A stretch of DNA of 64,000 nt from Erysipelotrichaceae bacterium (GTDB lineage Bacteria > Bacillota_I > Bacilli_A > ML615J-28 > CAG-313): the NCBI GenBank assembly GCA_015059015.1, contig SVBG01000004.1, forward strand, positions 1 to 64,000, written 5' to 3'. The notes under the pieces are model-generated. The model saw only the letters and a list, made by a program, of their open reading frames with translations. It made no database searches and had not been told where the DNA came from. Positions 1 to 64,000 of the stretch are shown here, piece by piece. Position 1 is the first letter of the stretch. Each line of letters starts with the position of its first letter. The position numbers and the translations under genes were made by a program.

Positions 1-10
1 AATAAATTGG

Positions 11-34
11 CAAGTATAGCTTAATATGCTTGTT
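11..34 (+). terminator. possible rho-independent terminator at window edge
   Basis: An 8-bp imperfect stem (CAAGTATA with TATGCTTG, one G-U pair) and a 6-nt loop are followed on the plus strand by a T-rich stretch at 35-47. It could end a plus-strand transcript entering from the left. No gene is visible in the first 60 bases. Confidence 0.35.
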
Positions 35-60
35 ATTTCTTTTTTTAATATCTTAAACAA

Positions 61-94
61 AAAATTGAAATACCTTTTTAGATATTTCAATTTT
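61..94. terminator. bidirectional terminator after the 12-codon mini-gene
   Basis: A 12-bp perfect stem (61-72 with 83-94, AAAATTGAAATA / TATTTCAATTTT) with a 10-nt loop has T-rich flanks on both strands. On the minus strand it lies just downstream of the mini-ORF at 117-155. Confidence 0.6.
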
Positions 95-116
95 TCTTTT
101 TTACAAACATAGTTTG

Positions 117-155
117 TCAACAATCTGAAAGTATATATTTAAATACTTTATTCAC
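117..155 (-). CDS. putative 12-aa mini-ORF with its own promoter and terminator
   Basis: Reading GTG to TGA gives a 12-residue peptide, VNKVFKYILSDC, with a C-terminal cysteine. A textbook Shine-Dalgarno (GGAGG at 164-168) lies 8 nt upstream of the GTG. The unit has a consensus promoter at 204-232 and a 12-bp terminator hairpin at 61-94, so a transcript of about 135 nt is expected. It may be a tiny peptide gene, a leader peptide, or a small RNA that only happens to contain an ORF. No family is recognised. The coding call is uncertain; the transcription unit is better supported. Confidence 0.35.
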   Translation of the reverse strand: MNKVFKYILSDC

Positions 156-203
156 AATAATTACCTCCATATTTTTAAAAACAATTCTCATCTATATATA
201 TTT

Positions 204-232
204 ATTATAACAAAAATAAAAAAAAATTGCAA
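204..232 (-). promoter_or_regulatory. sigma-A-type promoter of the mini-ORF
   Basis: TTGCAA (-35, 232-227), a 17-nt spacer and TATAAT (-10, 209-204). The -35 box begins in the T-tract of the terminator of the upstream 44-aa gene, so termination and re-initiation are fused. Confidence 0.65.
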
Positions 233-257
233 AAAAAAGAAACCTAAAAAGGTTTCT
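231..257 (-). terminator. terminator of the 44-aa peptide gene
   Basis: Stem AGAAACC/GGTTTCT (238-244 with 251-257), loop of 6, followed on the minus strand by eight T residues. It begins 5 nt after the stop codon of the 44-aa gene. Confidence 0.85.
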
Positions 258-261
258 CAAA

Positions 262-396
262 TTACAACCAAGGTAACCAACCATTAGAACTTTCTTGAGC
301 CCCTCCATAAGTTTCAACATCACCAAAGCTAGATGTACTAATATAATCATTAAATTCAATTATTTCAATAATAGGACTTTCATATTCTTTTTTCAT
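262..396 (-). CDS. 44-aa peptide of the MKKxYExPxIEI family (copy A)
   Basis: A small gene of unknown function. The product starts MKKEYESPIIEIIEF and ends GWLPWL; the middle is rich in Ser, Gly, Asp and Glu. The start is supported by GGAG 9 nt upstream. It has its own promoter (426-454) and terminator (231-257), so it is a separate transcription unit. The N-terminal pattern MKK/N-x-YE-x-P-x-IEI/V-x-F recurs in three other tiny genes here (493-633, 45062-45187, 47405-47533), which argues against a chance ORF. There is no hydrophobic signal peptide, so if it is exported the route is not evident. It could be a RiPP-like precursor, a regulatory peptide or a chaperone-type partner; none of these is shown by the sequence. 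Confidence 0.75.
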   Translation of the reverse strand: MKKEYESPIIEIIEFNDYISTSSFGDVETYGGAQESSNGWLPWL

Positions 397-425
397 AATA
401 TTTCTCCAATCATAAACTTAATAAA

Positions 426-454
426 ATTATATCAAATAATGGATATTATTGCAA
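426..454 (-). promoter_or_regulatory. promoter of the 44-aa peptide gene
   Basis: TTGCAA (454-449), a 17-nt spacer, TATAAT (431-426). The -35 box abuts the T-tract of the preceding terminator. Confidence 0.75.
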
Positions 455-482
455 AAAAAGAGCCCATAAACATGAGCTCTTT
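453..482 (-). terminator. terminator of the 46-aa peptide gene
   Basis: Stem AAAGAGC/GCTCTTT (457-463 with 476-482) followed on the minus strand by a run of T that runs directly into the next -35 box. It ends the transcript carrying the riboswitch-controlled 660-aa gene and the 46-aa gene. Confidence 0.8.
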
Positions 483-492
483 AGTTATTTAA

Positions 493-633
493 TTAGAACC
501 AGTTATCAGCGTCACCATCTAAGATTCCAGTTTCATCACCAAAAGATACATTACTAGGATTAGCAGTCATGATATCTTCTTCATCAAATAATACAACTTC
601 AATTTCTGGTTTAGTATAATTAATGTTTTTCAT
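493..633 (-). CDS. 46-aa peptide of the MKKxYExPxIEI family (copy B)
   Basis: The product begins MKNINYTKPEIEVVLF and ends with an acidic, Gly/Asp-rich tail, DGDADNWF. A strong Shine-Dalgarno (TAGGAGGAA) precedes the ATG. It lies 23 nt downstream of the 660-aa secreted protein gene with no terminator between them, so it is probably co-transcribed and therefore also under the guanine riboswitch. Its N-terminal half aligns with the other three family members in this window. The function is unknown. Confidence 0.75.
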   Translation of the reverse strand: MKNINYTKPEIEVVLFDEEDIMTANPSNVSFGDETGILDGDADNWF

Positions 634-656
634 ATTATGTTCCTCCTATCTAGTAA

Positions 657-2639
657 TTAAATTAAATCTTGAGTGATTCTATTATATAAATCAGCAACTG
701 CAGAAATACCTTCTACTTCATAATATTCAGTTACCATAGAAGCAATAGAATAAGTTTTTGTGTTTTCAGAAACATATGTAACATCATCAATTACTACATA
801 TGCACAAACTGTAAATTCAGTTGTTAACTTATCATTATTTATTGCATCACCTAATGAAATAGTAACAAATAATTTAGAATCAGCTGAACCATAAATACCG
901 TCAGTTTCATTCCAAGCATAGTCTTTAGTTTTACCACCTGCAGTAACTCTGATACCATATTCTTGAACACCTTCAATGTCTGCAAGTGTTGCATCAACAC
1001 CACATCTAATTCTAAATTCAACATCTGAATATTCATTTGTTGTTAAATTAGACTCTCCTTCATATGAAACAGTAATAGTAACAATTCTTCTATGACCAGT
1101 TGTTCCACCAATTGTAAATACAACTTCTGTGCTTTCACCTGTCCATACACCATCTGCATATGTACCACAATCTGCAGTAATTGCATTTGTTCCTTCACCT
1201 GATGCAAATGTAAGTTCAATCTTAGTAATATTTACACTAGAACTAAAAGTAATAGTGTTACCACCATAACATCTAATTGCTTCACCAGTTGTGTAATATT
1301 TAGAAGCGTTAGAATTACTACCTTTATCAAATGTAAGTGTAACAACACCATTAGATAATTCCTCAACAGCAACACCATTTGCAACACCTAATTCACTTGC
1401 AACAATATCATAAGAACTAGGAGCAGCAACTTCTTCAACAGTATATTTATATGCCATTGTCATATAAGCATTAACACCAGTTAAAGCTTCTTTAGCATCT
1501 GCAACTGCACCCTCATCAGCAACAGCTACATAAGTAGCACCTGTTGTAAATTGTGCAGTGTTGCCAGAGTATTTTGTTAAAGTACCTTCCACAGTAATCT
1601 TATCACCAACAACTAAATCAGAACCACCAGTCATTCTATATGCTTGAATTGAATTAGCGCCATCTGTAATAGTAACAGTAATATTATCATAAGTTGAGTT
1701 ATATTCAGTTCCAATAGTTTCAACAACGCCAGTAACTGCATAAGTGAAAGCACATTCAGCAGTTCCAACCCAATCACAAATAGTTAATGCTTGTGCAATA
1801 GTTATTTCAGAACCATCAGTTGGATAAACTGTAAATTCAAATGTAGCTTCAGCACCATCAGCGCTAGCTGTAATAGTAGCAACACCCATTGATTTTGCAG
1901 TAACATTACCAGATTGATCAACAGTAGCAATATTATTATCACTTGATGACCAAACTAAACTACTAGTTAAATTTGCAGTAGTAGCTGTTAAAGTAACAAC
2001 ATCATCAACTTCAGTATAATTATCTCCATCAAGTTCAATACTAGGAGCTAAAGCATCACCAGCATTATAATCATAAATAGATACATTATCTAACCAAACA
2101 ATACCATTTGTTGTAGATGTATTCGCACAAGTGAATACCACTTTATAATATGAATTTTCTGGCCAATAATCAACATTATTTGGTTCAAATTCTAATAAAG
2201 CTGCAGATTTTGTAACTGTAACAGCTGCAGTTGAATCAACTAATGTTGCTAAAGAAGAATCTGAATAAACTTCTAATTTAACTGTAGCACTCATTCCTGA
2301 TTTTGCAACAGAACCAGCAATAATATTAACTTCTACTTTTGAACATTCACTAGCAACTACAGGTGAAGCAATATAAATTGTATTATATGATGATAAATTA
2401 GTTGATTTACCACCCATTTTAACATAAGCCCAACCACCATCGTTATTAGCGCCACCAGATACAGTCCAACCATCATAAGTCCACTTATCAGTATATGCGC
2501 TATGCTTTGCAGCTTGAGTAGTAAAATCTACAGATTCAACGACTTCAGCAGCTTTAACTTTACTTGAAATACCTAATGTAAAAATAGCGATAAAAGCGAT
2601 CATTAAAACTAATAACGATTTTTTAATTAAAGTTTTCAT
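657..2639 (-). CDS. secreted multidomain protein with Big_2-like Ig and YhcR-type OB-fold domains
   Basis: A 660-aa protein. Residues 1-30 form a clear Sec signal peptide (KK, hydrophobic stretch, AxA-like end at KVKAAE). A beta-rich jelly-roll-like region follows at about 33-190. Next comes a bacterial Ig-like group 2 domain at about 195-272, with the typical ATVDQSGNVTAKSMGVATIT pattern. An OB-fold at about 275-370 (TGVVET... TITDGANSIQAY... GDKITVEGTLTKY...) resembles that found in secreted nucleases such as YhcR. Another beta domain lies at about 400-550. The C-terminal module at about 560-655 resembles parts of the secreted proteins at 42446-45046 and 46306-47427. No nuclease catalytic domain is recognisable, so enzymatic activity should not be assumed. 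A guanine-type riboswitch with terminator lies in its leader, and a 46-aa peptide gene follows it. A plausible role is binding extracellular nucleic acid or polysaccharide under purine control; this is inference. Confidence 0.85.
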   Translation of the reverse strand: MKTLIKKSLLVLMIAFIAIFTLGISSKVKAAEVVESVDFTTQAAKHSAYTDKWTYDGWTVSGGANNDGGWAYVKMGGKSTNLSSYNTIYIASPVVASECSKVEVNIIAGSVAKSGMSATVKLEVYSDSSLATLVDSTAAVTVTKSAALLEFEPNNVDYWPENSYYKVVFTCANTSTTNGIVWLDNVSIYDYNAGDALAPSIELDGDNYTEVDDVVTLTATTANLTSSLVWSSSDNNIATVDQSGNVTAKSMGVATITASADGAEATFEFTVYPTDGSEITIAQALTICDWVGTAECAFTYAVTGVVETIGTEYNSTYDNITVTITDGANSIQAYRMTGGSDLVVGDKITVEGTLTKYSGNTAQFTTGATYVAVADEGAVADAKEALTGVNAYMTMAYKYTVEEVAAPSSYDIVASELGVANGVAVEELSNGVVTLTFDKGSNSNASKYYTTGEAIRCYGGNTITFSSSVNITKIELTFASGEGTNAITADCGTYADGVWTGESTEVVFTIGGTTGHRRIVTITVSYEGESNLTTNEYSDVEFRIRCGVDATLADIEGVQEYGIRVTAGGKTKDYAWNETDGIYGSADSKLFVTISLGDAINNDKLTTEFTVCAYVVIDDVTYVSENTKTYSIASMVTEYYEVEGISAVADLYNRITQDLI

Positions 2640-2690
2640 AATTTTAATTTTTATTCCTTTCTTTTTGTTTTAAATTTTTCTTCATTTTAT

Positions 2691-2719
2691 AAAATAAAAG
2701 GCATAGATACCTATGCCTT
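2691..2719 (-). terminator. riboswitch expression-platform terminator
   Basis: A perfect 9-bp stem (AAGGCATAG / CTATGCCTT, 2698-2706 with 2711-2719), loop of 4, followed on the minus strand by TTTATTTTA. It sits between the purine aptamer and the start codon of the 660-aa gene, so it must be read through for expression. Its 5' arm can instead pair with the 3' strand of aptamer helix P1 (CTATGGCTTATA...), extended by the flanking TTACAAAAATATAA / TTATATTTTTTGTAA complement. That gives a long competing antiterminator. Confidence 0.85.
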
Positions 2720-2763
2720 ATATTTTTGTAAATTATTAAAAGGAAGAAAATTACAAAAAATAT

Positions 2764-2831
2764 AAGCCATAGTGTGACATAATTGGTGTCACGTAGAGAC
2801 ATCATAGCCATAACCTATGATTATATAGCCT
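2764..2831 (-). ncRNA. purine riboswitch aptamer, guanine type (C74)
   Basis: Read on the minus strand, this aligns almost base for base with the Bacillus subtilis xpt guanine aptamer. P1 is GGCUAUA...UAUGGCU. J1/2 contains UAUAAU. P2 is CAUAG/CUAUG closing the loop GUUAUGG (xpt has GAUAUGG). J2/3 is GUCUCUACG (xpt GUUUCUACC). P3 is GUGA/UCAC closing CACCAAUUAUG (xpt CACCGUAAAUG). J3/1 is ACUAUG. The loop-loop G-G and C-C partners are kept. The specificity base corresponding to position 74 is C, which predicts guanine rather than adenine, and U51 is present. One J2/3 base differs (U48 is C). With the downstream terminator and antiterminator it is predicted to be a transcriptional OFF switch. 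Confidence 0.92.
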
Positions 2832-2841
2832 TTACAAACTT

Positions 2842-2870
2842 ATTATATCATTTTTTGTAATTAATTGCTA
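2842..2870 (-). promoter_or_regulatory. promoter of the riboswitch leader
   Basis: TATAAT (2847-2842) with a 17-nt spacer to TAGCAA (2870-2865). Transcription would begin near 2835, just ahead of the aptamer, giving a leader of about 195 nt. Confidence 0.65.
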
Positions 2871-2903
2871 TAATATAGCATTATTTGAAAAATGAAAATG
2901 TTT

Positions 2904-3458
2904 TCACAAAATTTCATTTAAATGAATTTGTAATTTTTCTTTAGGTAAACCCATAATTGTATAGTAATCTCCACTTATTTTTTGCACAAAATTTGCGTGT
3001 TCATCTTGAATGCCATAAGCGCCTGCTTTATCAAAAGGTTTATCTGTTTCAAGATATTTTTTTATATCTTCTTCTGTCATTTTATTAAAAGTAACATCTG
3101 CAATATCAACAAATGTATCAATATAATTTCCTTTAATCAATGATACACCAGTCATCACTTGATGAGTATTGTTTTGTAATAATTGTAACATTCTTACAGC
3201 ATCTTGATAATCTTTTGGTTTACCAAGAATTTCGTTATTTACTACAACAATTGTATCTGAACCAATCACTAGATCATCCGGATGATCTTTTGCAATACTA
3301 TTTGCTTTTTGAAAAGCAAGGCTTTTCACGACTTCAATTGGAGAAAGTTGTTTTTCTATTTTTTCCTCTTCTTTTGAAGGAATAACTATATGTTTAATAT
3401 TCATTAAACTTAGAATTTCAGTTCTTCTTGGAGATTTAGATGCTAAAATTATATTCAT
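2904..3458 (-). CDS. maf: Maf family nucleotide pyrophosphatase
   Basis: A 184-aa protein of the Maf/YhdE family, house-cleaning enzymes that hydrolyse dTTP, UTP and modified nucleoside triphosphates. The N-terminal signature LASKSPRRTEIL, the central GSDTIVV motif and the C-terminal GLPKEKL segment are all present, and the length fits the family. The start is set at the second ATG: an upstream in-frame ATG lies inside the Shine-Dalgarno (ATGAGG), which is correctly spaced for the start used. The gene stands alone, with its own promoter at 3489-3517. It ends in TGA. Confidence 0.93.
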   Translation of the reverse strand: MNIILASKSPRRTEILSLMNIKHIVIPSKEEEKIEKQLSPIEVVKSLAFQKANSIAKDHPDDLVIGSDTIVVVNNEILGKPKDYQDAVRMLQLLQNNTHQVMTGVSLIKGNYIDTFVDIADVTFNKMTEEDIKKYLETDKPFDKAGAYGIQDEHANFVQKISGDYYTIMGLPKEKLQIHLNEIL

Positions 3459-3488
3459 TATATTATACCTCATTTTTTAACTATTATT

Positions 3489-3517
3489 ATCATACCATAA
3501 ATTTAATAATTTTGCAA
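3489..3517 (-). promoter_or_regulatory. maf promoter
   Basis: TTGCAA (3517-3512), a 17-nt spacer, TATGAT (3494-3489). Again the -35 box directly follows a terminator T-tract (3520-3565). Confidence 0.65.
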
Positions 3518-3519
3518 AA

Positions 3520-3565
3520 AAATATTCCCTATTATATATAATTAAACATAATAGGGAGTTTTATT
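3520..3565. terminator. bidirectional terminator upstream of maf
   Basis: A 10-bp perfect stem (TCCCTATTAT / ATAATAGGGA, 3526-3535 with 3548-3557) with T-rich flanks on both strands. Confidence 0.7.
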
Positions 3566-3629
3566 ATTTTTAGTTACATTTCTTTAAGTATAGTATTTGG
3601 TATAGTTTATAGCATAATATATTTTAAAA

Positions 3630-3695
3630 CTAAATTACATCCCAATAACCATTTTTGTTAGAGCCAATTCTTTGTATCCTTTTCTTCTTACTCAT
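3630..3695 (-). other. 21-codon ORF or gene remnant
   Basis: An ATG-to-TAG ORF encodes MSKKKRIQRIGSNKNGYWDVI. An AAAAGG lies about 10 nt upstream. It resembles the beginning of a longer basic protein cut short and has no recognised family. It may be a decayed gene. The remainder of 3566-3765 holds nothing else that I can identify. Confidence 0.25.
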
Positions 3696-3765
3696 AAATA
3701 ATTTACCTTTTTTTATCAAATTTGTTGAAATTTTATAATTAATATAATATAGTATACATAATGAA

Positions 3766-3802
3766 TTGACATTTAATCGGTCATTTACCGATGGTGTATA
3801 AT
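3766..3802 (+). promoter_or_regulatory. inverted repeat ATCGGT-5-ACCGAT at a possible promoter
   Basis: A perfect 6-bp inverted repeat (3776-3781 with 3787-3792) lies between TTGACA (3766-3771) and TATAAT (3797-3802). The 25-nt spacing between these boxes is not canonical, so the promoter call is weak. The repeat looks like a regulator-binding site. The short plus-strand unit would end at the terminator at 3844-3875, giving an RNA of about 70 nt. Confidence 0.4.
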
Positions 3803-3843
3803 TGCTTTTTGGCGATTATTTAGGAATATTGGAAATCAACCAT

Positions 3844-3875
3844 ACTAGGGATTAATACCCCCTAGTTTTTTTATT
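3844..3875 (+). terminator. terminator of a short plus-strand transcript
   Basis: Stem ACTAGGG/CCCTAGT (3844-3850 with 3860-3866) is followed by seven T residues on the plus strand. No T-tract follows on the minus strand. Confidence 0.6.
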
Positions 3876-4149
3876 TATGTATATATTTTATTTTTTGTTT
3901 AGTATTTTTTGTTAAAGGTTTAACTCCTAAAATATATTTATTTTTATAAACATCTGATTTATCTAAAATAATAATATTTGATAAACGCGTCTTTATCATA
4001 AGTTGAGGTATAGATATATTAGGATTATTTCATATTAATCTAATTATTATATCTTCTGTTTTTTTTATGTGATTATTATCAATATGAAATTCATTAACAT
4101 TTATTTTATTAAATGGAATAGTTACTACTATTCTATTTTTTTTACACAT
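3871..4149 (-). pseudogene. remnant of a winged-helix-type protein, interrupted by TGA
   Basis: The frame runs from ATG at 4149 to TAA at 3871 but has an in-frame TGA at codon 40, between RLI and NNPNIS. The region around it (EDIIIRLI - NNPNISIPQLMIKTRLS) looks like the recognition-helix region of the helix-turn-helix found at the C-terminus of AlbA_2/RecG-like regulators. It is followed by a basic tail, KPLTKNTKQKIKYIHK. It lies 5 nt downstream of the DUF1016 gene. It is most simply a decaying C-terminal fragment. The family match is by eye and modest. Confidence 0.4.
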
Positions 4150-4154
4150 TTCAT

Positions 4155-5168
4155 TTAAATTATTTTTCTATCCTCATATATTAAAATTTGTTCATTAATT
4201 TCTTTAATTAACTCTTCTTCCGATGGAATATATAATTTATATTTAGAAGTAAAGATTTGAGACTCTCCTTCTGGTAATGTATATTTAACTAACGTTTCAC
4301 TTTTATCTGAAGAAAGAATTATTCCAATTGGTGGATTATCATTTTCATTCATAAGTTCTCTTGTATAATAATTTACATACATTTGCATTTGCCCAATATC
4401 TTGATGAGTTAAATCACCTCTTTTTATGTCAATCAAAACAAAACAATTTAAAATATAATTATAAAATACTAGATCAATATAAAAATGTCTTCCATCAAAA
4501 CTAATATGTTTTTGTCTAGCTACAAAAGAATAGCCTTTTCCAAGTTCCAATAAAAACTTATGTAAATGATCTATTAAACCTTGTTCTAAATCAGACTCAT
4601 AAAATTTATGATTAGGTTCTATTCCTATAAACTCTAAAACATATGGATCTTTTACAAAATCTTTTGGATTATTTTTAGGTTCCTTATTTGTTGTATCTTT
4701 CACAACATTAAAATCACCACGACTAGCAAGTAACCTTTCATAAGAAAATGTATTAATTTGCCTTCCCAACTGTCTAACACTCCAATTTTCTTTTATACAC
4801 TCTTCTATATAAAAGTTTCGAGCTTTTTCATTTTCTACTCTCATTAATAACCTATAATGAGACCAACTCAATTCGCGACACAGTGTGTCGCGTTTTTTAA
4901 ACAACAAATAAAACTGTCTCATATTTCTCAAATTTGTTACATCAAATCCTTTACCATAATCTTTTGTTAACTGAATAGATATTTTTTTTAATAAATTCGA
5001 ACCATATTCTGATGTTTCTTTTCCACCTTGTTTTTCAACAATAACTTTGCCTATTTCCCAATAAGCTTCTACCATTACAAAATTAACCGCTCTATATGCT
5101 TTATTTCTCGCATTCTCAAATATTTGTTTAATCTCTAAATAAATTTCCTTTTCAACTTCGTTATTCAT
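4155..5168 (-). CDS. DUF1016 / YhcG-type PDDEXK nuclease-domain protein
   Basis: A 337-aa protein. The N-terminal DUF1016 helical domain (about 1-150) has the hallmark SWSHYRLLMRVENEKARNFY and ENWSVRQLGRQI segments. The C-terminal PDDEXK-like nuclease domain (about 170-320) has VLEFIG, FYESDLEQGLIDHL, the core RHFYIDLVFYN and VLIDIKRG. Relatives are often found beside restriction-modification and mobile genes; the cellular role is not settled. The start is taken at ATG 5168 because the ATG 15 nt upstream lies within the GAGGAG ribosome-binding site. The gene carries a GC-rich palindrome (4874-4892), encoding KKRDTLCREL, that recurs as a remnant just upstream. It is probably horizontally acquired or mobile; the immediate surroundings are decayed. 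Confidence 0.85.
   Translation of the reverse strand: MNNEVEKEIYLEIKQIFENARNKAYRAVNFVMVEAYWEIGKVIVEKQGGKETSEYGSNLLKKISIQLTKDYGKGFDVTNLRNMRQFYLLFKKRDTLCRELSWSHYRLLMRVENEKARNFYIEECIKENWSVRQLGRQINTFSYERLLASRGDFNVVKDTTNKEPKNNPKDFVKDPYVLEFIGIEPNHKFYESDLEQGLIDHLHKFLLELGKGYSFVARQKHISFDGRHFYIDLVFYNYILNCFVLIDIKRGDLTHQDIGQMQMYVNYYTRELMNENDNPPIGIILSSDKSETLVKYTLPEGESQIFTSKYKLYIPSEEELIKEINEQILIYEDRKII
4874..4892 (-). repeat. palindromic insert inside the DUF1016 gene
   Basis: CGCGACACA and TGTGTCGCG form a 9-bp perfect palindrome around one central base. This is strikingly GC-rich for the region. It encodes the RDTLCRE part of the DUF1016 domain. A near copy lies at 5204-5216. Confidence 0.7.
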
Positions 5169-5189
5169 ATTAATTCTCCTCATTTTGAT

Positions 5190-5237
5190 TTAATTCAATT
5201 CAGGACGCAGTGCGTCGCGTTTTTTAAAATACAAATA
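5190..5237 (-). pseudogene. remnant copy of the palindromic segment of the DUF1016 gene
   Basis: The minus strand reads FYLYFKKRDALRPELN followed by a stop. It is clearly homologous to FYLLFKKRDTLCRELSW within the intact gene downstream, including the palindrome (GACGCA-G-TGCGTC, 5204-5216) and the T-run beside it. No larger reading frame survives, so this is the trace of a second DUF1016 copy or a mobile palindromic cassette. Confidence 0.6.
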
Positions 5238-5340
5238 AATTCTATTATTTATATTATTTTTATTTGATTAGTACAACTGAATTCTCATTAAATTTTATTA
5301 CTCATATTATCACCCCATATTTTATTACTCCTAAGTTATG

Positions 5341-5424
5341 AGAAAAGAAAAAGGGGTATCAACAATATAAAAGATTCTATTTCTTTATTTAGAAATAGAT
5401 AATTCTCTTATAATGTCAATACCC
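5341..5424 (-). terminator. long terminator-like hairpin of the orphan RNA
   Basis: A hairpin of roughly 25 bp with small internal loops starts GGGUAU (5424-5419) and closes AUACCC (5359-5354). It is capped by CUAUUUCU/AGAAAUAG around AAAUAA and followed by CTTTTTCTTTTC on the minus strand. Confidence 0.65.
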
Positions 5425-5540
5425 GCGTACCCTCTAAAGCGCAATATAATGTTACCTGTTTCCCCAGGAGTAGCAAGAATTTCAATATGATTATTACTTC
5501 TTTAGAGTAAATAGTAACCTTTAAACCTTGAATTTCTTAC
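5341..5540 (-). ncRNA. orphan structured RNA of about 200 nt
   Basis: An exceptionally good promoter (5547-5575) drives a transcript that contains no convincing ORF and ends in a strong hairpin plus T-tract. Within it an 8-bp helix CUCUAAAG (5507-5500)/CUUUAGAG (5439-5432) encloses a CCUG-GGGAAA-CAGG hairpin. The segment after it is GGGUACGCGGG, unusually GC-rich for this genome. I compared it by eye with T-box, SRP, tmRNA, RNase P, 6S and the common riboswitches without a match; 6S RNA remains the best size-based guess. The nearest downstream gene is the decayed DUF1016 region, so a cis role is unlikely. This also accounts for the gene-free stretch 5238-5649. Confidence 0.6.
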
Positions 5541-5546
5541 AATATG

Positions 5547-5575
5547 ATTATACCATTTTAAGTTATAAAAGTCAA
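5547..5575 (-). promoter_or_regulatory. strong promoter of the orphan RNA
   Basis: TTGACT (5575-5570), 17-nt spacer, TATAAT (5552-5547): eleven of twelve bases match the sigma-A consensus. Confidence 0.85.
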
Positions 5576-5597
5576 TAGATTTTTTAAAATAATGGTA

Positions 5598-5639
5598 AAG
5601 AAAAATAACGAACAAAATATTAAATTTCGTTCGTTATTT
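5598..5639 (-). terminator. terminator of the tilS-ftsH-rqcP operon
   Basis: An 11-bp perfect stem (AAATAACGAAC / GTTCGTTATTT, 5603-5613 with 5629-5639) is followed by TTTCTTT on the minus strand, just after rqcP. Confidence 0.85.
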
Positions 5640-5649
5640 ATTTGTTGTT

Positions 5650-5907
5650 TTAATCTTTAAATGATTCAGATATTAGTTCATACATATTTGAAGCATCATC
5701 TTTTTTTATTACGGGATTAAGTGATAATACTTTTACTGAAATTTGTTTTCTACCAAATTCTATTGTGATAATATCACCAATTTTTAATTCTTTTGAAGGT
5801 TTAGCTATTTTATCATTTACTAAAATTCTTTCTGATTCCGATGCTTCTTTAGCAAGAGTACGTCTTTTAATTAATCTAGATACCTTTAAGTATTTATCTA
5901 GTCTCAT
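5650..5907 (-). CDS. rqcP: S4-domain ribosome quality-control protein RqcP (YabO)
   Basis: An 85-aa protein made almost entirely of an S4 RNA-binding domain ([19 protein letters not shown]...NDKIAKPSKELKIGDIITI). This matches RqcP/YabO, the Hsp15-related factor that acts with RqcH in adding alanine tails to nascent chains on obstructed 60S-like 50S subunits. The start codon overlaps the ftsH stop as ATGA, which implies translational coupling. The tilS-ftsH-rqcP order keeps partners found near one another in Bacilli. Confidence 0.9.
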   Translation of the reverse strand: MRLDKYLKVSRLIKRRTLAKEASESERILVNDKIAKPSKELKIGDIITIEFGRKQISVKVLSLNPVIKKDDASNMYELISESFKD

Positions 5908-7985
5908 TCGTTGTTATCCTCATCAATATTTTCTTGTGGGTTATCATTTGAAGACTCTTGTTGTTCTTTTTCTTCTTGTTCAAGACGTTCTTTTAATTCT
6001 TGTTCTTCTTTAGCCATCTTAGCTTTTTTCTTTTCCCACCAAGTAAGTTGTCCAGTCTTTAAAAGATCATCAATATCTTCTCTTGTAAGAGTTTCAACTT
6101 CAATTAAGTGTTTTGCAATAAGATCTAATAAAGCTCTATTTTCTTCTAAAATCTTCTTTCCTTGTTCATAACATTCATTAATAATCTTTCTTACTTCTTG
6201 GTCAATTTCAAGAGCAATTTGATCTGAGAAACGTTTTTCAGTCATATAGTCACGACCTAAGAATGTATGGCCACCAGAAGTTTCATATTGAACAGGACCA
6301 AGCGAACTCATACCATACTCAGTAACCATTGCACGAGCAATTCTAGTTGCATTTTGGAAGTCATTATGAGCACCTGTTGTCATTTGATTAAATACAATTT
6401 CTTCCGCAAGTCTACCTGCTAAGAATGAAATAATTTCCGCAGTTAAGAATTCTTTTGTATGAACAAATGTTTCTTCCTCAGGTGTCATTAAGTTATAACC
6501 ACCAGCATTACCACGAGGAATAATTGTTACTTTTTGAACAACTTGAGCGTGTTTAACTTTTAATCCAATTACTGCATGACCAGCTTCATGATACGCAATT
6601 AATGCCTTTTCAGTATCAGAATACTTTCTAGATTTTTTAGCAGGGCCCATCATTACTCTATCAACAGCTTCATCAATATGATAAATTTTAATTTCACGAC
6701 AGTTTTCTCTTGCAGCAAGAAGAGCTGCTTCATTAAGTAAGTTTTCAAGGTCAGCTCCACTAAATCCTGGAGTACGTCTAGCTACATCAGTAAGATTTAC
6801 CCTTGGAGATAAACGTTTATTTCTTGCGTGAACCTTTAAGATTTCTTCTCTTGCTAAAAGGTCTGGATTACTAATTGTAATTTGTCTATCAAAACGACCA
6901 GGTCTAAGAAGTGCTGGGTCTAAAATATCCACACGGTTTGTTGCAGCCATAACAATAATACCAGAGTTACCTGCAAAACCATCCATTTCAACAAGTAATT
7001 GATTTAATGTTTGTTCTCTTTCATCATGACCACCACCAAGACCGGTACCACGTTGACGACCTACCGCATCAATTTCATCAATAAAGATAATACATGGAGC
7101 ATTTTGTTTTGCTACTTTAAACATATCTCTAACACGTGATGCACCTACACCAACAAACATTTCAACAAAGTCAGAACCAGAAATTGAGTAGAATGGTACA
7201 TTAGCTTCACCTGCAACAGCTCTTGCTAAAAGCGTTTTACCAGTCCCTGGGCCACCACAAAGAAGTACACCTTTAGGGATTCTTGCACCCATATCAAAAT
7301 ACTTAGCAGGATTTTTTAAGAAATCAACAACTTCAATTAACTCTTCTTTTTCTTCTTTTAAACCTGCTACATCATTAAATGTAACATTTGTTTTCTTTGC
7401 AAGACGAGCTCTTGTTTTAGAGAACTCAAATGCTTGATTATTACTATTTGAATTATTTTTAATAATAAAGAATAAGAAAATACCAACAAGTGCAATCGGT
7501 AAAATCATTGAAATAAGCGATAACCAATTAAAATTAGAAACAACACTTGGATTGTTAATAGTAAACTCTTGCGTTGAAAGAGCTTGTCCCTTACCTTTTA
7601 GTTCAAGATAATCAGCTCTTGCTTGTTCAATCGTTTCAAACTCACTCCAAGAAATAACAGCTTTAAATGTCTTAGCTTCTTTATAATCAGCTTTAAAAGT
7701 ACCAGTAATCTCTACTAATTCATAGTTACCATCACCAGCAACACCTTTATAATTAACTTTTTCAATTAAGATAACATCTTTTAAAGCAATCGTATCTTTA
7801 ATTCCATCATTATCTATATCTTTATATTCATAAAAATGTTCATAGATTTCTTGATAAGTTAACTCTTTCACACTACTAGTACCATTAAGCGCAAATTTCA
7901 CTACCGCAAAAATAATACCAGCAATCAAAAGAAGAATAAAAATATCACCAAATCCAAAACGTTTCGTTCTTTTTTTATTAATCAT
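5904..7985 (-). CDS. ftsH: ATP-dependent zinc metalloprotease FtsH
   Basis: A 693-aa membrane AAA+ protease for quality control of membrane and some soluble proteins. TM1 lies at about 14-32 and TM2 at about 155-176, flanking an extracytoplasmic domain. The AAA module has Walker A GGPGTGKT (about 244-251), Walker B IIFIDEID (about 299-306) and the SRH arginine finger region RPGRFDR. The zinc site HEAGH is at about 466-470. The C-terminus (about 650-693) is a charged, coiled-coil-prone tail rich in Glu and Gln. AGGAGG precedes the ATG. It lies 42 nt after tilS, probably in the same operon, and its TGA overlaps the start of rqcP. Confidence 0.98.
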
Positions 7986-8027
7986 ACTTCCTCCTATTAA
8001 ATCATAATTAATTATATCCTATGATTA

Positions 8028-9311
8028 TTAACTAATTGTTAAACCTAAAATAATTAAAACATCGTCAGATTCATTAGTAATAACTAAAGTATTCACACGG
8101 TCTAAATAAGATACCTTTTTATTAGTAAGAACATCACTCACCTTTTGTTTATAAAAAGAAACCTCACCAGTTACCTTATTAGATCTTTTTCTAATTATTT
8201 TATCACCATCACGCCTTGTTCTAACAACAAAAGGCATACTTATACTATTATAACATACAACATTATTTCCTGTAGTAAAATAACAATTATTTTTATCAAC
8301 AACAAGTTTTATATTATTTATTAAATCATATGTCCCATAATCACATATTTTTAATGAAAAATCAACTTCATTAATTTCCTTTTTTATAAAAATACAATTA
8401 CCATACTCTTTAACAAGAGTTAAATTATCCATTAACTTATTAACAACTCTTTGCTTATCACTTTTTAAAACTTTTACAATCTCATTAATAAGCGTTCTAC
8501 TAAGACCATAAGGCTTTAACAAACTAAACAATACCTCTTTAACTAAATAATCATTTAAACCAAGAAGCTTATCACACTTAAACTTAAAAAATTCATCTGT
8601 AACAATAACATTACAGTTAATAAAATCACTTACAAAATCTTCTAACAACTTAGCAGCACCAAGAAGTGACTCATTATAATAATTAACAGCCTCAATCAAA
8701 TTGGGATTCTCTTTCATAAGAAGTGGAACTATATCTAGTCTAATTCTATTTCTTAAATAATCATATTCATTATTTGATTCGTCATTAAAATACTTTATAC
8801 CATTATTATTAGCATATTCTTCAATTTCTAATCTAGAAACTTTAAGTAAAGGCCTATATAAAATTAAATTTTTAAAAAAAGCTTCCTCCTCAATCCCTGC
8901 ATAACCTTTCAACGAAGACTGTTTAATAAAACGCATTAACATCGTCTCTAAATTATCATTAGCATGATGCGCTAAAAGTACATACTTAACTTGATACTTA
9001 GCAGCAACACTTTCAAAAAAAGCATACCTCTTACTACGCGCTACACTTTCAAAATTAGAACTACTATCAAAACATAAATGTTCAACTTCAAATAGCAAAT
9101 TATTCTTCCTACAAAAACCTTTAATATATTCTTCTTCATCCTTTGATTCAATTCTCACATCATGATTAACATGTGCTACAATAATTTGTTCTTTATTTAA
9201 AGCACCTAAACAAAGATTAAGAAGCACACACGAATCAACACCAGTTGAACATGCAACAATAACCTTATCATCTTTAATTTTATTCTTAATATTTAAAACA
9301 ATATTATTCAT
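8028..9311 (-). CDS. tilS: tRNA(Ile)-lysidine synthase TilS
   Basis: A 427-aa N-type ATP pyrophosphatase that converts C34 of tRNA(Ile)-CAU to lysidine, so that AUA rather than AUG is read. The PP-loop is ACSTGVDSCVL. Further N-domain motifs are LAHHANDNLETMLMR and YRPLLKVSR; a C-terminal TilS-type domain (MPFVVRTRRDGDKI) follows. The ATG at 9311 is chosen because a promoter (9343-9370) lies upstream of it and GTGGAG precedes it, which rules out the longer open frame. The coding strand of this gene and of ddl, murF and the hydrolase is unusually poor in C. First gene of tilS-ftsH-rqcP. Confidence 0.95.
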   Translation of the reverse strand: MNNIVLNIKNKIKDDKVIVACSTGVDSCVLLNLCLGALNKEQIIVAHVNHDVRIESKDEEEYIKGFCRKNNLLFEVEHLCFDSSSNFESVARSKRYAFFESVAAKYQVKYVLLAHHANDNLETMLMRFIKQSSLKGYAGIEEEAFFKNLILYRPLLKVSRLEIEEYANNNGIKYFNDESNNEYDYLRNRIRLDIVPLLMKENPNLIEAVNYYNESLLGAAKLLEDFVSDFINCNVIVTDEFFKFKCDKLLGLNDYLVKEVLFSLLKPYGLSRTLINEIVKVLKSDKQRVVNKLMDNLTLVKEYGNCIFIKKEINEVDFSLKICDYGTYDLINNIKLVVDKNNCYFTTGNNVVCYNSISMPFVVRTRRDGDKIIRKRSNKVTGEVSFYKQKVSDVLTNKKVSYLDRVNTLVITNESDDVLIILGLTIS

Positions 9312-9342
9312 AAATAATACTCCACAAACTAAAGTTATATAT

Positions 9343-9370
9343 ATTATACCACTTTTTACCAAAATTGCAA
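9343..9370 (-). promoter_or_regulatory. tilS operon promoter
   Basis: TTGCAA (9370-9365), 16-nt spacer, TATAAT (9348-9343). It lies immediately after the ddl terminator, as at three other places in the window. Confidence 0.75.
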
Positions 9371-9374
9371 GAAA

Positions 9375-9406
9375 ACAAAAAAGAATGGCAAACTAACCAT
9401 TCTTTT
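9375..9406 (-). terminator. terminator of the hydrolase-murF-ddl operon
   Basis: Stem AAAAGAATGG/CCATTCTTTT (9379-9388 with 9397-9406) followed by TTGTTTTC on the minus strand. The stem overlaps the ddl stop codon. Confidence 0.8.
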
Positions 9407-10535
9407 ATTTTTTCATCTTTAAATTCTTAACAGATAAAACATTACTATCGAAACTACATATCAAATTACTATTCTTACTATATCTAAATAACGCATCTTT
9501 AATTAGTATATCAATTAACTCCTTAAAAGAATAATCTTTAAACAAATAAAATGCAAGCGAACCCGGTATCGTATTAACCTCATTAAAATAAAGCTTATTA
9601 TTTGTTTTATCATACAAATAATCCACCCTAATAACACCATTAAATCCAAGCGTTCTATAAACAACCTTAGTATAATTTCTAATTTCATCTTCTAGCTCTT
9701 TAGAAATACTTGCAGGAATACACCTATTTTCCTTACTTAACTCCTTTAATCCGCCATCATAATACTTATCATCAAACGTTAAATAAGAATTAACTGACTT
9801 AACCTCCTCAACAAGCGAAGTTATCAAATCTCCTTTAGAAGATAAACAAGCCATATTATACTCTACAAAATCCTCTAACTTTTGTTCAACAACAACTTTT
9901 TCACCAAAAGCAAGAGCATTAGTTATTCCTTTTTTAAGTTCCTCTTCATCATACGCAACATTAATACCAATACTAGAACCAAGAAGCGATGGCTTTATTA
10001 TAAGCGGAAAACTAAAAACATTTAAAATTTTAGATACTTTCTTTTCATAAGTTTCCCTTGTCACTTCTACAAACTTACACATCCTAACTCCACTCGACTT
10101 TAACAATCTTTTACAAAGTCCCTTATCCTGCGCAACACCACTAGAAGTTACACCACTACAAACATTCGGAACCTTTAAAAGATTAATAAATCCAGCCAAA
10201 CTGCCATCCTCTACACCACTTCCATGCACAATAGGAAAACAAACATCAACCATCCACTTTTTACCTTTATATACCATATAAGTTACTTTACCAATACGTT
10301 TAAAATAACAATTAGACTTTTTATTCAAATGAAGCCCCTTCTTAAAATAATCCAAAGAATCAAAAGACTTCAAATATATAAACTCATTCTCTTTAGATAA
10401 ATACACAATTCTAACATTATACTTACTCTGATCCATATTTAAAACCGCTTGTAAGCCCGAAATAAGCGAAATTTCGTGTTCTACACTACATCCACCAATA
10501 AACACACAAACATTAACCAAACCTTTAAAATTCAT
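9405..10535 (-). CDS. ddl: D-alanine--D-alanine ligase
   Basis: A 376-aa ATP-grasp enzyme making the D-Ala-D-Ala dipeptide of peptidoglycan. Visible are the N-terminal substrate motif GGCSVEHEISLISG, a central VHGSGVEDGSLAGF, the ATP-grasp segment PLIIKPSLLGSSIG, and the metal-binding end FNGVIRVDYL...LYFNEVNTIPGS. GATGAGGTGAT precedes the start. It is the last gene of a tight operon after murF (4-nt gap), supplying the substrate that MurF uses. Whether D-Ala-D-Lac or D-Ala-D-Ser is made instead cannot be excluded by reading alone. Confidence 0.93.
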   Translation of the reverse strand: MNFKGLVNVCVFIGGCSVEHEISLISGLQAVLNMDQSKYNVRIVYLSKENEFIYLKSFDSLDYFKKGLHLNKKSNCYFKRIGKVTYMVYKGKKWMVDVCFPIVHGSGVEDGSLAGFINLLKVPNVCSGVTSSGVAQDKGLCKRLLKSSGVRMCKFVEVTRETYEKKVSKILNVFSFPLIIKPSLLGSSIGINVAYDEEELKKGITNALAFGEKVVVEQKLEDFVEYNMACLSSKGDLITSLVEEVKSVNSYLTFDDKYYDGGLKELSKENRCIPASISKELEDEIRNYTKVVYRTLGFNGVIRVDYLYDKTNNKLYFNEVNTIPGSLAFYLFKDYSFKELIDILIKDALFRYSKNSNLICSFDSNVLSVKNLKMKK

Positions 10536-10539
10536 ACAA

Positions 10540-12060
10540 TCACCTCATCAAATAATTATCTGGTAAATCATTTTCAACTAAAACATTAACAAAAACATCA
10601 CTAAAAGAACTATACTTATCTTTAAGATACTTAACCCCTTCACTATAAGAATCAACACACTTATACCTTATATTACGCTTATTAAGTAACATCTTTAATT
10701 TCTTTACCTCTTTGTTATTAACAAACACAATATCATCTAAACCATTTAACACAGCAGATAACTTTTCATTAATATAATTACTATAACTACCACCATCAAC
10801 TACACCCGGAGTAATAATACACTTAATACCATTTAATCTTTTCAAAACATTAACAGCAGAAACAAAACCTTCCGTATTAGAATTAAAACTATCATCTAAA
10901 AATCTAAAATTAGATCCATCAACATCACTCTTTAAACTAAGCCTATTCTCAACATTACAAAGTTTTAAAACACCACTCTTAAAACTTTCATCACTCAAAT
11001 AAAACTTATCATCAAGCATCTTCTTAACACCATAACAAAGCACAATATTATCAATATTATGATCACCTAATAATTTAGTCTTAATATGAAGTATAAACTT
11101 ATTATAAGAATAAATATCAAACTCAGTATAAACATCATCATACTTTATATTACAAGCATAATACTTTCCATAACGTTTATTAACACCAATACACTCTTTT
11201 ACTCCATCAACTTCTATACCATTTAAATACTCATTACCATAATTCAAGACTAACTTACCATCACAACCTAAACCACTAACAAGTTCTAACTTAGTCTTCA
11301 AAACATTATCAATACTCTTAAAACTAGACATATGTTGATAACCAATCGAAGTAATTACCCCAACATCTGGTTTAACCATATTAACAATCTCATTAATATC
11401 ACCTTTCTTTGTGGCTCCTGCCTCACAAAAGAAAATCTCACTTAATCCACTCATATTATTAAGAACACATCTAGCAATCCCCATAGGAGTATTATAAGAC
11501 TTAGGAGTCGCATAAACAAAATACTCAGACTTATAAAGTTCTTCCAACATCCTCTTAACACTCGTTTTACCAAAACTACCAGTTATACAAACAACATAAG
11601 GATTAATTTTTTCTAATCTTCTTGCAACTTTTTTCTTATAATAATTCTTAATCAAAATTTCAAGTGGACAAATTAATAAACTACTAAAAAACACAATAAA
11701 AGGAAGAACAAATATAATTAATATAAAAGTAACGCGATTAAAAGAAAACAAAAAAGGAATTAAACATAATAATACACTTAAAACACTTAATCTACAAATT
11801 CTCTTAGTAAACTTTAATTTAACAATATATTTTATTTTAATCAAAGAAAAGACAAATACAAAAATATACACAAATAAATCAATATAACTATTTTTAAAGA
11901 AAAATAAACCCGTCAAATAACAACAAACAACAAAAGGCAAACCAAAATAATACTTTTTAAAATACCTAACTAAACTAAAACTATTATAATGCTCTTGCTG
12001 TAACATTAATAAAAGAAAATATAATCCCTTAATGATTGGTAATACAAAAACAAAATACAT
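10540..12060 (-). CDS. murF: membrane-anchored MurF-type Mur ligase
   Basis: A 506-aa protein. Residues 1-140 hold several hydrophobic segments (about 1-18, 38-55, 58-75, 92-108, 112-135). The Mur ligase ATPase core follows (P-loop TGSFGKTSVKRML at about 156-168, then YNTPMGIARCVLNN and EAGATKKGDI), with a C-terminal Mur domain after it (about 355-500). MurF adds D-Ala-D-Ala to UDP-MurNAc-tripeptide, and its neighbour ddl makes that dipeptide. The normal soluble N-terminal domain of Escherichia coli MurF is replaced by the membrane region, an architecture known from several Bacillota. It is placed 2 nt after the hydrolase gene and 4 nt before ddl. Confidence 0.85.
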   Translation of the reverse strand: MYFVFVLPIIKGLYFLLLMLQQEHYNSFSLVRYFKKYYFGLPFVVCCYLTGLFFFKNSYIDLFVYIFVFVFSLIKIKYIVKLKFTKRICRLSVLSVLLCLIPFLFSFNRVTFILIIFVLPFIVFFSSLLICPLEILIKNYYKKKVARRLEKINPYVVCITGSFGKTSVKRMLEELYKSEYFVYATPKSYNTPMGIARCVLNNMSGLSEIFFCEAGATKKGDINEIVNMVKPDVGVITSIGYQHMSSFKSIDNVLKTKLELVSGLGCDGKLVLNYGNEYLNGIEVDGVKECIGVNKRYGKYYACNIKYDDVYTEFDIYSYNKFILHIKTKLLGDHNIDNIVLCYGVKKMLDDKFYLSDESFKSGVLKLCNVENRLSLKSDVDGSNFRFLDDSFNSNTEGFVSAVNVLKRLNGIKCIITPGVVDGGSYSNYINEKLSAVLNGLDDIVFVNNKEVKKLKMLLNKRNIRYKCVDSYSEGVKYLKDKYSSFSDVFVNVLVENDLPDNYLMR

Positions 12061-12062
12061 AC

Positions 12063-12806
12063 CTACACCCCTAAATAACTTTCAATCACTTTTATAAAAT
12101 AACTATAATTATCAATAAAAGGGAAATGACCACTATCTGGAATAACAACAAGTTCGCTACCCTTAATTAATCTATTAATCAACTTTCCATCTTTTAAAGG
12201 AGTACTCTTATCGTGAATTCCCCAAATAATTAAAGCCTCACAATCGATACCTCTAAAAACCCTTTTTTGATTATAATTAACAGCATACACAAGCATCTTC
12301 TTCATTATAAATGATGAATTAACATAATCAACACTTCCACTATTTATAACTAAATTATTATATTTCATTACATTTTTAAAAGTCTTATAAAACCATTTCT
12401 TAAATTTATATATCCTAATCTTAAAAAACTTCTTTATATTAGGCCTCTTAATACCCGCAGAATCAATTAAAATAAGCTTTCTAACATTACCATAACGATT
12501 TGCATACTCTCCAGCAACTCTTCCACCATACGAATGTCCAACCAGAATAATATTTTTTAACCAATTACTTTCAATCAAACTATAAACAACCTTAGCAACA
12601 CCTACAACATCAAGTGCAACATCCGGTTCAGAAGATCTTCCAAATCCAGGTAAATCTATTAAATAAACACAATACTTACTACTAATTCTATCAGCAATAC
12701 TTTTAAAAATATCCAAAGAACAACCCCAACCATGTAAAAACACAATAGGGTCCCCTTTTCCTATTTTTTCATAATATATCTTCAAACCATTATAATAATG
12801 AAACAT
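12063..12806 (-). CDS. alpha/beta hydrolase in cell-wall operon
   Basis: A 247-aa alpha/beta-hydrolase fold protein. The oxyanion region is VFLHGWGCSL, the nucleophile elbow GHSYGGR (Ser at about 93), the acid WGIHDKSTP and the catalytic His SGHFPF. It starts a three-gene operon with murF and ddl, spaced by 2 and 4 nt. The constant company suggests a role in cell-wall precursor metabolism or editing, but the substrate cannot be told from the sequence. Confidence 0.85.
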   Translation of the reverse strand: MFHYYNGLKIYYEKIGKGDPIVFLHGWGCSLDIFKSIADRISSKYCVYLIDLPGFGRSSEPDVALDVVGVAKVVYSLIESNWLKNIILVGHSYGGRVAGEYANRYGNVRKLILIDSAGIKRPNIKKFFKIRIYKFKKWFYKTFKNVMKYNNLVINSGSVDYVNSSFIMKKMLVYAVNYNQKRVFRGIDCEALIIWGIHDKSTPLKDGKLINRLIKGSELVVIPDSGHFPFIDNYSYFIKVIESYLGV

Positions 12807-12886
12807 ACTGCACCACTTTCTTCTACTAAAATATATGCAATAAAAATTCTAACTATTACATATACTTTTAAAAACAGGAGGACACT

Positions 12887-13507
12887 ATGAACAATAAATA
12901 TCCATACAAAGTAAAAAGCTTACCATATCAAATAGTAAGCCTAGAACCGATTATTGATAAAACAACATTATCAATACATCACGATAAAATTTATTTAAAC
13001 TATGTAGAAAAACTAAATCTACTCATAAAAGAAAACAAATGCTTAGAAAACTATACCCTAGAAGAACTTATTTATAACCCCTACTTAATACCACCAACAA
13101 TAATAAACAAAGTACTTTATTATGCAGGAGGCATATATAACCATGAACTATATTTTGACAACCTATCACCAACCAAAAACACGCAAATAAATGGTCTATT
13201 CAAAGACAAAATATTAGAAGAATATAAAACAATAGAAAATTACCAAGAAACACTATTTAACATAGCAACATCACCAATTAATTATCACTGGATAATCACA
13301 ACAATAAACAACAAAAATAAAATCGAAACAATTGGACTAAAAGACAACGATACAAGCATTCCGCTTAATCTTTATCCACTTTTAGTAATTGATATCACAG
13401 AACATGCATACTTTATAAAATATCATAACCACAAAGATCACTACCTAAAAAATATTCTCACAATCATCAATTATGATGTTATAAACGAAAGATTAAAAAA
13501 AATTTAA
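12887..13507 (+). CDS. divergent Fe/Mn superoxide dismutase-like protein
   Basis: A 206-aa protein of Fe/Mn-SOD length. The N-terminus is the family pattern (SLPYQIVSLEPIIDKTTLSIHH). All four metal ligands can be placed: His in SIHH, His in GIYNHELY, and Asp and His in DITEHAYF. Several second-shell residues are changed: the gateway His-Lys-His-His segment reads HHDKIYLNY, the Trp of DVWEH is Thr, and GSGWAWL is replaced by PINYHWI. It may be an active but altered SOD or a metal-binding relative without dismutase activity. It is transcribed divergently from the hydrolase operon, with AGGAGG 7 nt before the ATG. Confidence 0.75.
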   Translation: MNNKYPYKVKSLPYQIVSLEPIIDKTTLSIHHDKIYLNYVEKLNLLIKENKCLENYTLEELIYNPYLIPPTIINKVLYYAGGIYNHELYFDNLSPTKNTQINGLFKDKILEEYKTIENYQETLFNIATSPINYHWIITTINNKNKIETIGLKDNDTSIPLNLYPLLVIDITEHAYFIKYHNHKDHYLKNILTIINYDVINERLKKI

Positions 13508-13576
13508 AAAATATTTAAAATAAAAAGAGCAATTTTAAAGTTTTTTTTAATTATATAAGTGAGAGGAGAAAGAGAT

Positions 13577-14851
13577 ATGTATCTAACAATCAAACAAAGT
13601 TACAAACCAAATAAATCCGAAAGAAAACTATTAAACTTATTATGCCATATTTCCAAAAATATTTACAACAGTTACTTATATGTTTATAGGTATGCATATT
13701 TTAATAATATAGAATATGTAGACCAACTACTAAACAAAAAACTTTATAAAAATGAAAACTTTAAATTGATTAATCAAGATACAACTAAAGGAATAAGAAA
13801 AAAAGTAATTGTTAATATGAACAACTTTAAAAATGGTTATATAAAAATCCCCAAGTACTTAGATAAACATGCAATGTTTCCTATTTTTGTAAGTACTCCA
13901 ACAATTATAACCATAAAAGACGATCTATATTTTAAAATTCCATATGCTGATTTAACTAAATCCAGTAAAATATTTCAAACAATATTTGAAGATGAACTGA
14001 TTAATTGTTTCATAAAGGAATCAGCATTAAAAGAATCATTTGAGATATTCATCAAAGTTCCAAGACACTTATATAAAAAACAAATTAGAGGAGTAACTAT
14101 CAAACCTAAATTCAATGGATTAGAATATGAAATCCTCTATAGTTACATTGATGATTTAAAACCATTAAAACTTACCAAAAGCTTCAAAAATATCATGGCA
14201 ATTGATTTAGGAATAAATAATCTCGCATCCATTATTATATCAAATAATAAAGCATTTATTATTGATGGAAAACATCTTAAATCAATTAACCAATATTATA
14301 ATAAACAAATAGCCCATTATTGCTCTATTAAACCTAATAATAAAAAACTTACTAAAAAAGAATTTCTAATACACAAAAAAAGAAATAATAGAACAAATGA
14401 TTATATCAATAAAGCTTCTAAACAAATAATTAAGATTGCATTAGAAAATGAAGTTTCAGAGATTATTATAGGTTTCAACTATAATTTCAAAACAAAATCA
14501 CTAAACTTAAAAAAAGCAAATCAACTATTCAAAGAAATTCCACTTTCAAAATTTAAAGATTTAGTTATTTCTAAAGCAAAAAAATACTCTATTAAAACTT
14601 CAACAATAAACGAATCATACACTTCACTATGTTCATTTTATGATAATGAAGACATAAAGTTTCATTATAAGTATCAAGGAACAAGAATATCAAGAGGATT
14701 ATTTAAAACGAAAAATGGAATTGTAGTTAATGCAGACATAAATGCTGCACTTAACATTTTAAAAAAAAGTAAACCCGAAAGAACTGATATACTATCATTT
14801 CTTAGGAATAGTGGCCAGGCTATGCCTTGTAGATTAAAGGTAATTCTTTAA
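13577..14851 (+). CDS. tnpB: TnpB-family RNA-guided nuclease / IS605 OrfB-like
   Basis: A 424-aa protein. The RuvC core is recognisable: AIDLGINNLASI holds the first Asp and VNADINAALNIL the last Asp. The usual RuvC-II position (IVIE-D-L in classical TnpB) reads EIIIGFNYN. A Glu in the following INESYTS motif may be the catalytic one, as in TnpB/Fanzor groups with a relocated glutamate. The four-Cys zinc finger is absent. The ATG at 13577 is chosen because AGGAG precedes it by 8 nt. No TnpA is present, so it is a lone OrfB-type element. An omega-RNA would be expected to overlap the 3' end, where a short hairpin (AGGC-TAT-GCCT near 14818-14828) is visible. Confidence 0.85.
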   Translation: MYLTIKQSYKPNKSERKLLNLLCHISKNIYNSYLYVYRYAYFNNIEYVDQLLNKKLYKNENFKLINQDTTKGIRKKVIVNMNNFKNGYIKIPKYLDKHAMFPIFVSTPTIITIKDDLYFKIPYADLTKSSKIFQTIFEDELINCFIKESALKESFEIFIKVPRHLYKKQIRGVTIKPKFNGLEYEILYSYIDDLKPLKLTKSFKNIMAIDLGINNLASIIISNNKAFIIDGKHLKSINQYYNKQIAHYCSIKPNNKKLTKKEFLIHKKRNNRTNDYINKASKQIIKIALENEVSEIIIGFNYNFKTKSLNLKKANQLFKEIPLSKFKDLVISKAKKYSIKTSTINESYTSLCSFYDNEDIKFHYKYQGTRISRGLFKTKNGIVVNADINAALNILKKSKPERTDILSFLRNSGQAMPCRLKVIL

Positions 14852-14855
14852 CTTC

Positions 14856-14883
14856 TACAAAAAAGAACCCTCAAAGGGGTTCT
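14856..14883 (-). terminator. terminator of the suf operon
   Basis: Stem AGAACCC/GGGTTCT (14864-14870 with 14877-14883) with a 6-nt loop, followed on the minus strand by TTTTTTGT. It faces the suf operon, about 50 nt past the sufB stop. Confidence 0.75.
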
Positions 14884-14899
14884 AACGTTTATTTAGCAA

Positions 14900-14998
14900 C
14901 CGATGGAATATGCTCTCCTATACGGGAACATATTATCCAATAGAATCTTTCATTTCTAGTTTAATTAACTGATTAAGTTCAACTGCATATTCCATCGG
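14900..14998. repeat. 14-bp inverted repeat spanning the sufB 3' end
   Basis: CCGATGGAATATGC at 14900-14913 is the exact reverse complement of 14985-14998, which lies inside sufB (encoding PMEYA). The arms are 71 nt apart. The flanks are unrelated, so this is not a larger duplication. In the sufB mRNA the arms could pair around the stop codon. Confidence 0.7.
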
Positions 14999-16345
14999 CA
15001 GTTCTTTAGCAAATGGTTCAATGAAGCCCATAACAATCATCTCAGTAGCTTGCGCTTCTGTTAATCCTCTACTCATAAGATAGAACAATTGGTCTTCACT
15101 GACCTTTGAAACAGTGGCTTCATGTTCAATATATGATGAATCATTTTCAACAATGTTTGTTGGAATAGTATCAGATGTTGATACACCATCTAAGATGATT
15201 GTATCACACTCAATATGCGACTTAGCATTTATTGCAGCTTTAGCATGACGTACAGTACCACGATAATTAACTTTTCCACCACCACGACAGATTGACTTAG
15301 ATATAATTTGACTTGTCGTGTTCGGTGCTAAATGAATCATCTTAGCACCAGTATCTTGGATTTGTTCACTTCCTGCAAACGCAATGGAAATCGTTGTACC
15401 TTTTGCACCCTCACCAGCTAAAATACAAGCTGGATATTTCATATTAATAGCAGAACCAATATTACCATCGATCCATTCCATATGACCATAATCTTTAACT
15501 AAAGTACGTTTCGTAACAAGATTTATAATATTATTGGACCAATTTTGAACTGTTGAGTAACGGCAATATCCATGTTTTCCAACAAATATTTCAACTACAG
15601 CTGCGTGCAAAGAATACTCACTATATTGTGGTGCTGTACAACCTTCAACATAATGCACGCTAGCTTCATCATCAACGATAATAAGCGTACGTTCAAATTG
15701 TCCCATTTGTTCAGTATTAATTCTAAAATACGACTGAAGTGGTTTTTCTAATTTAACTCCCTTAGGAACATAAATAAAAGAACCTCCACTCCAAACCGCT
15801 GTATTAAGGGCTGCAAACATATTGTCCGCAGCAGGAACAACTTTAGAAAAATACTCTTTAACAAGTTCAGGATAAAGACGAACAGCAGTGTCGGTATCAC
15901 AGAAAATAACACCTTTTTCTTCTAACTCTTTTAAAGTATTGTGATAAACAACTTCAGACTCAAACTGCGTAGAAACACCCGCTAAATATTTTCTTTCAGC
16001 CTCAGGAATACCTAATTTCTCAAAAGTCTCTTTGATTGCCTCAGGTACATCATCCCAACTCTTCTCAGTCTTTTTACTAGACTTAATATAGTAAATATAT
16101 TCATCAAAATTAACACTTGATAGATCTGGTCCAAATTTGGGCCATTTCATTTTAGCAAACTCAGCATACGCTCTTAAACGAATATCAAGCATCCATTCAG
16201 GTTCGTTTTTCATAGCAGAAATCTTACGAACAACTTCCTCTGAAATCCCTTTACCAGTATCATAAACATTTTCAACATCAGTATGGAAACCATATTTATA
16301 ATCTGTACCAACTATTTGTTCATACTTTTCATTTTTATTACTCAT
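14933..16345 (-). CDS. sufB: Fe-S cluster assembly scaffold SufB
   Basis: A 470-aa SufB, the scaffold subunit on which Fe-S clusters form in the SufBCD complex. Family segments include [20 protein letters not shown] near the N-terminus, [19 protein letters not shown], the long parallel beta-helix core, and the C-terminal [16 protein letters not shown] and [18 protein letters not shown]. It overlaps the end of sufU by 8 nt and is the last gene of sufC-D-S-U-B. Confidence 0.97.
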
Positions 16346-16781
16346 CTATAGTCTCCCCCTCATCTCCATGAATTATAGCACCAGCAGCACGCCAAGCAAG
16401 CGTAGCACACTTAGCACGAGGTGGATAATTATGAATATTAACATACACAATTGCATCACCCAAACGATCTTCATCATCAGGATAATTGCCTTTAATTAAC
16501 TCATAAAAATCCTCAATTATTTCATTAGCAACTTTAACACTTTTACCCTTTAAAGTTTCACTCATAACAGAAGCACTAGAACAACAAATTGCACATCCAG
16601 TTCCAATATGACGAACATCTTTAATAATACCATTTTCAATATTTAGTTGAACAGTAACATCATCACCACAAGAAGGATTCTTTACTTTCAACGTTTTATA
16701 CCCATCAATTAAACCTTTATTACGAGGATAATTACGATGGTCTTTTAATACTTGATTATATAAATCAGAAATTCCTGCCAT
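16338..16781 (-). CDS. sufU: SufU zinc-dependent sulfurtransferase
   Basis: A 147-aa IscU-like protein of the SufU type that accepts persulfide sulfur from SufS. The zinc ligands are visible: PSCGDDV (Cys and Asp), TGCAICCSS and AKCATLAW. The gap region between the second and third cysteines is characteristic of SufU compared with IscU. It lies 1 nt after sufS and overlaps sufB. Confidence 0.95.
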
Positions 16782-16782
16782 A

Positions 16783-18006
16783 TTACCACTCCTTAAAATA
16801 TTCAGCCGAATCTTTCACAGCCTTAATAAACTTATCACAATCTTCAAAATCATTATAAATATAAAAACATGCACGAAGCGTTCCAATTGTATCTAACCAT
16901 TTAATAATAAGTTGTGCACAATGGTGACCTGCTCGTAAACAAATATCACGCTCATCAAATAAAGTAGACGCATCATGTGGATGAACGCCTGTCATATTAA
17001 ACGCAATAATTCCCGTTTCTGCACTCTTATTATAAATAGTCACACCATCAATCTTAACAAGTTCGCACATTGTGTATTCCATCAATGCTTTTTCATGAGC
17101 TTGTATCTTCTCATACCCAATACTTTCTATATATCTAATCGCTTCTTTAAACGCAATAGCCTCTGCAATAGGTGGAGTCCCAGTTTCAAACTTAAACGGA
17201 GCATCCTTCCAAGTTGACTCATTTTTATATACTTCATCAATCATATCTCCACCAAATTCAACTGGACGCATTGCTTTTAAATATTTATATTTACCAAATA
17301 AAACACCAAACCCAGTAGGCCCAAACATCTTATGAGCAGAAAAAGCAAGAAAATCACAATCTAAGTCTTTTACATCAACCTTCATATGCGGTACAGATTG
17401 AGCAGCATCAACAACTACAACCGCTCCAACCTCATGTGCTAAACCAATTATCTCTTTAATCGGAGTAATATACCCCATAACATTAGAAACGTGAGTTAAT
17501 ACAACAACCTTAGTCTTATTAGATAATACTTTCTTAAAAGCTTCAACAGTAATTCTACCTTCACTATCAAGTTCAACGTATTTTAAAATAGCACCCTTAA
17601 CTTTACAAACATTTTGCCATGGAAGAATACAAGAATGATGTTCAAGTTCAGAAGAAATTACTTCATCACCTTCATTTAAATTATCCAATCCATAACTTTG
17701 AGCAACTAAATTTAACCCGTTAGAAGCGCCTTTCGTAAAGACAACTTCACGTTCCCTACAATTTAAAAACTTAGCACACACAGTACGTGTTTCTTCATAT
17801 TCAGTCGTAGCAGTATAACTTAACTTATAAACACCACGATTAACATTAACACCATACTTTTCATAATACTCATCAAGCTTATCAATAACACATTTAGGTT
17901 TTAAAGAAGTAGCACCACTATCCAAATAAACAAGATTTGGATTATTAACTAAAACTGGAAAATCATTCTTAACATCTAATAAAACCTTTTTATCTGGATA
18001 ACTCAT
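16783..18006 (-). CDS. sufS: cysteine desulfurase SufS
   Basis: A 407-aa class V aminotransferase-fold, PLP-dependent enzyme that releases sulfur from cysteine for Fe-S assembly. The PLP lysine lies in FSAHKMFGPTGFG, substrate motifs include ELEHHSCILPWQ, and the catalytic cysteine is in RAGHHCAQ, the type-II (SufS) short loop. It is followed directly by sufU, its sulfur acceptor. Like sufU, its coding strand is poor in C compared with sufB. Confidence 0.97.
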   Translation of the reverse strand: MSYPDKKVLLDVKNDFPVLVNNPNLVYLDSGATSLKPKCVIDKLDEYYEKYGVNVNRGVYKLSYTATTEYEETRTVCAKFLNCREREVVFTKGASNGLNLVAQSYGLDNLNEGDEVISSELEHHSCILPWQNVCKVKGAILKYVELDSEGRITVEAFKKVLSNKTKVVVLTHVSNVMGYITPIKEIIGLAHEVGAVVVVDAAQSVPHMKVDVKDLDCDFLAFSAHKMFGPTGFGVLFGKYKYLKAMRPVEFGGDMIDEVYKNESTWKDAPFKFETGTPPIAEAIAFKEAIRYIESIGYEKIQAHEKALMEYTMCELVKIDGVTIYNKSAETGIIAFNMTGVHPHDASTLFDERDICLRAGHHCAQLIIKWLDTIGTLRACFYIYNDFEDCDKFIKAVKDSAEYFKEW

Positions 18007-18027
18007 CCTTTCTCCTCCTTATAAAAT

Positions 18028-18717
18028 TTATAATTTACTTACAAAATGTTCACTAATTTCTTTTCTTAATTCAACATCTTCTATTTTATCAAGTAATGGT
18101 TGAACAAAACCTAGTACAATTAACTTAGAAGCTTCTTTCTCATCAAGTCCTCTACTCATTAAATAAAATAAATCCTCTTTACTAATTGAACCAATACTTG
18201 CAGCATGATTTGCTATTACATCATATTCATCAATATATAAATTTGGCATGGCTTTTATCTTTGCACTTTTAGATAAAGTTAAACCTTTTGCTTTTTGACG
18301 AACAACACTCTTACTAGCTCCTTTAACAATTTTAGCATTGTTATTAAGAACCATATTAGCATCGTCAACCGCAATAGCATAATTAGCAAAATCACTAACT
18401 GTCTCTTTACACATATGTGCAATCATAATATTACTTTCAAGCGTTGCATTTCCACCAACTAAAAGAACATTTAAAATATTACAAGTTGCATCTTCTTTAT
18501 TCAATACAATAGTTTCATTTAAACTAGCATTTTTATCAGTTGTACAAACGTTATATATATTTAAAACGGATCCTTTTTCAAGATTAGCCTGTAAATTAAA
18601 AGCACAAGCACTACTTCCATCATTAAAAACAATTATTGTTTTTTGTTCGTTTTCTTTTAGGAAGTATTCTTTATTACAACAAAAGTTTGTTACTTTCTCA
18701 ACTAATACTTCTGCCAT
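18028..18717 (-). CDS. sufD: short SufD-like Fe-S assembly protein
   Basis: A 229-aa protein with the SufB/SufD beta-helix fold and the C-terminal family signature [26 protein letters not shown]. It is about half the length of a typical SufD (around 430 aa): the N-terminal region is missing, though the start is well placed (1-nt overlap with the sufC stop). It probably forms the SufBCD complex with its neighbours. The small size looks like a compact lineage-specific form, not a truncation, since the frame, operon position and ends are intact. Confidence 0.9.
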   Translation of the reverse strand: MAEVLVEKVTNFCCNKEYFLKENEQKTIIVFNDGSSACAFNLQANLEKGSVLNIYNVCTTDKNASLNETIVLNKEDATCNILNVLLVGGNATLESNIMIAHMCKETVSDFANYAIAVDDANMVLNNNAKIVKGASKSVVRQKAKGLTLSKSAKIKAMPNLYIDEYDVIANHAASIGSISKEDLFYLMSRGLDEKEASKLIVLGFVQPLLDKIEDVELRKEISEHFVSKL

Positions 18718-19553
18718 TATTTGTCACCTTTATCCATTGACTCTTTTAAAGCACAAGTACCAAGAATATTACCACTAATATTTGGACCATCATCTAATTC
18801 ATCTAAACCCAATTCTTCTTTTAACCAATCGTAGCCTTCTTTATCAACTTTTTCCATTAATTCTAAACCACCAGATTTAACAACTACACCATTCATTAAT
18901 ATATGAACATAATCAGCTTTAATATAATCAAGTAATCTTTCATAGTGAGTAATAATTAATGAACCAAACTCACTTGACTTCATAGCATTAACATTTTCAC
19001 CAACAATTCTTAACGCATCTACATCAAGACCAGAGTCAATTTCATCTAATATAGCAAACTTAGGTTTTAATAATTTCATTTGAAGAATTTCATTACGTTT
19101 CTTTTCACCACCAGAGAACCCCTCATTAACATAACGATGTGGTAAATCTTCGCGCATTTTTAATTCTTCACATGCTTTATCTAAAGAACGAATAAACTTA
19201 AGTAAAGGTAGTGTCTCACCCTCAGGAAGTCTCGCATGCATAGCAGTTTTAATGAAATCAGAGTTAGTAACTCCAGTAATTTCACTCGGATATTGCATTG
19301 CAAGGAATAAACCCTTACGACTTCTTTCATCAACACTCATAGCAAGAACATCTTCACCATCTAATAAGATTTGCCCGCTAGTTACTTGATATTTATAATG
19401 CCCCATGATAGTAGCAGCAAGTGTAGATTTTCCAGTTCCATTTGGTCCCATAACAACATGAAATTCACCAGTATTTAATTCTAAATTAACACCTTTTAAA
19501 ATTTCCTTACCCTCAACACTAACATGTAAATCAATAATTTGTAATTTTGACAT
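18717..19553 (-). CDS. sufC: Fe-S assembly ATPase SufC
   Basis: A 278-aa ABC-type ATPase energising SufBCD. Walker A is GPNGTGKSTLA, the Q-loop region MQYPSEITGV, the signature SGGEKKRNEILQ (the SufC-type variant), Walker B FAILDEIDSGLD and the switch His ITHYERL. A C-terminal tail of about 25 residues goes beyond the usual end. It opens the suf operon behind the promoter at 19645-19673. Confidence 0.97.
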   Translation of the reverse strand: MSKLQIIDLHVSVEGKEILKGVNLELNTGEFHVVMGPNGTGKSTLAATIMGHYKYQVTSGQILLDGEDVLAMSVDERSRKGLFLAMQYPSEITGVTNSDFIKTAMHARLPEGETLPLLKFIRSLDKACEELKMREDLPHRYVNEGFSGGEKKRNEILQMKLLKPKFAILDEIDSGLDVDALRIVGENVNAMKSSEFGSLIITHYERLLDYIKADYVHILMNGVVVKSGGLELMEKVDKEGYDWLKEELGLDELDDGPNISGNILGTCALKESMDKGDK

Positions 19554-19621
19554 TTTAAATTACCTCTACTTTCTTTATAAACTATTAACCAATATTACTT
19601 TTTGAAATAATATATTAACTA

Positions 19622-19673
19622 ATTACGTAATACCTCAATATATTATTATACCAAATTTTTACATTATTATCAT
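19622..19673 (-). promoter_or_regulatory. suf operon promoter with palindromic leader site
   Basis: TATAAT (19650-19645) with a 17-nt spacer to a weak -35 ATGATA (19673-19668). Just downstream is the 10-bp palindrome ATTACGTAAT (19622-19631), about where a repressor could bind. No regulator gene is adjacent, so the site is only a candidate. Confidence 0.5.
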
Positions 19674-19721
19674 TAAATATGGTAAATAAAGTTTTTTCTT
19701 TTCAATAAATTCTACAAATAA

Positions 19722-19761
19722 CAAAAAAACTATCATAGAGTATTTTCTACAATAGTTTTTT
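19722..19761 (-). terminator. terminator after the 263-aa membrane protein gene
   Basis: Stem AAAAAACTAT/ATAGTTTTTT (19724-19733 with 19752-19761), with partial pairing inside the loop and an AT-rich exit on the minus strand. Confidence 0.6.
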
Positions 19762-19766
19762 AATTT

Positions 19767-20558
19767 TTAAAATAAAGGCAAGTTAGAGCCAACTTTTAAC
19801 CATAAACTAATGACTTTACCATCTCTTAAAACAATGATCGCACCATTTAAAAATTCAATACAATCATCAAAATCATAGACTTTTCTATCACCAATACAAA
19901 TAAAACCACTTCTTTCATCGTAATAAGTATCATCTTGTTTATTAATTTGAATATATGTTTTATTGCGAATATCAACACCGATTGTCTTTACTTTTAAAAT
20001 ACCTTTAACCGCACTTGGTGTTTTTAATTTTTTCTTTAGCCAAATCGAACGAGGAAGTAATCCTTTAACGCCAATAACAATCTTATTATCAGGATCAATT
20101 TCAACACCAGCAAACCCTATTCCAATTGAAATAAGTGCATTAGAATGATGAGGAAAACCCAATGAACTTTTTTCAACATTATAAGTAAACTTTCCAACTT
20201 CATCACATTTTTCAAAATCAAAAGTGACTTTAATCTTTTCACTTTCCTCAAAAGCTTTATAATGTTTACGATATTGCATAAATTCAACAATCAACTCAGT
20301 TTCTTTTTCAAACGAACCAAGCATTTTAGTTTTTTGCTTCTTAGAAAAATAACTATTATACCAACTAGCAACAGGAAATAATACTAACACTACCATAAAA
20401 CATATAAATAAACCCCAGTTAAACTCACTAGTTAAAACTTTAAGAATAATTACAGCAATAATAGCAACACCCGAAATAACAGTATTAATAATCGGTGCAA
20501 CAATATTCGGCTTATTTTTTTTCTTATCTTTTTCTAAATCTTTACTAACGTTTAACAT
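19767..20558 (-). CDS. membrane protein of unknown function
   Basis: A 263-aa protein. A charged N-terminus (KDLEKDKKKNK) is followed by two hydrophobic segments at about 22-45 and 50-70. A mostly soluble, beta-rich C-terminal domain of about 190 residues has no recognisable motif. The ATG at 20558 is preferred over an upstream in-frame start because GGGG lies about 9 nt before it; it begins 1 nt after the stop of the lipoprotein gene, so the two are co-transcribed. The C-terminal part is predicted to face the cytoplasm or the outside depending on topology, which cannot be fixed here. Confidence 0.7.
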   Translation of the reverse strand: MLNVSKDLEKDKKKNKPNIVAPIINTVISGVAIIAVIILKVLTSEFNWGLFICFMVVLVLFPVASWYNSYFSKKQKTKMLGSFEKETELIVEFMQYRKHYKAFEESEKIKVTFDFEKCDEVGKFTYNVEKSSLGFPHHSNALISIGIGFAGVEIDPDNKIVIGVKGLLPRSIWLKKKLKTPSAVKGILKVKTIGVDIRNKTYIQINKQDDTYYDERSGFICIGDRKVYDFDDCIEFLNGAIIVLRDGKVISLWLKVGSNLPLF

Positions 20559-20559
20559 A

Positions 20560-20904
20560 CTAATATTTACCCCAAATACCACTTAGTATATCTTCTTTAC
20601 TTTCAACCACAAACGTTACTTTATCTTCCGCAAAAAAGATTACACAATAATATTTAATTGCTTTACCTTCTTCAAATTTTTCTTGAGCATCTTCAATAGA
20701 TGTAGCACCCTCAAACCAATATTGGAATTCAAAATATTCATTATTTTCTGTATCATCTGGTTTCCCCATTAAATGATGAACTTCAGAAGGAGTCATTCCT
20801 ACTCTAATTCTTTTTAAATTTCTGTCACTTGCTTCACCCGGAGTACAACCACTCAAACAAATAAAGATTAATAAAGTAACTACTAATAATTTAATTTTCT
20901 TCAT
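20560..20904 (-). CDS. small lipoprotein with SmpA/BamE-like fold
   Basis: A 114-aa lipoprotein. The signal peptide ends in lipobox LSGC (Cys at about 20). The mature part has the IRVGMTPSEVHHLMGKPD signature of the SmpA/OmlA/BamE-like beta-lactamase-inhibitor-protein fold, widespread in small lipoproteins of unknown role in Gram-positive bacteria. Forms an operon with the membrane protein gene that follows (1-nt gap). Confidence 0.8.
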   Translation of the reverse strand: MKKIKLLVVTLLIFICLSGCTPGEASDRNLKRIRVGMTPSEVHHLMGKPDDTENNEYFEFQYWFEGATSIEDAQEKFEEGKAIKYYCVIFFAEDKVTFVVESKEDILSGIWGKY

Positions 20905-20965
20905 AATAATATACCTACCTTATATATAGTATAACATAATTATAAACTAAATATAAAATTTATAC

Positions 20966-20999
20966 AAAAAAAAGTTGATAGAATAAATCTATCAACTTT
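20966..20999 (-). terminator. terminator of the 121-aa lipoprotein gene
   Basis: An 11-bp perfect stem (AAAGTTGATAG / CTATCAACTTT, 20971-20981 with 20989-20999) followed by TTTTTG on the minus strand. Confidence 0.85.
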
Positions 21000-21009
21000 C
21001 TAAATTAAA

Positions 21010-21375
21010 CTATTTTAAATCATCTGCAGTGATTTCAGTATACTTAGCTCCCGTAGCCTTATTTACTAAAACAGTAACAATTATACCTTTCACAGTTTTC
21101 CCTTCATCTAGTTTTGTTTTGATATCATCAACAGACGCACAACCTTTAACGGCGATAATAACACCAGAAGCTGCACCTATTTTTTCTCCAGTTCCAATCC
21201 AAACAGCTTCATCTCCTAAATCTTCTTTTACTTCAGTAAAAGTTAATGGTTCTCCTTTTTCAGCAGCCTTATTTACTTTATCAGCATATTTTTGACTTAT
21301 TTTTCCACAACTAGCTAAAGTTAAAACAAATGCTAATACAACCGCAAATAAACTAATTCTTTTTAATAATTTCAT
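21010..21375 (-). CDS. small lipoprotein of unknown function
   Basis: A 121-aa lipoprotein. The signal peptide ends at lipobox LASC (Cys at about 23), then comes a 98-residue mature domain containing FTEVKEDLGDEAVWIGTGEK and CASVDDIKTKLDEGKTVKGI. The second part resembles the end of the neighbouring lipoprotein (TSIEDAQEKFEEGKAIKYY) in pattern, so the two may share a fold. It has its own promoter (21405-21433) and terminator. Confidence 0.75.
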   Translation of the reverse strand: MKLLKRISLFAVVLAFVLTLASCGKISQKYADKVNKAAEKGEPLTFTEVKEDLGDEAVWIGTGEKIGAASGVIIAVKGCASVDDIKTKLDEGKTVKGIIVTVLVNKATGAKYTEITADDLK

Positions 21376-21404
21376 TTTATTTTCCTCCTTCTTTTTACAT
21401 TTTT

Positions 21405-21433
21405 AATATACCACTTTTAGATTTTTTTTTCAA
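21405..21433 (-). promoter_or_regulatory. promoter of the 121-aa lipoprotein gene
   Basis: TTGAAA (21433-21428), a 17-nt spacer, TATATT (21410-21405), then GGAGG before the start codon. Confidence 0.7.
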
Positions 21434-21484
21434 CCATTTCATTAACAAAAACTACCAAAATGCATTTTTTAAAAGTTAGAATAC

Positions 21485-21517
21485 ACAAAAAAACACCCCC
21501 AAAAACATGAGGGTGTT
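21485..21517 (-). terminator. nifJ terminator
   Basis: Stem AACACCC/GGGTGTT (21492-21498 with 21511-21517) followed by a run of T on the minus strand. Confidence 0.85.
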
Positions 21518-21535
21518 AATTATATTTTAAAGGAA

Positions 21536-24500
21536 TTATTTTGAGTAATCCATTGCAAGGTATTTTTGATACATTGCATATCTTCTCTTAGCTTCAGCTT
21601 TATTAATAGCAAGTAATTCTTCAGCCTTAGCAGGGTTGATGTTCTTTAATTGAGCATAACGAGTTTCACCCATTAAGTATTCATCATATAAATCCCAATT
21701 AGGTTCTTTAGAATCAATTTGAAGAGGATTTAAACCTTCTTCAGCACGACGTGGGTCGAAACGAAGAAGTGTCCAATAACCACATTCAACAGCAAGTTTA
21801 GCTTCAACTTGAGATTTGCCCATACCTTTTCTTAAACCATGGTTGATACATGGAGAGTAAGCAATAACGATAGATGGACCTTTATAAGATTCAGCTTCGC
21901 GCATAGCTTTCAATAATTGAGCTTGGCTAGCACCATGAGATACATAAGCAACATAAACATGACCATAAGACATTGCAATGGCAGCTAAGTCTTTCTTCTT
22001 ACCATTCTTACCACTAGCTGTGAATTTAGCGATAGATGCAGTAGGAGAAGATTTAGATGATTGACCACCAGTATTTGAGTAAACTTCTGTGTCAAGAACT
22101 AAAATATTAATATCTTCTTGGTTAGCAATAACATGGTCTAAACCACCATAACCAATGTCATAAGCCCATCCGTCACCACCGAATACCCATTGTGAACGTT
22201 TAACTAAATGATCTTTTAATGATAAGATACGTTTAGCAGTTTCACAACCACAAGCTTCTAGTAATGGAACTAACTTATCAGCAACTTCTCTTGTTACTTG
22301 ATAATCATCTTTATTAGCAAGCCATGTCTTGAATAATTCTTTAACTTCTTCACTACCATGACCTTCTTCTAATGCAGCTTCCATTAATGTAGCAATTTGA
22401 TCACGAAGAGCATTACCACCAGCAAGCATACCAAAACCAAATTCAGCATTATCTTCGAATAATGAGTTAGCCCAAGCAGGACCTTGACCTTTATCGTTAG
22501 TAGTATATGGAGAAGCAGGGAATGAACCACCATAAATTGAAGAACATCCTGTTGCGTTAGCAACTACCATATGATCACCAAATAATTGAGAAATCAATTT
22601 AACATATGGAGTTTCACCACATCCACCACAAGCACCTGAGAATTCAAATAATGGTTGAGCAAATTGTGAATTCTTAGGGTTAGCCATCTTATCTACTAAT
22701 GAATCTTTATAAGATACATTTTCAAAGAAATATTTAGCCTTATCAGCTTGACCTGATTCAGTAGCAGTTTGAATTGGAACCATCTTAAGAGCTTTAACAC
22801 CCTTCTTGCCAGGACATGTATTAACACAAACTTCACAACCAGTACAGTCTAAAGTAGAAATTTGAATAGAATATTTTAATCCTTCTAAACCTTTACCAAT
22901 AGCAGGAAGTACAACTGTTCCTTCTGGAGCATTAGCCATTTCTTCTTCAGTAGCAAGGAATGGACGAACTACAGCATGTGGACAAGCGAATGCACATTGA
23001 TTACATTGAATACAGTTTTCAGGATCCCATTCAGGAACGAAGTTAGCAATACCACGTTTTTCCCAAGCAGCTGTACCTGAAGGTAATGTACCATCTTCAT
23101 AACCATTAAATGCAGAAACTGGTAAATCATAACCTTTAACAGCATTAACTGGATCACAAACATTTCTTACAAATTCAGGACGATTTTGGTCAACTACAAC
23201 TGTTTCAGGTTCAAGTTTCTTCCATGCAGATTTAACTTTAACTTCAACAAGAGCATCACCACCAGCATCAATAGCTTTATAGTTTAAGTCAACAATAGCT
23301 TGACCTTTCTTAGAATAAGCTTTGAATGCATATTTCTTCATTAAATCTTGAGCAGTTTCATAAGGCATGATTTGTTCATTTAATTTGAAGAATGCAGATT
23401 GTAAAATAGTATTAGTTCTACCACCTAGACCAATTTCACGAGCTAGGTTAACAGCATCAATAATATAGAATTTAGCATGTTTTTCAGCTAATTGTTTCTT
23501 GAATGAGTTAGGTAGGTAATCTTCAATTTCCTTCTTAGAGTGAACAGTATTAAGTAAGAAAGTACCACCATCTTTTAACGATGCTAACATATCATATTTA
23601 CCAACATATGATTCTAATGAACAAGAAACAAAGTCAGCAGTAGATACTAAGTAAGGAGCATTAATTGGTTTAGGACCAAAACGTAAATGAGAACGAGTTA
23701 CACCACCAGATTTTTTAGAGTCATATGCAAAGTATGCTTGAGCATATTGATCAGTATTATCACCGATGATTTTGATAGTATTTTTGTTAGCACCAACAGT
23801 ACCATCACTACCAAGACCCCAGAATACAAGTTCTGTAGTACCATCTAATAATTTAACTTCTTTACCAACAGGGATTGAAAGATTTGTAACATCATCATTA
23901 ATACCAACTGTGAAACCATTCCAACCTTTTTTAGCTAAATGAGCAAATACAGCAATCATTTGAGCAGGAGTTGTATCTCTACTAGATAAACCGAATCTAC
24001 CACCAATAATGAATGGAGCTTTCTTACCATTGTAAGCAGCACATACATCTAAGTATAGAGGTTCACCAAGACATCCTGGTTCTTTAGTTCTGTCAAGAAC
24101 TGCAATTCTCTTAACTGTTTCAGGTAAAACTTTGAATAAGTATTCAGTTGCAAATGGACGATATAAATGAACATTTACACAACCAACTTTTTTACCTTTA
24201 GCATTTAAATGATCAACTGCTTGTTTAATTGTGTCACAAACTGAACCCATAGCAATAATAACATCAGTAGCATCTTCTGCACCATAATAAACGAATGGAG
24301 CATATTCTCTACCAGTTACTTTAGAAATTTCAGCCATGTATTCTGCAACAACAGCAGGAACTTCGTTATAGAATTTATTTTGAGCTTCTCTAGTTTGGAA
24401 GTAAACGTCATCATTTTGAGCAGTACCGCGAGTAACAGGGTGTTCAAATGTTAATGCACGTTTACGGAATGCTTCAACAGCATCACGATCTAATAACTGA

Positions 24501-25078
24501 TCAAATACTTCATAATCCATAACTTCAACTTTTTGAATTTCATGAGAAGTACGGAAACCATCAAAGAAATGTAAGAATGGAACACTAGTTTTAATTGCTG
24601 ATAAATGAGCAACACCACCTAAATCCATAACTTCTTGAACTGAAGAAGATGCAAGCATAGCAAAACCTGTTTGACGACAAGCCATAACGTCTTGATGATC
24701 GCCAAAGATAGATAAGCTTTGTGCAGCAAGAGCACGAGCAGATACATGCATTACACCTGGTAATAATTCACCAGCGATTTTATACATGTTAGGAACTTTT
24801 AATAATAAACCTTGAGAGGCAGTAAATGTTGTAGTTAATGCGCCAGCTTGAAGTGAACCGTGAACTGTACCAGCAGCACCAGCTTCTGATTGCATTTCAA
24901 CAACTTTGATTGGCATACCAAATAGGTTTTTCTTACCTTTTGATGACCATTCTTCTAAATACTCAGCCATTGGTGATGACGGAGTAATAGGGTAGATACC
25001 AGCTACTTCAGTAAATGCATAGGCACACCATGCAGCTGCTTGATTCCCATCCATAGATTGGAAAACTTTTTTAGACAT
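21536..25078 (-). CDS. nifJ: pyruvate:ferredoxin (flavodoxin) oxidoreductase
   Basis: A 1180-aa single-chain PFOR that oxidises pyruvate to acetyl-CoA and CO2 with reduction of ferredoxin; a hallmark of anaerobic metabolism. Domain order fits the family: N-terminal TPP-type domain (about 1-250, with AYAFTEVAGIYPITPSSPMA), transketolase-C-like domain (about 255-400), gamma domain (about 420-620), two-cluster ferredoxin domain (CIQCNQCAFACPH and CTGCEVCVNTCPG, about 685-760), and C-terminal TPP-binding domain (GACGGCGETPYVKL; GDGWAYDIGYGGLDHV). GGAGG precedes the ATG. It is monocistronic. Confidence 0.98.
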   Translation of the reverse strand: MSKKVFQSMDGNQAAAWCAYAFTEVAGIYPITPSSPMAEYLEEWSSKGKKNLFGMPIKVVEMQSEAGAAGTVHGSLQAGALTTTFTASQGLLLKVPNMYKIAGELLPGVMHVSARALAAQSLSIFGDHQDVMACRQTGFAMLASSSVQEVMDLGGVAHLSAIKTSVPFLHFFDGFRTSHEIQKVEVMDYEVFDQLLDRDAVEAFRKRALTFEHPVTRGTAQNDDVYFQTREAQNKFYNEVPAVVAEYMAEISKVTGREYAPFVYYGAEDATDVIIAMGSVCDTIKQAVDHLNAKGKKVGCVNVHLYRPFATEYLFKVLPETVKRIAVLDRTKEPGCLGEPLYLDVCAAYNGKKAPFIIGGRFGLSSRDTTPAQMIAVFAHLAKKGWNGFTVGINDDVTNLSIPVGKEVKLLDGTTELVFWGLGSDGTVGANKNTIKIIGDNTDQYAQAYFAYDSKKSGGVTRSHLRFGPKPINAPYLVSTADFVSCSLESYVGKYDMLASLKDGGTFLLNTVHSKKEIEDYLPNSFKKQLAEKHAKFYIIDAVNLAREIGLGGRTNTILQSAFFKLNEQIMPYETAQDLMKKYAFKAYSKKGQAIVDLNYKAIDAGGDALVEVKVKSAWKKLEPETVVVDQNRPEFVRNVCDPVNAVKGYDLPVSAFNGYEDGTLPSGTAAWEKRGIANFVPEWDPENCIQCNQCAFACPHAVVRPFLATEEEMANAPEGTVVLPAIGKGLEGLKYSIQISTLDCTGCEVCVNTCPGKKGVKALKMVPIQTATESGQADKAKYFFENVSYKDSLVDKMANPKNSQFAQPLFEFSGACGGCGETPYVKLISQLFGDHMVVANATGCSSIYGGSFPASPYTTNDKGQGPAWANSLFEDNAEFGFGMLAGGNALRDQIATLMEAALEEGHGSEEVKELFKTWLANKDDYQVTREVADKLVPLLEACGCETAKRILSLKDHLVKRSQWVFGGDGWAYDIGYGGLDHVIANQEDINILVLDTEVYSNTGGQSSKSSPTASIAKFTASGKNGKKKDLAAIAMSYGHVYVAYVSHGASQAQLLKAMREAESYKGPSIVIAYSPCINHGLRKGMGKSQVEAKLAVECGYWTLLRFDPRRAEEGLNPLQIDSKEPNWDLYDEYLMGETRYAQLKNINPAKAEELLAINKAEAKRRYAMYQKYLAMDYSK

Positions 25079-25111
25079 AAATAATTCCTCCTATTTATTT
25101 CATACGAACTT

Positions 25112-25140
25112 ATTATATCATATTTTGTCTTTTTTGAAAA
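25112..25140 (-). promoter_or_regulatory. nifJ promoter
   Basis: TATAAT (25117-25112), a 17-nt spacer and a weak -35 TTTTCA (25140-25135). The G-A-TATAAT context resembles the riboswitch promoter. Confidence 0.55.
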
Positions 25141-25195
25141 GAGAAAATACCTATAATTTAAAATACATTAATTTTTCACACAAAATAGCGTTTTA

Positions 25196-25230
25196 AAAAA
25201 GAATAAAGCACCAATTAATAGTGCTTTATT
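25196..25230 (-). terminator. terminator of the 375-aa membrane protein gene
   Basis: A 10-bp perfect stem (AATAAAGCAC / GTGCTTTATT, 25202-25211 with 25221-25230), then CTTTTTT on the minus strand. Confidence 0.8.
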
Positions 25231-25235
25231 TTTAT

Positions 25236-26363
25236 TTAATCTTCTTTCTTTTTACCCCATCTACAAAAACGTCCTAGAAAACTTACCGCAACACCGCAAA
25301 GAAACGCAAGCAAACTAACAACTACCGCAAAACTAAAGTTACCATATTTAAGTAAATTCAAAAGTCTTGAGTATTCCGTAAAGTGATAACTTAAGTAATA
25401 ATCAGTTGATATAAACGAACTTAATATTAATAATCCAAATGTAATAGCACCATTAACAATACTGTTTATAAATGCATGTGGATATTTAACCCCTCTTGCT
25501 CCTTGTAATCCTTTAAACATTAACCCTATTAAACCTATTATTATTACAATAAAAACTATTGATAAACACAAAAGCGGAATTGGATTATAAAAATTAACAT
25601 CATTTTTCACACCCTTAAACCTATCAATAAAACCAAGACTAGAGTATGTTTCTGACTGCCAAATGGCTTTATCAATTGTCCATGCATTTTTCCAAGCATT
25701 AAAAATATGTCTTAAATATATCCCTTTCTCTCTAAAATCAGTAGAAGTAAGTTCTATTAATTCATAATCATAACCAAAATATGCAAGTAAAAATTCATCT
25801 GCCACCCAGTTAATAGCATTATGGATTAAATATTCATCAACTTCTTCATTAGTTTTTAAGCCAGTTGAAAACTTAACCCTATCATAAATATCAGATTTAT
25901 ATGTAGATAACTCACCATAAATTTCTATTAATCTTTCGCTTTCAAATTCATTAGCACCTAGTAAATCAATTAGCGTTTTCTCAACAATAGCCATTTCTTC
26001 TTCTGTTGATTGAGGAGTTAATGGCCCTGTAGTTCCAAGTTGCACCTCATAAATTTTATTTAAAACCTCATATTTATTTGCTTCATAAAATTTATCAGTA
26101 TCTTCCTCAATTATTGCAAGAGCAAACTCATTAAGTTTTTTAAAATTTTTCTTATATTCTTCTTTTGATTCTTTACTTAATTCATTAAAATTAGCTCTGT
26201 TACGATAATTTGCAAGTGTTGGATCAATTATTTGCGCAATCATTTCCGTATTATTTTTACTAATTTTCTCATCATTAAATTTATAAATTGGAGTGAATAA
26301 TATCATAATTAAAGCAATAGTGCTAACAACAAACATCATTGTATATAAAAATTTCTTAATCAT
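25236..26363 (-). CDS. membrane protein of unknown function
   Basis: A 375-aa protein. One N-terminal transmembrane segment (about 7-28) is followed by a large extracytoplasmic, charged and mainly helical region (about 30-255). Three transmembrane segments close it (about 262-287, 300-320, 340-362), and the tail is positively charged (RWGKKKED). No enzyme motif or known domain is visible. It has its own promoter and terminator and is divergent from the radical SAM gene. Confidence 0.7.
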   Translation of the reverse strand: MIKKFLYTMMFVVSTIALIMILFTPIYKFNDEKISKNNTEMIAQIIDPTLANYRNRANFNELSKESKEEYKKNFKKLNEFALAIIEEDTDKFYEANKYEVLNKIYEVQLGTTGPLTPQSTEEEMAIVEKTLIDLLGANEFESERLIEIYGELSTYKSDIYDRVKFSTGLKTNEEVDEYLIHNAINWVADEFLLAYFGYDYELIELTSTDFREKGIYLRHIFNAWKNAWTIDKAIWQSETYSSLGFIDRFKGVKNDVNFYNPIPLLCLSIVFIVIIIGLIGLMFKGLQGARGVKYPHAFINSIVNGAITFGLLILSSFISTDYYLSYHFTEYSRLLNLLKYGNFSFAVVVSLLAFLCGVAVSFLGRFCRWGKKKED

Positions 26364-26391
26364 TTTTAAAACCTCCGTTTTTTATAAATGT

Positions 26392-26420
26392 ATTATACAC
26401 TTTTTTATTACTTATTTCAA
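26392..26420 (-). promoter_or_regulatory. promoter of the 375-aa membrane protein gene
   Basis: TTGAAA (26420-26415), 17-nt spacer, TATAAT (26397-26392). CGGAGG lies before the start codon. Confidence 0.75.
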
Positions 26421-26479
26421 CATTTTATCATCATTTTTAAAAAAAATATGTTATACTATTTTCAAAGTGAGGTAATAAC

Positions 26480-28111
26480 ATGAAAGTATTATTAATCGGT
26501 ATTAATTCTAAATACATTCATCCAAGTGTTTCTCTATATCAACTCAAAGCCAATACAACATATCTATGTGATTTAATAGAACTAACAATTAAAGATTCTA
26601 TTGAGACTATATTACATAAACTTAATAATTTAGATTTATCAAACTATAATGTTTTTGCTTGTTCTGCATACCTTTGGAATATTGATAAATATTTAGAATT
26701 AATTCCACTATTAAAACAATATAATCAAGATGCCAAAATTATATTTGGAGGTCCTGAAGTCGCTTACGACGCAGAATATTTCCTTACAAATTTTTCCTAT
26801 ATAGATTATATTTTAGAAGGTGAAGGCGAAGAATCTTTTCATGAACTTTTAGAATATCTTGATAATAAAAAACACATCAACAATGTATCAAATCTTCATT
26901 ATATTAAAGAAAATACACATTATTTCACATATCCTAAACAACCAGATTTAAATAAAATAACTCTCGCAACGCTTGATATTAAAGACTATCAAAATAGAAT
27001 AATTTACTTAGAATCTAGCCGTGGTTGTCCGTACCATTGTAGCTATTGTACAGCTTCTTTAGATAATAAAGTAAGGTATTTTCCCCTTGAAAAAGTCCTA
27101 AATATTCTTTATACTCTAATGATAAATAAAACAAAAGTAGTTAAATTTTTAGATAGAACTTTTAACGCAAACTATGAATATATGATGCAAATTCTAGACT
27201 TTATTGATATGCATAATATTTGTACAACATTTCAGTTTGAGGTGGTTGGAGAACTCGTAAAAAAAGAAACAATTAATAGGATTGCTAATTTAAAGTTTAA
27301 ATATTTACGATTTGAAATCGGTATCCAATCAACAAACAACCAAGTAAATGAAGCAGTTTGTAGACACCAAAACATGGATAAATTAAAAGAAAATATTTAT
27401 CTATTAAACAAAACTAATAAAGTAGATTTACATATTGATCTTATCGCAGGTCTTCCTTATGAAACAAAAGAATCATTTATAAATTCCTTTAATGAAGCAT
27501 TTCTTTTAAGAGGGAAAGAACTTCAACTTGGATTTCTTAAATTTTTAAGAGGAACTAAAATGTTAGAAATGATTGACAAACACGAATATCAATATTCAAA
27601 AAAAGCACCATATGAAATTATTTCTAATAAATATATGTCAAAAAAAGATTTAAAAGAAATTGAGTTTGTTGAAAAATCACTTAATAGATATTATAATAGT
27701 GGTATCCTACCAAAATTATTTAATTACTTACTAGATAATAATTTGATTAATTCTTATTATGATTTTTTTAAAGGTCTATATAAAGATCTTGAACACTATC
27801 AAAAAGATGAATTATTTAAAATATTAGATGATCATTTAAAACTATTATTCCCAGATAACTATGATTATTTACATCATCTTTTATTAATTGATTATTTAGA
27901 AAATTTCAAAGTTAAACCTAAAATTTGGTGGGAATATAAAAAATTAGAAAATAGAGAAGAAATATTTAAACAAGTAATTAATAAATATCCTTCATTATCG
28001 TTAGAAATTTTGTATCGTTATAGCGTAGTCTTAATTTACAAGGATTCTGTATTCCTTATTATATATAAAGATTTTACTAATACATCTTACACAATTAAAT
28101 ACATAAAATAA
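26480..28111 (+). CDS. B12-binding-domain radical SAM protein (DUF4080-type)
   Basis: A 543-aa protein. The N-terminal cobalamin-binding-like Rossmann domain (about 1-150: VLLIGINSKYIHPSVSLYQL, IIFGGPEV, EGEGEESF) is followed by a radical SAM core with the 4Fe-4S motif CPYHCSYC (about 183-190) and GIQSTN. The C-terminal helical region (about 370-543) resembles DUF4080. Cobalamin radical SAM enzymes of this architecture often do methyl transfer or ring rearrangements; the substrate is unknown here. GAGGT precedes the ATG, and the gene ends in a bidirectional terminator. Confidence 0.88.
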   Translation: MKVLLIGINSKYIHPSVSLYQLKANTTYLCDLIELTIKDSIETILHKLNNLDLSNYNVFACSAYLWNIDKYLELIPLLKQYNQDAKIIFGGPEVAYDAEYFLTNFSYIDYILEGEGEESFHELLEYLDNKKHINNVSNLHYIKENTHYFTYPKQPDLNKITLATLDIKDYQNRIIYLESSRGCPYHCSYCTASLDNKVRYFPLEKVLNILYTLMINKTKVVKFLDRTFNANYEYMMQILDFIDMHNICTTFQFEVVGELVKKETINRIANLKFKYLRFEIGIQSTNNQVNEAVCRHQNMDKLKENIYLLNKTNKVDLHIDLIAGLPYETKESFINSFNEAFLLRGKELQLGFLKFLRGTKMLEMIDKHEYQYSKKAPYEIISNKYMSKKDLKEIEFVEKSLNRYYNSGILPKLFNYLLDNNLINSYYDFFKGLYKDLEHYQKDELFKILDDHLKLLFPDNYDYLHHLLLIDYLENFKVKPKIWWEYKKLENREEIFKQVINKYPSLSLEILYRYSVVLIYKDSVFLIIYKDFTNTSYTIKYIK

Positions 28112-28136
28112 AAGGCTAGTTTTTATACTAGCCTTT
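28111..28136. terminator. shared bidirectional terminator
   Basis: Stem AAAGGCTAG/CTAGCCTTT (28111-28119 with 28128-28136) lies between two convergent genes, with T-rich exits on both strands. Confidence 0.85.
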
Positions 28137-28465
28137 TAAATTGGTAAATACATTAAAAATCCAAAACTTAAAGATATAACATTTAATATCAAACTCAATA
28201 TAAATGACTCTTTAAATTTTTTTATAATAATATTATACATTAACACTTCAGCAAATAAAACTACTATCTCTAGAATCACGACACCAATAATATATATCCA
28301 AAGATTTGACTGTAAACAATTACTCACAATTATATTTAAACTTAAATTAGTAATTATATTAATAATTATAGAATATAAAACAAAAATAAATTTTCTTTTT
28401 AATAAAAAAATGACAATGCCTTCAATAATTATCGTTAACATAAGTGCTTTAATTATTTCCCACAT
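28136..28465 (-). CDS. small integral membrane protein
   Basis: A 109-aa very hydrophobic protein with four predicted membrane segments (about 5-22, 25-48, 55-75, 85-106). No family is recognised. It overlaps the MFS gene by 13 nt and closes a three-gene lipoprotein-MFS-membrane operon, so it may be an accessory subunit or partner of the transporter. Confidence 0.65.
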   Translation of the reverse strand: MWEIIKALMLTIIIEGIVIFLLKRKFIFVLYSIIINIITNLSLNIIVSNCLQSNLWIYIIGVVILEIVVLFAEVLMYNIIIKKFKESFILSLILNVISLSFGFLMYLPI

Positions 28466-29490
28466 TTGTTCACCCTCATTACATAATAAATACCATAAAT
28501 TGATAGAAGCATTGCTATAACAACAAAAATTGAATAACTTATTATTTCATATTCATATATCAACCCTAAAGCAACACCTGGGAATAAAGCTGCAGCAAGT
28601 AATCCAAAATTTAATCCTTCATGTTTTGGATTAATCTTATTCAATTCAAATAACGTTATTGGCATACTTATATTTATTAGAATAGTACCCAGTAACATTA
28701 ATATAAAAATATTATCTAAAAATATTAATATTATCCCACATAAAATTAAGCTAATAAAGATTACTTTCATACTTCCAAAAAAATCTTTTAATACCCCGCC
28801 AATAAACTTACCAAATGCACTAGAAATTCCTAATAGCACAATAAAAGTTATATTCATTTCAAAATCATAGTGAATTATTTTACCAACGAATGATCTAATA
28901 AATACTACTAGGACTAAGAATATTACTGCAAATATTTTTTTAGATACTTTAATTTTATCAACTGGTAATTCTATTTGTATTATCTTTTCTTCCTTATATA
29001 ATAGGCATACAAGAATAATTAAAACACTATAAAGAATTATAGGGACAATAAATAGAAAAGTACAATTAGAAAAATTAGATCCAAGCATTAACCCTACTGC
29101 ACCTAAAGAAACAAACAAACCTAAATGCCACGCCTTATTAGTTGAAAAATTAGTACATATTTTCCCTCCTACAACATGGAATAACTGGTTAGCAAGTCCT
29201 AAGAAAACACACGATAAAATTAAATTATTGAATGTAGCACCTAATATAATAAATAAAATAGAAGTAATTAACATTATTTTTTCTTTACGAAACTTATCAA
29301 CTATTGTTCCAGCAACTGGTTGTAACAAGAAAGCAATACCATTATATAAAATAAAAATTAATGTATGGTCTAGAATATACATATTACTTAACACCTGCAT
29401 TACTTTAAACACACAAACTAAATCACATAGTAAATGCAAAATTGATAATATGTAAATTATGCTTCTATTTTTCCTATTAATTTCACTCAT
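28453..29490 (-). CDS. MFS-type transporter, short
   Basis: A 345-aa polytopic protein with about ten hydrophobic segments. The MFS-like cytoplasmic loop GTIVDKFRKEKIML stands after the first pair of helices and a second GGVLKDFFGSMKVIF in the C-terminal half. It is shorter than the 12-helix norm. The substrate is unknown. It sits between a lipoprotein gene (6-nt gap) and a small membrane protein gene (overlap), which implies a functional unit at the membrane. Confidence 0.75.
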   Translation of the reverse strand: MSEINRKNRSIIYILSILHLLCDLVCVFKVMQVLSNMYILDHTLIFILYNGIAFLLQPVAGTIVDKFRKEKIMLITSILFIILGATFNNLILSCVFLGLANQLFHVVGGKICTNFSTNKAWHLGLFVSLGAVGLMLGSNFSNCTFLFIVPIILYSVLIILVCLLYKEEKIIQIELPVDKIKVSKKIFAVIFLVLVVFIRSFVGKIIHYDFEMNITFIVLLGISSAFGKFIGGVLKDFFGSMKVIFISLILCGIILIFLDNIFILMLLGTILINISMPITLFELNKINPKHEGLNFGLLAAALFPGVALGLIYEYEIISYSIFVVIAMLLSIYGIYYVMRVNKCGK

Positions 29491-29496
29491 ATTTTT

Positions 29497-29964
29497 TTAT
29501 TCTGGTTGTACTTCAGGAATAATTATTTCATATTCTAAAGTTATATTAACCCTTATAAACGATATATTTCTATATCCATTTTTATTTTCAAAAACATCTT
29601 CATCAGTAACTGTATATCCGATTTCTATTTCTTCTTCTGTGCCGTTAGTTTTTGTAATAATAATAGATTCTATATTATATGAAGTTACTTCAATATCATA
29701 ATAACATTCATCTTCTTCAGAATAATATTTACCTGTCTTTAATATATTTTTCATTGCAGTATCAATTTGTGAAGGTCCAATGTAATAATTACCAGGTTGA
29801 CTTTGTCTTAACATATAACCTTCAAAACTAATAGAAGATTCATCAACTATTGAAACTTCAACTGAAAGTTTTGATCTAGTATCAGGTGCACATGCTCCAA
29901 AAGGTGATGGCATATCCAAAAAAAACAATCCTAAACAAACTAAAAACAATCTAAAATTTTTCAC
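29497..29964 (-). CDS. lipoprotein-like exported protein
   Basis: A 155-aa protein from a GTG start. The start is chosen because AAAGGAG lies about 8 nt upstream and the product then begins with a signal peptide (KNFRLFLVCLGLFFLDMPSPFGAC). Cys in FGAC could be a lipobox cysteine. The mature part is acidic and beta-rich with the recurring pattern VEVSIVDES, YDIEVTSY, VNITLEYEI. It starts the operon with the MFS gene and is possibly a substrate-binding or sensory partner. Confidence 0.65.
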   Translation of the reverse strand: MKNFRLFLVCLGLFFLDMPSPFGACAPDTRSKLSVEVSIVDESSISFEGYMLRQSQPGNYYIGPSQIDTAMKNILKTGKYYSEEDECYYDIEVTSYNIESIIITKTNGTEEEIEIGYTVTDEDVFENKNGYRNISFIRVNITLEYEIIIPEVQPE

Positions 29965-30054
29965 AATAAATTCTCCTTTTTCCTTTTTATTATAAAACAA
30001 TTATTCTATCTAAAATGTGACATTTTTATTATATCAAAAATTAAAAAAATTTAA

Positions 30055-30085
30055 ATAAAAAAGATTCACGACTTAGCATGAATCC
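30055..30085 (-). terminator. terminator of the tmk-rsmI operon
   Basis: Stem GATTCACG/CATGAATC (30063-30070 with 30077-30084, one G-U pair on the minus strand), followed by TTTTTT. Confidence 0.8.
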
Positions 30086-30942
30086 TATTTATTCTTTCCA
30101 AATATTTCTTGATATATAATACTCTTGGATACCTTTCTATCTTTTGCAACCATTTTTAATGCTTCTTTAAAGTGAATACCTTGTTCAATATAAAAGTTAT
30201 AGTGTTCTTTGATTGTTAAACTATTTAAATCATTTGTAACTTCATCTTCTTTTTTACCTTCAATTATAAGTACCATTTCACCCTTTAAATCATCAACAAC
30301 TTCTAAAACTTCACTTACAGTTCCACGTAATATTTCTTCATACTTTTTAGTAAGTTCTCTAGATAATGTAATATTACGATTACCAAAAATTTCTAAAATA
30401 TCCTCTAACGTTTCTTTTATACGATGAGGTGCTTCATAGATTATTAATGTTTCTTCTTTATCAACAAGATTAACTAACTCTTTTTTTCTTAACGATTGTT
30501 TACTATTTAAAAATCCATGAAAATAAAAACTCTTAGTTGGCAGCCCACTTGCACATAAGGCTGTTAAAGAAGCACTAACTCCAGGAATAACAACTACATC
30601 AATATCTTGTTCTACTGCATTATGACACGCTAAATACCCAGGATCACTTATTCCAGGAAGTCCCGCATCACTGACTACCGCAATATTTTTTCCATTTTTA
30701 ATTTGTTCAATTAAACCTTTTGTTAAATCATTTTCCGTCATTACATTATATGCTCTTAATGGTGTATGAATATCAAAGTGATTTAAAAGTTTTCCTGTGA
30801 TTCTAGTATCTTCACAATATATTAAATCTACTTGTTTCAACACTTCAATAGCACGAAAAGTCATATCATCAAAATTACCAATTGGAGTGCCAACTAAATA
30901 TAACTTTGCGACTTCATTATTTGATTTTTGTCTTTTAAGCAT
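30085..30942 (-). CDS. rsmI: 16S rRNA (cytidine-1402-2'-O)-methyltransferase RsmI
   Basis: A 285-aa SAM-dependent tetrapyrrole-methylase-fold enzyme that 2'-O-methylates C1402 of 16S rRNA. Motifs: LYLVGTPIGNFDDMTFRA, the CEDTRITGKLLNH segment, VSDAGLPGISDPG and the SAM-loop PGVSASLTAL. It overlaps trmN6 by 8 nt. The order tmk...holB-ricT-trmN6-rsmI matches the Bacillus subtilis tmk-yabC region with several genes dropped. Confidence 0.95.
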   Translation of the reverse strand: MLKRQKSNNEVAKLYLVGTPIGNFDDMTFRAIEVLKQVDLIYCEDTRITGKLLNHFDIHTPLRAYNVMTENDLTKGLIEQIKNGKNIAVVSDAGLPGISDPGYLACHNAVEQDIDVVVIPGVSASLTALCASGLPTKSFYFHGFLNSKQSLRKKELVNLVDKEETLIIYEAPHRIKETLEDILEIFGNRNITLSRELTKKYEEILRGTVSEVLEVVDDLKGEMVLIIEGKKEDEVTNDLNSLTIKEHYNFYIEQGIHFKEALKMVAKDRKVSKSIIYQEIFGKNK

Positions 30943-31696
30943 GATTATCCTCTTTATAATTAAAGATTTTTAAGATCTCTTTCGTATATTTGTTTTCTTC
31001 ATTGTAAACATATAGTGGTGGTAATATTTTTAAACCACCTTTTTTCTTTGATTTTTTACCTTCAATAAAAACTACTAATGCTTCTTCAGATGTAGTCTTT
31101 GGATAAACAAATAATAGTCTCTTAGGTTCAATTCCATTATTTCTAAATACTTCTAATATATCCATAAGACGTTCTACTCGATGTACCATTGCAAAAGTAC
31201 CACCATCTTTTAACAAAACATTAGCACTATGTACTACTTCATCAAGCGTCACTTTCACTTCATGACGAGCGATTTTTAAATATTCACTTTCTTTTACTAA
31301 AGAATCTTCTGAATATTTAAAATATGGTGGGTTAGATGTAACAACATCATATTGTGCAACGCCTAATGTTTTGTGAATTTCTTTCATATCGCCAAGATAT
31401 ATATTTATTTGATTATCTAGTTTATTAATTTCTACACTTCTTTTAGCTAAATCATAAGATTCTTCTTGAATCTCTACTCCATGAATAATTGCATTAGTTC
31501 TTAAAGACAAGAAGATGGGAACATAACCATTCCCACATCCTAAGTCAATTATTTTTTTAGTAGTTTTATTAATACCAACATAATATGCAAGTATTGTTGA
31601 ATCAAGTGAAAAATTAAACATATCAGGCCTTTGAATTATTTTAAGTCCTGGGTATCCTAATAAATCATTAACTACTTCATTATTTTTTATTATCAT
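30935..31696 (-). CDS. trmN6: tRNA1(Val) (adenine-N6)-methyltransferase family protein (YabB)
   Basis: A 253-aa class I SAM methyltransferase. SAM motif I is IDLGCGNGYVPIF, and the N6-adenine catalytic motif is NPPYF. It matches YabB/TrmN6, which modifies a base of tRNA(Val). The start is placed at the ATG giving MIIKNNEVVNDLLGYPG; the longer frame upstream only reads the ricT repeat tail. It overlaps the ricT end by 17 nt and rsmI by 8 nt. Confidence 0.88.
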   Translation of the reverse strand: MIIKNNEVVNDLLGYPGLKIIQRPDMFNFSLDSTILAYYVGINKTTKKIIDLGCGNGYVPIFLSLRTNAIIHGVEIQEESYDLAKRSVEINKLDNQINIYLGDMKEIHKTLGVAQYDVVTSNPPYFKYSEDSLVKESEYLKIARHEVKVTLDEVVHSANVLLKDGGTFAMVHRVERLMDILEVFRNNGIEPKRLLFVYPKTTSEEALVVFIEGKKSKKKGGLKILPPLYVYNEENKYTKEILKIFNYKEDNHA

Positions 31697-32693
31697 TTTT
31701 CTTATTCTTTTTCTTCTTGTTATTATTATTATTATTATTTTTAACAAATGGTTTATAAATCTTTTTCTTTGATTTATCTTCTTTTGTTTCCACTACATTT
31801 TCTGTTGCTTCTTCAATAGTTTCAACTTCTTCAATTATATCTTCATTTGAAACAACCAATTCAGCGTCTTGTTCATTTGGATCATGTGGTACAACTAAAG
31901 AAACTTCTTTAGCTTCATACTTAACAGGTGCTCCATCTGGATTTTCTTGTACAGAAACAATCTTTTTAATATAATCAACACTAATAACTTTGCAACATTT
32001 GCAATTAGGTGTTTTTACAAGTTGACCTACATTTGGAACTTCTTTTTTAAGTTCTAAATACATTTCATGTTCATATCCGATACAACACATAAGTTTTCCA
32101 CAAACACCACTTATTTTATTTGTATTTAAACTCATACCTTGTTCTTTAGCCATTTTCATTGTGACAAAATCAAAGTTATTTAAACATGTTTTACAACATA
32201 TCACTCTTCCACAACTACCAATTCCACCAACAACTCTTGCAGCTTCACGGGGTCCTATTTGACGAAGTTCTACTCTTGTTTTAAAATGTGGTGTAAGTAA
32301 TTTTAATAAATCTCTAAAATCTACTCTTTCATCAGCAGAATAATAGAAGATAATTTTTGAACCATCTATTGTATATTCACAATATAATGGTTTCATTGGA
32401 AGATTTAATTCTCCAACATATTTTTTGAATATCTTAAAACTTTCTGGTGCCTGTTCTTCATGTTTCTTAGAAAGTACTAAATCATGATCATTAGCTTTTC
32501 TAACAACTGGTTTTAACTCATGAGATAGTTCATCATCTTCTACCATACGGTTTGCGATAATTACTTTTCCAAGTTCTAAACCACGAACTGTTTCAACAAT
32601 TGCATATTCACCTACTTGAAATTTATATTCAAGTGGTGAAAAATAATATACACGACTGGCATTTTTAAACTGAATGCCGACAATTTCTATCAT
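31680..32693 (-). CDS. ricT: PSP1-domain protein RicT (YaaT), Y-complex subunit
   Basis: A 337-aa PSP1-superfamily protein. Conserved cysteines that bind the 4Fe-4S clusters in the RicAFT (Y) complex are all visible: SCGRVICCKTCL, SGVCGKLMCCIGYEHE and NCKCCKV. In Bacillus the complex stimulates RNase Y mRNA maturation and Spo0A phosphorylation. The last 30 residues are a low-complexity Asn/Lys tail encoded by an AAT-type microsatellite. It sits between holB and trmN6. Confidence 0.93.
   Translation of the reverse strand: MIEIVGIQFKNASRVYYFSPLEYKFQVGEYAIVETVRGLELGKVIIANRMVEDDELSHELKPVVRKANDHDLVLSKKHEEQAPESFKIFKKYVGELNLPMKPLYCEYTIDGSKIIFYYSADERVDFRDLLKLLTPHFKTRVELRQIGPREAARVVGGIGSCGRVICCKTCLNNFDFVTMKMAKEQGMSLNTNKISGVCGKLMCCIGYEHEMYLELKKEVPNVGQLVKTPNCKCCKVISVDYIKKIVSVQENPDGAPVKYEAKEVSLVVPHDPNEQDAELVVSNEDIIEEVETIEEATENVVETKEDKSKKKIYKPFVKNNNNNNNKKKKNKKNDNKK
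31724..31741. repeat. trinucleotide microsatellite in ricT
   Basis: About six perfect units of TAT/ATA-phased triplets encode a run of seven asparagines near the C-terminus of RicT. Slippage changes tail length in multiples of one residue and so does not alter the frame. Confidence 0.7.
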
Positions 32694-32702
32694 TGTATCC
32701 TC

Positions 32703-33665
32703 CTATAGTTCGATAAAAAGACTTGTATATAGCAAATCTACATTAACGTGATAATTAAGTCTTTCTTCGTACTTATTTAATAATTCTAAATCATCTAAAA
32801 TAACTTGTTTATTTATTTGTTCATCTTTAATATTATCTAAAATACTCTTAAAATAAACAACACCTTCGCCACTAGCTTTTTTAAATAGTTCTTGATGTAT
32901 TAATATTAGTATATCAAAGAAGATTAAATGCCAACTCTTATCCTTTTCTTGATCTAATAATTGTTTATTTAAATAATATTCAACATATTGATCACGTTTT
33001 TTATAAGGAGCAGCAGCAATCTTTTTAGCTAAATTAATAAATAAAACAAGTTTGCCCTCTTCAATAAATTTTTTTGCTTCACCAAAATCAGCAGTTATAT
33101 GACTTATTACATATGCAGCATCAAGATCCACACCCATATTAGTAAGTTGTTCTACAATAAATGTTTTAGGAACTGGTTTAAAATGAATATATTGCGTACG
33201 TGATACAATCGTATCAAGTAAACGTTTATGATTATTAGTAAGAAGAATTGCATAATGATCTTTAGCTGGTTCTTCTAAAAATTTAAGTAACGCATTAGCA
33301 GCAGATGTATTCATTTTATCAGCATCTTTAATAATATAAATTTGTGGTCCTTTTTCTAAACTTGTCATTGAAAAGTCATGCATTAAATTTTCCACTTGTT
33401 CTTTTCTTATAACATCACCAATTGGTTCAATTAATACCACATTCATATGTGAATTATATTCAATTCTTTCGCATACATTACATTTTAAACAAGGGTATTC
33501 TTCTTCACATAAAAGCATCATCGCAAAGTATTTTGCAGCTTCTAGTGTTCCAGTACCAGAATCTCCTTCAAATAAATATGCATGAACTAGTTTTTGTTTA
33601 GATTTAGCGTTATGTAATAATTTTATAACTTCCGGTTGATTCTTTTTTAATTCTTCATATGTCAT
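32703..33665 (-). CDS. holB: DNA polymerase III delta' subunit
   Basis: A 320-aa clamp-loader subunit. The N-terminal AAA+ domain has a degenerate P-loop, FEGDSGTGTLE, and the zinc-module cysteines CNVC with CEEEYPCLKC. Sensor motifs include TSAANALLKFLEEP and VSRTQYIHFKP. Delta' helps open and place the beta clamp on DNA. Its ATG overlaps the tmk stop (ATGA), and ricT follows 9 nt later. Confidence 0.94.
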   Translation of the reverse strand: MTYEELKKNQPEVIKLLHNAKSKQKLVHAYLFEGDSGTGTLEAAKYFAMMLLCEEEYPCLKCNVCERIEYNSHMNVVLIEPIGDVIRKEQVENLMHDFSMTSLEKGPQIYIIKDADKMNTSAANALLKFLEEPAKDHYAILLTNNHKRLLDTIVSRTQYIHFKPVPKTFIVEQLTNMGVDLDAAYVISHITADFGEAKKFIEEGKLVLFINLAKKIAAAPYKKRDQYVEYYLNKQLLDQEKDKSWHLIFFDILILIHQELFKKASGEGVVYFKSILDNIKDEQINKQVILDDLELLNKYEERLNYHVNVDLLYTSLFIEL

Positions 33666-34297
33666 CTCATACGCTCCTTAATGAAAGGATATAAGATGTT
33701 TTTTACAGTTTCTAGAACTTCTTCTTTTGATTGTTCACCATTAACAACAACAACACGATCATTAAAGTGATCTGCAATAGATAAATAACCTTCATATACT
33801 TTATTGTGAAATGTTATTTGTTCAAGTTCTAAACGGTCCATATCTCTTTCGTCTTTTTTTATTCTAGACATACCTATTTCAGGACGTGTGCATACTAAAA
33901 TAGTTAAATCTGGAAACAATCCTTCTGTTGCAAATTGGTTCATTTGAAGAACATTATCAATTCCAAGTTCTCTTGCATATCCTTGATAAGCAAGTGATGA
34001 ATCTAAAAAACGATCACAAAGAATTATTTTACCTGCTTCAAGTGCTGGTATAATTGTTTTCGTAATATGTTCTCTACGACTAGCAGCATATAGTAATGCT
34101 TCAGTTTTTGGATCCATTCCTAAATTATCTTTATCAAGAATTAATTCTCTTATCTTTTCTGCAATATAGCTTCCACCAGGTTCACGTGTATAAACAACAT
34201 CAAAACCATTTTCTAATAATTCTTTTTTTACTGTTTGTAATGCGCTAGATTTTCCAGAGCCATCATTTCCTTCAAATGTAATAAATAAACCTCTCAT
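33662..34297 (-). CDS. tmk: thymidylate kinase
   Basis: A 211-aa P-loop dTMP kinase of DNA precursor synthesis. Walker A is FEGNDGSGKSSAL, the DRX motif is LCDRFLDSSLAYQG, and the N-terminal YTREPGG is a substrate-binding signature. It is first in the operon tmk-holB-ricT-trmN6-rsmI, behind a promoter at 34324-34352, and is divergent from the 71-aa gene. Confidence 0.96.
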   Translation of the reverse strand: MRGLFITFEGNDGSGKSSALQTVKKELLENGFDVVYTREPGGSYIAEKIRELILDKDNLGMDPKTEALLYAASRREHITKTIIPALEAGKIILCDRFLDSSLAYQGYARELGIDNVLQMNQFATEGLFPDLTILVCTRPEIGMSRIKKDERDMDRLELEQITFHNKVYEGYLSIADHFNDRVVVVNGEQSKEEVLETVKNILYPFIKERMR

Positions 34298-34323
34298 AAA
34301 TTGTTTCCTCTCTTACTATATAT

Positions 34324-34352
34324 ATTATATCAAAAAAATAATAAATTATAAA
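34324..34352 (-). promoter_or_regulatory. tmk operon promoter
   Basis: TATAAT (34329-34324), 17-nt spacer, weak -35 TTTATA (34352-34347). Confidence 0.5.
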
Positions 34353-34385
34353 GTGATATGTTAAATAATAGTTTTTATATTTTTT

Positions 34386-34414
34386 TTGCATAAACGTTTA
34401 TATTTTATTAATAC
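34386..34414 (+). promoter_or_regulatory. promoter with 12-bp palindrome for the 71-aa gene
   Basis: TTGCAT (34386-34391), 17-nt spacer, TAATAC (34409-34414). The spacer starts in the perfect palindrome ATAAACGTTTAT (34390-34401), whose central CG resembles LacI/GalR-family operators. Confidence 0.55.
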
Positions 34415-34433
34415 TATTTAATGAGGTGAAACA

Positions 34434-34649
34434 ATGAACGATAAAAAAACAAAAAAACTTAATGACCGAAAAAGAAGAATTCATCACGAATATGAACAAG
34501 GAAAAGATTACTTTATGGAAACAAGTATGGATAATGTAATAGATCCTAATAAATTATATAACAATTCTTTCTATCAATCATTTATAAATAACTTGTCAGA
34601 ACCATTCCTTGATGAATCTTTAAACGAAAAAAATAGTCCTAAACATTAG
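34434..34649 (+). CDS. 71-aa hypothetical protein
   Basis: A small, highly charged protein (MNDKKTKKLNDRKRRIHHEY...). It has a strongly basic N-terminal third and an acidic C-terminal half; no membrane segment or known domain. The gene is real in appearance: a promoter (34386-34414), GAGGTG 7 nt before the ATG, and a terminator that includes the stop codon. Its role is unknown. Confidence 0.7.
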   Translation: MNDKKTKKLNDRKRRIHHEYEQGKDYFMETSMDNVIDPNKLYNNSFYQSFINNLSEPFLDESLNEKNSPKH

Positions 34650-34659
34650 GGCTATTTTT
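34629..34659. terminator. bidirectional terminator between the 71-aa gene and truA
   Basis: Stem AAAAATAG-CCTAA / TTAGG-CTATTTTT (34629-34642 with 34646-34659, one G-U/T mismatch inside), loop ACA. It serves both convergent genes. Confidence 0.8.
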
Positions 34660-35416
34660 CTATCGGTTCTATACTACCATTAAATTTTTCATCATAATGA
34701 ACTTTCCACAAATAAAGACCTTGTGGAGCAGCAACAAACGGTGCTAAGCGACGCTCTTTACCATCTAATATTCTTTTGATATCTTCAGGTTTAAAACGAC
34801 CTTCGCCAACCTTTAACATTAATGCAACAATAATTCTTACCATATTATACATAAACCCATCACCAACAATAGCAAATTCTAAAATGCCTTTGTCTACCGT
34901 TAATGTAAATGATTCGATTGTTCTTACTGTATTTTTAGTAATCTTATTTTTAGAGAAACTTTTAAAATCATGAGTACCAACAATATATTCCATCGCAAGT
35001 CTAATATTATTTATATTTATACGATCATGAAAGAACAACATATAATTACTTTTTAAAGGATCAAATTCATTAATAGAAACTAAATATCTATATTCTTTTT
35101 TAATAGCACTTTTTCTTGAATGAAATTCATTTGGAACAAATCTTATTTCTTTTATATATATATGAGAAAAAATATGTTTATTTAAAACTTTTCTTAAATT
35201 TTCACATGGAATTAACTGTTCACTATCAAAATGAACAACTTGACCTTTTGCGTGAACAAATGCATCAGTACGTCCTGCACCATGAATGACAATTTTAGTT
35301 TTAAAAATTATTGCCAGTTTTTCTTCTAATACTTGTTGTACACTTATTTCATCAGGTTGACGTTGAAACCCATGGAAGAAACTTCCGTCATAACTTACTA
35401 TCATTTTATAACGCAT
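34652..35416 (-). CDS. truA: tRNA pseudouridine synthase A
   Basis: A 254-aa enzyme making pseudouridine at positions 38-40 of the tRNA anticodon arm. Motifs include the catalytic segment GAGRTDAFVHAKGQVVHF (Asp in RTD), YDGSFFHGFQRQ at the N-terminus and YRYLVSINE. It follows ecfT with a 1-nt overlap. The ecfA1-ecfA2-ecfT-truA order is usual in Bacilli, but rplM-rpsI, which usually come next, are absent here. Confidence 0.95.
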   Translation of the reverse strand: MRYKMIVSYDGSFFHGFQRQPDEISVQQVLEEKLAIIFKTKIVIHGAGRTDAFVHAKGQVVHFDSEQLIPCENLRKVLNKHIFSHIYIKEIRFVPNEFHSRKSAIKKEYRYLVSINEFDPLKSNYMLFFHDRININNIRLAMEYIVGTHDFKSFSKNKITKNTVRTIESFTLTVDKGILEFAIVGDGFMYNMVRIIVALMLKVGEGRFKPEDIKRILDGKERRLAPFVAAPQGLYLWKVHYDEKFNGSIEPIEK

Positions 35417-36411
35417 TATATCACCTTTATTGTAATTATTGTTACAAAAATAATTAATGTAATTATAAAACTAAATAAATCACTTAAACCAAATTTCATC
35501 ACATTAAGTTTTGTTCGAGGCGCACCAGGAATATAACCGCGTGCTTCCATTGCATCAGCTAAATCTGCAGCTCGTTTAAACGATATTACTAACATCGGAA
35601 TAAGTAGAGATATTATTTGACTAATTTGTTCTTTAAGTGTTCCTTCTTTAAAATCCACCCCACGGCTTGATTGTGCTTTTAAAATCTTCTGTGTTTCATT
35701 AAATAATGTTGGTATAAATCTTAAGGCTAAACTTATAATCATCGCAAAAATACTTACATTAATTTTTAAATAAGTAAGAGGGTGTAAATACCATTCAATT
35801 GCACTAGTCAAATCAGTAGGTTTAGTTGTAAGTGTAAGAACGGTTGATAACATTATAACTAGGAATATTCTAGTGAAGAAAAAAGATCCATTATATAAAC
35901 CATCTTCATATAAATTCAACTTAAACGAACCAAAACTAAATCCTAAATCATAAGTTAGTATATATATAGATAAACAAGTTAATCCTAAAAAAACAATTAG
36001 TTTAAGTGGAATAAATTTCCTTAATAATATAAATAATACAATCCATGTAATAATTATTAAAATACCCACAATGCTTAAATTAAGGTTTAAATCAAGTAAT
36101 AACTTATTATCACCTTGTGGTGTTAAAAGTTGAATAATAAAAGTAAAAATAAATAAAAAAGCAAGTTGCTTTAAGCTATTTAAATATTTTATGATAGATA
36201 TTTTTGTAAAAAGTACGATTATTAAAATAATAACAGCAAATCCACCAAGCATTATAAACGAAGCAATTATACCGAAACTATTATCAAGAGGTTTTGGAAT
36301 TAAAAATACCGCAATCATTAATAACATTAATGACATTAGTTTTGTTCTAGGATCTAACTTATGAATAATACTTTTACCATCTACATATTGACCAAGAGCT
36401 ATATTATTCAT
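35416..36411 (-). CDS. ecfT: ECF transporter transmembrane subunit EcfT
   Basis: A 331-aa integral membrane subunit of energy-coupling-factor vitamin transporters, shared by several substrate-binding S components. It has hydrophobic helices at about 25-45, 50-75 and 100-150 and in the middle third. Coupling-helix signatures are SSRGVDF and RAADLADAMEARGY (Ala-Arg-Gly type). The ATG at 36411 is preferred to the GTG three codons upstream because AGGAGG is 8 nt before it; it overlaps ecfA2 by 8 nt. Confidence 0.93.
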   Translation of the reverse strand: MNNIALGQYVDGKSIIHKLDPRTKLMSLMLLMIAVFLIPKPLDNSFGIIASFIMLGGFAVIILIIVLFTKISIIKYLNSLKQLAFLFIFTFIIQLLTPQGDNKLLLDLNLNLSIVGILIIITWIVLFILLRKFIPLKLIVFLGLTCLSIYILTYDLGFSFGSFKLNLYEDGLYNGSFFFTRIFLVIMLSTVLTLTTKPTDLTSAIEWYLHPLTYLKINVSIFAMIISLALRFIPTLFNETQKILKAQSSRGVDFKEGTLKEQISQIISLLIPMLVISFKRAADLADAMEARGYIPGAPRTKLNVMKFGLSDLFSFIITLIIFVTIITIKVI

Positions 36412-37351
36412 ATATGTCACCTCCTAGTATCACAGTTTCAAGTTCTTCTTTTGATAAAGGAAGATGAGTATAATTAATAAGACAACGCTCTTTTAATTTA
36501 ACTGCTAAGCTACTTGAAGTTGGTAAATCTAAATTAAATTTATGTAATCTATCAATATCTTCAAATAAATCTCGTTTATTTCCATCAAATACAACATTAC
36601 CATGATCCATTACTATCACACGTTTAGCATATTTTCCTACAACATTCATATCATGTGTAATCATTATAATTGTTTTAGATGTTTCTTTTTGAATACTAAC
36701 AAGTAAATTCATTAACTCATCTTTACCTTTTGGATCAAGGCCAACAGTTGGTTCATCAAGAACAATAATATCAGGATTAAGAGCAAGTATACCTGCTATT
36801 GCAACTCTTCTCATTTGACCACCTGATAAACTAAATGGACTCTTTTCTAAAACATCTTTTGGAAGACCAACAATATTACATGCATGTTTTGCGGAACGTC
36901 TTGCTTCATCATCAGATAATCCAAAATTTTTAGGACCAAACATTACATCTTTTAAAACAGTAGATTCAAATAATTGATATTCAGGAAATTGAAATACAAG
37001 ACCAATATGTTTTCTTAACCCTTTTAAATTACTAGAATATATTACCTTATTTACTCTTACAAATAACTTATTATTATTAACCAAATTATATTTTAATCTA
37101 TTTTTCTTTGTATTTAACTTATATGGATGTTTTACTACTTTTACTACATTTTTGTCAAATACAGTAATTTGACCAGATGTAGGAAGAAGAAGTGCATTCA
37201 TATTTTGAACAAGAGTACTTTTACCACTACCAGTATGTCCTAAAATACAAATAAATTCATCTTTAGCAGATATATCTAAAGATACTTCTTTTAATGTTAG
37301 AGGTGCATTATATGAGTATTTATAACTTACTCGTTGAAAGTTAATTCCCAT
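36404..37351 (-). CDS. ecfA2: ECF transporter ATPase EcfA2
   Basis: A 315-aa ABC ATPase. Walker A GHTGSGKSTL, signature SLSGGQMRRVAIAG, Walker B PDIIVLDEPTVGLD and switch His ITHDMNV. Between Walker A and the Q-loop (VFQFPEYQLF) there is a basic insert of about 45 residues (about 68-115, many Lys and Asn), also found in mollicute-type EcfA2. It pairs with EcfA1 to drive the ECF module. Confidence 0.94.
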   Translation of the reverse strand: MGINFQRVSYKYSYNAPLTLKEVSLDISAKDEFICILGHTGSGKSTLVQNMNALLLPTSGQITVFDKNVVKVVKHPYKLNTKKNRLKYNLVNNNKLFVRVNKVIYSSNLKGLRKHIGLVFQFPEYQLFESTVLKDVMFGPKNFGLSDDEARRSAKHACNIVGLPKDVLEKSPFSLSGGQMRRVAIAGILALNPDIIVLDEPTVGLDPKGKDELMNLLVSIQKETSKTIIMITHDMNVVGKYAKRVIVMDHGNVVFDGNKRDLFEDIDRLHKFNLDLPTSSSLAVKLKERCLINYTHLPLSKEELETVILGGDIYE

Positions 37352-38136
37352 AGTGCTTCCTCTATTTCTTTTTTATTTTTATATTCTTTGTTTTTTAAAT
37401 TATGAATAATTGATACACTTTCCATAGTTTTTAATCCGCTTACCTCTAACACTTCAATCTTCTTAAAAACTTCTTTAGGTGTTCCATCTGCCACAACTTC
37501 ACCATTATTTAAAACAACAATTCTATCTGCATAACTTGCTTCTTCTAAATTATGTGTAATAACTATAATAGTTTTATTATTTTCATTTTTAATTTTCTTT
37601 ATCATTTCATTAACTTCTTTAGTTCCCTTTGGATCTAACATTGAAGTAGATTCATCAAATATCATTAGTTCAGATTCCATAGCAAGTGCTCCAGCTATTG
37701 CAACACGTTGCTTTTGACCACCAGATAATTCTTCTGGAGCATGATCAATAAAATCTTCCATGCTTACTAAACATAAATATTTATGAATTCTATTTAATAT
37801 TTCTTCGCGTGGTAATTGTTTGTTTTCTAAACCAAACGCAATATCATCTTTTACAGTTACTCCGACAAATTGATTATCAGGATTTTGAAATATAATACTC
37901 ATATGATTACGACATTCCTCAATGGTTTCCATATTAAGTAATTTATCGTTTATATATATTTCTCCCTTTTCAACTTCTAAAAGCCCCATCATGATTTTTG
38001 CGATAGTACTTTTACCACTTCCATTATGTCCTAGTATTGCTACCATTTCACCATCATTAATTGTTAAATTAAAATTCTTTAATACAACACTTTCTTCATC
38101 ATAAGCAAAACTTACATTATTAAATCTAACTTTCAT
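37327..38136 (-). CDS. ecfA1: ECF transporter ATPase EcfA1
   Basis: A 269-aa ABC ATPase. Walker A GHNGSGKSTIAK, Q-loop FQNPDNQFVG, signature ELSGGQKQRVAIAG, Walker B LMIFDESTSMLD and switch His ITHNLEE. It is first of ecfA1-ecfA2-ecfT-truA, with its own promoter at 38174-38202. In many Bacilli it directly follows rplQ; here an 11-kb accessory block intervenes. Confidence 0.95.
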   Translation of the reverse strand: MKVRFNNVSFAYDEESVVLKNFNLTINDGEMVAILGHNGSGKSTIAKIMMGLLEVEKGEIYINDKLLNMETIEECRNHMSIIFQNPDNQFVGVTVKDDIAFGLENKQLPREEILNRIHKYLCLVSMEDFIDHAPEELSGGQKQRVAIAGALAMESELMIFDESTSMLDPKGTKEVNEMIKKIKNENNKTIIVITHNLEEASYADRIVVLNNGEVVADGTPKEVFKKIEVLEVSGLKTMESVSIIHNLKNKEYKNKKEIEEALWELTFNE

Positions 38137-38173
38137 GTGGAACTCCTTTCTTAATATTTATTCATTATTATAT

Positions 38174-38202
38174 AGTATACCATATTTTCTATAATTATTC
38201 AA
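38174..38202 (-). promoter_or_regulatory. ecf operon promoter
   Basis: TTGAAT (38202-38197), 17-nt spacer, TATACT (38179-38174). Confidence 0.75.
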
Positions 38203-38213
38203 TTGCAATGAAA

Positions 38214-38248
38214 GGAAAAAAAGGTATTATCCCAAATTAGATAACACC
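38214..38248 (-). terminator. terminator after the HEPN remnant
   Basis: Stem GGTGTTATC/GATAATACC as read on the minus strand (38248-38240 with 38231-38223, one G-U pair), followed by TTTTTTT. Confidence 0.8.
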
Positions 38249-38279
38249 AAATAAAGTTTCTGCATTTATAAACTATATT

Positions 38280-38558
38280 CTATTCATTTGATTTAGAAAC
38301 TGCATAATGATGTATAGTTTCTACAAAATGTTTTATCGCATTTATATTATACCTAACATATTCTTTTGTAATATCATTTTTAGTAGCATTAAAATGATTC
38401 CTATCCGATTGATGAGCAATTTCATTTCTTCTTGTAAATAACTCTTTTATTATTTTTTTTCCATCTACTAAATTTCCATCATTGTTGTAATATTTCTTAA
38501 ATGATAAAGTTTCAACATTTTCAAACTCTATCCCTAGCAAACTTAACTGATCTTTCAT
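38280..38558 (-). CDS. HEPN-domain protein fragment
   Basis: A 92-aa reading frame with the HEPN ribonuclease-type motif R-N-E-I-A-H (R-x4-H class) in LFTRRNEIAHQSDR, and helical predicted structure around it. The frame stays open for 19 more codons upstream (reading ...IIIKREVYISFDS) without a start codon or ribosome-binding site, so this is likely the C-terminal half of a larger, 5'-truncated HEPN protein. HEPN proteins act as RNases in toxin-antitoxin and anti-phage systems; no partner gene lies next to it. Confidence 0.6.
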   Translation of the reverse strand: MKDQLSLLGIEFENVETLSFKKYYNNDGNLVDGKKIIKELFTRRNEIAHQSDRNHFNATKNDITKEYVRYNINAIKHFVETIHHYAVSKSNE

Positions 38559-38632
38559 TGAATCAAATGAAATATATACTTCCCTTTTTATAATGATCGC
38601 ATCTACAAAATTTAGCTATTATATATATACAA

Positions 38633-38677
38633 ATTTGCTCAAGTAAATATGAAAAAATTATACTTTCTTGAGCAAAT
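38633..38677 (-). terminator. terminator-like hairpin after the 380-aa acidic protein gene
   Basis: A perfect 11-bp stem (ATTTGCTCAAG / CTTGAGCAAAT, 38633-38643 with 38667-38677) with a 23-nt loop. The T-tract after it is short. Confidence 0.55.
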
Positions 38678-38685
38678 CTACACAT

Positions 38686-39828
38686 TTAATTATTTTTTGT
38701 AAAAAGCGTATATAAAAATTCAATTTGTTCTTCTAACTTATTTACCACTAATTCAAAGCGTTCACATAGTTGATCTACTAAATCTTCTCCATATAAAACA
38801 AATTGGTCAAAGTCATCCATATCATTATTTAATATACTTTCATATAATGCAAGATAATAATCTCCAAGATTTTCATCATTTTCATTTATATCACCAAAAT
38901 ATTCAATTATATCTTTTACTATACTTGCATAATATATTAATTCTTTATATTTAACAACATATTCTATTCCATATAGATCAAACACTTTATCTAATTCAAT
39001 TAACCATACATTATATAAGTGTATTAATTCTATTAAATATGAATTTATTATATCTTTACTATTTTCACCAAATAATTTTTCATTAGAAACTCTTGAATAC
39101 TGCAATTTTAAAATAACATTTTCAAGTTTTAATATTTTATTATATAATAAAATATCATTCTTTTTAATAACTATAGATAATTCTTCAAAACTTCCCATAT
39201 TATTTAAGAATGTACTAACCATTTCTTGAACATAATTTTCTTGTTCTTGTTCAAAATCTTGATAATAATTATTAGTCCCAAACACAGCATGATATAATTG
39301 TTGAAATAAGAATGAGCTTGACAGAAACTCTTTATATTCTGAATTAATATCACATTCTTTATCTGCTAGATCACACTTTAAAGATTCAGTTACTTCTTCC
39401 TTATTATATATAATATTTTTAAGAGTTTCCAATTCTAATTCATATTGGACGCACTCTATATTATTTATTTTTAAGAAATTAATAAAGTCTTCTAATAATA
39501 TAATATATTCTATTACATATATATAACTATTAAATAATTCATAATTTGATTCTAAAACTTCATAATAAATATTATTAATAAAAGTAATTATTTGTTCTAT
39601 ACGATTAAACACTTTACTAACACAATCTATATTTTCAAAGAAATCATAATAATTTTTATCAATATCAATATTTTCATATTCTTCATAATAATATTGAAAT
39701 ACATCACCAACGTTATATAGTAAACTATTAAAATCTTCACAATGTTTATCAATATTTTCTATTAAATCTTTTACTGTTTGGTAATAGCTTAAAAATGCAA
39801 TATACTTTCTTTCTACTTCTTTTTTCAT
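38686..39828 (-). CDS. acidic helical protein of unknown function (second of pair)
   Basis: A 380-aa protein, acidic and almost entirely helix-forming, rich in Tyr, Ile, Leu, Glu, Asp and Asn. No signal peptide, no membrane segment and no known motif. The start at ATG 39828 is supported by AAAAGGGG 6 nt upstream; an in-frame ATG seven codons earlier lacks a site. It follows the 391-aa acidic protein gene at a distance of 28 nt, and composition suggests that the two products act together. Function unknown. Confidence 0.65.
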   Translation of the reverse strand: MKKEVERKYIAFLSYYQTVKDLIENIDKHCEDFNSLLYNVGDVFQYYYEEYENIDIDKNYYDFFENIDCVSKVFNRIEQIITFINNIYYEVLESNYELFNSYIYVIEYIILLEDFINFLKINNIECVQYELELETLKNIIYNKEEVTESLKCDLADKECDINSEYKEFLSSSFLFQQLYHAVFGTNNYYQDFEQEQENYVQEMVSTFLNNMGSFEELSIVIKKNDILLYNKILKLENVILKLQYSRVSNEKLFGENSKDIINSYLIELIHLYNVWLIELDKVFDLYGIEYVVKYKELIYYASIVKDIIEYFGDINENDENLGDYYLALYESILNNDMDDFDQFVLYGEDLVDQLCERFELVVNKLEEQIEFLYTLFTKNN

Positions 39829-39856
39829 AGAATCCCCTTTTATATACAATTAATCA

Positions 39857-41032
39857 TTAAATATAATACTCATTACATGCATGTGATAATTTTTCAGATA
39901 TACAATTCAAAAATTCGTCTACTGATTCAAATTCTAATTCTAAATAATTAAAGAATTCAAACGTTACATTATACAATATATTTTCAATTTCATCTAATGA
40001 AATTTCATTTTTACTAATTTGTTGTAACATAATGTAATTCGAATTATTTAATTGCTCTAACATATCATTCTCAGATATAAAAGCATTAGAATAATATAAT
40101 ACACTTGCTAATTGAATATATTTTGTTAGTTTATTCATTTTATCAAAATCATTATCATTAATTTTTAAAAATTTATAATCGTCTTTTAATAATCTTAATG
40201 CTTCTAAATAAAATATCATTAATAAACTACTATATGATCGAAAGTCAAATCCTAATTTTTCACATAACATATTATAATCTAAATCTTCTATTTCTGTTAA
40301 ATATAAACACTTATCAATTAATTGTTTATATTTTAATATTTCTTTATATAAGATATTACTTTTTTTCATAGATAACAGTTTTTTATTCACTTCATTTACA
40401 GCATGACCTATTATTGTACTAATTTGAAGGTTAATATCACCTAACTCAATTTCATCATCACATTCTTCTTCTAAATCATCTTCTTTTTCAATATACATAC
40501 AGTAAACCGCAAAAATAACCATAGATAACATTTTCGTTTCATCTAAGCCTCTACTTACAGTTTCTAATACTAAACTTATATCTTCCTCTTCGTCATCTTT
40601 AAAATACTCACCTTTATCAAGTAAACATTCTAAAAATTTAATTTTATCATTAATTGTATCTATAAATTCATTATCTTCTAATTCACTATAAAAAGTCTCC
40701 AATAATTCTTCGAAACAACATTTATAATAAAGAACTGGTATTAACTCTTCAAAATCATCTTCATCATAAATTTCATCTAATTCAGCCAATATCTCAATTC
40801 TTTTAATAAAGAATTCAGCGCAAGACTCTAAGTTATCATCATCAATTAAATATTCATATACATCTTCTGGAAAATCTTCATCATCTAGATGCATAAAGAA
40901 TCCATCTAATAATATATGACTACCCCCTATAATAGTTAAAGCATTACTACTATTTTCTTGTAATCTAACAATAAAATCACGGTATTTATCATAATATTTA
41001 TAAAATTTTCTTTTTAAACTTTCAAAACTCAT
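39857..41032 (-). CDS. acidic helical protein of unknown function (first of pair)
   Basis: A 391-aa, strongly acidic protein with clusters such as DDEEEDISL and EEECDDEIELGD. It is predicted to be soluble and helical. No recognised domain, signal peptide or catalytic motif. Promoter at 41063-41091 and AGGAG before the ATG. It forms a two-gene operon with the acidic protein gene downstream. The two products are similar in size and composition but I could not align them convincingly. Confidence 0.65.
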   Translation of the reverse strand: MSFESLKRKFYKYYDKYRDFIVRLQENSSNALTIIGGSHILLDGFFMHLDDEDFPEDVYEYLIDDDNLESCAEFFIKRIEILAELDEIYDEDDFEELIPVLYYKCCFEELLETFYSELEDNEFIDTINDKIKFLECLLDKGEYFKDDEEEDISLVLETVSRGLDETKMLSMVIFAVYCMYIEKEDDLEEECDDEIELGDINLQISTIIGHAVNEVNKKLLSMKKSNILYKEILKYKQLIDKCLYLTEIEDLDYNMLCEKLGFDFRSYSSLLMIFYLEALRLLKDDYKFLKINDNDFDKMNKLTKYIQLASVLYYSNAFISENDMLEQLNNSNYIMLQQISKNEISLDEIENILYNVTFEFFNYLELEFESVDEFLNCISEKLSHACNEYYI

Positions 41033-41062
41033 ATTAATTCTCCTATTACTTCATATATATAT

Positions 41063-41091
41063 ATTATACTAAATAATATAATAAAAATTAA
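41063..41091 (-). promoter_or_regulatory. promoter of the acidic protein pair
   Basis: TATAAT (41068-41063), 17-nt spacer and a weak -35 TTAATT (41091-41086). Confidence 0.5.
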
Positions 41092-41099
41092 GATAAATA

Positions 41100-41131
41100 A
41101 GAAAAAGGTTTTTAGAATAATCTAAAAACCT
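41100..41131 (-). terminator. terminator of the GH18 gene
   Basis: A perfect 11-bp stem (AGGTTTTTAGA / TCTAAAAACCT, 41106-41116 with 41121-41131) followed by TTTTCTTATTT on the minus strand. Confidence 0.85.
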
Positions 41132-41137
41132 AATTTT

Positions 41138-42445
41138 TTATTTTAATAAACCTTCTTTAACAGCATTTAATAAATCACCATCATCCATACCACAATGCCA
41201 TGCAAATACACCACCTAAATTATTAGTTTTAGCATATTCACATTTAGCAAGAACAGATGTTGCATTTTCATAAGTAACAAATGTTAATCTATCAGCACTA
41301 ATTAAATATGGAACTTTACATACATCATCATAATAATATGTATAATTAGCGTTATTTAAATAATTAGCTTTAATATCAATATAAGATAAACTTCCGGCAG
41401 AAACCCAAGATGAATTTATACTTTGTTTAGTTTGTTTAATTCCATAAAAACCAGAACCAATAATTATTTTATTAAGTGGAACATTATATTCATTATGATA
41501 AATATTAATACTTTCATCTATTGAACAACTAGAAAGTGTTGCTGCAATACCATTAGTTATGTCAGCATAATTCTTTGAACCATATAAAGCAGTATGATGA
41601 TAACCATTTGCAGTAGACATATTATATGTCATCATATTGATATAATCAAAATACTGTGCAGAATTTTCTAAATCATAATAAGGAGGAGCCCACATACCAC
41701 CACCTATAGCAGCTGTAACTAAATGATCAGGGTTATTAGCTTTAACCGCAGGATATAATTTAGACATTAATTTTGTAAATAAAGCACCATCAGATGGAGT
41801 TTCCCAGTCAATATCAACACCATCAAATCCATATGTATTGATAAGACCAACAATATTATTTACAAATTTATTAATTAATTCATCACTTTGACAGATAGTT
41901 TCAAAAGCAGTATCATAAGCTACATCAACACCACAAATAGATAATACTACCCAAGTTCCTTTTTCATGTGCTTTAGGAATAACATATTGCTTCATTTTTG
42001 GTAAGTAATATGTATAGTTATATGAATTAACACTACTTTCAGTAAATGTACCATCACTAGCAGGATATGCAAATCCGCAAGTAATAATATCATAAACTGT
42101 AAATATAGAATCACTTAGTGAAGTATAAGTAGTAGAATTACCACCAACATATGTAGCAGCAATATTATTTAACTCTTTATAACCATCAACTTCAACTTCA
42201 TATGTACATTCTTTAATAGATGAACCAGATTTAATTGTTGCAGTATAAATTACTGTTGTAGAATTATAAGGTCTATTGTAAAGGCCAGTATTAGATAACA
42301 CGCTAGAATTAGAAGATACATACGATATCGTAGTATCGTATGTATCATTCTTAGTAATTAAATCTAAATCAGATGAGACAACATCTAAATTTTCAAAATA
42401 ATTATTTAATAATAATTCTGTATTATTTAATCTGTCCTCAGCTGT
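41138..42445 (-). CDS. GH18 chitinase-like domain, in frame with the upstream secreted protein
   Basis: An atypical Ig-like domain (SSNSSVLSNTGLYNRP, KSGSSIKECTYEVEV) precedes a glycoside hydrolase family 18 barrel. The catalytic motif DxxDxDxE is intact in GFDGVDIDWE; AWHCGMDDGDL and NMMTYNMS also fit. GH18 enzymes cleave beta-1,4-GlcNAc polymers such as chitin or peptidoglycan-derived glycans. The frame is open from the base after the TGA that ends the 866-aa protein, is in the same phase, and has no signal peptide or ribosome-binding site of its own. A GTG at 42301 is a poor start, inside the Ig domain. The simplest reading is one 1300-aa secreted protein split by a nonsense codon, readthrough or a sequence error. 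Confidence 0.8.
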   Translation of the reverse strand, partial: TAEDRLNNTELLLNNYFENLDVVSSDLDLITKNDTYDTTISYVSSNSSVLSNTGLYNRPYNSTTVIYTATIKSGSSIKECTYEVEVDGYKELNNIAATYVGGNSTTYTSLSDSIFTVYDIITCGFAYPASDGTFTESSVNSYNYTYYLPKMKQYVIPKAHEKGTWVVLSICGVDVAYDTAFETICQSDELINKFVNNIVGLINTYGFDGVDIDWETPSDGALFTKLMSKLYPAVKANNPDHLVTAAIGGGMWAPPYYDLENSAQYFDYINMMTYNMSTANGYHHTALYGSKNYADITNGIAATLSSCSIDESINIYHNEYNVPLNKIIIGSGFYGIKQTKQSINSSWVSAGSLSYIDIKANYLNNANYTYYYDDVCKVPYLISADRLTFVTYENATSVLAKCEYAKTNNLGGVFAWHCGMDDGDLLNAVKEGLLK

Positions 42446-42448
42446 TCA
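42446..42448 (-). other. in-frame TGA separating secreted protein from GH18 domain
   Basis: Context ...TGG GAA GCT GAG TGA ACA GCT GAG GAC.... The six-base GCTGAG stands on both sides of TGAACA. No hairpin resembling a selenocysteine element is evident immediately after it, and other genes here stop at TGA. A mutation, readthrough or an assembly error are all open. Confidence 0.75.
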
Positions 42449-45046
42449 CTCAGCTTCCCATTGAGCAGTATAAGTTACTTCTGTAACACCAGATGCTTGA
42501 CTATAAGCAGGATATTCAGTATAAATTTGACCATCAACACTTGATTTCCAACCTAAGAATGTATAACCTTCTCTTACTGGTGTTGGAAGAGCTTCAGGAG
42601 CAACATAAGTAGCAGAATGACTTGTTGGATATGTATAAGCAGCAATTTCTTCAGGTGTGTCAAATACCATGTAACTTAAGTTTTTGTCACCTACAGCAGG
42701 AGTATTTTCAAAATAAATATATTGACCAACTGTATATTGAGTTGAAATATTTGAGCCAGAATTAGATAAAGCGTGTGTCCAAGTAACACCAGCAGCGCTA
42801 GCAGCATTATTAGCACTTGCCTTAGCAGCATCTAAACAAACAACTAGATATGCATTTAATGTTTCATCATATTGTAATAATACTTTATATTGCCATCTTA
42901 ATGAGTTTTTAGAAGTAACTGATGTATCACATAAATATGTGCCATTAGCCCCACCAACATTATCATAAGTTGTAGCAGTCTTAGAATTTGCATCATATGC
43001 CATTGAGAAATGTCCACCATTTGTATCAAATGTAGCATTTACTGTAGCATAATCAGCTTTCCAAGTTGCAGTATAAGTAACAGCATCTCCAGCAATTGCT
43101 TGTCCAGGGAATTCAGTTACAGGATTACCTTCTGAATCAATCCAACCTAAGAATGTATAATTTTCTCTAATTGGAGTTGGTAATTCACATGCTTCACTAT
43201 AGTTTGCAGTGTTAGGTAATGTAATAGCAGCAACATATGCAGCCTTAACTGCAGCACTTGAATAGTCAGCAGTCATAAAGTTACCATTTTTAGTATATTG
43301 AGCTTGACCAACCCAACCACGTAATTCATATGCAATTCTATAAATATGATTACTTTGTGCAGCATTTAATTCAGCTTGTGATGTATAGTTAAAGAAATCA
43401 GTCCATGCAGACTTATTAGCACTACTTGCAACACCTGCAATATAATTTACAAGCCATGTCCATTTTGCTTTATAATTAATATTATATAAGAATAATGAAG
43501 CATCAGAAATTTCACCCCAAGATCCTAATGCATAGAAAGTCTCAACAGTATGAGATTTACCTCTTGCAGTATTGTAATCTGCTAAGAAATCAGCAATAGC
43601 AGCATCAACACTTGGGTAAAGTCCAAGATAACCACCTGCAGTATCAAATGTAACTGTAGTAGTAGGTTTTTCAACAATCTTAGCATAGAATGTTTTAGCA
43701 CCAGTAGTACCTTTTTCAATAGCAAGAACTGGTTCACCTTCTAATTCAGCATTATCATACCATCCATTAAATTCATAACCTTCACGTTCAATAGCAGGTA
43801 ATTCGATATAATCTTCAACTGTATAAGTTGTAGCTTGATATTCAGTTTCACCTTCCATATAGATTAAATCATATTTGATTGCAGTAAATTGAGGATTTAA
43901 TACAACATTAGCATCAGTAACTGTATAAGAACCGTTATATAATTCTGTAGCTTTATAACCATCAAATGTATAACCATTCTTTGAAAGAGCAGCTAAATCT
44001 AATTCAGATTCTTTAGCAACAAAGTTTTGTTCAGCAGCATAAACTGTAGTATTGTATTCTGCTAATTTACCATAAACTGTTAAATCTTTAATCATTACAT
44101 CAATACCTGAACCAAATACGTCACCGCCAGTTGCATCAAAGAAATTTTGTAAGCTTCTTGATAAGTGGCCAAATTGTTGTAATCCATCACCATATGAATC
44201 ACTAGCAGAACCACCATTTAATAACGCATTAATTTGACGTTTAGGATGAACAAATGTGTTAGTTTCTTCTAAGAAGAATGTTAATAACCAACCCCATTTA
44301 GCACTTGTTTCTTCATCAGTAATAAAGAATTCATAAGCATTAGTACCAGAACAATCAGTATCACCATTTGCAGTCATACCAGTGCCTTCGCCATAACCAG
44401 CTTTTGCACTATTAGCCCAAGCAGTATAGCTATATGAAGTAAATTCAGTACCAAATTTAGCGTTCCAATCAGCAACGAAAGCTTTTGCTAAAACTTGTGG
44501 ATTTGTTTCATAAGTAGCATTATTAACAAATACGATATCATTTAAAGTAAATGTATTCATATAATTTTCAGAAACATAGTCTACAATACTTTCTACAAAT
44601 TCACCATCAACACTATTTTTAGCATAAACTGCAACTTCAGCAAGATTTCTTACAACAACGTTTGAATATGTGTAAACACCATCAACTAAAACATATGCAA
44701 CAGCAGAAATATCTTGTGCATAAGCAGCTGCAGGGAAATTAACCATTGTAGCAGACATAAAAGGTTCTTCAGCAGTAATACCTTCAACAACAGGAGCAAC
44801 ATGAGCGCCATCTGTTTCAACAGTAACTTCAGCTAAATCACCTTGTGCAAAAACGAAACCATATTCATTACCTTCAACGTAGTTTTCAATATTTGCAACC
44901 CATTTTAAACCATTATTTCCATCAGTTCTAATTTGTACGCCATCTTCTAACGAAACTGTAGTAGCAGTTTCATCAGCTTTAACAAGCACCACACTTAATG
45001 ATAGAACCATGAAAACAGTTAATAAACTTAAAACTATTTTTTTCAT
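42446..45046 (-). CDS. secreted repeat protein with InlB-type B repeats
   Basis: An 866-aa protein. A signal peptide (1-24, ending LVKADE) precedes a module at about 30-140 (DGVQIRTDGNNGLKWVANIE, EYGFVFAQGD, AVAYVLVDGVYTYSNVVVR) similar to modules in the secreted proteins at 46306 and 657. Two copies of another domain follow (about 160-300 and 480-610; each has a FVADWN/FLADYN and a WGWLLTFF/WTWLVNYI motif). At least three Listeria-Bacteroides (InlB B) repeats of the GYTFLGW...YTAQWE kind are interspersed. It ends at an in-frame TGA, after which the frame continues into Ig and GH18 domains. Probably a cell-surface or secreted glycan-binding protein. A 41-aa peptide gene ends 15 nt upstream. 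Confidence 0.85.
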   Translation of the reverse strand: MKKIVLSLLTVFMVLSLSVVLVKADETATTVSLEDGVQIRTDGNNGLKWVANIENYVEGNEYGFVFAQGDLAEVTVETDGAHVAPVVEGITAEEPFMSATMVNFPAAAYAQDISAVAYVLVDGVYTYSNVVVRNLAEVAVYAKNSVDGEFVESIVDYVSENYMNTFTLNDIVFVNNATYETNPQVLAKAFVADWNAKFGTEFTSYSYTAWANSAKAGYGEGTGMTANGDTDCSGTNAYEFFITDEETSAKWGWLLTFFLEETNTFVHPKRQINALLNGGSASDSYGDGLQQFGHLSRSLQNFFDATGGDVFGSGIDVMIKDLTVYGKLAEYNTTVYAAEQNFVAKESELDLAALSKNGYTFDGYKATELYNGSYTVTDANVVLNPQFTAIKYDLIYMEGETEYQATTYTVEDYIELPAIEREGYEFNGWYDNAELEGEPVLAIEKGTTGAKTFYAKIVEKPTTTVTFDTAGGYLGLYPSVDAAIADFLADYNTARGKSHTVETFYALGSWGEISDASLFLYNINYKAKWTWLVNYIAGVASSANKSAWTDFFNYTSQAELNAAQSNHIYRIAYELRGWVGQAQYTKNGNFMTADYSSAAVKAAYVAAITLPNTANYSEACELPTPIRENYTFLGWIDSEGNPVTEFPGQAIAGDAVTYTATWKADYATVNATFDTNGGHFSMAYDANSKTATTYDNVGGANGTYLCDTSVTSKNSLRWQYKVLLQYDETLNAYLVVCLDAAKASANNAASAAGVTWTHALSNSGSNISTQYTVGQYIYFENTPAVGDKNLSYMVFDTPEEIAAYTYPTSHSATYVAPEALPTPVREGYTFLGWKSSVDGQIYTEYPAYSQASGVTEVTYTAQWEAE

Positions 45047-45061
45047 AATTTTAGTTTCCTC

Positions 45062-45187
45062 CTATGCGAAGTAATCTTCTTCACCTTCTGCCCATGGGAA
45101 TTCGATTACAACGCTTCCACCAGCAGTAAGTACTTCAGATTCATAGTTAATAATTTCGATAGAAGGAGTTTCATAATTTTTCATCAT
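45062..45187 (-). CDS. 41-aa peptide of the MKKxYExPxIEI family (copy C)
   Basis: The product begins MMKNYETPSIEIINYESEVL and continues ...SVVIEFPWAEGEEDYFA. The VIE(F/Y)PW block is shared with copy D (47405-47533). GGAG lies about 10 nt before the first ATG, and a second ATG follows at once. The stop codon TAG runs into GGAGGAAAC, the ribosome-binding site of the 866-aa secreted protein, which starts 15 nt later. So the peptide and the secreted protein are co-translated from one transcript. Function unknown. Confidence 0.8.
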   Translation of the reverse strand: MMKNYETPSIEIINYESEVLTAGGSVVIEFPWAEGEEDYFA

Positions 45188-45372
45188 TTTTATTTTTCTC
45201 CATATCTTAAAATTATAGTTTGTTCAAAAAGGTAAACCTTTTTGATAACTAATAATAAGATTATTAGTTTCTGCAAAAAAGTTTCCTTTTTAGACTTTTT
45301 TATTATTTACAACTTCATTTTGCCAGCAATAAAAAAGGTTACCTTTTTAAGACATATACTACAAGGATATTA
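45188..45372 (-). promoter_or_regulatory. hairpin-rich leader of the peptide/secreted protein operon
   Basis: In about 180 nt between promoter and first gene there are at least four stems: AAAAAGG/CCTTTTT (45332-45338 with 45342-45348), AAAAAAGT/ACTTTTTT (45275-45282 with 45294-45301), AACTAATAAT/ATTATTAGTT (45247-45256 with 45260-45269) and CAAAAAGGT/ACCTTTTTG (45225-45233 with 45236-45244). The first and last are near-identical and could also pair with each other. It looks like an attenuator or structured regulatory leader; no known riboswitch class is recognised. Confidence 0.5.
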
Positions 45373-45397
45373 TATCACATTTAAGAAAATAAATAAA
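45369..45397 (-). promoter_or_regulatory. promoter of the peptide C / secreted protein operon
   Basis: TATAAT (45374-45369), 17-nt spacer, weak -35 TTTATT (45397-45392). The following 190 bases upstream (45398-45589) show no gene or clear element. Confidence 0.55.
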
Positions 45398-45589
45398 GGG
45401 ATTAAACCTCAAAATGGTATTTTTTTTGCTATTTTATATTTTCCTATATATTTTTGTTGAAAAATATTACTTTATGTTGTATTTAGTTTACTATTTTCTA
45501 TATTTAATTAAAAGTATAATATCCACACTAATATATATATGTAGATTATAAAAAAATATTACTATAAAATTTCATTTAATTTTTATTAA

Positions 45590-45618
45590 GAAAAAAAGCA
45601 TCTCAAATTCGAGATGCT
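45590..45618 (-). terminator. terminator of the site-2 protease gene
   Basis: A perfect 8-bp stem (AGCATCTC / GAGATGCT, 45598-45605 with 45611-45618) followed by TTTTTTTC on the minus strand. Confidence 0.85.
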
Positions 45619-45626
45619 CTCTAAGA

Positions 45627-46262
45627 TTAAATTATCATATTCCAAAAGTTTATTATAAAATTAATTACATTATCTACAAATTCAGATAATAGCGATGGAT
45701 AACCAAGAGATGCTAAAACATCTAGTAATATTAATAAACCAAATATAAAAAACATTCCATATTTTTGGTATTTCATATATTGATGATATGCTTCATCAGG
45801 AAGAATTGCGCCAACAATTTTTGAGCCATCAAGTGGTGGAATAGGTATTAGATTAAATATTCCTAGACCAATATTTATTACCATTAGATATGTAACAAAA
45901 TATAAAAGTATTTGTATAAGTTCTGAATATGGTGCATACTTTAATATTAAGACATATATTAACCCAGATATAAAGGCTAATATAAAGTTTGCAAGAGGTC
46001 CAGCAAGTGCCACTAGTGCCATACCCCATTTAGGATTTTTATAATATCTCGGATCAACTTGAACAGGTTTTGCCCAACCAAACTTAAATAATATAAGACA
46101 TAGTGTTCCCATTAAATCTAAATGTTTTAGTGGATTAAGTGAAAGTCTACCTTGTTCTTTTGGTGTAGGATCTCCTAAAAGATAAGACATTAATCCATGA
46201 CATAATTCATGACACATTATTGCAATCAAGGCTGCTGGTATTATATATAAATATTGTTCCAT
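45627..46262 (-). CDS. site-2 protease family (M50) metalloprotease
   Basis: A 211-aa polytopic membrane protein of the M50/S2P type. The zinc motif HELCH (about 19-23) is within the first membrane segment, and the third ligand region NLIPIPPLDGSKI (about 138-150) is in a later one. Such proteases cut substrates inside the membrane. The gene follows the 377-aa... secreted-protein gene by 44 nt, close to two of the small peptide genes. A weak -10-like TATACT in that gap may give it an independent promoter. Whether its substrate is one of these neighbours is open. Confidence 0.9.
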   Translation of the reverse strand: MEQYLYIIPAALIAIMCHELCHGLMSYLLGDPTPKEQGRLSLNPLKHLDLMGTLCLILFKFGWAKPVQVDPRYYKNPKWGMALVALAGPLANFILAFISGLIYVLILKYAPYSELIQILLYFVTYLMVINIGLGIFNLIPIPPLDGSKIVGAILPDEAYHQYMKYQKYGMFFIFGLLILLDVLASLGYPSLLSEFVDNVINFIINFWNMII

Positions 46263-46305
46263 ATTATACTCCTTACTATTTTATTATTTGTAGTATATCA
46301 CATTT

Positions 46306-47427
46306 TTATGAATTATTTGTTAAATATGTTTCTTTAACTTCATTATATGAAGCGTTATATATATCACTATAATAATATTCATATTCTAAATTCTCATTAA
46401 TAAACTTTAAAAATGCTACTGCATATATATCTTTATCTTGGAATGATATAGGAATATTATTCATTGTTACCGCAAAACTATCTTCTTTTTGTGCTTCTTG
46501 TATAAAAACATTAGGTGTATTAATATCTAATACATTTGTTTTTTTGTTTAAAAAAACAAATCCTAAAATATAATTGTTTTTGTTTGGTAGGATTGTTGAT
46601 GTTTTAAATCTAATACCATCATATTCTGCACTATATGAAATATCCATATTATTAATAATTTCATTATAATATAAATCTAACAAATTAATCGATATTGTTT
46701 CAGTATAATAAACATTATTTGTATCGTGTTCTTTTACATATAAACATGCTTTAAATGTTACATCTAAATGATAAATTGGAATATCCTTAATATTTACTCT
46801 AAATTCATTATTTTCATTTAACACTTCTAATTTTGTTATTTCAGTCTCAATTTGGTCATTTTCTGCATTTTCTAAATTAAGTTTAGTAAATAATTTGTTT
46901 TTTGAAAATATTAATCCATATTCAGCGTTATTGTTAATAAATGTAGCAGCTTTAAAAGATAATAAACCATTATCATATGACACATCTTTTATAATTATTT
47001 CACTAAGTCCAGCAAGTTCAGCATATATATATTTTACTTTATTACTATAAATAACTTCATTTTCTGTTACTACAAAACTTCTAACATACATATTATAATA
47101 ATTATATTCTTCAGGAACACTGAGTGTTATTAAACTTGTTTTCTTTAAATTTCCTTTTATTTCATATTTAACTAAAGTTTCATCTTTCAAAGATACATCA
47201 CAATCTACATTTGATATAATAATCCCATATTTTAAAGTATTGGTATTTAGATAATTGTCTATTTTAAATGTCACAGTATTATTTGTAACGTTTGTAGTAA
47301 CATCTGTTATTTCAATATATGGATTAGTTGTAGCAGAAATTGATACATTTAATAATATAATACTTATAAAAAATAATATAAATACTACTATTTTTTTTAT
47401 ATACTTATTCTTCAAAAAAAACATCAT
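46306..47427 (-). CDS. exported protein with module shared by other secreted proteins
   Basis: A 373-aa protein with an N-terminal membrane/signal segment (MMFFLKNKYIKKIVVFILFF, hydrophobic to about 28, ending SISA). Three consecutive modules of about 105 residues follow, with recurring marks such as KYGIIIS / EYGLIFS / ILGFVFL and, between them, YNEIINNMDISYSAEYDGIRFKTS. The same marks occur in the secreted proteins at 657-2639 and 42446-45046. The start at 47427 is supported by GGGGGAG 5-6 nt upstream, which lies inside the coding end of peptide D; the two genes overlap by 23 nt. No catalytic domain is visible. Confidence 0.75.
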   Translation of the reverse strand: MMFFLKNKYIKKIVVFILFFISIILLNVSISATTNPYIEITDVTTNVTNNTVTFKIDNYLNTNTLKYGIIISNVDCDVSLKDETLVKYEIKGNLKKTSLITLSVPEEYNYYNMYVRSFVVTENEVIYSNKVKYIYAELAGLSEIIIKDVSYDNGLLSFKAATFINNNAEYGLIFSKNKLFTKLNLENAENDQIETEITKLEVLNENNEFRVNIKDIPIYHLDVTFKACLYVKEHDTNNVYYTETISINLLDLYYNEIINNMDISYSAEYDGIRFKTSTILPNKNNYILGFVFLNKKTNVLDINTPNVFIQEAQKEDSFAVTMNNIPISFQDKDIYAVAFLKFINENLEYEYYYSDIYNASYNEVKETYLTNNS

Positions 47428-47533
47428 AATCACTCCCCCACGGATATTCAATTACAATACTAGAATCTAACATTTTAATTTGATCTTTAAAATTAACAAT
47501 TTCAAATTTTGGTAATTCATACTCTTTTTTCAT
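47405..47533 (-). CDS. 42-aa peptide of the MKKxYExPxIEI family (copy D)
   Basis: The product begins MKKEYELPKFEIVNF and contains SSIVIEYPW near the end. It is preceded by AAGGGGGAT and a promoter at 47562-47593. A longer frame upstream covers the promoter itself and so is not coding. The last 23 bases overlap the start of the secreted-protein gene, and the peptide's PWGSD codons contain that gene's Shine-Dalgarno, so translation of the two is coupled. Function unknown. Confidence 0.78.
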   Translation of the reverse strand: MKKEYELPKFEIVNFKDQIKMLDSSIVIEYPWGSDYDVFFEE

Positions 47534-47561
47534 TTTTATCCCCCTTATATATTTATTATAT

Positions 47562-47593
47562 ATTATACACGCAAATATTGAAAATAATGTCAA
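47562..47593 (-). promoter_or_regulatory. promoter of peptide D operon
   Basis: TTGACA (47593-47588) and TATAAT (47567-47562) with a 20-nt spacer, longer than normal. Such spacing is seen at promoters that need an activator of the MerR type or that are supercoil-sensitive. Confidence 0.55.
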
Positions 47594-47621
47594 ATTCTAT
47601 TAAAACTAATATTTTATTTTA

Positions 47622-47658
47622 AAAATAAAAAACACTTGCAATTGAACAAGTGCTTTTT
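47622..47658 (-). terminator. terminator of the RloA/RloB-like operon
   Basis: A 12-bp stem with one G-U pair (47627-47638 with 47647-47658, AAAAAGCACTTG / CAAGTGTTTTTT on the minus strand) followed by ATTTT. Confidence 0.85.
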
Positions 47659-47687
47659 ATAAACAATTTATACAGTTTTAGATTTAA

Positions 47688-48254
47688 TTATTTAAACTCA
47701 TCAATTAAATCTAAAATCGTTGAACTAGGAACAATATTACCATCTGTAGAAACATTATTAATATAAAGTTCAAAAGTTTCTTTACTAATTTGAAAAACTA
47801 TTTCGTTATATTGTTTAATAGTACCTTCGTATTTTTTTATACCAAAATATTTTTCAATCAATGGAGCATATTGCTCTTTTGTTAAAAAATTAGTTGGATG
47901 CCTATTTATTTTATTGATAATAAATAAATATTCTATAATTGGATTTACAAAAAATATTTTTCCTTTATAAGATATTCCTTCTTGTTTTAATTCATTAATA
48001 AGTTTGTTAATAGATCTTTTGTAATTACCATCTATATCAAAAAATATATAGTATTTATTTTCTGAATTTACTTTTAAAACCTTTTTTAATTGATCTACAA
48101 TTAAATTTACAGAATTACTAGGGAAAATTTTAATATCATATTTATCGTTATAAAAGTTTAACACTTTATTAAGATAAATTTTATCGCCTTCCCCTTCACA
48201 AATTACAAACACTTTTTCTTTAATTTTAGGAAGGCTAGGTTTTCTATTTATCAA
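47688..48254 (-). CDS. RloB-like TOPRIM protein of an abortive-infection-type pair
   Basis: A 188-aa protein. The start of the RloB/AbiLii-like TOPRIM fold is seen in VFVICEGEGDKIYLNKVL (about 15-32), with the acidic FFDIDGNYK (about 72-80) as the second metal-binding segment, and PIIEYLF. It begins at a TTG that overlaps the ATPase stop codon (TTGA), so the two are translationally coupled. By analogy with AbiL and RloAB pairs it may be the effector of an anti-phage system. The assignment rests on motifs and gene pairing. Confidence 0.75.
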   Translation of the reverse strand: MINRKPSLPKIKEKVFVICEGEGDKIYLNKVLNFYNDKYDIKIFPSNSVNLIVDQLKKVLKVNSENKYYIFFDIDGNYKRSINKLINELKQEGISYKGKIFFVNPIIEYLFIINKINRHPTNFLTKEQYAPLIEKYFGIKKYEGTIKQYNEIVFQISKETFELYINNVSTDGNIVPSSTILDLIDEFK

Positions 48255-49408
48255 TCGTCAAACCACTTTGGTTCAGGTAATGCCCCAAACAACCCTTTTA
48301 AATATTTAATCATAACATTTCCCCTTGTATCATTTTCAGAATTTTCTTTAAAATCACTTAAGCTATATAAATAATTTCCTTCATTATCCTTATGTATAAA
48401 CCAAATTTGGTCTTTTCTTAATAAATATTTATCATCTAATAATAACAAATCATGTGACGTTGCTATAAGCTGAGAATTTGTATTATCATGAGAATTATAA
48501 TATGCGATTAAAGCTTTTGTAACTAATGTATGTAAACTAGACTCTATTTCATCTATAATTAATATCTTATTATTTTTTATCGCGTTTAAAAAGGTATAAA
48601 TAAATTTAGTTGTTTTTTTAGTGCCGGTAGAATCGATTATTCCGAAAGGTATTTCTTCAGAAAAATTTTTAAAATTATATTTAACAAATAATCTTAATTT
48701 TTCTAAAATTTCTTCATCTATTTTTTGTTCTTTTTTAATTTCATTCACTATATCTGTAGCATCAATCAATGTATCAATACTAAAATCAAAATTTTTAATT
48801 AACGAATTAATTTCATTAAAACTATTATTATCTAATATTTCTGAAACATCAAAATTCGTAGAATTATTTAAAAATTCAAATTTATTTAGAAAATTTAAGA
48901 ATGTTTCAACAGATTTTTTATGTTTTTGTGATAATCTAAATAAATATAATTTCTCATTATTTTCCCCGATAAGTTCTAAAATTTTAGTTAACTCTCTATC
49001 TGGTTTTTCTCTGTTTAATAAAACCTCATTATTTTTAATAAAAATTTCTTGTTTAATTCTTTCTTTACTAAACGTTATTTCATATGAGTATATATCATCG
49101 CCATCAGAAAAATCTATTTTAAATTCTAAATCATCTTTTCTGTTATAAAATATATTTTTGTCATATTTTTCTAATATAATTTGTTCACTTTTTATTAAAT
49201 TTATAAAAAAATGAAGCGACTCCAAAAAACATGTTTTACCAGTGTTGTTAGCACCATATATAAAAGCACTTTTAACTAAATCAAATTTATTTGCTACGTT
49301 CTTAATTAAATTTTCTCTATTTTTTTTAATGTAGTTATCAGCAATCATAGAAAATTCAACTTTATCATAAAAGACTTTATATCCTTTTACTGAATAATTT
49401 AATAACAT
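48251..49408 (-). CDS. RloA/AbiLi-like AAA family ATPase
   Basis: A 385-aa OLD/RecF-like ATPase. Walker A is YGANNTGKTCFL (about 54-65), Walker B KILIIDEIESSLH (about 285-297), followed by the ATSHDLLLLD motif typical of AAA_15/AAA_21 ATPases. The ATG at 49408 is used because GAGGT precedes it and the promoter -10 lies just upstream; earlier in-frame starts are not credible. It is coupled to the RloB-like gene. Such pairs act in phage defence; specificity is unknown. Confidence 0.85.
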   Translation of the reverse strand: MLLNYSVKGYKVFYDKVEFSMIADNYIKKNRENLIKNVANKFDLVKSAFIYGANNTGKTCFLESLHFFINLIKSEQIILEKYDKNIFYNRKDDLEFKIDFSDGDDIYSYEITFSKERIKQEIFIKNNEVLLNREKPDRELTKILELIGENNEKLYLFRLSQKHKKSVETFLNFLNKFEFLNNSTNFDVSEILDNNSFNEINSLIKNFDFSIDTLIDATDIVNEIKKEQKIDEEILEKLRLFVKYNFKNFSEEIPFGIIDSTGTKKTTKFIYTFLNAIKNNKILIIDEIESSLHTLVTKALIAYYNSHDNTNSQLIATSHDLLLLDDKYLLRKDQIWFIHKDNEGNYLYSLSDFKENSENDTRGNVMIKYLKGLFGALPEPKWFDD

Positions 49409-49428
49409 ATTTTGTACCTCACACATAT

Positions 49429-49458
49429 ATTATACCACCCTTTAATTAATTTTGTCAA
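49429..49458 (-). promoter_or_regulatory. promoter of the ATPase/TOPRIM pair
   Basis: TTGACA (49458-49453), 18-nt spacer, TATAAT (49434-49429), with a very short untranslated leader. Upstream at 49462-49483 is an inverted repeat TTTATGCA / TGCATAAA that might bind a regulator. Confidence 0.75.
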
Positions 49459-49492
49459 TATTTATGCAAAAAAAATGCATAAATATATTTAT

Positions 49493-49522
49493 ATTATATA
49501 CAGTAATTTAATTTTTATGCAA
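49493..49522 (-). promoter_or_regulatory. second promoter-like site after the rplQ terminator
   Basis: TTGCAT (49522-49517), 18-nt spacer, TATAAT (49498-49493). The -35 box again starts in the T-tract of a terminator. It would read into the ATPase gene. Confidence 0.4.
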
Positions 49523-49551
49523 AAAAGGTTTGAAAGAATTCTTTCAAACCT
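49520..49551 (-). terminator. terminator of the ribosomal protein cluster
   Basis: A perfect 11-bp stem (AGGTTTGAAAG / CTTTCAAACCT, 49526-49536 with 49541-49551), then TTTTTT on the minus strand. It marks the end of the S10-spc-alpha cluster and the edge of the accessory island. Confidence 0.9.
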
Positions 49552-49589
49552 ATTTTAATTCAAAATATATTTATTTATTGTTGAGTAAA

Positions 49590-49955
49590 TTATTCAACAA
49601 ATTCGATTAATGCCATTTCAGTAGCATCACCACGACGTGGACCAAGTTTTAATACTCTTGTGTAACCACCGTTACGGTTAGCAAATTTTGGAGCAATTTC
49701 ATCGAATAATTTTTGAAGTGCGTATTTACCTTCTTCATCAGTTTCAAAACGAATTAATTCAGCAGCTTGTCTACGACTTGCAAGAGTATTCTTTTTACCT
49801 AAAGTAACCATCTTATCTGCTAATCTTTTTAATTCTTTTGCTTTTGCTAAAGTAGTTTCAATACGACCATTTAAAATTAAATCTGTGATTAAGTCACGTA
49901 ATAATGCTTTTCTTTGGAAGCTTTTACGACTTAAAGTACGATAGCCTAGTGCCAT
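49590..49955 (-). CDS. rplQ: 50S ribosomal protein L17
   Basis: A 121-aa protein, normal length for bacterial L17, with the family start [21 protein letters not shown]. It binds 23S rRNA near the exit tunnel side. Last gene of the cluster, 15 nt after rpoA. Confidence 0.97.
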
Positions 49956-49970
49956 ATTATTTCTCCTTTA

Positions 49971-51101
49971 TTAATTTTCATCATCAGATGATTCATAATC
50001 ATCATCTTCGAATTCATCATCATCATCAAATAGTGATGTACTATTTTTTAAGTCTAAACCAATTTCGCGAAGTTTTTGAACTACTTCTTTTAATGATTTA
50101 CGACCTAAGTTACGAACTTTCATCATTTCTTCTTCTGTCTTTTGTGTTAATTCACCAACAGTATTGATGTTTGCACGTTTAAGACAATTGTATGAACGAA
50201 CTGAAAGATTTAAATCTTCAATCTTCCAATCAAGTTTAGTATTAGTTAATTTTTCTTCTTGTTGAACCATATATTCTTTTTCTTGAATAAGTGTATTAAG
50301 ATTAGAAATTACAAAGAAATGTTCATATAAGAATTTAGCAGCAAGTGCAACAGCATTTGTTGCTACAACTGAACCATCTGTCCAAACTTCTAAAATTAAT
50401 TGGTCACAGTCAAAGTTATCTAAATAACGTGTTTTAGAAACTTCATATTTACAACGTTCAACTGGTGTGAAGATTGAATCAATTGGTAAGAAACCATTAA
50501 TACGACTATGAACATCTTTACAGAATACTTTATTTTCATTAGCGCTTACATATCCAACACCGTTTCTAACAAGAAGAACCATATTTAAATTTCCACCTGC
50601 AGATAGTGTACAAATTGGTTGATCACCATTAATAACTTTAATATCTTCAGAAGATGTTAAATCAATCATTGATGCAGTAACAACTTTACTATAAACTAAA
50701 TCTTCTTCTTTAACACCAGCTTTAACTTGAGCTTCAATTGAAGGAACATTAGCAGAAAGTCTTACTTCAAATGTTTTATCTTGATCACCAAAATCGCCGC
50801 TTTCATTTTTGTCAGCATTGATTGTAAAAATAATATTTTTAATGTTTAAAATTATTTCAGTTACGTCTTCTCTAATACCATCTACTGCACAGAATTCATG
50901 ACTTACACCATCAATTTGAATTGCAACAGCAGCAGCACCAGGTAAACTTGATAATAACACTCTTCTTAAAGAGTTACCAAGTGTCATACCATATCCACGT
51001 TCTAGTGGTGTAACTTTTAATTTACAATAAAAATTATCAACGATACCATCTTCAAGTGGTACTAATTCAAGGGTTGGTTTAATAAATTCAATTCTTTTCA
51101 T
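49971..51101 (-). CDS. rpoA: DNA-directed RNA polymerase alpha subunit
   Basis: A 376-aa protein. The N-terminal assembly domain has LERGYGMTLGNSLRRVLLSSLPG (shortened here from residue about 34) and the C-terminal alpha-CTD has IEDLNLSVRSYNCLKRANI and VRNLGRKSLKEV, the DNA and activator contact region. It ends in an acidic tail of about 18 residues (Asp/Glu/Ser), longer than in Bacillus subtilis. It sits between rpsK and rplQ. Confidence 0.98.
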   Translation of the reverse strand: MKRIEFIKPTLELVPLEDGIVDNFYCKLKVTPLERGYGMTLGNSLRRVLLSSLPGAAAVAIQIDGVSHEFCAVDGIREDVTEIILNIKNIIFTINADKNESGDFGDQDKTFEVRLSANVPSIEAQVKAGVKEEDLVYSKVVTASMIDLTSSEDIKVINGDQPICTLSAGGNLNMVLLVRNGVGYVSANENKVFCKDVHSRINGFLPIDSIFTPVERCKYEVSKTRYLDNFDCDQLILEVWTDGSVVATNAVALAAKFLYEHFFVISNLNTLIQEKEYMVQQEEKLTNTKLDWKIEDLNLSVRSYNCLKRANINTVGELTQKTEEEMMKVRNLGRKSLKEVVQKLREIGLDLKNSTSLFDDDDEFEDDDYESSDDEN

Positions 51102-51140
51102 TCAATTTTCCTCCTTTAAAAAATGAACTACTAAATATTA

Positions 51141-51168
51141 ATTATAATATCTTAAGTATTTAAACTAA
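51141..51168 (-). promoter_or_regulatory. possible internal promoter before rpoA
   Basis: TATAAT (51146-51141) with a 16-nt spacer to TTAGTT (51168-51163), within the unusually long 76-nt gap between rpsK and rpoA. Confidence 0.4.
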
Positions 51169-51177
51169 TCGTAGATA

Positions 51178-51561
51178 TTATCCACGAGGTCTCTTTGGAG
51201 GACGACAACCATTATGAGGAATTGGTGTTACGTCTTGGATTGAGATGATTTGTAAGTGTGCAACTTGTAAACTTCTGATTGCTGATTCACGACCAGGACC
51301 TGGACCTTTTACAACAACTTCAACTTTTTGCATACCATTATCAACAGCAGCTTTTGCAGCAGCTTCAGCAGCCATTTGTGCAGCAAATGGTGTAGATTTT
51401 TTAGAACCTTTGAAACCTACTGCACCAGCACTTGACCAAGAAACAACATTTCCTTGAGGGTCTGTAATTGTTACAATTGTATTATTATATGTTGAATGAA
51501 TATGTGCAACACCTAATGGAATATTTTTCTTATTTCTACGTTTACGAACAACTTTTGCCAT
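51178..51561 (-). CDS. rpsK: 30S ribosomal protein S11
   Basis: A 127-aa S11 with the typical [18 protein letters not shown] and C-terminal [15 protein letters not shown]. It forms the platform of the small subunit with S6, S15 and S18. 13 nt after rpsM. Confidence 0.98.
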
Positions 51562-51574
51562 TATTTGTTACCTC

Positions 51575-51940
51575 CTATTTCTTCTTGTTAGCTACTGTCT
51601 TAGCAGGACCTTTACGAGTACGAGCATTAGTTCTAGTTCTTTGACCACGAACTGGTAACCCTTTACGATGACGAAGTCCTTTGTAGCTTCCAATTTCCAT
51701 TAATCTTTTAATATCCATTGCTACATCACGACGAAGATCACCTTCTGTCTTATAGTTAGCAACGATTTGACGAATTGTAGTTAATTCTTCTTCTGTTAAA
51801 TTTTTTACTCTTTTTAGTGGATCGATTCCAGCTTCAGCTAAAATTTTAGCAGCAGTTGGTCTACCGATACCATAAATATATGTTAACGAAATTCCAATAT
51901 TTTTTTCATTTGGAATATCTACACCTGCAATACGTGCCAT
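51575..51940 (-). CDS. rpsM: 30S ribosomal protein S13
   Basis: A 121-aa S13. [20 protein letters not shown] at the start and [20 protein letters not shown] at the C-terminal part are diagnostic. It sits in the head of the 30S subunit and contacts the 50S and the P-site tRNA. Confidence 0.98.
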
Positions 51941-51957
51941 ATTTTATTAGCCTCCTC

Positions 51958-52074
51958 TTAGCCTTGTCTTTGTTTGTGTTTAGGGTAAGCAGAGCAAATT
52001 ACCATAACACGACCATGTCTTCTAATTACTTTACATTTATCACAAATAGGTTTTACTGATGGTCTAACCTTCAT
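51958..52074 (-). CDS. rpmJ: 50S ribosomal protein L36
   Basis: A 38-aa protein with the complete L36 pattern: [19 protein letters not shown], then [16 protein letters not shown]. The zinc ligands are three Cys and one His (C11, C14, C27, H32), so this is the zinc-binding form. AGGTAAC lies before the ATG. It lies in its standard place between infA and rpsM. Confidence 0.97.
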
Positions 52075-52138
52075 GTGTGTTACCTCCTAAATTTTACAAG
52101 TTATACTTGCATGCTTTGCATTTATTTTTTATTTTCTA

Positions 52139-52360
52139 CTACTTAAATCTATAAGTAATACGTCCACGTGTTAAATCGTATGGCGATATTTCAACAGTCA
52201 CTTTATCACCTGGTAAAATGCGGATCGTATGCATACGTATTTTACCAGAAACGTGGGCTGTAACAATTTGTCCATTGGCAGTAAGTTTTACTTTAAAAAC
52301 TGTATTCGGTAAAACTTCTACGACTGTTCCTTCCATTTCGAAAACATCATTTTTCGACAT
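52139..52360 (-). CDS. infA: translation initiation factor IF-1
   Basis: A 73-aa S1-like OB-fold protein ([38 protein letters not shown]). It binds the A site of the 30S subunit during initiation. It starts immediately after the map stop codon. Confidence 0.98.
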
Positions 52361-53125
52361 TTAATCGTTCTCCTTTGTATCTTTAGTTAAAATTTCATAA
52401 CCTTCTTCTGTAATCACTATTGTTTCTTCATAGTGAGCAGAAGGTAATTTATCGATAGTTATAACCGTCCAATTATCTTTAAGTACTTTAACATTCTTTT
52501 TTCCCATTGTAATCATTGGCTCTATAGCAAGTGTCATACCAGGTTTTAATATTGGTCCTTTGCCTGCTTCACCAAAGTTTGGGATCATTGGATCTTCATG
52601 TAAGGCACTGCCTACACCATGTCCAGTATATTCTTCAACAACATCATAGCCAAATGATTTGGCATAAGTTTCAATTGCATGTGATATATCGGATAGTCTA
52701 TTTCCAGGTTTAGCATATTTTAACCCTTCAAATAGAGATTGTTTAGTAACTTCAATAAGTTTTAACTTTTCTGCATTTACATTTCCAACTGGAATTGTTC
52801 TAGCAGCATCTCCGTGATACCCTTTATATTGAGCACCAATATCTATGGAAATAATATCACCATCTTTTAGTTTAATATTACGACTAGGAATTCCGTGAAT
52901 TACCACTTCATTAATTGAAGCACAAATTGAATTAGGAAAACCATTATAGTTTAGGAAAGATGGAATAGCTCCATGACTTGTAATTACATCATATGCAATT
53001 TTATCAAGTTCATAAGTTGATATTCCAGGTTTAATTGCATCTCTTACTGCGATATGTGCAAGTTCTACAATTCTTCCTGCTTCTTTCATAATGGTAATCT
53101 CACGTTTACTTTTTAATGTGAGCAT
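52361..53125 (-). CDS. map: methionine aminopeptidase, type I
   Basis: A 254-aa metalloprotease that removes the initiator methionine. Metal ligands are in the DGDIISIDIGAQYKGYHGDAA segment (two Asp), TGHGVGSALHEDP (His), IEPMI (Glu) and YEETIVIT (Glu). It overlaps adk by 13 nt. Confidence 0.97.
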   Translation of the reverse strand: MLTLKSKREITIMKEAGRIVELAHIAVRDAIKPGISTYELDKIAYDVITSHGAIPSFLNYNGFPNSICASINEVVIHGIPSRNIKLKDGDIISIDIGAQYKGYHGDAARTIPVGNVNAEKLKLIEVTKQSLFEGLKYAKPGNRLSDISHAIETYAKSFGYDVVEEYTGHGVGSALHEDPMIPNFGEAGKGPILKPGMTLAIEPMITMGKKNVKVLKDNWTVITIDKLPSAHYEETIVITEEGYEILTKDTKEND

Positions 53126-53769
53126 TTATCCTCCACTGCTTTAACAATATCTTTAATAGCATCATCAATCGGTTGATTTGAATTGATATCTAATAGTTTA
53201 TTTAAAGCATCATAATATTGAACTAAAGGTTTTGTTTGTTCATTATAAACTTGTAAACGAACCTTTACAGTTTCTTCATTATCATCAGCTCTTGTGTATA
53301 ATGGACTGCCACATAAATCACAAATACCTTCTTTCTTAGGTGGCATTGTAATTGTATTAAATCCAGCTCCACATTTAGAACATAATCTTCTGTTTACAAT
53401 TCTTTTAATAATTTCTTCGTCTGTAACATTTAAGTTAATTACTGCGTCTAAATTAATATTAAGTTCATTTAAAATTTCTGTAAAAGCTTTTGCTTGAGCG
53501 ATGTTTCTTGGATATCCATCTAATAAGAATCCATTTTTACAATCACTTTCACTTAATCTTTGTTTAACAAGTTCATTTGTAATTTCATCAGGAACGAAAT
53601 TTCCTTTATCAATTAAGCTTTGTGCTAATTTTCCAAGTTCTGTTCCTTCACTAATAGCTTTACGAAACATTTCTCCGGTTGAGATATGTGGGACAGCAAA
53701 AATACCTTTAAGTACTTTTGCATATGTCCCTTTTCCAGAGCCTGGAGCACCCATAATGATTAGATGCAT
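53113..53769 (-). CDS. adk: adenylate kinase
   Basis: A 218-aa enzyme interconverting ATP, ADP and AMP. P-loop MGAPGSGKGTYAK, the NMP domain, and a LID domain with four zinc-type cysteines (CSKCG...CDLCG, about 128-153). DGYPRNIAQA and RADDNEETVKVRL are family motifs. Between secY and map, as in Bacilli. Confidence 0.98.
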   Translation of the reverse strand: MHLIIMGAPGSGKGTYAKVLKGIFAVPHISTGEMFRKAISEGTELGKLAQSLIDKGNFVPDEITNELVKQRLSESDCKNGFLLDGYPRNIAQAKAFTEILNELNINLDAVINLNVTDEEIIKRIVNRRLCSKCGAGFNTITMPPKKEGICDLCGSPLYTRADDNEETVKVRLQVYNEQTKPLVQYYDALNKLLDINSNQPIDDAIKDIVKAVEDKCSH

Positions 53770-53787
53770 AATCTCACCTTCTTTTTA

Positions 53788-55107
53788 TTACATAAAACCG
53801 TGGTATTCTTTTGATTGAGAAGCAGTCTTAATTTGCTTATAAGTCTCAACCGCAACACCAACAACGATCATTAATGATGTACCACCGATTTGTACACTAG
53901 ATGGTAAATCAGTAAAGATTAAACCTACTAACATTGGAAGTGATGCAAGTACTGTTAAGTAAGTAGCACCAAGTAGGGTAATCTTAAATAATACTTTTGA
54001 AATATATTGAGCAGTAGCTTCACCAGGTTTTACACCAGGAATATAAGCATTTTGCTTTTTCAAATTTTCCGCAATCTTGTCAGGGTTAATTTGCATGAAT
54101 GAATAGAAGAAACTAAATACAAAGATTAAGATTACGTAGATAGCAAAACCAATTGGTTTTTGATAACTAAATACGATTGTCCACCATTCAGAAATTGTCT
54201 TCCCACTTTGTTCAATAAAGTTAATTATTGTTGTAGGGAATGATAATAATGTTGACGCAAAGATTACTGGAATAACTGATGCACTATTTAATTTTAATGG
54301 AATATTAGAATCTTGTGCACCTAATAATTTTGCTTGAGCAGGACGGTTTGCATATTGGATAGGAATCTTTCTTTGTAATCCTTCCATAAATACAACGCCA
54401 ATAATAATTGCTATAAATAATAATAACACTAAAATAAAGAATACAATATTTTTCCATGTTAGGATACCATCTACAGCAAATTTAGAAGTTGCTGGATCTA
54501 AGAAGTAAGTTTTTAATGAACCAATCATTGTTTCAAAACTTGCAATAATACCAACAACAATCATCATTGAAGCACCATTACCGACACCATGTACTGTAAT
54601 TTGGTCAGCTAACCAAAGAATGAATGCTGTACCAGCAGTTACGATTAATGCCATATAAACATATGTGAATAATGTAAATTCGGTATTAGGTACATATTCG
54701 AAGAAGTTATAACCATATGATACTTGGTAACCTACGATTAATGCAAGACCTTCAATAAATGCAAGTAATAATGCAATATATCTTGTCCATCTGTTTAGTT
54801 TTTCTTTACCAGATTCACCTTCTTCAGCCCATTCCTTAAATTGAGGAACGATATCCATTTGAAGAAGTTGAATAATGATAGATGCATTAATGTATGGACT
54901 AATACCAAGAGCAACAATTGAGAAACTTTGTAATGCTCCACCTGAGAAAATATCTAAGAAACCAAAGATAGATTCATCAGATGAAGATAAGTTATATTCT
55001 ACAAACGGTAATTGGATATGAACACCAATTCTCCAAATTAATATAGCTAAAGCTGTAAAAAGAATTCCAAGAATTAATTTTTTATGCTTTGAGAAGAAAG
55101 CCTTCAT
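53788..55107 (-). CDS. secY: protein translocase subunit SecY
   Basis: A 439-aa channel subunit with ten predicted membrane helices. ALGISPYINASIIIQLLQM and the later KQNAYIPGVKPGEATAQYI segments identify it. It starts 1 nt after the rplO stop. It forms the SecYEG exit route for all the signal-peptide proteins in this window. Confidence 0.98.
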   Translation of the reverse strand: MKAFFSKHKKLILGILFTALAILIWRIGVHIQLPFVEYNLSSSDESIFGFLDIFSGGALQSFSIVALGISPYINASIIIQLLQMDIVPQFKEWAEEGESGKEKLNRWTRYIALLLAFIEGLALIVGYQVSYGYNFFEYVPNTEFTLFTYVYMALIVTAGTAFILWLADQITVHGVGNGASMMIVVGIIASFETMIGSLKTYFLDPATSKFAVDGILTWKNIVFFILVLLLFIAIIIGVVFMEGLQRKIPIQYANRPAQAKLLGAQDSNIPLKLNSASVIPVIFASTLLSFPTTIINFIEQSGKTISEWWTIVFSYQKPIGFAIYVILIFVFSFFYSFMQINPDKIAENLKKQNAYIPGVKPGEATAQYISKVLFKITLLGATYLTVLASLPMLVGLIFTDLPSSVQIGGTSLMIVVGVAVETYKQIKTASQSKEYHGFM

Positions 55108-55108
55108 C

Positions 55109-55552
55109 TTAAAGTACCTCTACAGTTCCACCAGCTTTGCTGATTTTTTCAACAGCAGACTTAGAGAATTTAACTGCTTTAACTGTTAATGCTTTGTCAA
55201 GTTCTCCGTTTCCTAAGATTTTAACTCCTTCATATTCTTTTTTAACTAAGCCAACTTTCTTTAATGCTTCAAGATCAACAACTGATCCTGCTTCAAATAA
55301 AGCGTTAATATCACCTAAATTAACGATTGCATATTCGTGAGCATGAATATTAGTGAAACCTCTTTTAGGAAGACGTTTGAATAATGGAGTTTGTCCACCT
55401 TCATAACCTGGTCTTACACCACCGCCTGAACGAGAATTTTGACCTTTTTGACCTCTACCTGAAGTTTTTCCGTTTCCACTTCCAATACCACGACCTACAC
55501 GTTTTTTAGCATGTTTAGCGCCTGCAACTGGTTTTAATTCGTTTAATTTCAT
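55109..55552 (-). CDS. rplO: 50S ribosomal protein L15
   Basis: A 147-aa L15 with the Gly/Lys-rich N-terminus [20 protein letters not shown] and [18 protein letters not shown]. Standard position between rpmD and secY. Confidence 0.98.
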
Positions 55553-55566
55553 TTGTGTGCACCTCC

Positions 55567-55746
55567 TTATGCTTCTACAACACTTACTAAGTGTGCTACA
55601 GTTTTGATCATTCCACGAATTTGTTCGTTGTCAGCTTTAACAACAGAACTTCCGATTTTACCTAAACCTAAAGCTTTAACTGTAGCTTTTTGGTTTTTTG
55701 GACATCCGATAGGACTTTTAACTAATGTAATTTTTACTTGTTTCAT
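55567..55746 (-). CDS. rpmD: 50S ribosomal protein L30
   Basis: A 59-aa L30 ([39 protein letters not shown]). The ATG at 55746 is used because GGAGG lies 8 nt before it; a GTG directly upstream is also in frame. Confidence 0.96.
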
Positions 55747-55758
55747 CACTTAAACCTC

Positions 55759-56262
55759 CTATAGAATTTCTTCTTTAGCTTTGCCACGAATTGCAGCAAC
55801 TTGTTCTACAGTACGTAGTTCTTGTAATGCTTTAAATGTTGCACGAACGATATTGATAGGTGTACTTGATCCTTGAGATTTAGACACGATATCTTGAATA
55901 CCAGCAAGTTCAACTACATTACGAACTGGACCACCAGCAACGATACCTGTACCAGCAGGAGCAGGTTTAAGTAATACTTTACCAGCATCATGAACACCAA
56001 CGATTTCATGAGGGATTGTAGTTCCAACAACTGGAACTTCAATAATATTCTTATGAGCATCTGCTAATGCTTTTTTGATTGCTTCTGGAACTTCAGCAGC
56101 TTTACCTGTACCGAAACCTACATGTCCTTTGTAGTCACCAACTACTACTAATGCAGCAAAACGCATTCTACGACCACCTTTTACTACTTTAGTAATACGA
56201 TTAATAGTAACAACACGTTCTTCAAATTCTTTTACTACTGTTTCTTTAACTTGTTCAGCCAT
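55759..56262 (-). CDS. rpsE: 30S ribosomal protein S5
   Basis: A 167-aa S5. Family segments include [37 protein letters not shown] and the C-terminal [15 protein letters not shown]. It lies in the mRNA entry and accuracy region of the 30S subunit. Confidence 0.98.
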
Positions 56263-56272
56263 GTGTTACCTC

Positions 56273-56635
56273 CTAGAATTTAAGTCCAGCTTCTCTAGCT
56301 GCTTCTGCTAATGCTTGAACACGTCCGTGGTATAAGAAACCTCCACGGTCGAATACTACTGCAGTAATACCTTTTTCTAAAGCTCTTTCTGCAAGAGTTT
56401 TTCCAACTAATTTAGCAGCTTCAACATTTGAGCCGTTCTCAAATTTATTTCCTTTTTCATATGTAGAAGCAGAAACTAATGTAATTCCTTTAGTATCATC
56501 GATAATTTGAGCTTCCATATGTTTATTAGAACGGAATACCGCAAGACGTGGGCATTCAGCAGTTCCACTTACTTTTGTACGTACACGTACGTGACGAGCC
56601 TTACGTGCAACTTTCTTATCTTGTTTTACGATCAT
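56273..56635 (-). CDS. rplR: 50S ribosomal protein L18
   Basis: A 120-aa L18, a 5S rRNA-binding protein ([40 protein letters not shown]). Confidence 0.98.
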
Positions 56636-56656
56636 ATCTTAACTAGTCTCTCCTTT

Positions 56657-57193
56657 CTACTTAGCTTTCTTACCTTCTTTACGACGAATGTATTCGCCAC
56701 GGTAGTGAATACCTTTACCTTTATAAGGTTCTGGTCCACGTACTTTACGAGCATTAGCCGCAAATTCACCAACTAATTGTTTGTCACAACCTAAAACATG
56801 AACTTCTGTTTGGCTTGGACAAGTCACTGTTAAGCCAGCAGGAATTGGCATGTTTACTGGGTGTGAATAACCCATGTTAAGTACTAATACATTACCTTGT
56901 AATGATGCACGGTACCCAACACCAACAATTTCTAATACTTTTTCATAACCTTCGCTAACACCTGTTACCATGTTTTGGATGTTTGCTCTAGTAGTACCGT
57001 GTAATGCACGGTGTGCTTTCTCTTCACTTGGACGAGTTACTTTAATTTCTGCGCCAACTACTTCAACTTTAATATCAGCATTAAAAGTGTAACTTAATTC
57101 ACCTTTAGGGCCTTTAACTACGATAGTGTTATTTTCTACATTTACAGTAACACCAGCAGGAATATTAATTACTTTATTACCAACTCTAGACAT
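56657..57193 (-). CDS. rplF: 50S ribosomal protein L6
   Basis: A 178-aa L6 ([37 protein letters not shown]). The ATG at 57193 follows TAGGAGGTAAC; an in-frame start five codons earlier lies upstream of that site and is rejected. Confidence 0.97.
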
Positions 57194-57201
57194 GTTACCT
57201 C

Positions 57202-57597
57202 CTACCAAACGAATGCAATAACTTCGCCACCAAGCTTGTTCTTACGAGCTTCACGGTCAGTCATTACTCCATTTGAAGTTGAAATGATAGCTACCCCTAA
57301 GCCATTTAAAACTTGAGGTAATTCAGTAGATTTTGCATAAACTCTTAAACCAGGTTTAGAGATTCTCTTAATACCTTTAATAACTCTTTCTTTATTAACG
57401 TACTTTAATGTTACTTTAATAACACCTTGTTTTCCGTCTTCGATCTTTTCATATTCTGCAATGTAACCTTCATTTTTTAGAACTTCTAAAATTTCTAATT
57501 TTAAACGTGATGCAGGCATTTCAACAACTTCGTGTTTAGCTTGATTTGCATTACGAATTCTAGTTAACATATCAGCAATTGGATCAGTCATTACCAT
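57202..57597 (-). CDS. rpsH: 30S ribosomal protein S8
   Basis: A 131-aa S8 ([39 protein letters not shown]). It binds central-domain 16S rRNA and in many bacteria represses the spc operon. GGAGG lies 9 nt before the first ATG; a second ATG follows two codons later. Confidence 0.98.
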
Positions 57598-57613
57598 ATT
57601 CTAGGACCTCCTT

Positions 57614-57799
57614 CTACCAGCTTGACTTTGTAACGCCAGGAATTTGTCCTTTGTATGCAAGGTCTCTTAAGCAACAACGGCATAATTTGAACTTACGATA
57701 TACAGAGTGTGGACGACCACAGCGTTCGCAGCGAGTGTAATTTCTAGTACTAAATTTTTGTTTTTTAGCACATTTAACTTTTAAAGATTTTTTAGCCAT
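57614..57799 (-). CDS. rpsN: 30S ribosomal protein S14, zinc-binding type Z
   Basis: A 61-aa S14 of the short zinc-containing class with the CERCGRP...CRCC ligands. This form is typical of Gram-positive bacteria. Confidence 0.98.
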
Positions 57800-57808
57800 A
57801 ACTTCCTC

Positions 57809-58351
57809 CTACTTCTTTGCAAAAGGCATGCCAAGTTTAGTTAATAATGCACGGCCTTCTTCATCAGTATTTGCAGTAGTAACAATACAAATATCCATAC
57901 CACGAATCTTTAATACTTTATCGTAATTGATTTCAGGGAAGATAAGTTGTTCTTTAACACCAATAGTATAGTTACCACGACCATCAAATGCGTTAGGGTT
58001 TACACCACGGAAGTCTCTTACACGTGGTAAAGCAATTGAAACTAGTTTATCATAGAATTCATACATTCTTTCTCCACGTAAAGTTACTTTAACACCGATA
58101 GGCATACCTTCACGTAATTTGAACACGGCAATAGATTTTTTAGCTTTAGTAATAAGAGGTTTTTGACCTGAGATTTGAGCTAAATCTTCAACTGCAGCAT
58201 CTAATAATTTTGAGTTGCTGATTGAGTCACCAACACCCATATTAATAACGATTTTAACAAGCTTTGGAACTTGCATAACTGAAGTATATTTGAATTGTTC
58301 AGTTAATTCAGGAATAACATTTGTCTTATAATGTTCTAATACACGATTCAT
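57809..58351 (-). CDS. rplE: 50S ribosomal protein L5
   Basis: A 180-aa L5, which binds 5S rRNA and P-site tRNA ([39 protein letters not shown]). Confidence 0.98.
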
Positions 58352-58364
58352 TTATTGCTCCTTC

Positions 58365-58688
58365 CTACTTGTCAAGAACAGTACCAGAAAGTTTGCAATA
58401 ACGAACTTTAACTGATTTACCGTCTTTCTCAACAAATTTATAACCAAGTTTTGTAGCTTTCTTTTCTTTTGGATCTAAATAAGCTACTTTTGAAACACTC
58501 ATAGGTGCTTCTACTTTTTCAATACCTCCGTCAGGATTAGCGTTTGTAGGACGATTATGTTTAGTCATAATGTTGATTCCTTTAACAATTACGCGACCAA
58601 GTTTTGGAGATACAGCTAATACTTCGCCAGTTCTTCCTTTATCTTTACCAGATAAAACGATTACGACGTCACCTTTTTTGATTCTCAT
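58365..58688 (-). CDS. rplX: 50S ribosomal protein L24
   Basis: A 107-aa L24 with the KOW motif at the start ([20 protein letters not shown]), one of the first proteins in 50S assembly. Confidence 0.98.
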
Positions 58689-58708
58689 AATACTACGCTA
58701 CTCCTTTC

Positions 58709-59077
58709 TTATAGTACTTCTGGTGCAAGTGATACGATCTTCATGTAATCGAATTCACGTAATTCTCTTGCAACAGGCCCGAAAATACGAGTTCCTCTAG
58801 GGTTCTTATCTTCTTTAACGATAACAGCAGCATTATCATCAAATTTAATATATGAACCATCTTCTCTTCTTAAAGGTTTCTTAGTTCTAACGATTACTGC
58901 TTTAACTACATCACCTTTTTTTACTACACCACCAGGTGTAGATGATTTAACTGAACAAACACATAAATCACCAACAGTTGCAGTCTTATGTCTTGCGCCA
59001 CCTAAAATTTTAATAATTAAAAGTTCTTTAGCACCAGAGTTATCAGCAACTTTTACACGAGTTTCTTGTTGAACCAT
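58709..59077 (-). CDS. rplN: 50S ribosomal protein L14
   Basis: A 122-aa L14 ([37 protein letters not shown]). It lies at the subunit interface and binds the silencing factor RsfS. Confidence 0.98.
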
Positions 59078-59095
59078 TGTCTAAATACCTCCTAA

Positions 59096-59356
59096 TTATA
59101 GAATTACTGCTTCTTGAACAATCTTAACTAAACGGTAACGTTTTGTAGCTGATAATGGACGAGTTTCCATAATTTCTACAATGTCACCTTCTTTAGCAGC
59201 ATTTAGTTCATCATGAGCTGTAAATTTCTTTGAATATTTTACTCTTTTTCCATATAATGGATGTTTACGATAAGTTTCTACCATAACTGTAATTGTTTTG
59301 TCACATTTAGCAGATACTACTTTACCTACGTAAACTTTACGACTATTTCTTTCCAT
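59096..59356 (-). CDS. rpsQ: 30S ribosomal protein S17
   Basis: An 86-aa S17 OB-fold protein ([33 protein letters not shown]). The ATG at 59356 follows GGAGG by 8 nt and fits the usual length; the ATG five codons upstream would put the site inside the coding region. Confidence 0.96.
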
Positions 59357-59370
59357 AGTTTGCGCCTCCA

Positions 59371-59625
59371 TTAATTATTTGCGTTAGCACGTTCTGTAAG
59401 AACTGTGTAACATCTTGCAATTTCTTTTTTAACTTTACGAAGATCTGCAGTCTTTTCAAGTTTACCAACTTCAGCTTGGAAACGTAAGTTGAATAATTCT
59501 TGTTTTAATTCGTTAATTTTAGCATAGATTTGTTCATCTGTTAATTCACGAATTTTGCCTGCTAATGTTTTCTTTTCTGCAATCTTCTTAGCTGTTTTCT
59601 TGTCAACTTTAACATTCTTTGCCAT
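59371..59625 (-). CDS. rpmC: 50S ribosomal protein L29 with N-terminal extension
   Basis: An 84-aa L29. The family core ([34 protein letters not shown]) is preceded by about 22 Lys-rich residues ([17 protein letters not shown]), absent from the usual 65-aa forms. It overlaps rplP by 1 nt. Confidence 0.96.
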
Positions 59626-60044
59626 TAACGATCACCGCTTTCCTTCTTTACAAATTTTGTTTTAACTGGTAATTTATGAGATGCTAAACGTAGAGCTTCT
59701 CTTGCGATTTCTTCACTAACACCAGCTACTTCAAACATAACTGTACCATCTTTAACTACTGCTACATATCCGTCAGGAGCACCTTTACCAGAACCCATAC
59801 GAACTTCTAGAGGTTTTTTAGTGATAATGTTATGAGGGAAGATTTTAATCCATACTTGCCCGTCACGTTTCATGTAACGAGTCATAGCAATACGCGCTGC
59901 TTCAATTTGACGATCTGTGATCCATGCGCCTTCTAATGATTGAAGACCAAATTCACCGAAAGTAACTTCTTTGCCGCCTTTTGCTTTACCTTCATAGCTT
60001 ACGCGATGAGGACGACGATATTTAGTTCTCTTAGGCATTAACAT
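59625..60044 (-). CDS. rplP: 50S ribosomal protein L16
   Basis: A 139-aa L16 ([36 protein letters not shown]). It contacts A-site tRNA. Two in-frame ATGs, two codons apart, are possible; the first is 10 nt after GGAGG. Confidence 0.97.
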
Positions 60045-60046
60045 AA

Positions 60047-60733
60047 TTATTTAGCCTCCTTTTTACCATTAGATTTTTTAGGTTCAGGTTGTACATCTTT
60101 ATTTAGTACTTCACCTTTATTAATCCAAACTTTAACTCCTAACTTACCATAAGTTGTTAATGCTTCAGCCCATGCATAATCAATATTAGCACGAAGAGTA
60201 TGTCTTGGAACTGATCCTTCACTATAACCTTCGCCACGAGCGATTTCAGCACCGCCTAAACGACCTTTAACTAATGTTTTAATACCTTTAGCACCAGCTT
60301 TAAGAGCTTTTTGGATTGCTTTCTTTTGAACCATTCTAAATGATGCACGGTTTTCAAGATCTTCAGCCATTTTTCTAGCTACTAGAACTGCATCTTTATC
60401 TGCATCATTTTGTTTAATTTCAACAACAGTTAAGAATACTGTTTTGCCAGTTAATTTTTGTAAAGCTTTAACAGCTTCATTTTTCTTAGAGCCACCAGTA
60501 CCGATAACAACACCTGGCTTAGCTGCATGAATAACTACGATAACTCTTTTACCTGTACGTTTGATTTCAATACGTGAAACGTATGCTGCTTTGTAAAAGT
60601 TTTCTAAGTATGCGCGCACTTTTAAATCTTCGTGTAATAAATTAGCCACTTGATCTTTAGGTGCATACCATTTAGCATCCCAATCACGAACGATACCAAT
60701 TCTTAATCCTAATGGACTTACCTTTTGACCCAT
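60047..60733 (-). CDS. rpsC: 30S ribosomal protein S3
   Basis: A 228-aa S3 with a KH domain ([19 protein letters not shown]) and C-terminal domain ([20 protein letters not shown]). It forms part of the mRNA entry helicase site. Lys-rich tail. Confidence 0.98.
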
Positions 60734-60742
60734 ACGTTCCTC

Positions 60743-61099
60743 CTATTTACAATCTGCCACAACGATTGTGATGTGACTAGTTCTTTTTAAAATTTTGTAA
60801 CCACTACCTTTTGCACGTGGAGTCATTCTCTTAAGAATTGTACCACCATCAATAAGGATAGATTTTACGAATAATGCATCTAAATTAACATTTAATTCAG
60901 AGTTTTGTTCATTTTGATAATGAGCATTTGCAACTGCTGAGTTTAATGTTTTTAAAATAGGTTCAGCACAAGTTGTTTCTAAATTCTTTAAAATAGCAAC
61001 TGCTTCGCCAACTTTTTTGCCACGGATTAAATCTGCAACAAGTCTTCCTTTTCTAGGAGACATTCTAACTGAGTGTTTATGAGCTTTAAATTCTGCCAT
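60743..61099 (-). CDS. rplV: 50S ribosomal protein L22
   Basis: A 118-aa L22 (HKHSVRMSPRKGRLVADLIR). Its loop lines the exit tunnel; LKRMTPRAKGSGYKILKR marks it. Confidence 0.98.
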   Translation of the reverse strand: MAEFKAHKHSVRMSPRKGRLVADLIRGKKVGEAVAILKNLETTCAEPILKTLNSAVANAHYQNEQNSELNVNLDALFVKSILIDGGTILKRMTPRAKGSGYKILKRTSHITIVVADCK

Positions 61100-61112
61100 G
61101 TTTAGCTACCTC

Positions 61113-61385
61113 CTATTTACCTTTCTTGTCTTTTCCGTGTCCACGGTATGTTCTTGTTGGAGCGAACTCACCGAACTTATGTCCTACCATATCTTCTGTA
61201 ACATATACTGGTAAATGAGTTTTACCATTATAAACTGCTACAGTATGTCCAACAAATTCAGGATAAATTGTTGATCTTCTTGACCATGTTTGAATAACCT
61301 TCTTTTGATTAGCTTCGTTTAAAGCTTGAACTTTCTTTAATAAATGTTCATCAATAAAAGGTCCTTTTTTAAGTGAACGTGCCAT
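61113..61385 (-). CDS. rpsS: 30S ribosomal protein S19
   Basis: A 90-aa S19 ([37 protein letters not shown]), in the head of the 30S subunit beside S13. Confidence 0.98.
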
Positions 61386-61400
61386 ATGTCTAAGTTCCTC

Positions 61401-62231
61401 CTATCCATTTCTACGACGAACGATAAGATCGTCTGTTCTATTTTTGCCTTTTCTTGTTTTCTTACCAAGAGCAACTTTACCCCAAGGAGTAAGTGGAGAT
61501 TTTCTACCGATTGGTTGTCTACCTTCACCACCACCGTGTGGGTGATCATTAGGGTTCATAACTGAACCACGAACTGTAGGACGAATACCCATATGACGAG
61601 AACGTCCTGCTTTACCGATATTAACAAGTGAATAATCTAGGTTACCAACAACACCAATTGTTGCTTTACATTCATTTAAGATACGACGAACTTCGCCAGA
61701 TGCTAAACGAACTAGAACATAACGTTCTTCACGACCTAAGATTTGAGCTGAAGCACCAGCTGCACGAGCGATTTGTCCGCCATGACCAGGGTGTAATTCA
61801 ATATTGTGAATAACTGTACCAACTGGAATATTTACGATAGGTAATGCATTACCAACGCGGATATCTGCTTTTTCTCCTGACATAATTACTTGTCCAACTT
61901 TTAATTCATTTGGAGCAATAATATATCTCTTTTCACCATCTGCATAGTTAATTAAAGCGATGTTTGCGCTTCTGTTTGGATCGTATTCGATTGTTGCAAC
62001 TTTTCCAGGAATATTATCCTTATTACGTTTGAAATCGATTAAACGATATTGTCTTCTTTGAGCGCCACCTTTATGACGAACTGTAATTTGTCCGTGAGCA
62101 TTACGACCTGCTTTATAATTTAATTTAACTAGAAGGCTCTTTTCGGGAGTTGATGTTGTAATTTCATTAAATGAAAGACATGTCATGTTACGACGACCAT
62201 TAGTCGTTGCTTTGTATTTCTTAATACCCAT
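61401..62231 (-). CDS. rplB: 50S ribosomal protein L2
   Basis: A 276-aa L2 ([38 protein letters not shown]). It is needed for subunit association and peptidyl transfer. The ATG at 62231 follows TAGGAGGAAAT; the longer frame runs back into rplW and is not used. Confidence 0.98.
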
Positions 62232-62247
62232 ATCTGATTTCCTCCTA

Positions 62248-62532
62248 TTATACTTCGAATGCCTTAATTGTTTGACCTGGTTCAAGTCTTACGATAGCTT
62301 TCTTATAAGCTGATTTGAACCCTTCATAACGAGACATTCTTTTTGGTTTTTTATGAACATTAACTGTTCTGATTGCTACTACTTTAACATTGAAGATTTC
62401 TTCAATAGCTTTTTTAATTTCAACTTTATTTGCATCTTTTGCTACCTCAAATGTGTAAACTGCTTTTTCTGCAAGTAATGCTGATTTTTCAGTAATGATT
62501 GGTCTTTTAATAATATCATAAGATGTTTTCAT
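62248..62532 (-). CDS. rplW: 50S ribosomal protein L23
   Basis: A 94-aa L23 ([40 protein letters not shown]). Docking site for trigger factor and SRP at the tunnel exit. It overlaps rplD by 1 nt. Confidence 0.98.
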
Positions 62533-63158
62533 TATTTAAGAACCTCCTCATATTTTTCGATTGCTGCTTTAGTTACTACTAATACATCAGCGTTCATCAT
62601 TTGATAAACTGAAGTATGAGCTTGAGTTGAAACTTGAGCATAAGGAATATTTCTTCCTGCTAGTTCAACATTACCATTTGGTTCTGCTAAAACAACGATA
62701 ATTTTGTTAGGACCTACATTTAATGCATCGAACACTTGTAGTAATCCTTTTGTTTTGAAGCTTTCTAATTGTAAGTCTTCTAAAACGAAGATTTGATTTT
62801 CTCTAACTTTAGCACTTAATGCACAACGCATTGCAAGTCTAACAACTTTTTTGTTAACTTTAATAGCATGTGATCTTGGAGTTGGGGCAAATACAACACC
62901 ACCACCACGCCATTGTGGAGCACGGATTGAACCTTGACGAGCTCTACCAGTACCTTTTTGTCTCCATGGTTTTCTACCACCGCCGCGAACTTCATGACGA
63001 GTCTTAGCTTTTTGAGTACCTTGACGCATTGCAGCTCTTTCAGCAACGATTGTATCGAAGATAGCTTGTTGATTATCTTCTTGACCAAACACATGTTCGC
63101 TTAATTCGATTTGTCCAACTTGTGAACCATCTTGTTTATATAATACAACTGTAGGCAT
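62532..63158 (-). CDS. rplD: 50S ribosomal protein L4
   Basis: A 208-aa L4 with the tunnel loop KPWRQKGTGRARQGSIRAPQ. In some bacteria it autoregulates the S10 operon by attenuation. Confidence 0.98.
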   Translation of the reverse strand: MPTVVLYKQDGSQVGQIELSEHVFGQEDNQQAIFDTIVAERAAMRQGTQKAKTRHEVRGGGRKPWRQKGTGRARQGSIRAPQWRGGGVVFAPTPRSHAIKVNKKVVRLAMRCALSAKVRENQIFVLEDLQLESFKTKGLLQVFDALNVGPNKIIVVLAEPNGNVELAGRNIPYAQVSTQAHTSVYQMMNADVLVVTKAAIEKYEEVLK

Positions 63159-63172
63159 GTTTTACTCCTTTC

Positions 63173-63832
63173 TTATGCTAATGCAGCAGGATTGATTGCA
63201 GGGTTTTTAGCCTTAACTGCATTTTTAACAACTACATAGCTGTTCTTTGCTCCTGGTACATTACCTTTAATTAAAATTACATTGTTTGCTTCGTCATATT
63301 TAACGAATTCAAGATTTTGAACTGTTCTTTGAACACCACCCATACGACCTGGCATTTTCTTACCTGGTTTAATACGAGCTGGGTTTATAGAACCCATTGA
63401 ACCGATACCTCTATGGTATCCTGAACCGTGAGCCATAGGTCCTAAATGGGCATTATAACGTTTAATAATACCTTGGAAACCTTTACCCTTTGATGTACCT
63501 GTAACATCTACTAGTTCACCTTCAACGAAGATATTTCCTTTAACCTCTTGTCCAACTTCAAACGCTAGCATTTCTTCCCCAGCGATTTCTTTAACGAAGC
63601 GCTTAGGGGCTGTGTTTGCTTTAGCAGCATGTGCTGTTTCAGCTTTAGTTGCATGCTTTTCTTTTTTATCTAAATAACCTAATTGAACAGCATTGTAACC
63701 ATCTGTTTCCACAGTCTTTTTTTGTAATACAACGTTTGGAGTAACTTCAATAACTGTAACAGGGATTAAAGTGCCTGCTTCAGTAAAAATTTGTGTCATT
63801 CCGATTTTCTTACCTAAGATTCCTTTGGCCAT
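63173..63832 (-). CDS. rplC: 50S ribosomal protein L3
   Basis: A 219-aa L3 ([50 protein letters not shown]). It lies near the peptidyl-transferase centre and is an early assembly protein. 19 nt after rpsJ. Confidence 0.98.
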
Positions 63833-63851
63833 GAGCTTTTCCTCCTTTACT

Positions 63852-64000
63852 CTATTTTAATACGATGTCGACACCAGATGGTAACTCTAAATGAGCTAAC
63901 GCATCCATTGTTTTTGGAGTGATATTTGCAATATCAATTAAACGTTTGTGAGTACGACGTTCAAATTGTTCACGACTATCTTTATATTTGTGAGGTGAAC
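63852..64000 (-). CDS. rpsJ: 30S ribosomal protein S10, C-terminal part (cut by window edge)
   Basis: The last 48 residues of S10 ([20 protein letters not shown], then [20 protein letters not shown]) are visible; the N-terminus lies beyond the window. First gene of the S10 operon and also the transcription antitermination factor NusE. Confidence 0.95.

Follow-up and report, generated by a model that had tools for sequence, protein, structure and literature searches.

The closest described systems are the linear polyphosphorylated peptides (LPPs), reported by Popov et al. (Nat Commun, May 2026) for the lppAKBSDN cluster of Paenibacillus alginolyticus DSM5050 (PMC13381572). LppA is the precursor, LppB is the RRE, LppK is an HprK kinase, LppS is a SipW-like leader peptidase, LppD is an MsbA-like exporter, and LppN is an NTP transferase (PMC13381572). 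The precursor is cut after T-1, S3 of the core is phosphorylated, and clusters contain 1-3 precursors (PMC13381572). In the LppB-LppA crystal structure, D70 fixes the Tyr and N33 fixes the Pro kink of the leader (PMC13381572). LPP clusters are often found in capsule loci, and their role is unknown (PMC13381572). Secreted proteins and Clostridia are not mentioned in the main text of that paper.

Two other systems share components with the genes described here. Paeninodin-type lasso peptides have the same RRE family, an HprK-like kinase, an NTP transferase, an ABC exporter, and a [Y/W]xxP leader. The SynChlorMet cassette is composed of ScmC (kinase-like), ScmD (PqqD-like), and the radical SAM proteins ScmE/F.

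The window is the whole stretch of DNA that was analysed, 64,000 nucleotides of one contig from an Erysipelotrichaceae bacterium. Four short ORFs were named in an earlier note, which gave no strand; all are present and all lie on the minus strand. As that note proposed, they adjoin secreted-protein genes, three in number and each with a signal peptide (657-2639, 42446-45046, and 46306-47451). The features are as follows.

near 236-256: terminator-like hairpin between peptide 1, the last gene, and the contig end
262..396, minus strand: peptide 1, 44 aa, MKKEYESPIIEIIEFNDYISTSSFGDVETYGGAQESSNGWLPWL, with a YxxPxI leader (profile E 6.7e-21)
493..633, minus strand: peptide 2, 46 aa, MKNINYTKPEIEVVLFDEEDIMTANPSNVSFGDETGILDGDADNWF, with an AGGAGG ribosome-binding site
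565..633, minus strand: predicted leader of peptide 2, M1 to T23, inferred from the family consensus and LppA analogy (PMC13381572)
496-564, minus strand: predicted core of peptide 2, inferred from an LppA-like cut after Thr
657..2639, minus strand: partner of peptides 2 and 1, 660 aa, with a signal peptide, Big_2, and a C-terminal IRF-type domain
42446..45046, minus strand: partner of peptide 3, 866 aa, with a signal peptide, an N-terminal IRF-type domain, and InlB B-repeats
45062..45187, minus strand: peptide 3, 41 aa, MMKNYETPSIEIINYESEVLTAGGSVVIEFPWAEGEEDYFA, a group A member with four paralogues elsewhere in the genome
46306..47451, minus strand: partner of peptide 4, up to 381 aa, with a signal peptide and repeated IRF-type domains
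47405..47533, minus strand: peptide 4, 42 aa, MKKEYELPKFEIVNFKDQIKMLDSSIVIEYPWGSDYDVFFEE, without T-x-S and with a syntenic orthologue in another genome (G003)

Peptides 2 and 1 follow the secreted-protein gene at 657..2639, which runs in the same direction. The stop of peptide 3 is 15 nt from the start of its partner, and the partner of peptide 4 overlaps the end of the peptide gene. Peptide 2 is the window copy nearest to the family consensus, with Thr 14 residues after the Pro. A good ribosome-binding site had been claimed for each gene. The Shine-Dalgarno sequence is strong at 493-633 (AGGAGG) and 47405-47533 (AAGGGGG) and moderate (GGAG) at 262-396 and 45062-45187.

Other genes were observed nearby. 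An AAA_21 ATPase with a small partner gene, resembling an RloAB/Abi-type defence pair, directly adjoins a peptide gene at two sites in the genome, and the window also encodes an IS605 OrfB/TnpB-type protein.

47688-49426 of the window, minus strand: AAA_21 ATPase and small gene beside a peptide gene
5819-7698 of locus L024: AAA_21 ATPase and small gene beside a peptide gene
13559-14851 of the window, plus strand: IS605 OrfB/TnpB-type protein (PF01385 6.4e-21, Cas12f1-like TNB 6.1e-9)

The four genes share an N-terminal pattern, as first noticed, and belong to a larger family. A profile built from the four sequences finds 15 copies in the window genome (G000; 2.01 Mb, 14 contigs). Eight score E<=2e-18, comprising the seeds themselves and another four at 4e-20 to 2e-19; the other seven lie between 5e-7 and 1.3e-5. 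A larger profile brings every copy to E<=1e-10; copy counts throughout are profile-search counts. The copies sort into group A (MNKNYETPSIEIINYESEVLTAGGSVVIDFPWAEGDEDYFA, n=5), group B (MKKEFETPTIEIINFDENINLGPNDEWYDSNVDMGGWI, n=6), and singletons. Pfam and NCBIfam give nothing above noise for the peptides, and none of the 30 precursors scanned has a matching model.

The earlier note had made the family depend on purifying selection and on homologues outside this genome, and both were found. Pooled group A paralogues (n=5) have a pS of 0.23 and a pN of 0.06 (pN/pS 0.26), and group B paralogues (n=6) have a pS of 0.34 and a pN of 0.05 (pN/pS 0.15). The most telling group B pair has a pS of 0.68 against a pN of 0.054. 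The single orthologue pair of peptide 4 (with G003) gives a ratio of 0.65 from few sites. The paralogues differ mostly at synonymous sites, and the peptide genes are therefore inferred to be translated and selected, in the absence of ribosome or expression data. Chance ORFs were considered and are ruled out by the profile E-values together with pN/pS.

Homologues are present in all four of the other genomes of the genus and in seven further genomes of the order, other genera included. Many Clostridia also carry them: 26 of 117 genomes sampled from one order encode peptides. A genome has 1-17 precursors, and several hold many, with 17, 12, 10, 8, and 8.

Within the window genome, five units of a group B peptide and a secreted protein are located far apart on contigs C3, C4, and C7 (L024, L026-L029). 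The peptide is identical in four of the five, and some share upstream sequence. The group B unit appears to have undergone recent dispersal or gene conversion across the genome.

The family leader is MKKxYxxPEIEIxxFxxEDIITxS. Anchored on the Pro, 81 distinct sequences have Y in 94%, P in 99%, E+3 in 78%, I+4 in 73%, F+7 in 68%, E+10 in 56%, D+11 in 64%, I/V+12, I/L+13, T+14 in 56%, and S+16 in 71%. A canonical precursor is MKKNYNAPDFEVAEFEVEDIITLSVGTGPVEGGDDGWQDI from locus L115. The E-D-I-I-T-x-S stretch, whose Thr lies at +14 from the conserved Pro, is a cleavage-site-like motif and resembles the ETxxS cut and phosphorylation region of the published LPP precursor. That no cleavage motif was visible is correct for the four window copies, because they are atypical at this stretch; it does not hold once more members are aligned. 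T-x-S is missing in several paralogues of the window genome, in particular group B (FDENINLGPNDEW) and peptide 4, so phosphorylation and the cut may differ in these copies; degeneration or another route of handling is possible.

Tail sequence varies freely within a constrained composition. Across the 81 sequences D+E make up 19% and K+R 2.6%, and Cys occurs in three. The acidic C-terminal halves with aromatic ends seen in the window extend to the whole family, whose mean net charge is -3.7: 75 of 81 members are negative, and 59 of 81 have F, W, or Y among the last four residues. Leaders were the basis of the profile; the composition of the tail is therefore independent of how members were found.

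A single cassette of three genes is found in the window genome. It is located on contig C3, beside a group B secreted partner gene.

L024 13484-14182: HprK-like kinase (NCBIfam ScmC 2.9e-9 and HprK-related kinase A 2.5e-4, both below cut-off)
L024 14193-14636: S26/S24 peptidase-like protein, soluble and SipW/S26-like (signal peptidase models, below cut-offs)
L024 14611-14886: PqqD-type RRE (Pfam PqqD, E 3.5e-18)

The earlier note saw no modifying enzyme because the cassette lies outside the window, on another contig of the same genome.

Among NCBIfam models, lasso PqqD is nearest to the RRE (2.7e-11, below its cut-off); among solved relatives, TbiB1 is the best. The RRE aligns with LppB (PDB 9x8z, 9x8z_B). 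The Asn and Asp equivalent to N33 and D70 of LppB are invariant in 17 RRE homologues, and the Phe equivalent to F74 is nearly so. The paeninodin lasso RRE (9x90) lacks the Pro-kink-fixing Asn and the Tyr-fixing Asp that the present RRE has. Going by these two residues, the RRE would fit Tyr-type leaders.

The best models of the S26-like protein are archaeal signal peptidase I and SipW, and there is no N-terminal transmembrane helix in its sequence. Its Ser, His, and Asp (S28/H66/D81), which match S29/H68/D93 of LppS, are invariant in 19 homologues. The structure model (pLDDT 93) has signal peptidases and LexA as its nearest structures, at only E 2e-3. In the HprK-like protein the P-loop GxGK is invariant in 21 sequences. 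An HprK profile against PDB sequences matched the P-loop only, and a fold comparison was therefore needed. In Foldseek, the structure model (pLDDT 94) finds HprK/P (1kkl, 2qmh, 1jb1) and the fold relative PEPCK.

The same gene set, or most of it, is close to peptides in five other genomes (G004, G014, G019, G026, and G035). All three core genes are present in 37 of the 58 named loci retrieved with the S26-like protein. Apart from these, just one neighbour recurs strongly, an MsbA-like ABC exporter, which lies within 6 kb of the S26 gene in 15 of 58 loci and directly adjoining it in G005. In the window genome the cassette has no LppD-like exporter beside it. An NTP transferase (PF14907) adjoins or lies within the cassette in G001, G002, G014, G019, G026, G035, G036, and several Clostridia. 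The window genome has one as well (1.3e-45), but on a separate contig from the cassette. Clostridia operons recur (L104, L110, L093, L091, and L115) in the order secreted protein, peptide, HprK, with PqqD, S26, ABC, and NTase close by.

Further arrangements were observed. The strong NTP_transf_5 gene of the window genome (C11:32408-33574; L165 7409-8575) is inside a UDP-sugar/polysaccharide locus with genes that appear, by eye, WecB- and FnlA-like, a setting that recalls the capsule loci of LPP clusters. A second cassette type in G026 (L167 12826-13845) and G019 (L169 7172-8179) contains PqqD and a second HprK/S26 pair, with a radical SAM gene (Pfam 1.8e-23) separating them. These radical SAM cassettes adjoin Cys-containing peptide variants (YQKPVIQVVKFTLEEGIAES...C) and a large secreted gene.

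Peptides and cassette occur together. Among 43 genomes of the order, 10 have both, 2 have the peptide only, 1 has the cassette only, and 30 have neither (p 4e-7); counted by genus, the corresponding figures are 6, 1, 1, and 14 (p 6e-4). Among 117 Clostridia genomes, they are 23, 3, 12, and 79 (p=1e-12). The tests assume independence between genomes, which does not hold, a weakness partly offset by the genus-level count and by the repeat of the result in a second class. Recognisable peptides are present in 21 of 24 cassette-bearing genomes. Peptides without a cassette match are limited to 2 of 43 and 3 of 117 genomes, one of them (G003) with a contig that ends where the syntenic G004 has its cassette.

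The peptides are also tied to secreted proteins. A signal-peptide-like neighbour on the same strand within 300 nt was found for 38 of 45 peptides in a first set, against 13% of other genes (p 1e-16). For a further 39 peptides, dispersed copies from Clostridia, the count is 30 against 19% (p 5e-8). Contig ends, and signal peptides that the simple test did not detect, account for many of the misses. Partner types include adhesin-like repeats, InlB repeats, BspA LRR, Big_2, pectate lyase, endonuclease I, cohesin-like, and beta-helix proteins. All three window partners, and 21 of 67 partners overall, contain an unnamed IRF-type domain, against 6 of 488 other ORFs. A set of 10 Clostridia partners has in common a C-terminal domain that none of these 488 contains. 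One domain common to all partners was sought and not found, and the remaining partners have no detectable shared domain. By simple patterns, a C-terminal transmembrane segment occurs in 1 of 72 partner assignments and an LPXTG anchor in 0 of 72, with a few partners counted twice.

One partner gene was set apart as a readthrough candidate. The partner at 42446-45046 (minus strand) ends in an in-frame TGA at 42446-42448, after which the same frame runs 435 codons into a GH18 domain (41138-42448) that has no signal peptide of its own. A junction of TGA-ACN followed by T[AST]xDR[ILV]N recurs at the equivalent position in secreted-protein genes from five further genomes of two families (L032, L167, L169, L176, and L178). 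TGA is an ordinary stop in the window genome (11 of 125 ORFs). No strong RNA structure was found 3' of the in-frame UGA in partner genes. Programmed stop-codon readthrough is a candidate explanation of the junction.

The near-obligatory pairing with secreted proteins could also be expected of small cytoplasmic accessory proteins, chaperone- or immunity-like, that are never modified and whose link to the RRE cassette reflects only lineage or a shared habitat. The degenerate T-x-S of window paralogues and the lack of an exporter adjoining the cassette in the window genome also favour this explanation. It is nevertheless unlikely, as the leader fits RRE-binding rules and the RRE keeps its Tyr- and Pro-fixing residues, several Clostridia have peptide and kinase genes in one operon, and the co-occurrence of peptides and cassette is replicated in two classes.

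Gene order bears on a second alternative, in which the peptides are regulatory leader peptides (uORFs) that couple to or attenuate the secreted-protein gene and have no activity as products. In Bacilli the peptide mostly precedes the secreted gene, and many copies are 0-20 nt upstream of its start or overlap it, as a uORF would. In Clostridia, and for peptides 1 and 2 of the window, the peptide gene follows the secreted gene; the peptide is downstream of its partner in 44 of 72 assignments, and regulation of this kind is rejected as the main reading for that reason. Purifying selection acts on the amino acids, the tail included, and the genes co-occur with a cassette for binding and cleaving peptides, which leaves the uORF explanation with little room. 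Lasso precursors, with a core tied by a macrolactam cyclase behind the YxxP leader, RRE, HprK-like kinase, and NTP transferase, are the least tenable possibility: the YxxPx[I/L] leader is the lasso RRE motif, the RRE scores best with the lasso PqqD chaperone and TbiB1, and some group A cores place Asp or Glu at position 7 after Gly, but cyclase and B2 peptidase are missing, with PF13471 (Transglut_core3) absent from the genome and all peptide-bearing relatives, no match over cut-off to Asn_synthase (PF00733) in the genome, and no such enzyme recurring beside the 58 cassettes.

The peptides are thus best regarded, with good though incomplete confidence, as precursors of ribosomally made, post-translationally modified LPP-type peptides, dispersed over the genome and apparently served by one cassette, with the chemistry inferred. 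The earlier reading of a conserved leader and variable tail as a modified or exported peptide gains support from the cassette in the genome and the cleavage-site-like motif in the alignment. The family, its selection, the co-occurrence, the physical linkage, the secreted-neighbour rule, and the conserved catalytic and binding residues are computed.

The system shares with LPPs a discrete RRE, a soluble SipW/SpI-like leader peptidase with Ser/His/Asp, and an HprK-like kinase. In part of the genomes these are accompanied by an NTP_transf_5 protein and, in Clostridia and G005, by an MsbA-like exporter, the counterpart of LppD. A YxxP leader, a Thr near the cut, a Ser just after it, a variable core, and the absence of a cyclase are also common to both. 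The LPP leader is YxxPxVLxHQxIxFETxxS, whereas the present consensus is YxxPEIEIxxFxxEDIITxS; the middle and the spacing differ, with Thr 14 rather than 12 residues after the Pro and TxS rather than TxxS. LPP clusters hold 1-3 precursors, whereas a genome here has 1-17, most of them distant from the enzymes, and every precursor is paired with a gene for a secreted protein. The present family is found in uncultured gut Bacilli and Clostridia, and its NTase is detached in the window genome.

An RRE with Tyr- and Pro-fixing residues, a SipW/SpI-like peptidase, and an HprK-like kinase meet the LPP criteria. The published precursor motif is not matched, so strict membership fails, and the set is incomplete where the NTase and exporter are away from the cassette, as in the window genome. 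On sequence grounds the system would work like an LPP system, and it is classed here as divergent LPP-type rather than as a strict LPP. It differs from paeninodin-type lasso systems in that macrolactam cyclase and B2 transglutaminase-like peptidase were not found, the leader has Tyr and not Trp, and the RRE keeps Asn and Asp. The SynChlorMet cassette resembles it in the kinase, whose best NCBIfam model is ScmC, and in the PqqD-like protein, which also matches ScmD. It differs in that the window genome cassette has no radical SAM protein, which is present only in the second cassette type of G019 and G026.

In the proposed mechanism, the small PqqD-type RRE protein would bind the N-terminal Y-x-x-P-x-I leader. 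The HprK-like kinase would phosphorylate the serine just past the leader, and the soluble SipW/S26-like serine peptidase, recruited by the RRE, would cut near E-D-I-I-T | x-S. The NTP transferase may finish the acidic core, with export by the MsbA-like ABC exporter in other genomes. A single cassette appears to serve, in trans, many precursors scattered round the genome. Each of them has a distinct large secreted protein encoded alongside, from which the mature peptide is inferred to act with or on that partner. Each biochemical step (phosphorylation, cut, binding, and export) and the function of the partner are inferred by homology, without expression or mass data.

Apparently new here are the divergent leader, the dispersed precursors that seem to be processed in trans, and the pairing of each with a different secreted protein. 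The family suggests a larger LPP reservoir in gut Bacilli and Clostridia. Many copies are far from the enzymes, which breaks the gene-cluster assumption used to find LPP-type peptides. Each precursor is tied to a specific secreted protein, so its role can be tested directly. One cultured species, Ruminococcus bromii, is open to such tests: ATCC 27255 and 5AMG both encode PqqD, the S26-like protein, and a single peptide. It is possible, though doubtful at present, that the modified acidic phosphopeptides are dedicated accessories of the co-encoded secreted proteins, such as surface tethers or maturation factors, made by one machine for the whole genome. If this is true, it would give LPPs a biological role and gut Bacillota a new route for handling extracellular proteins.
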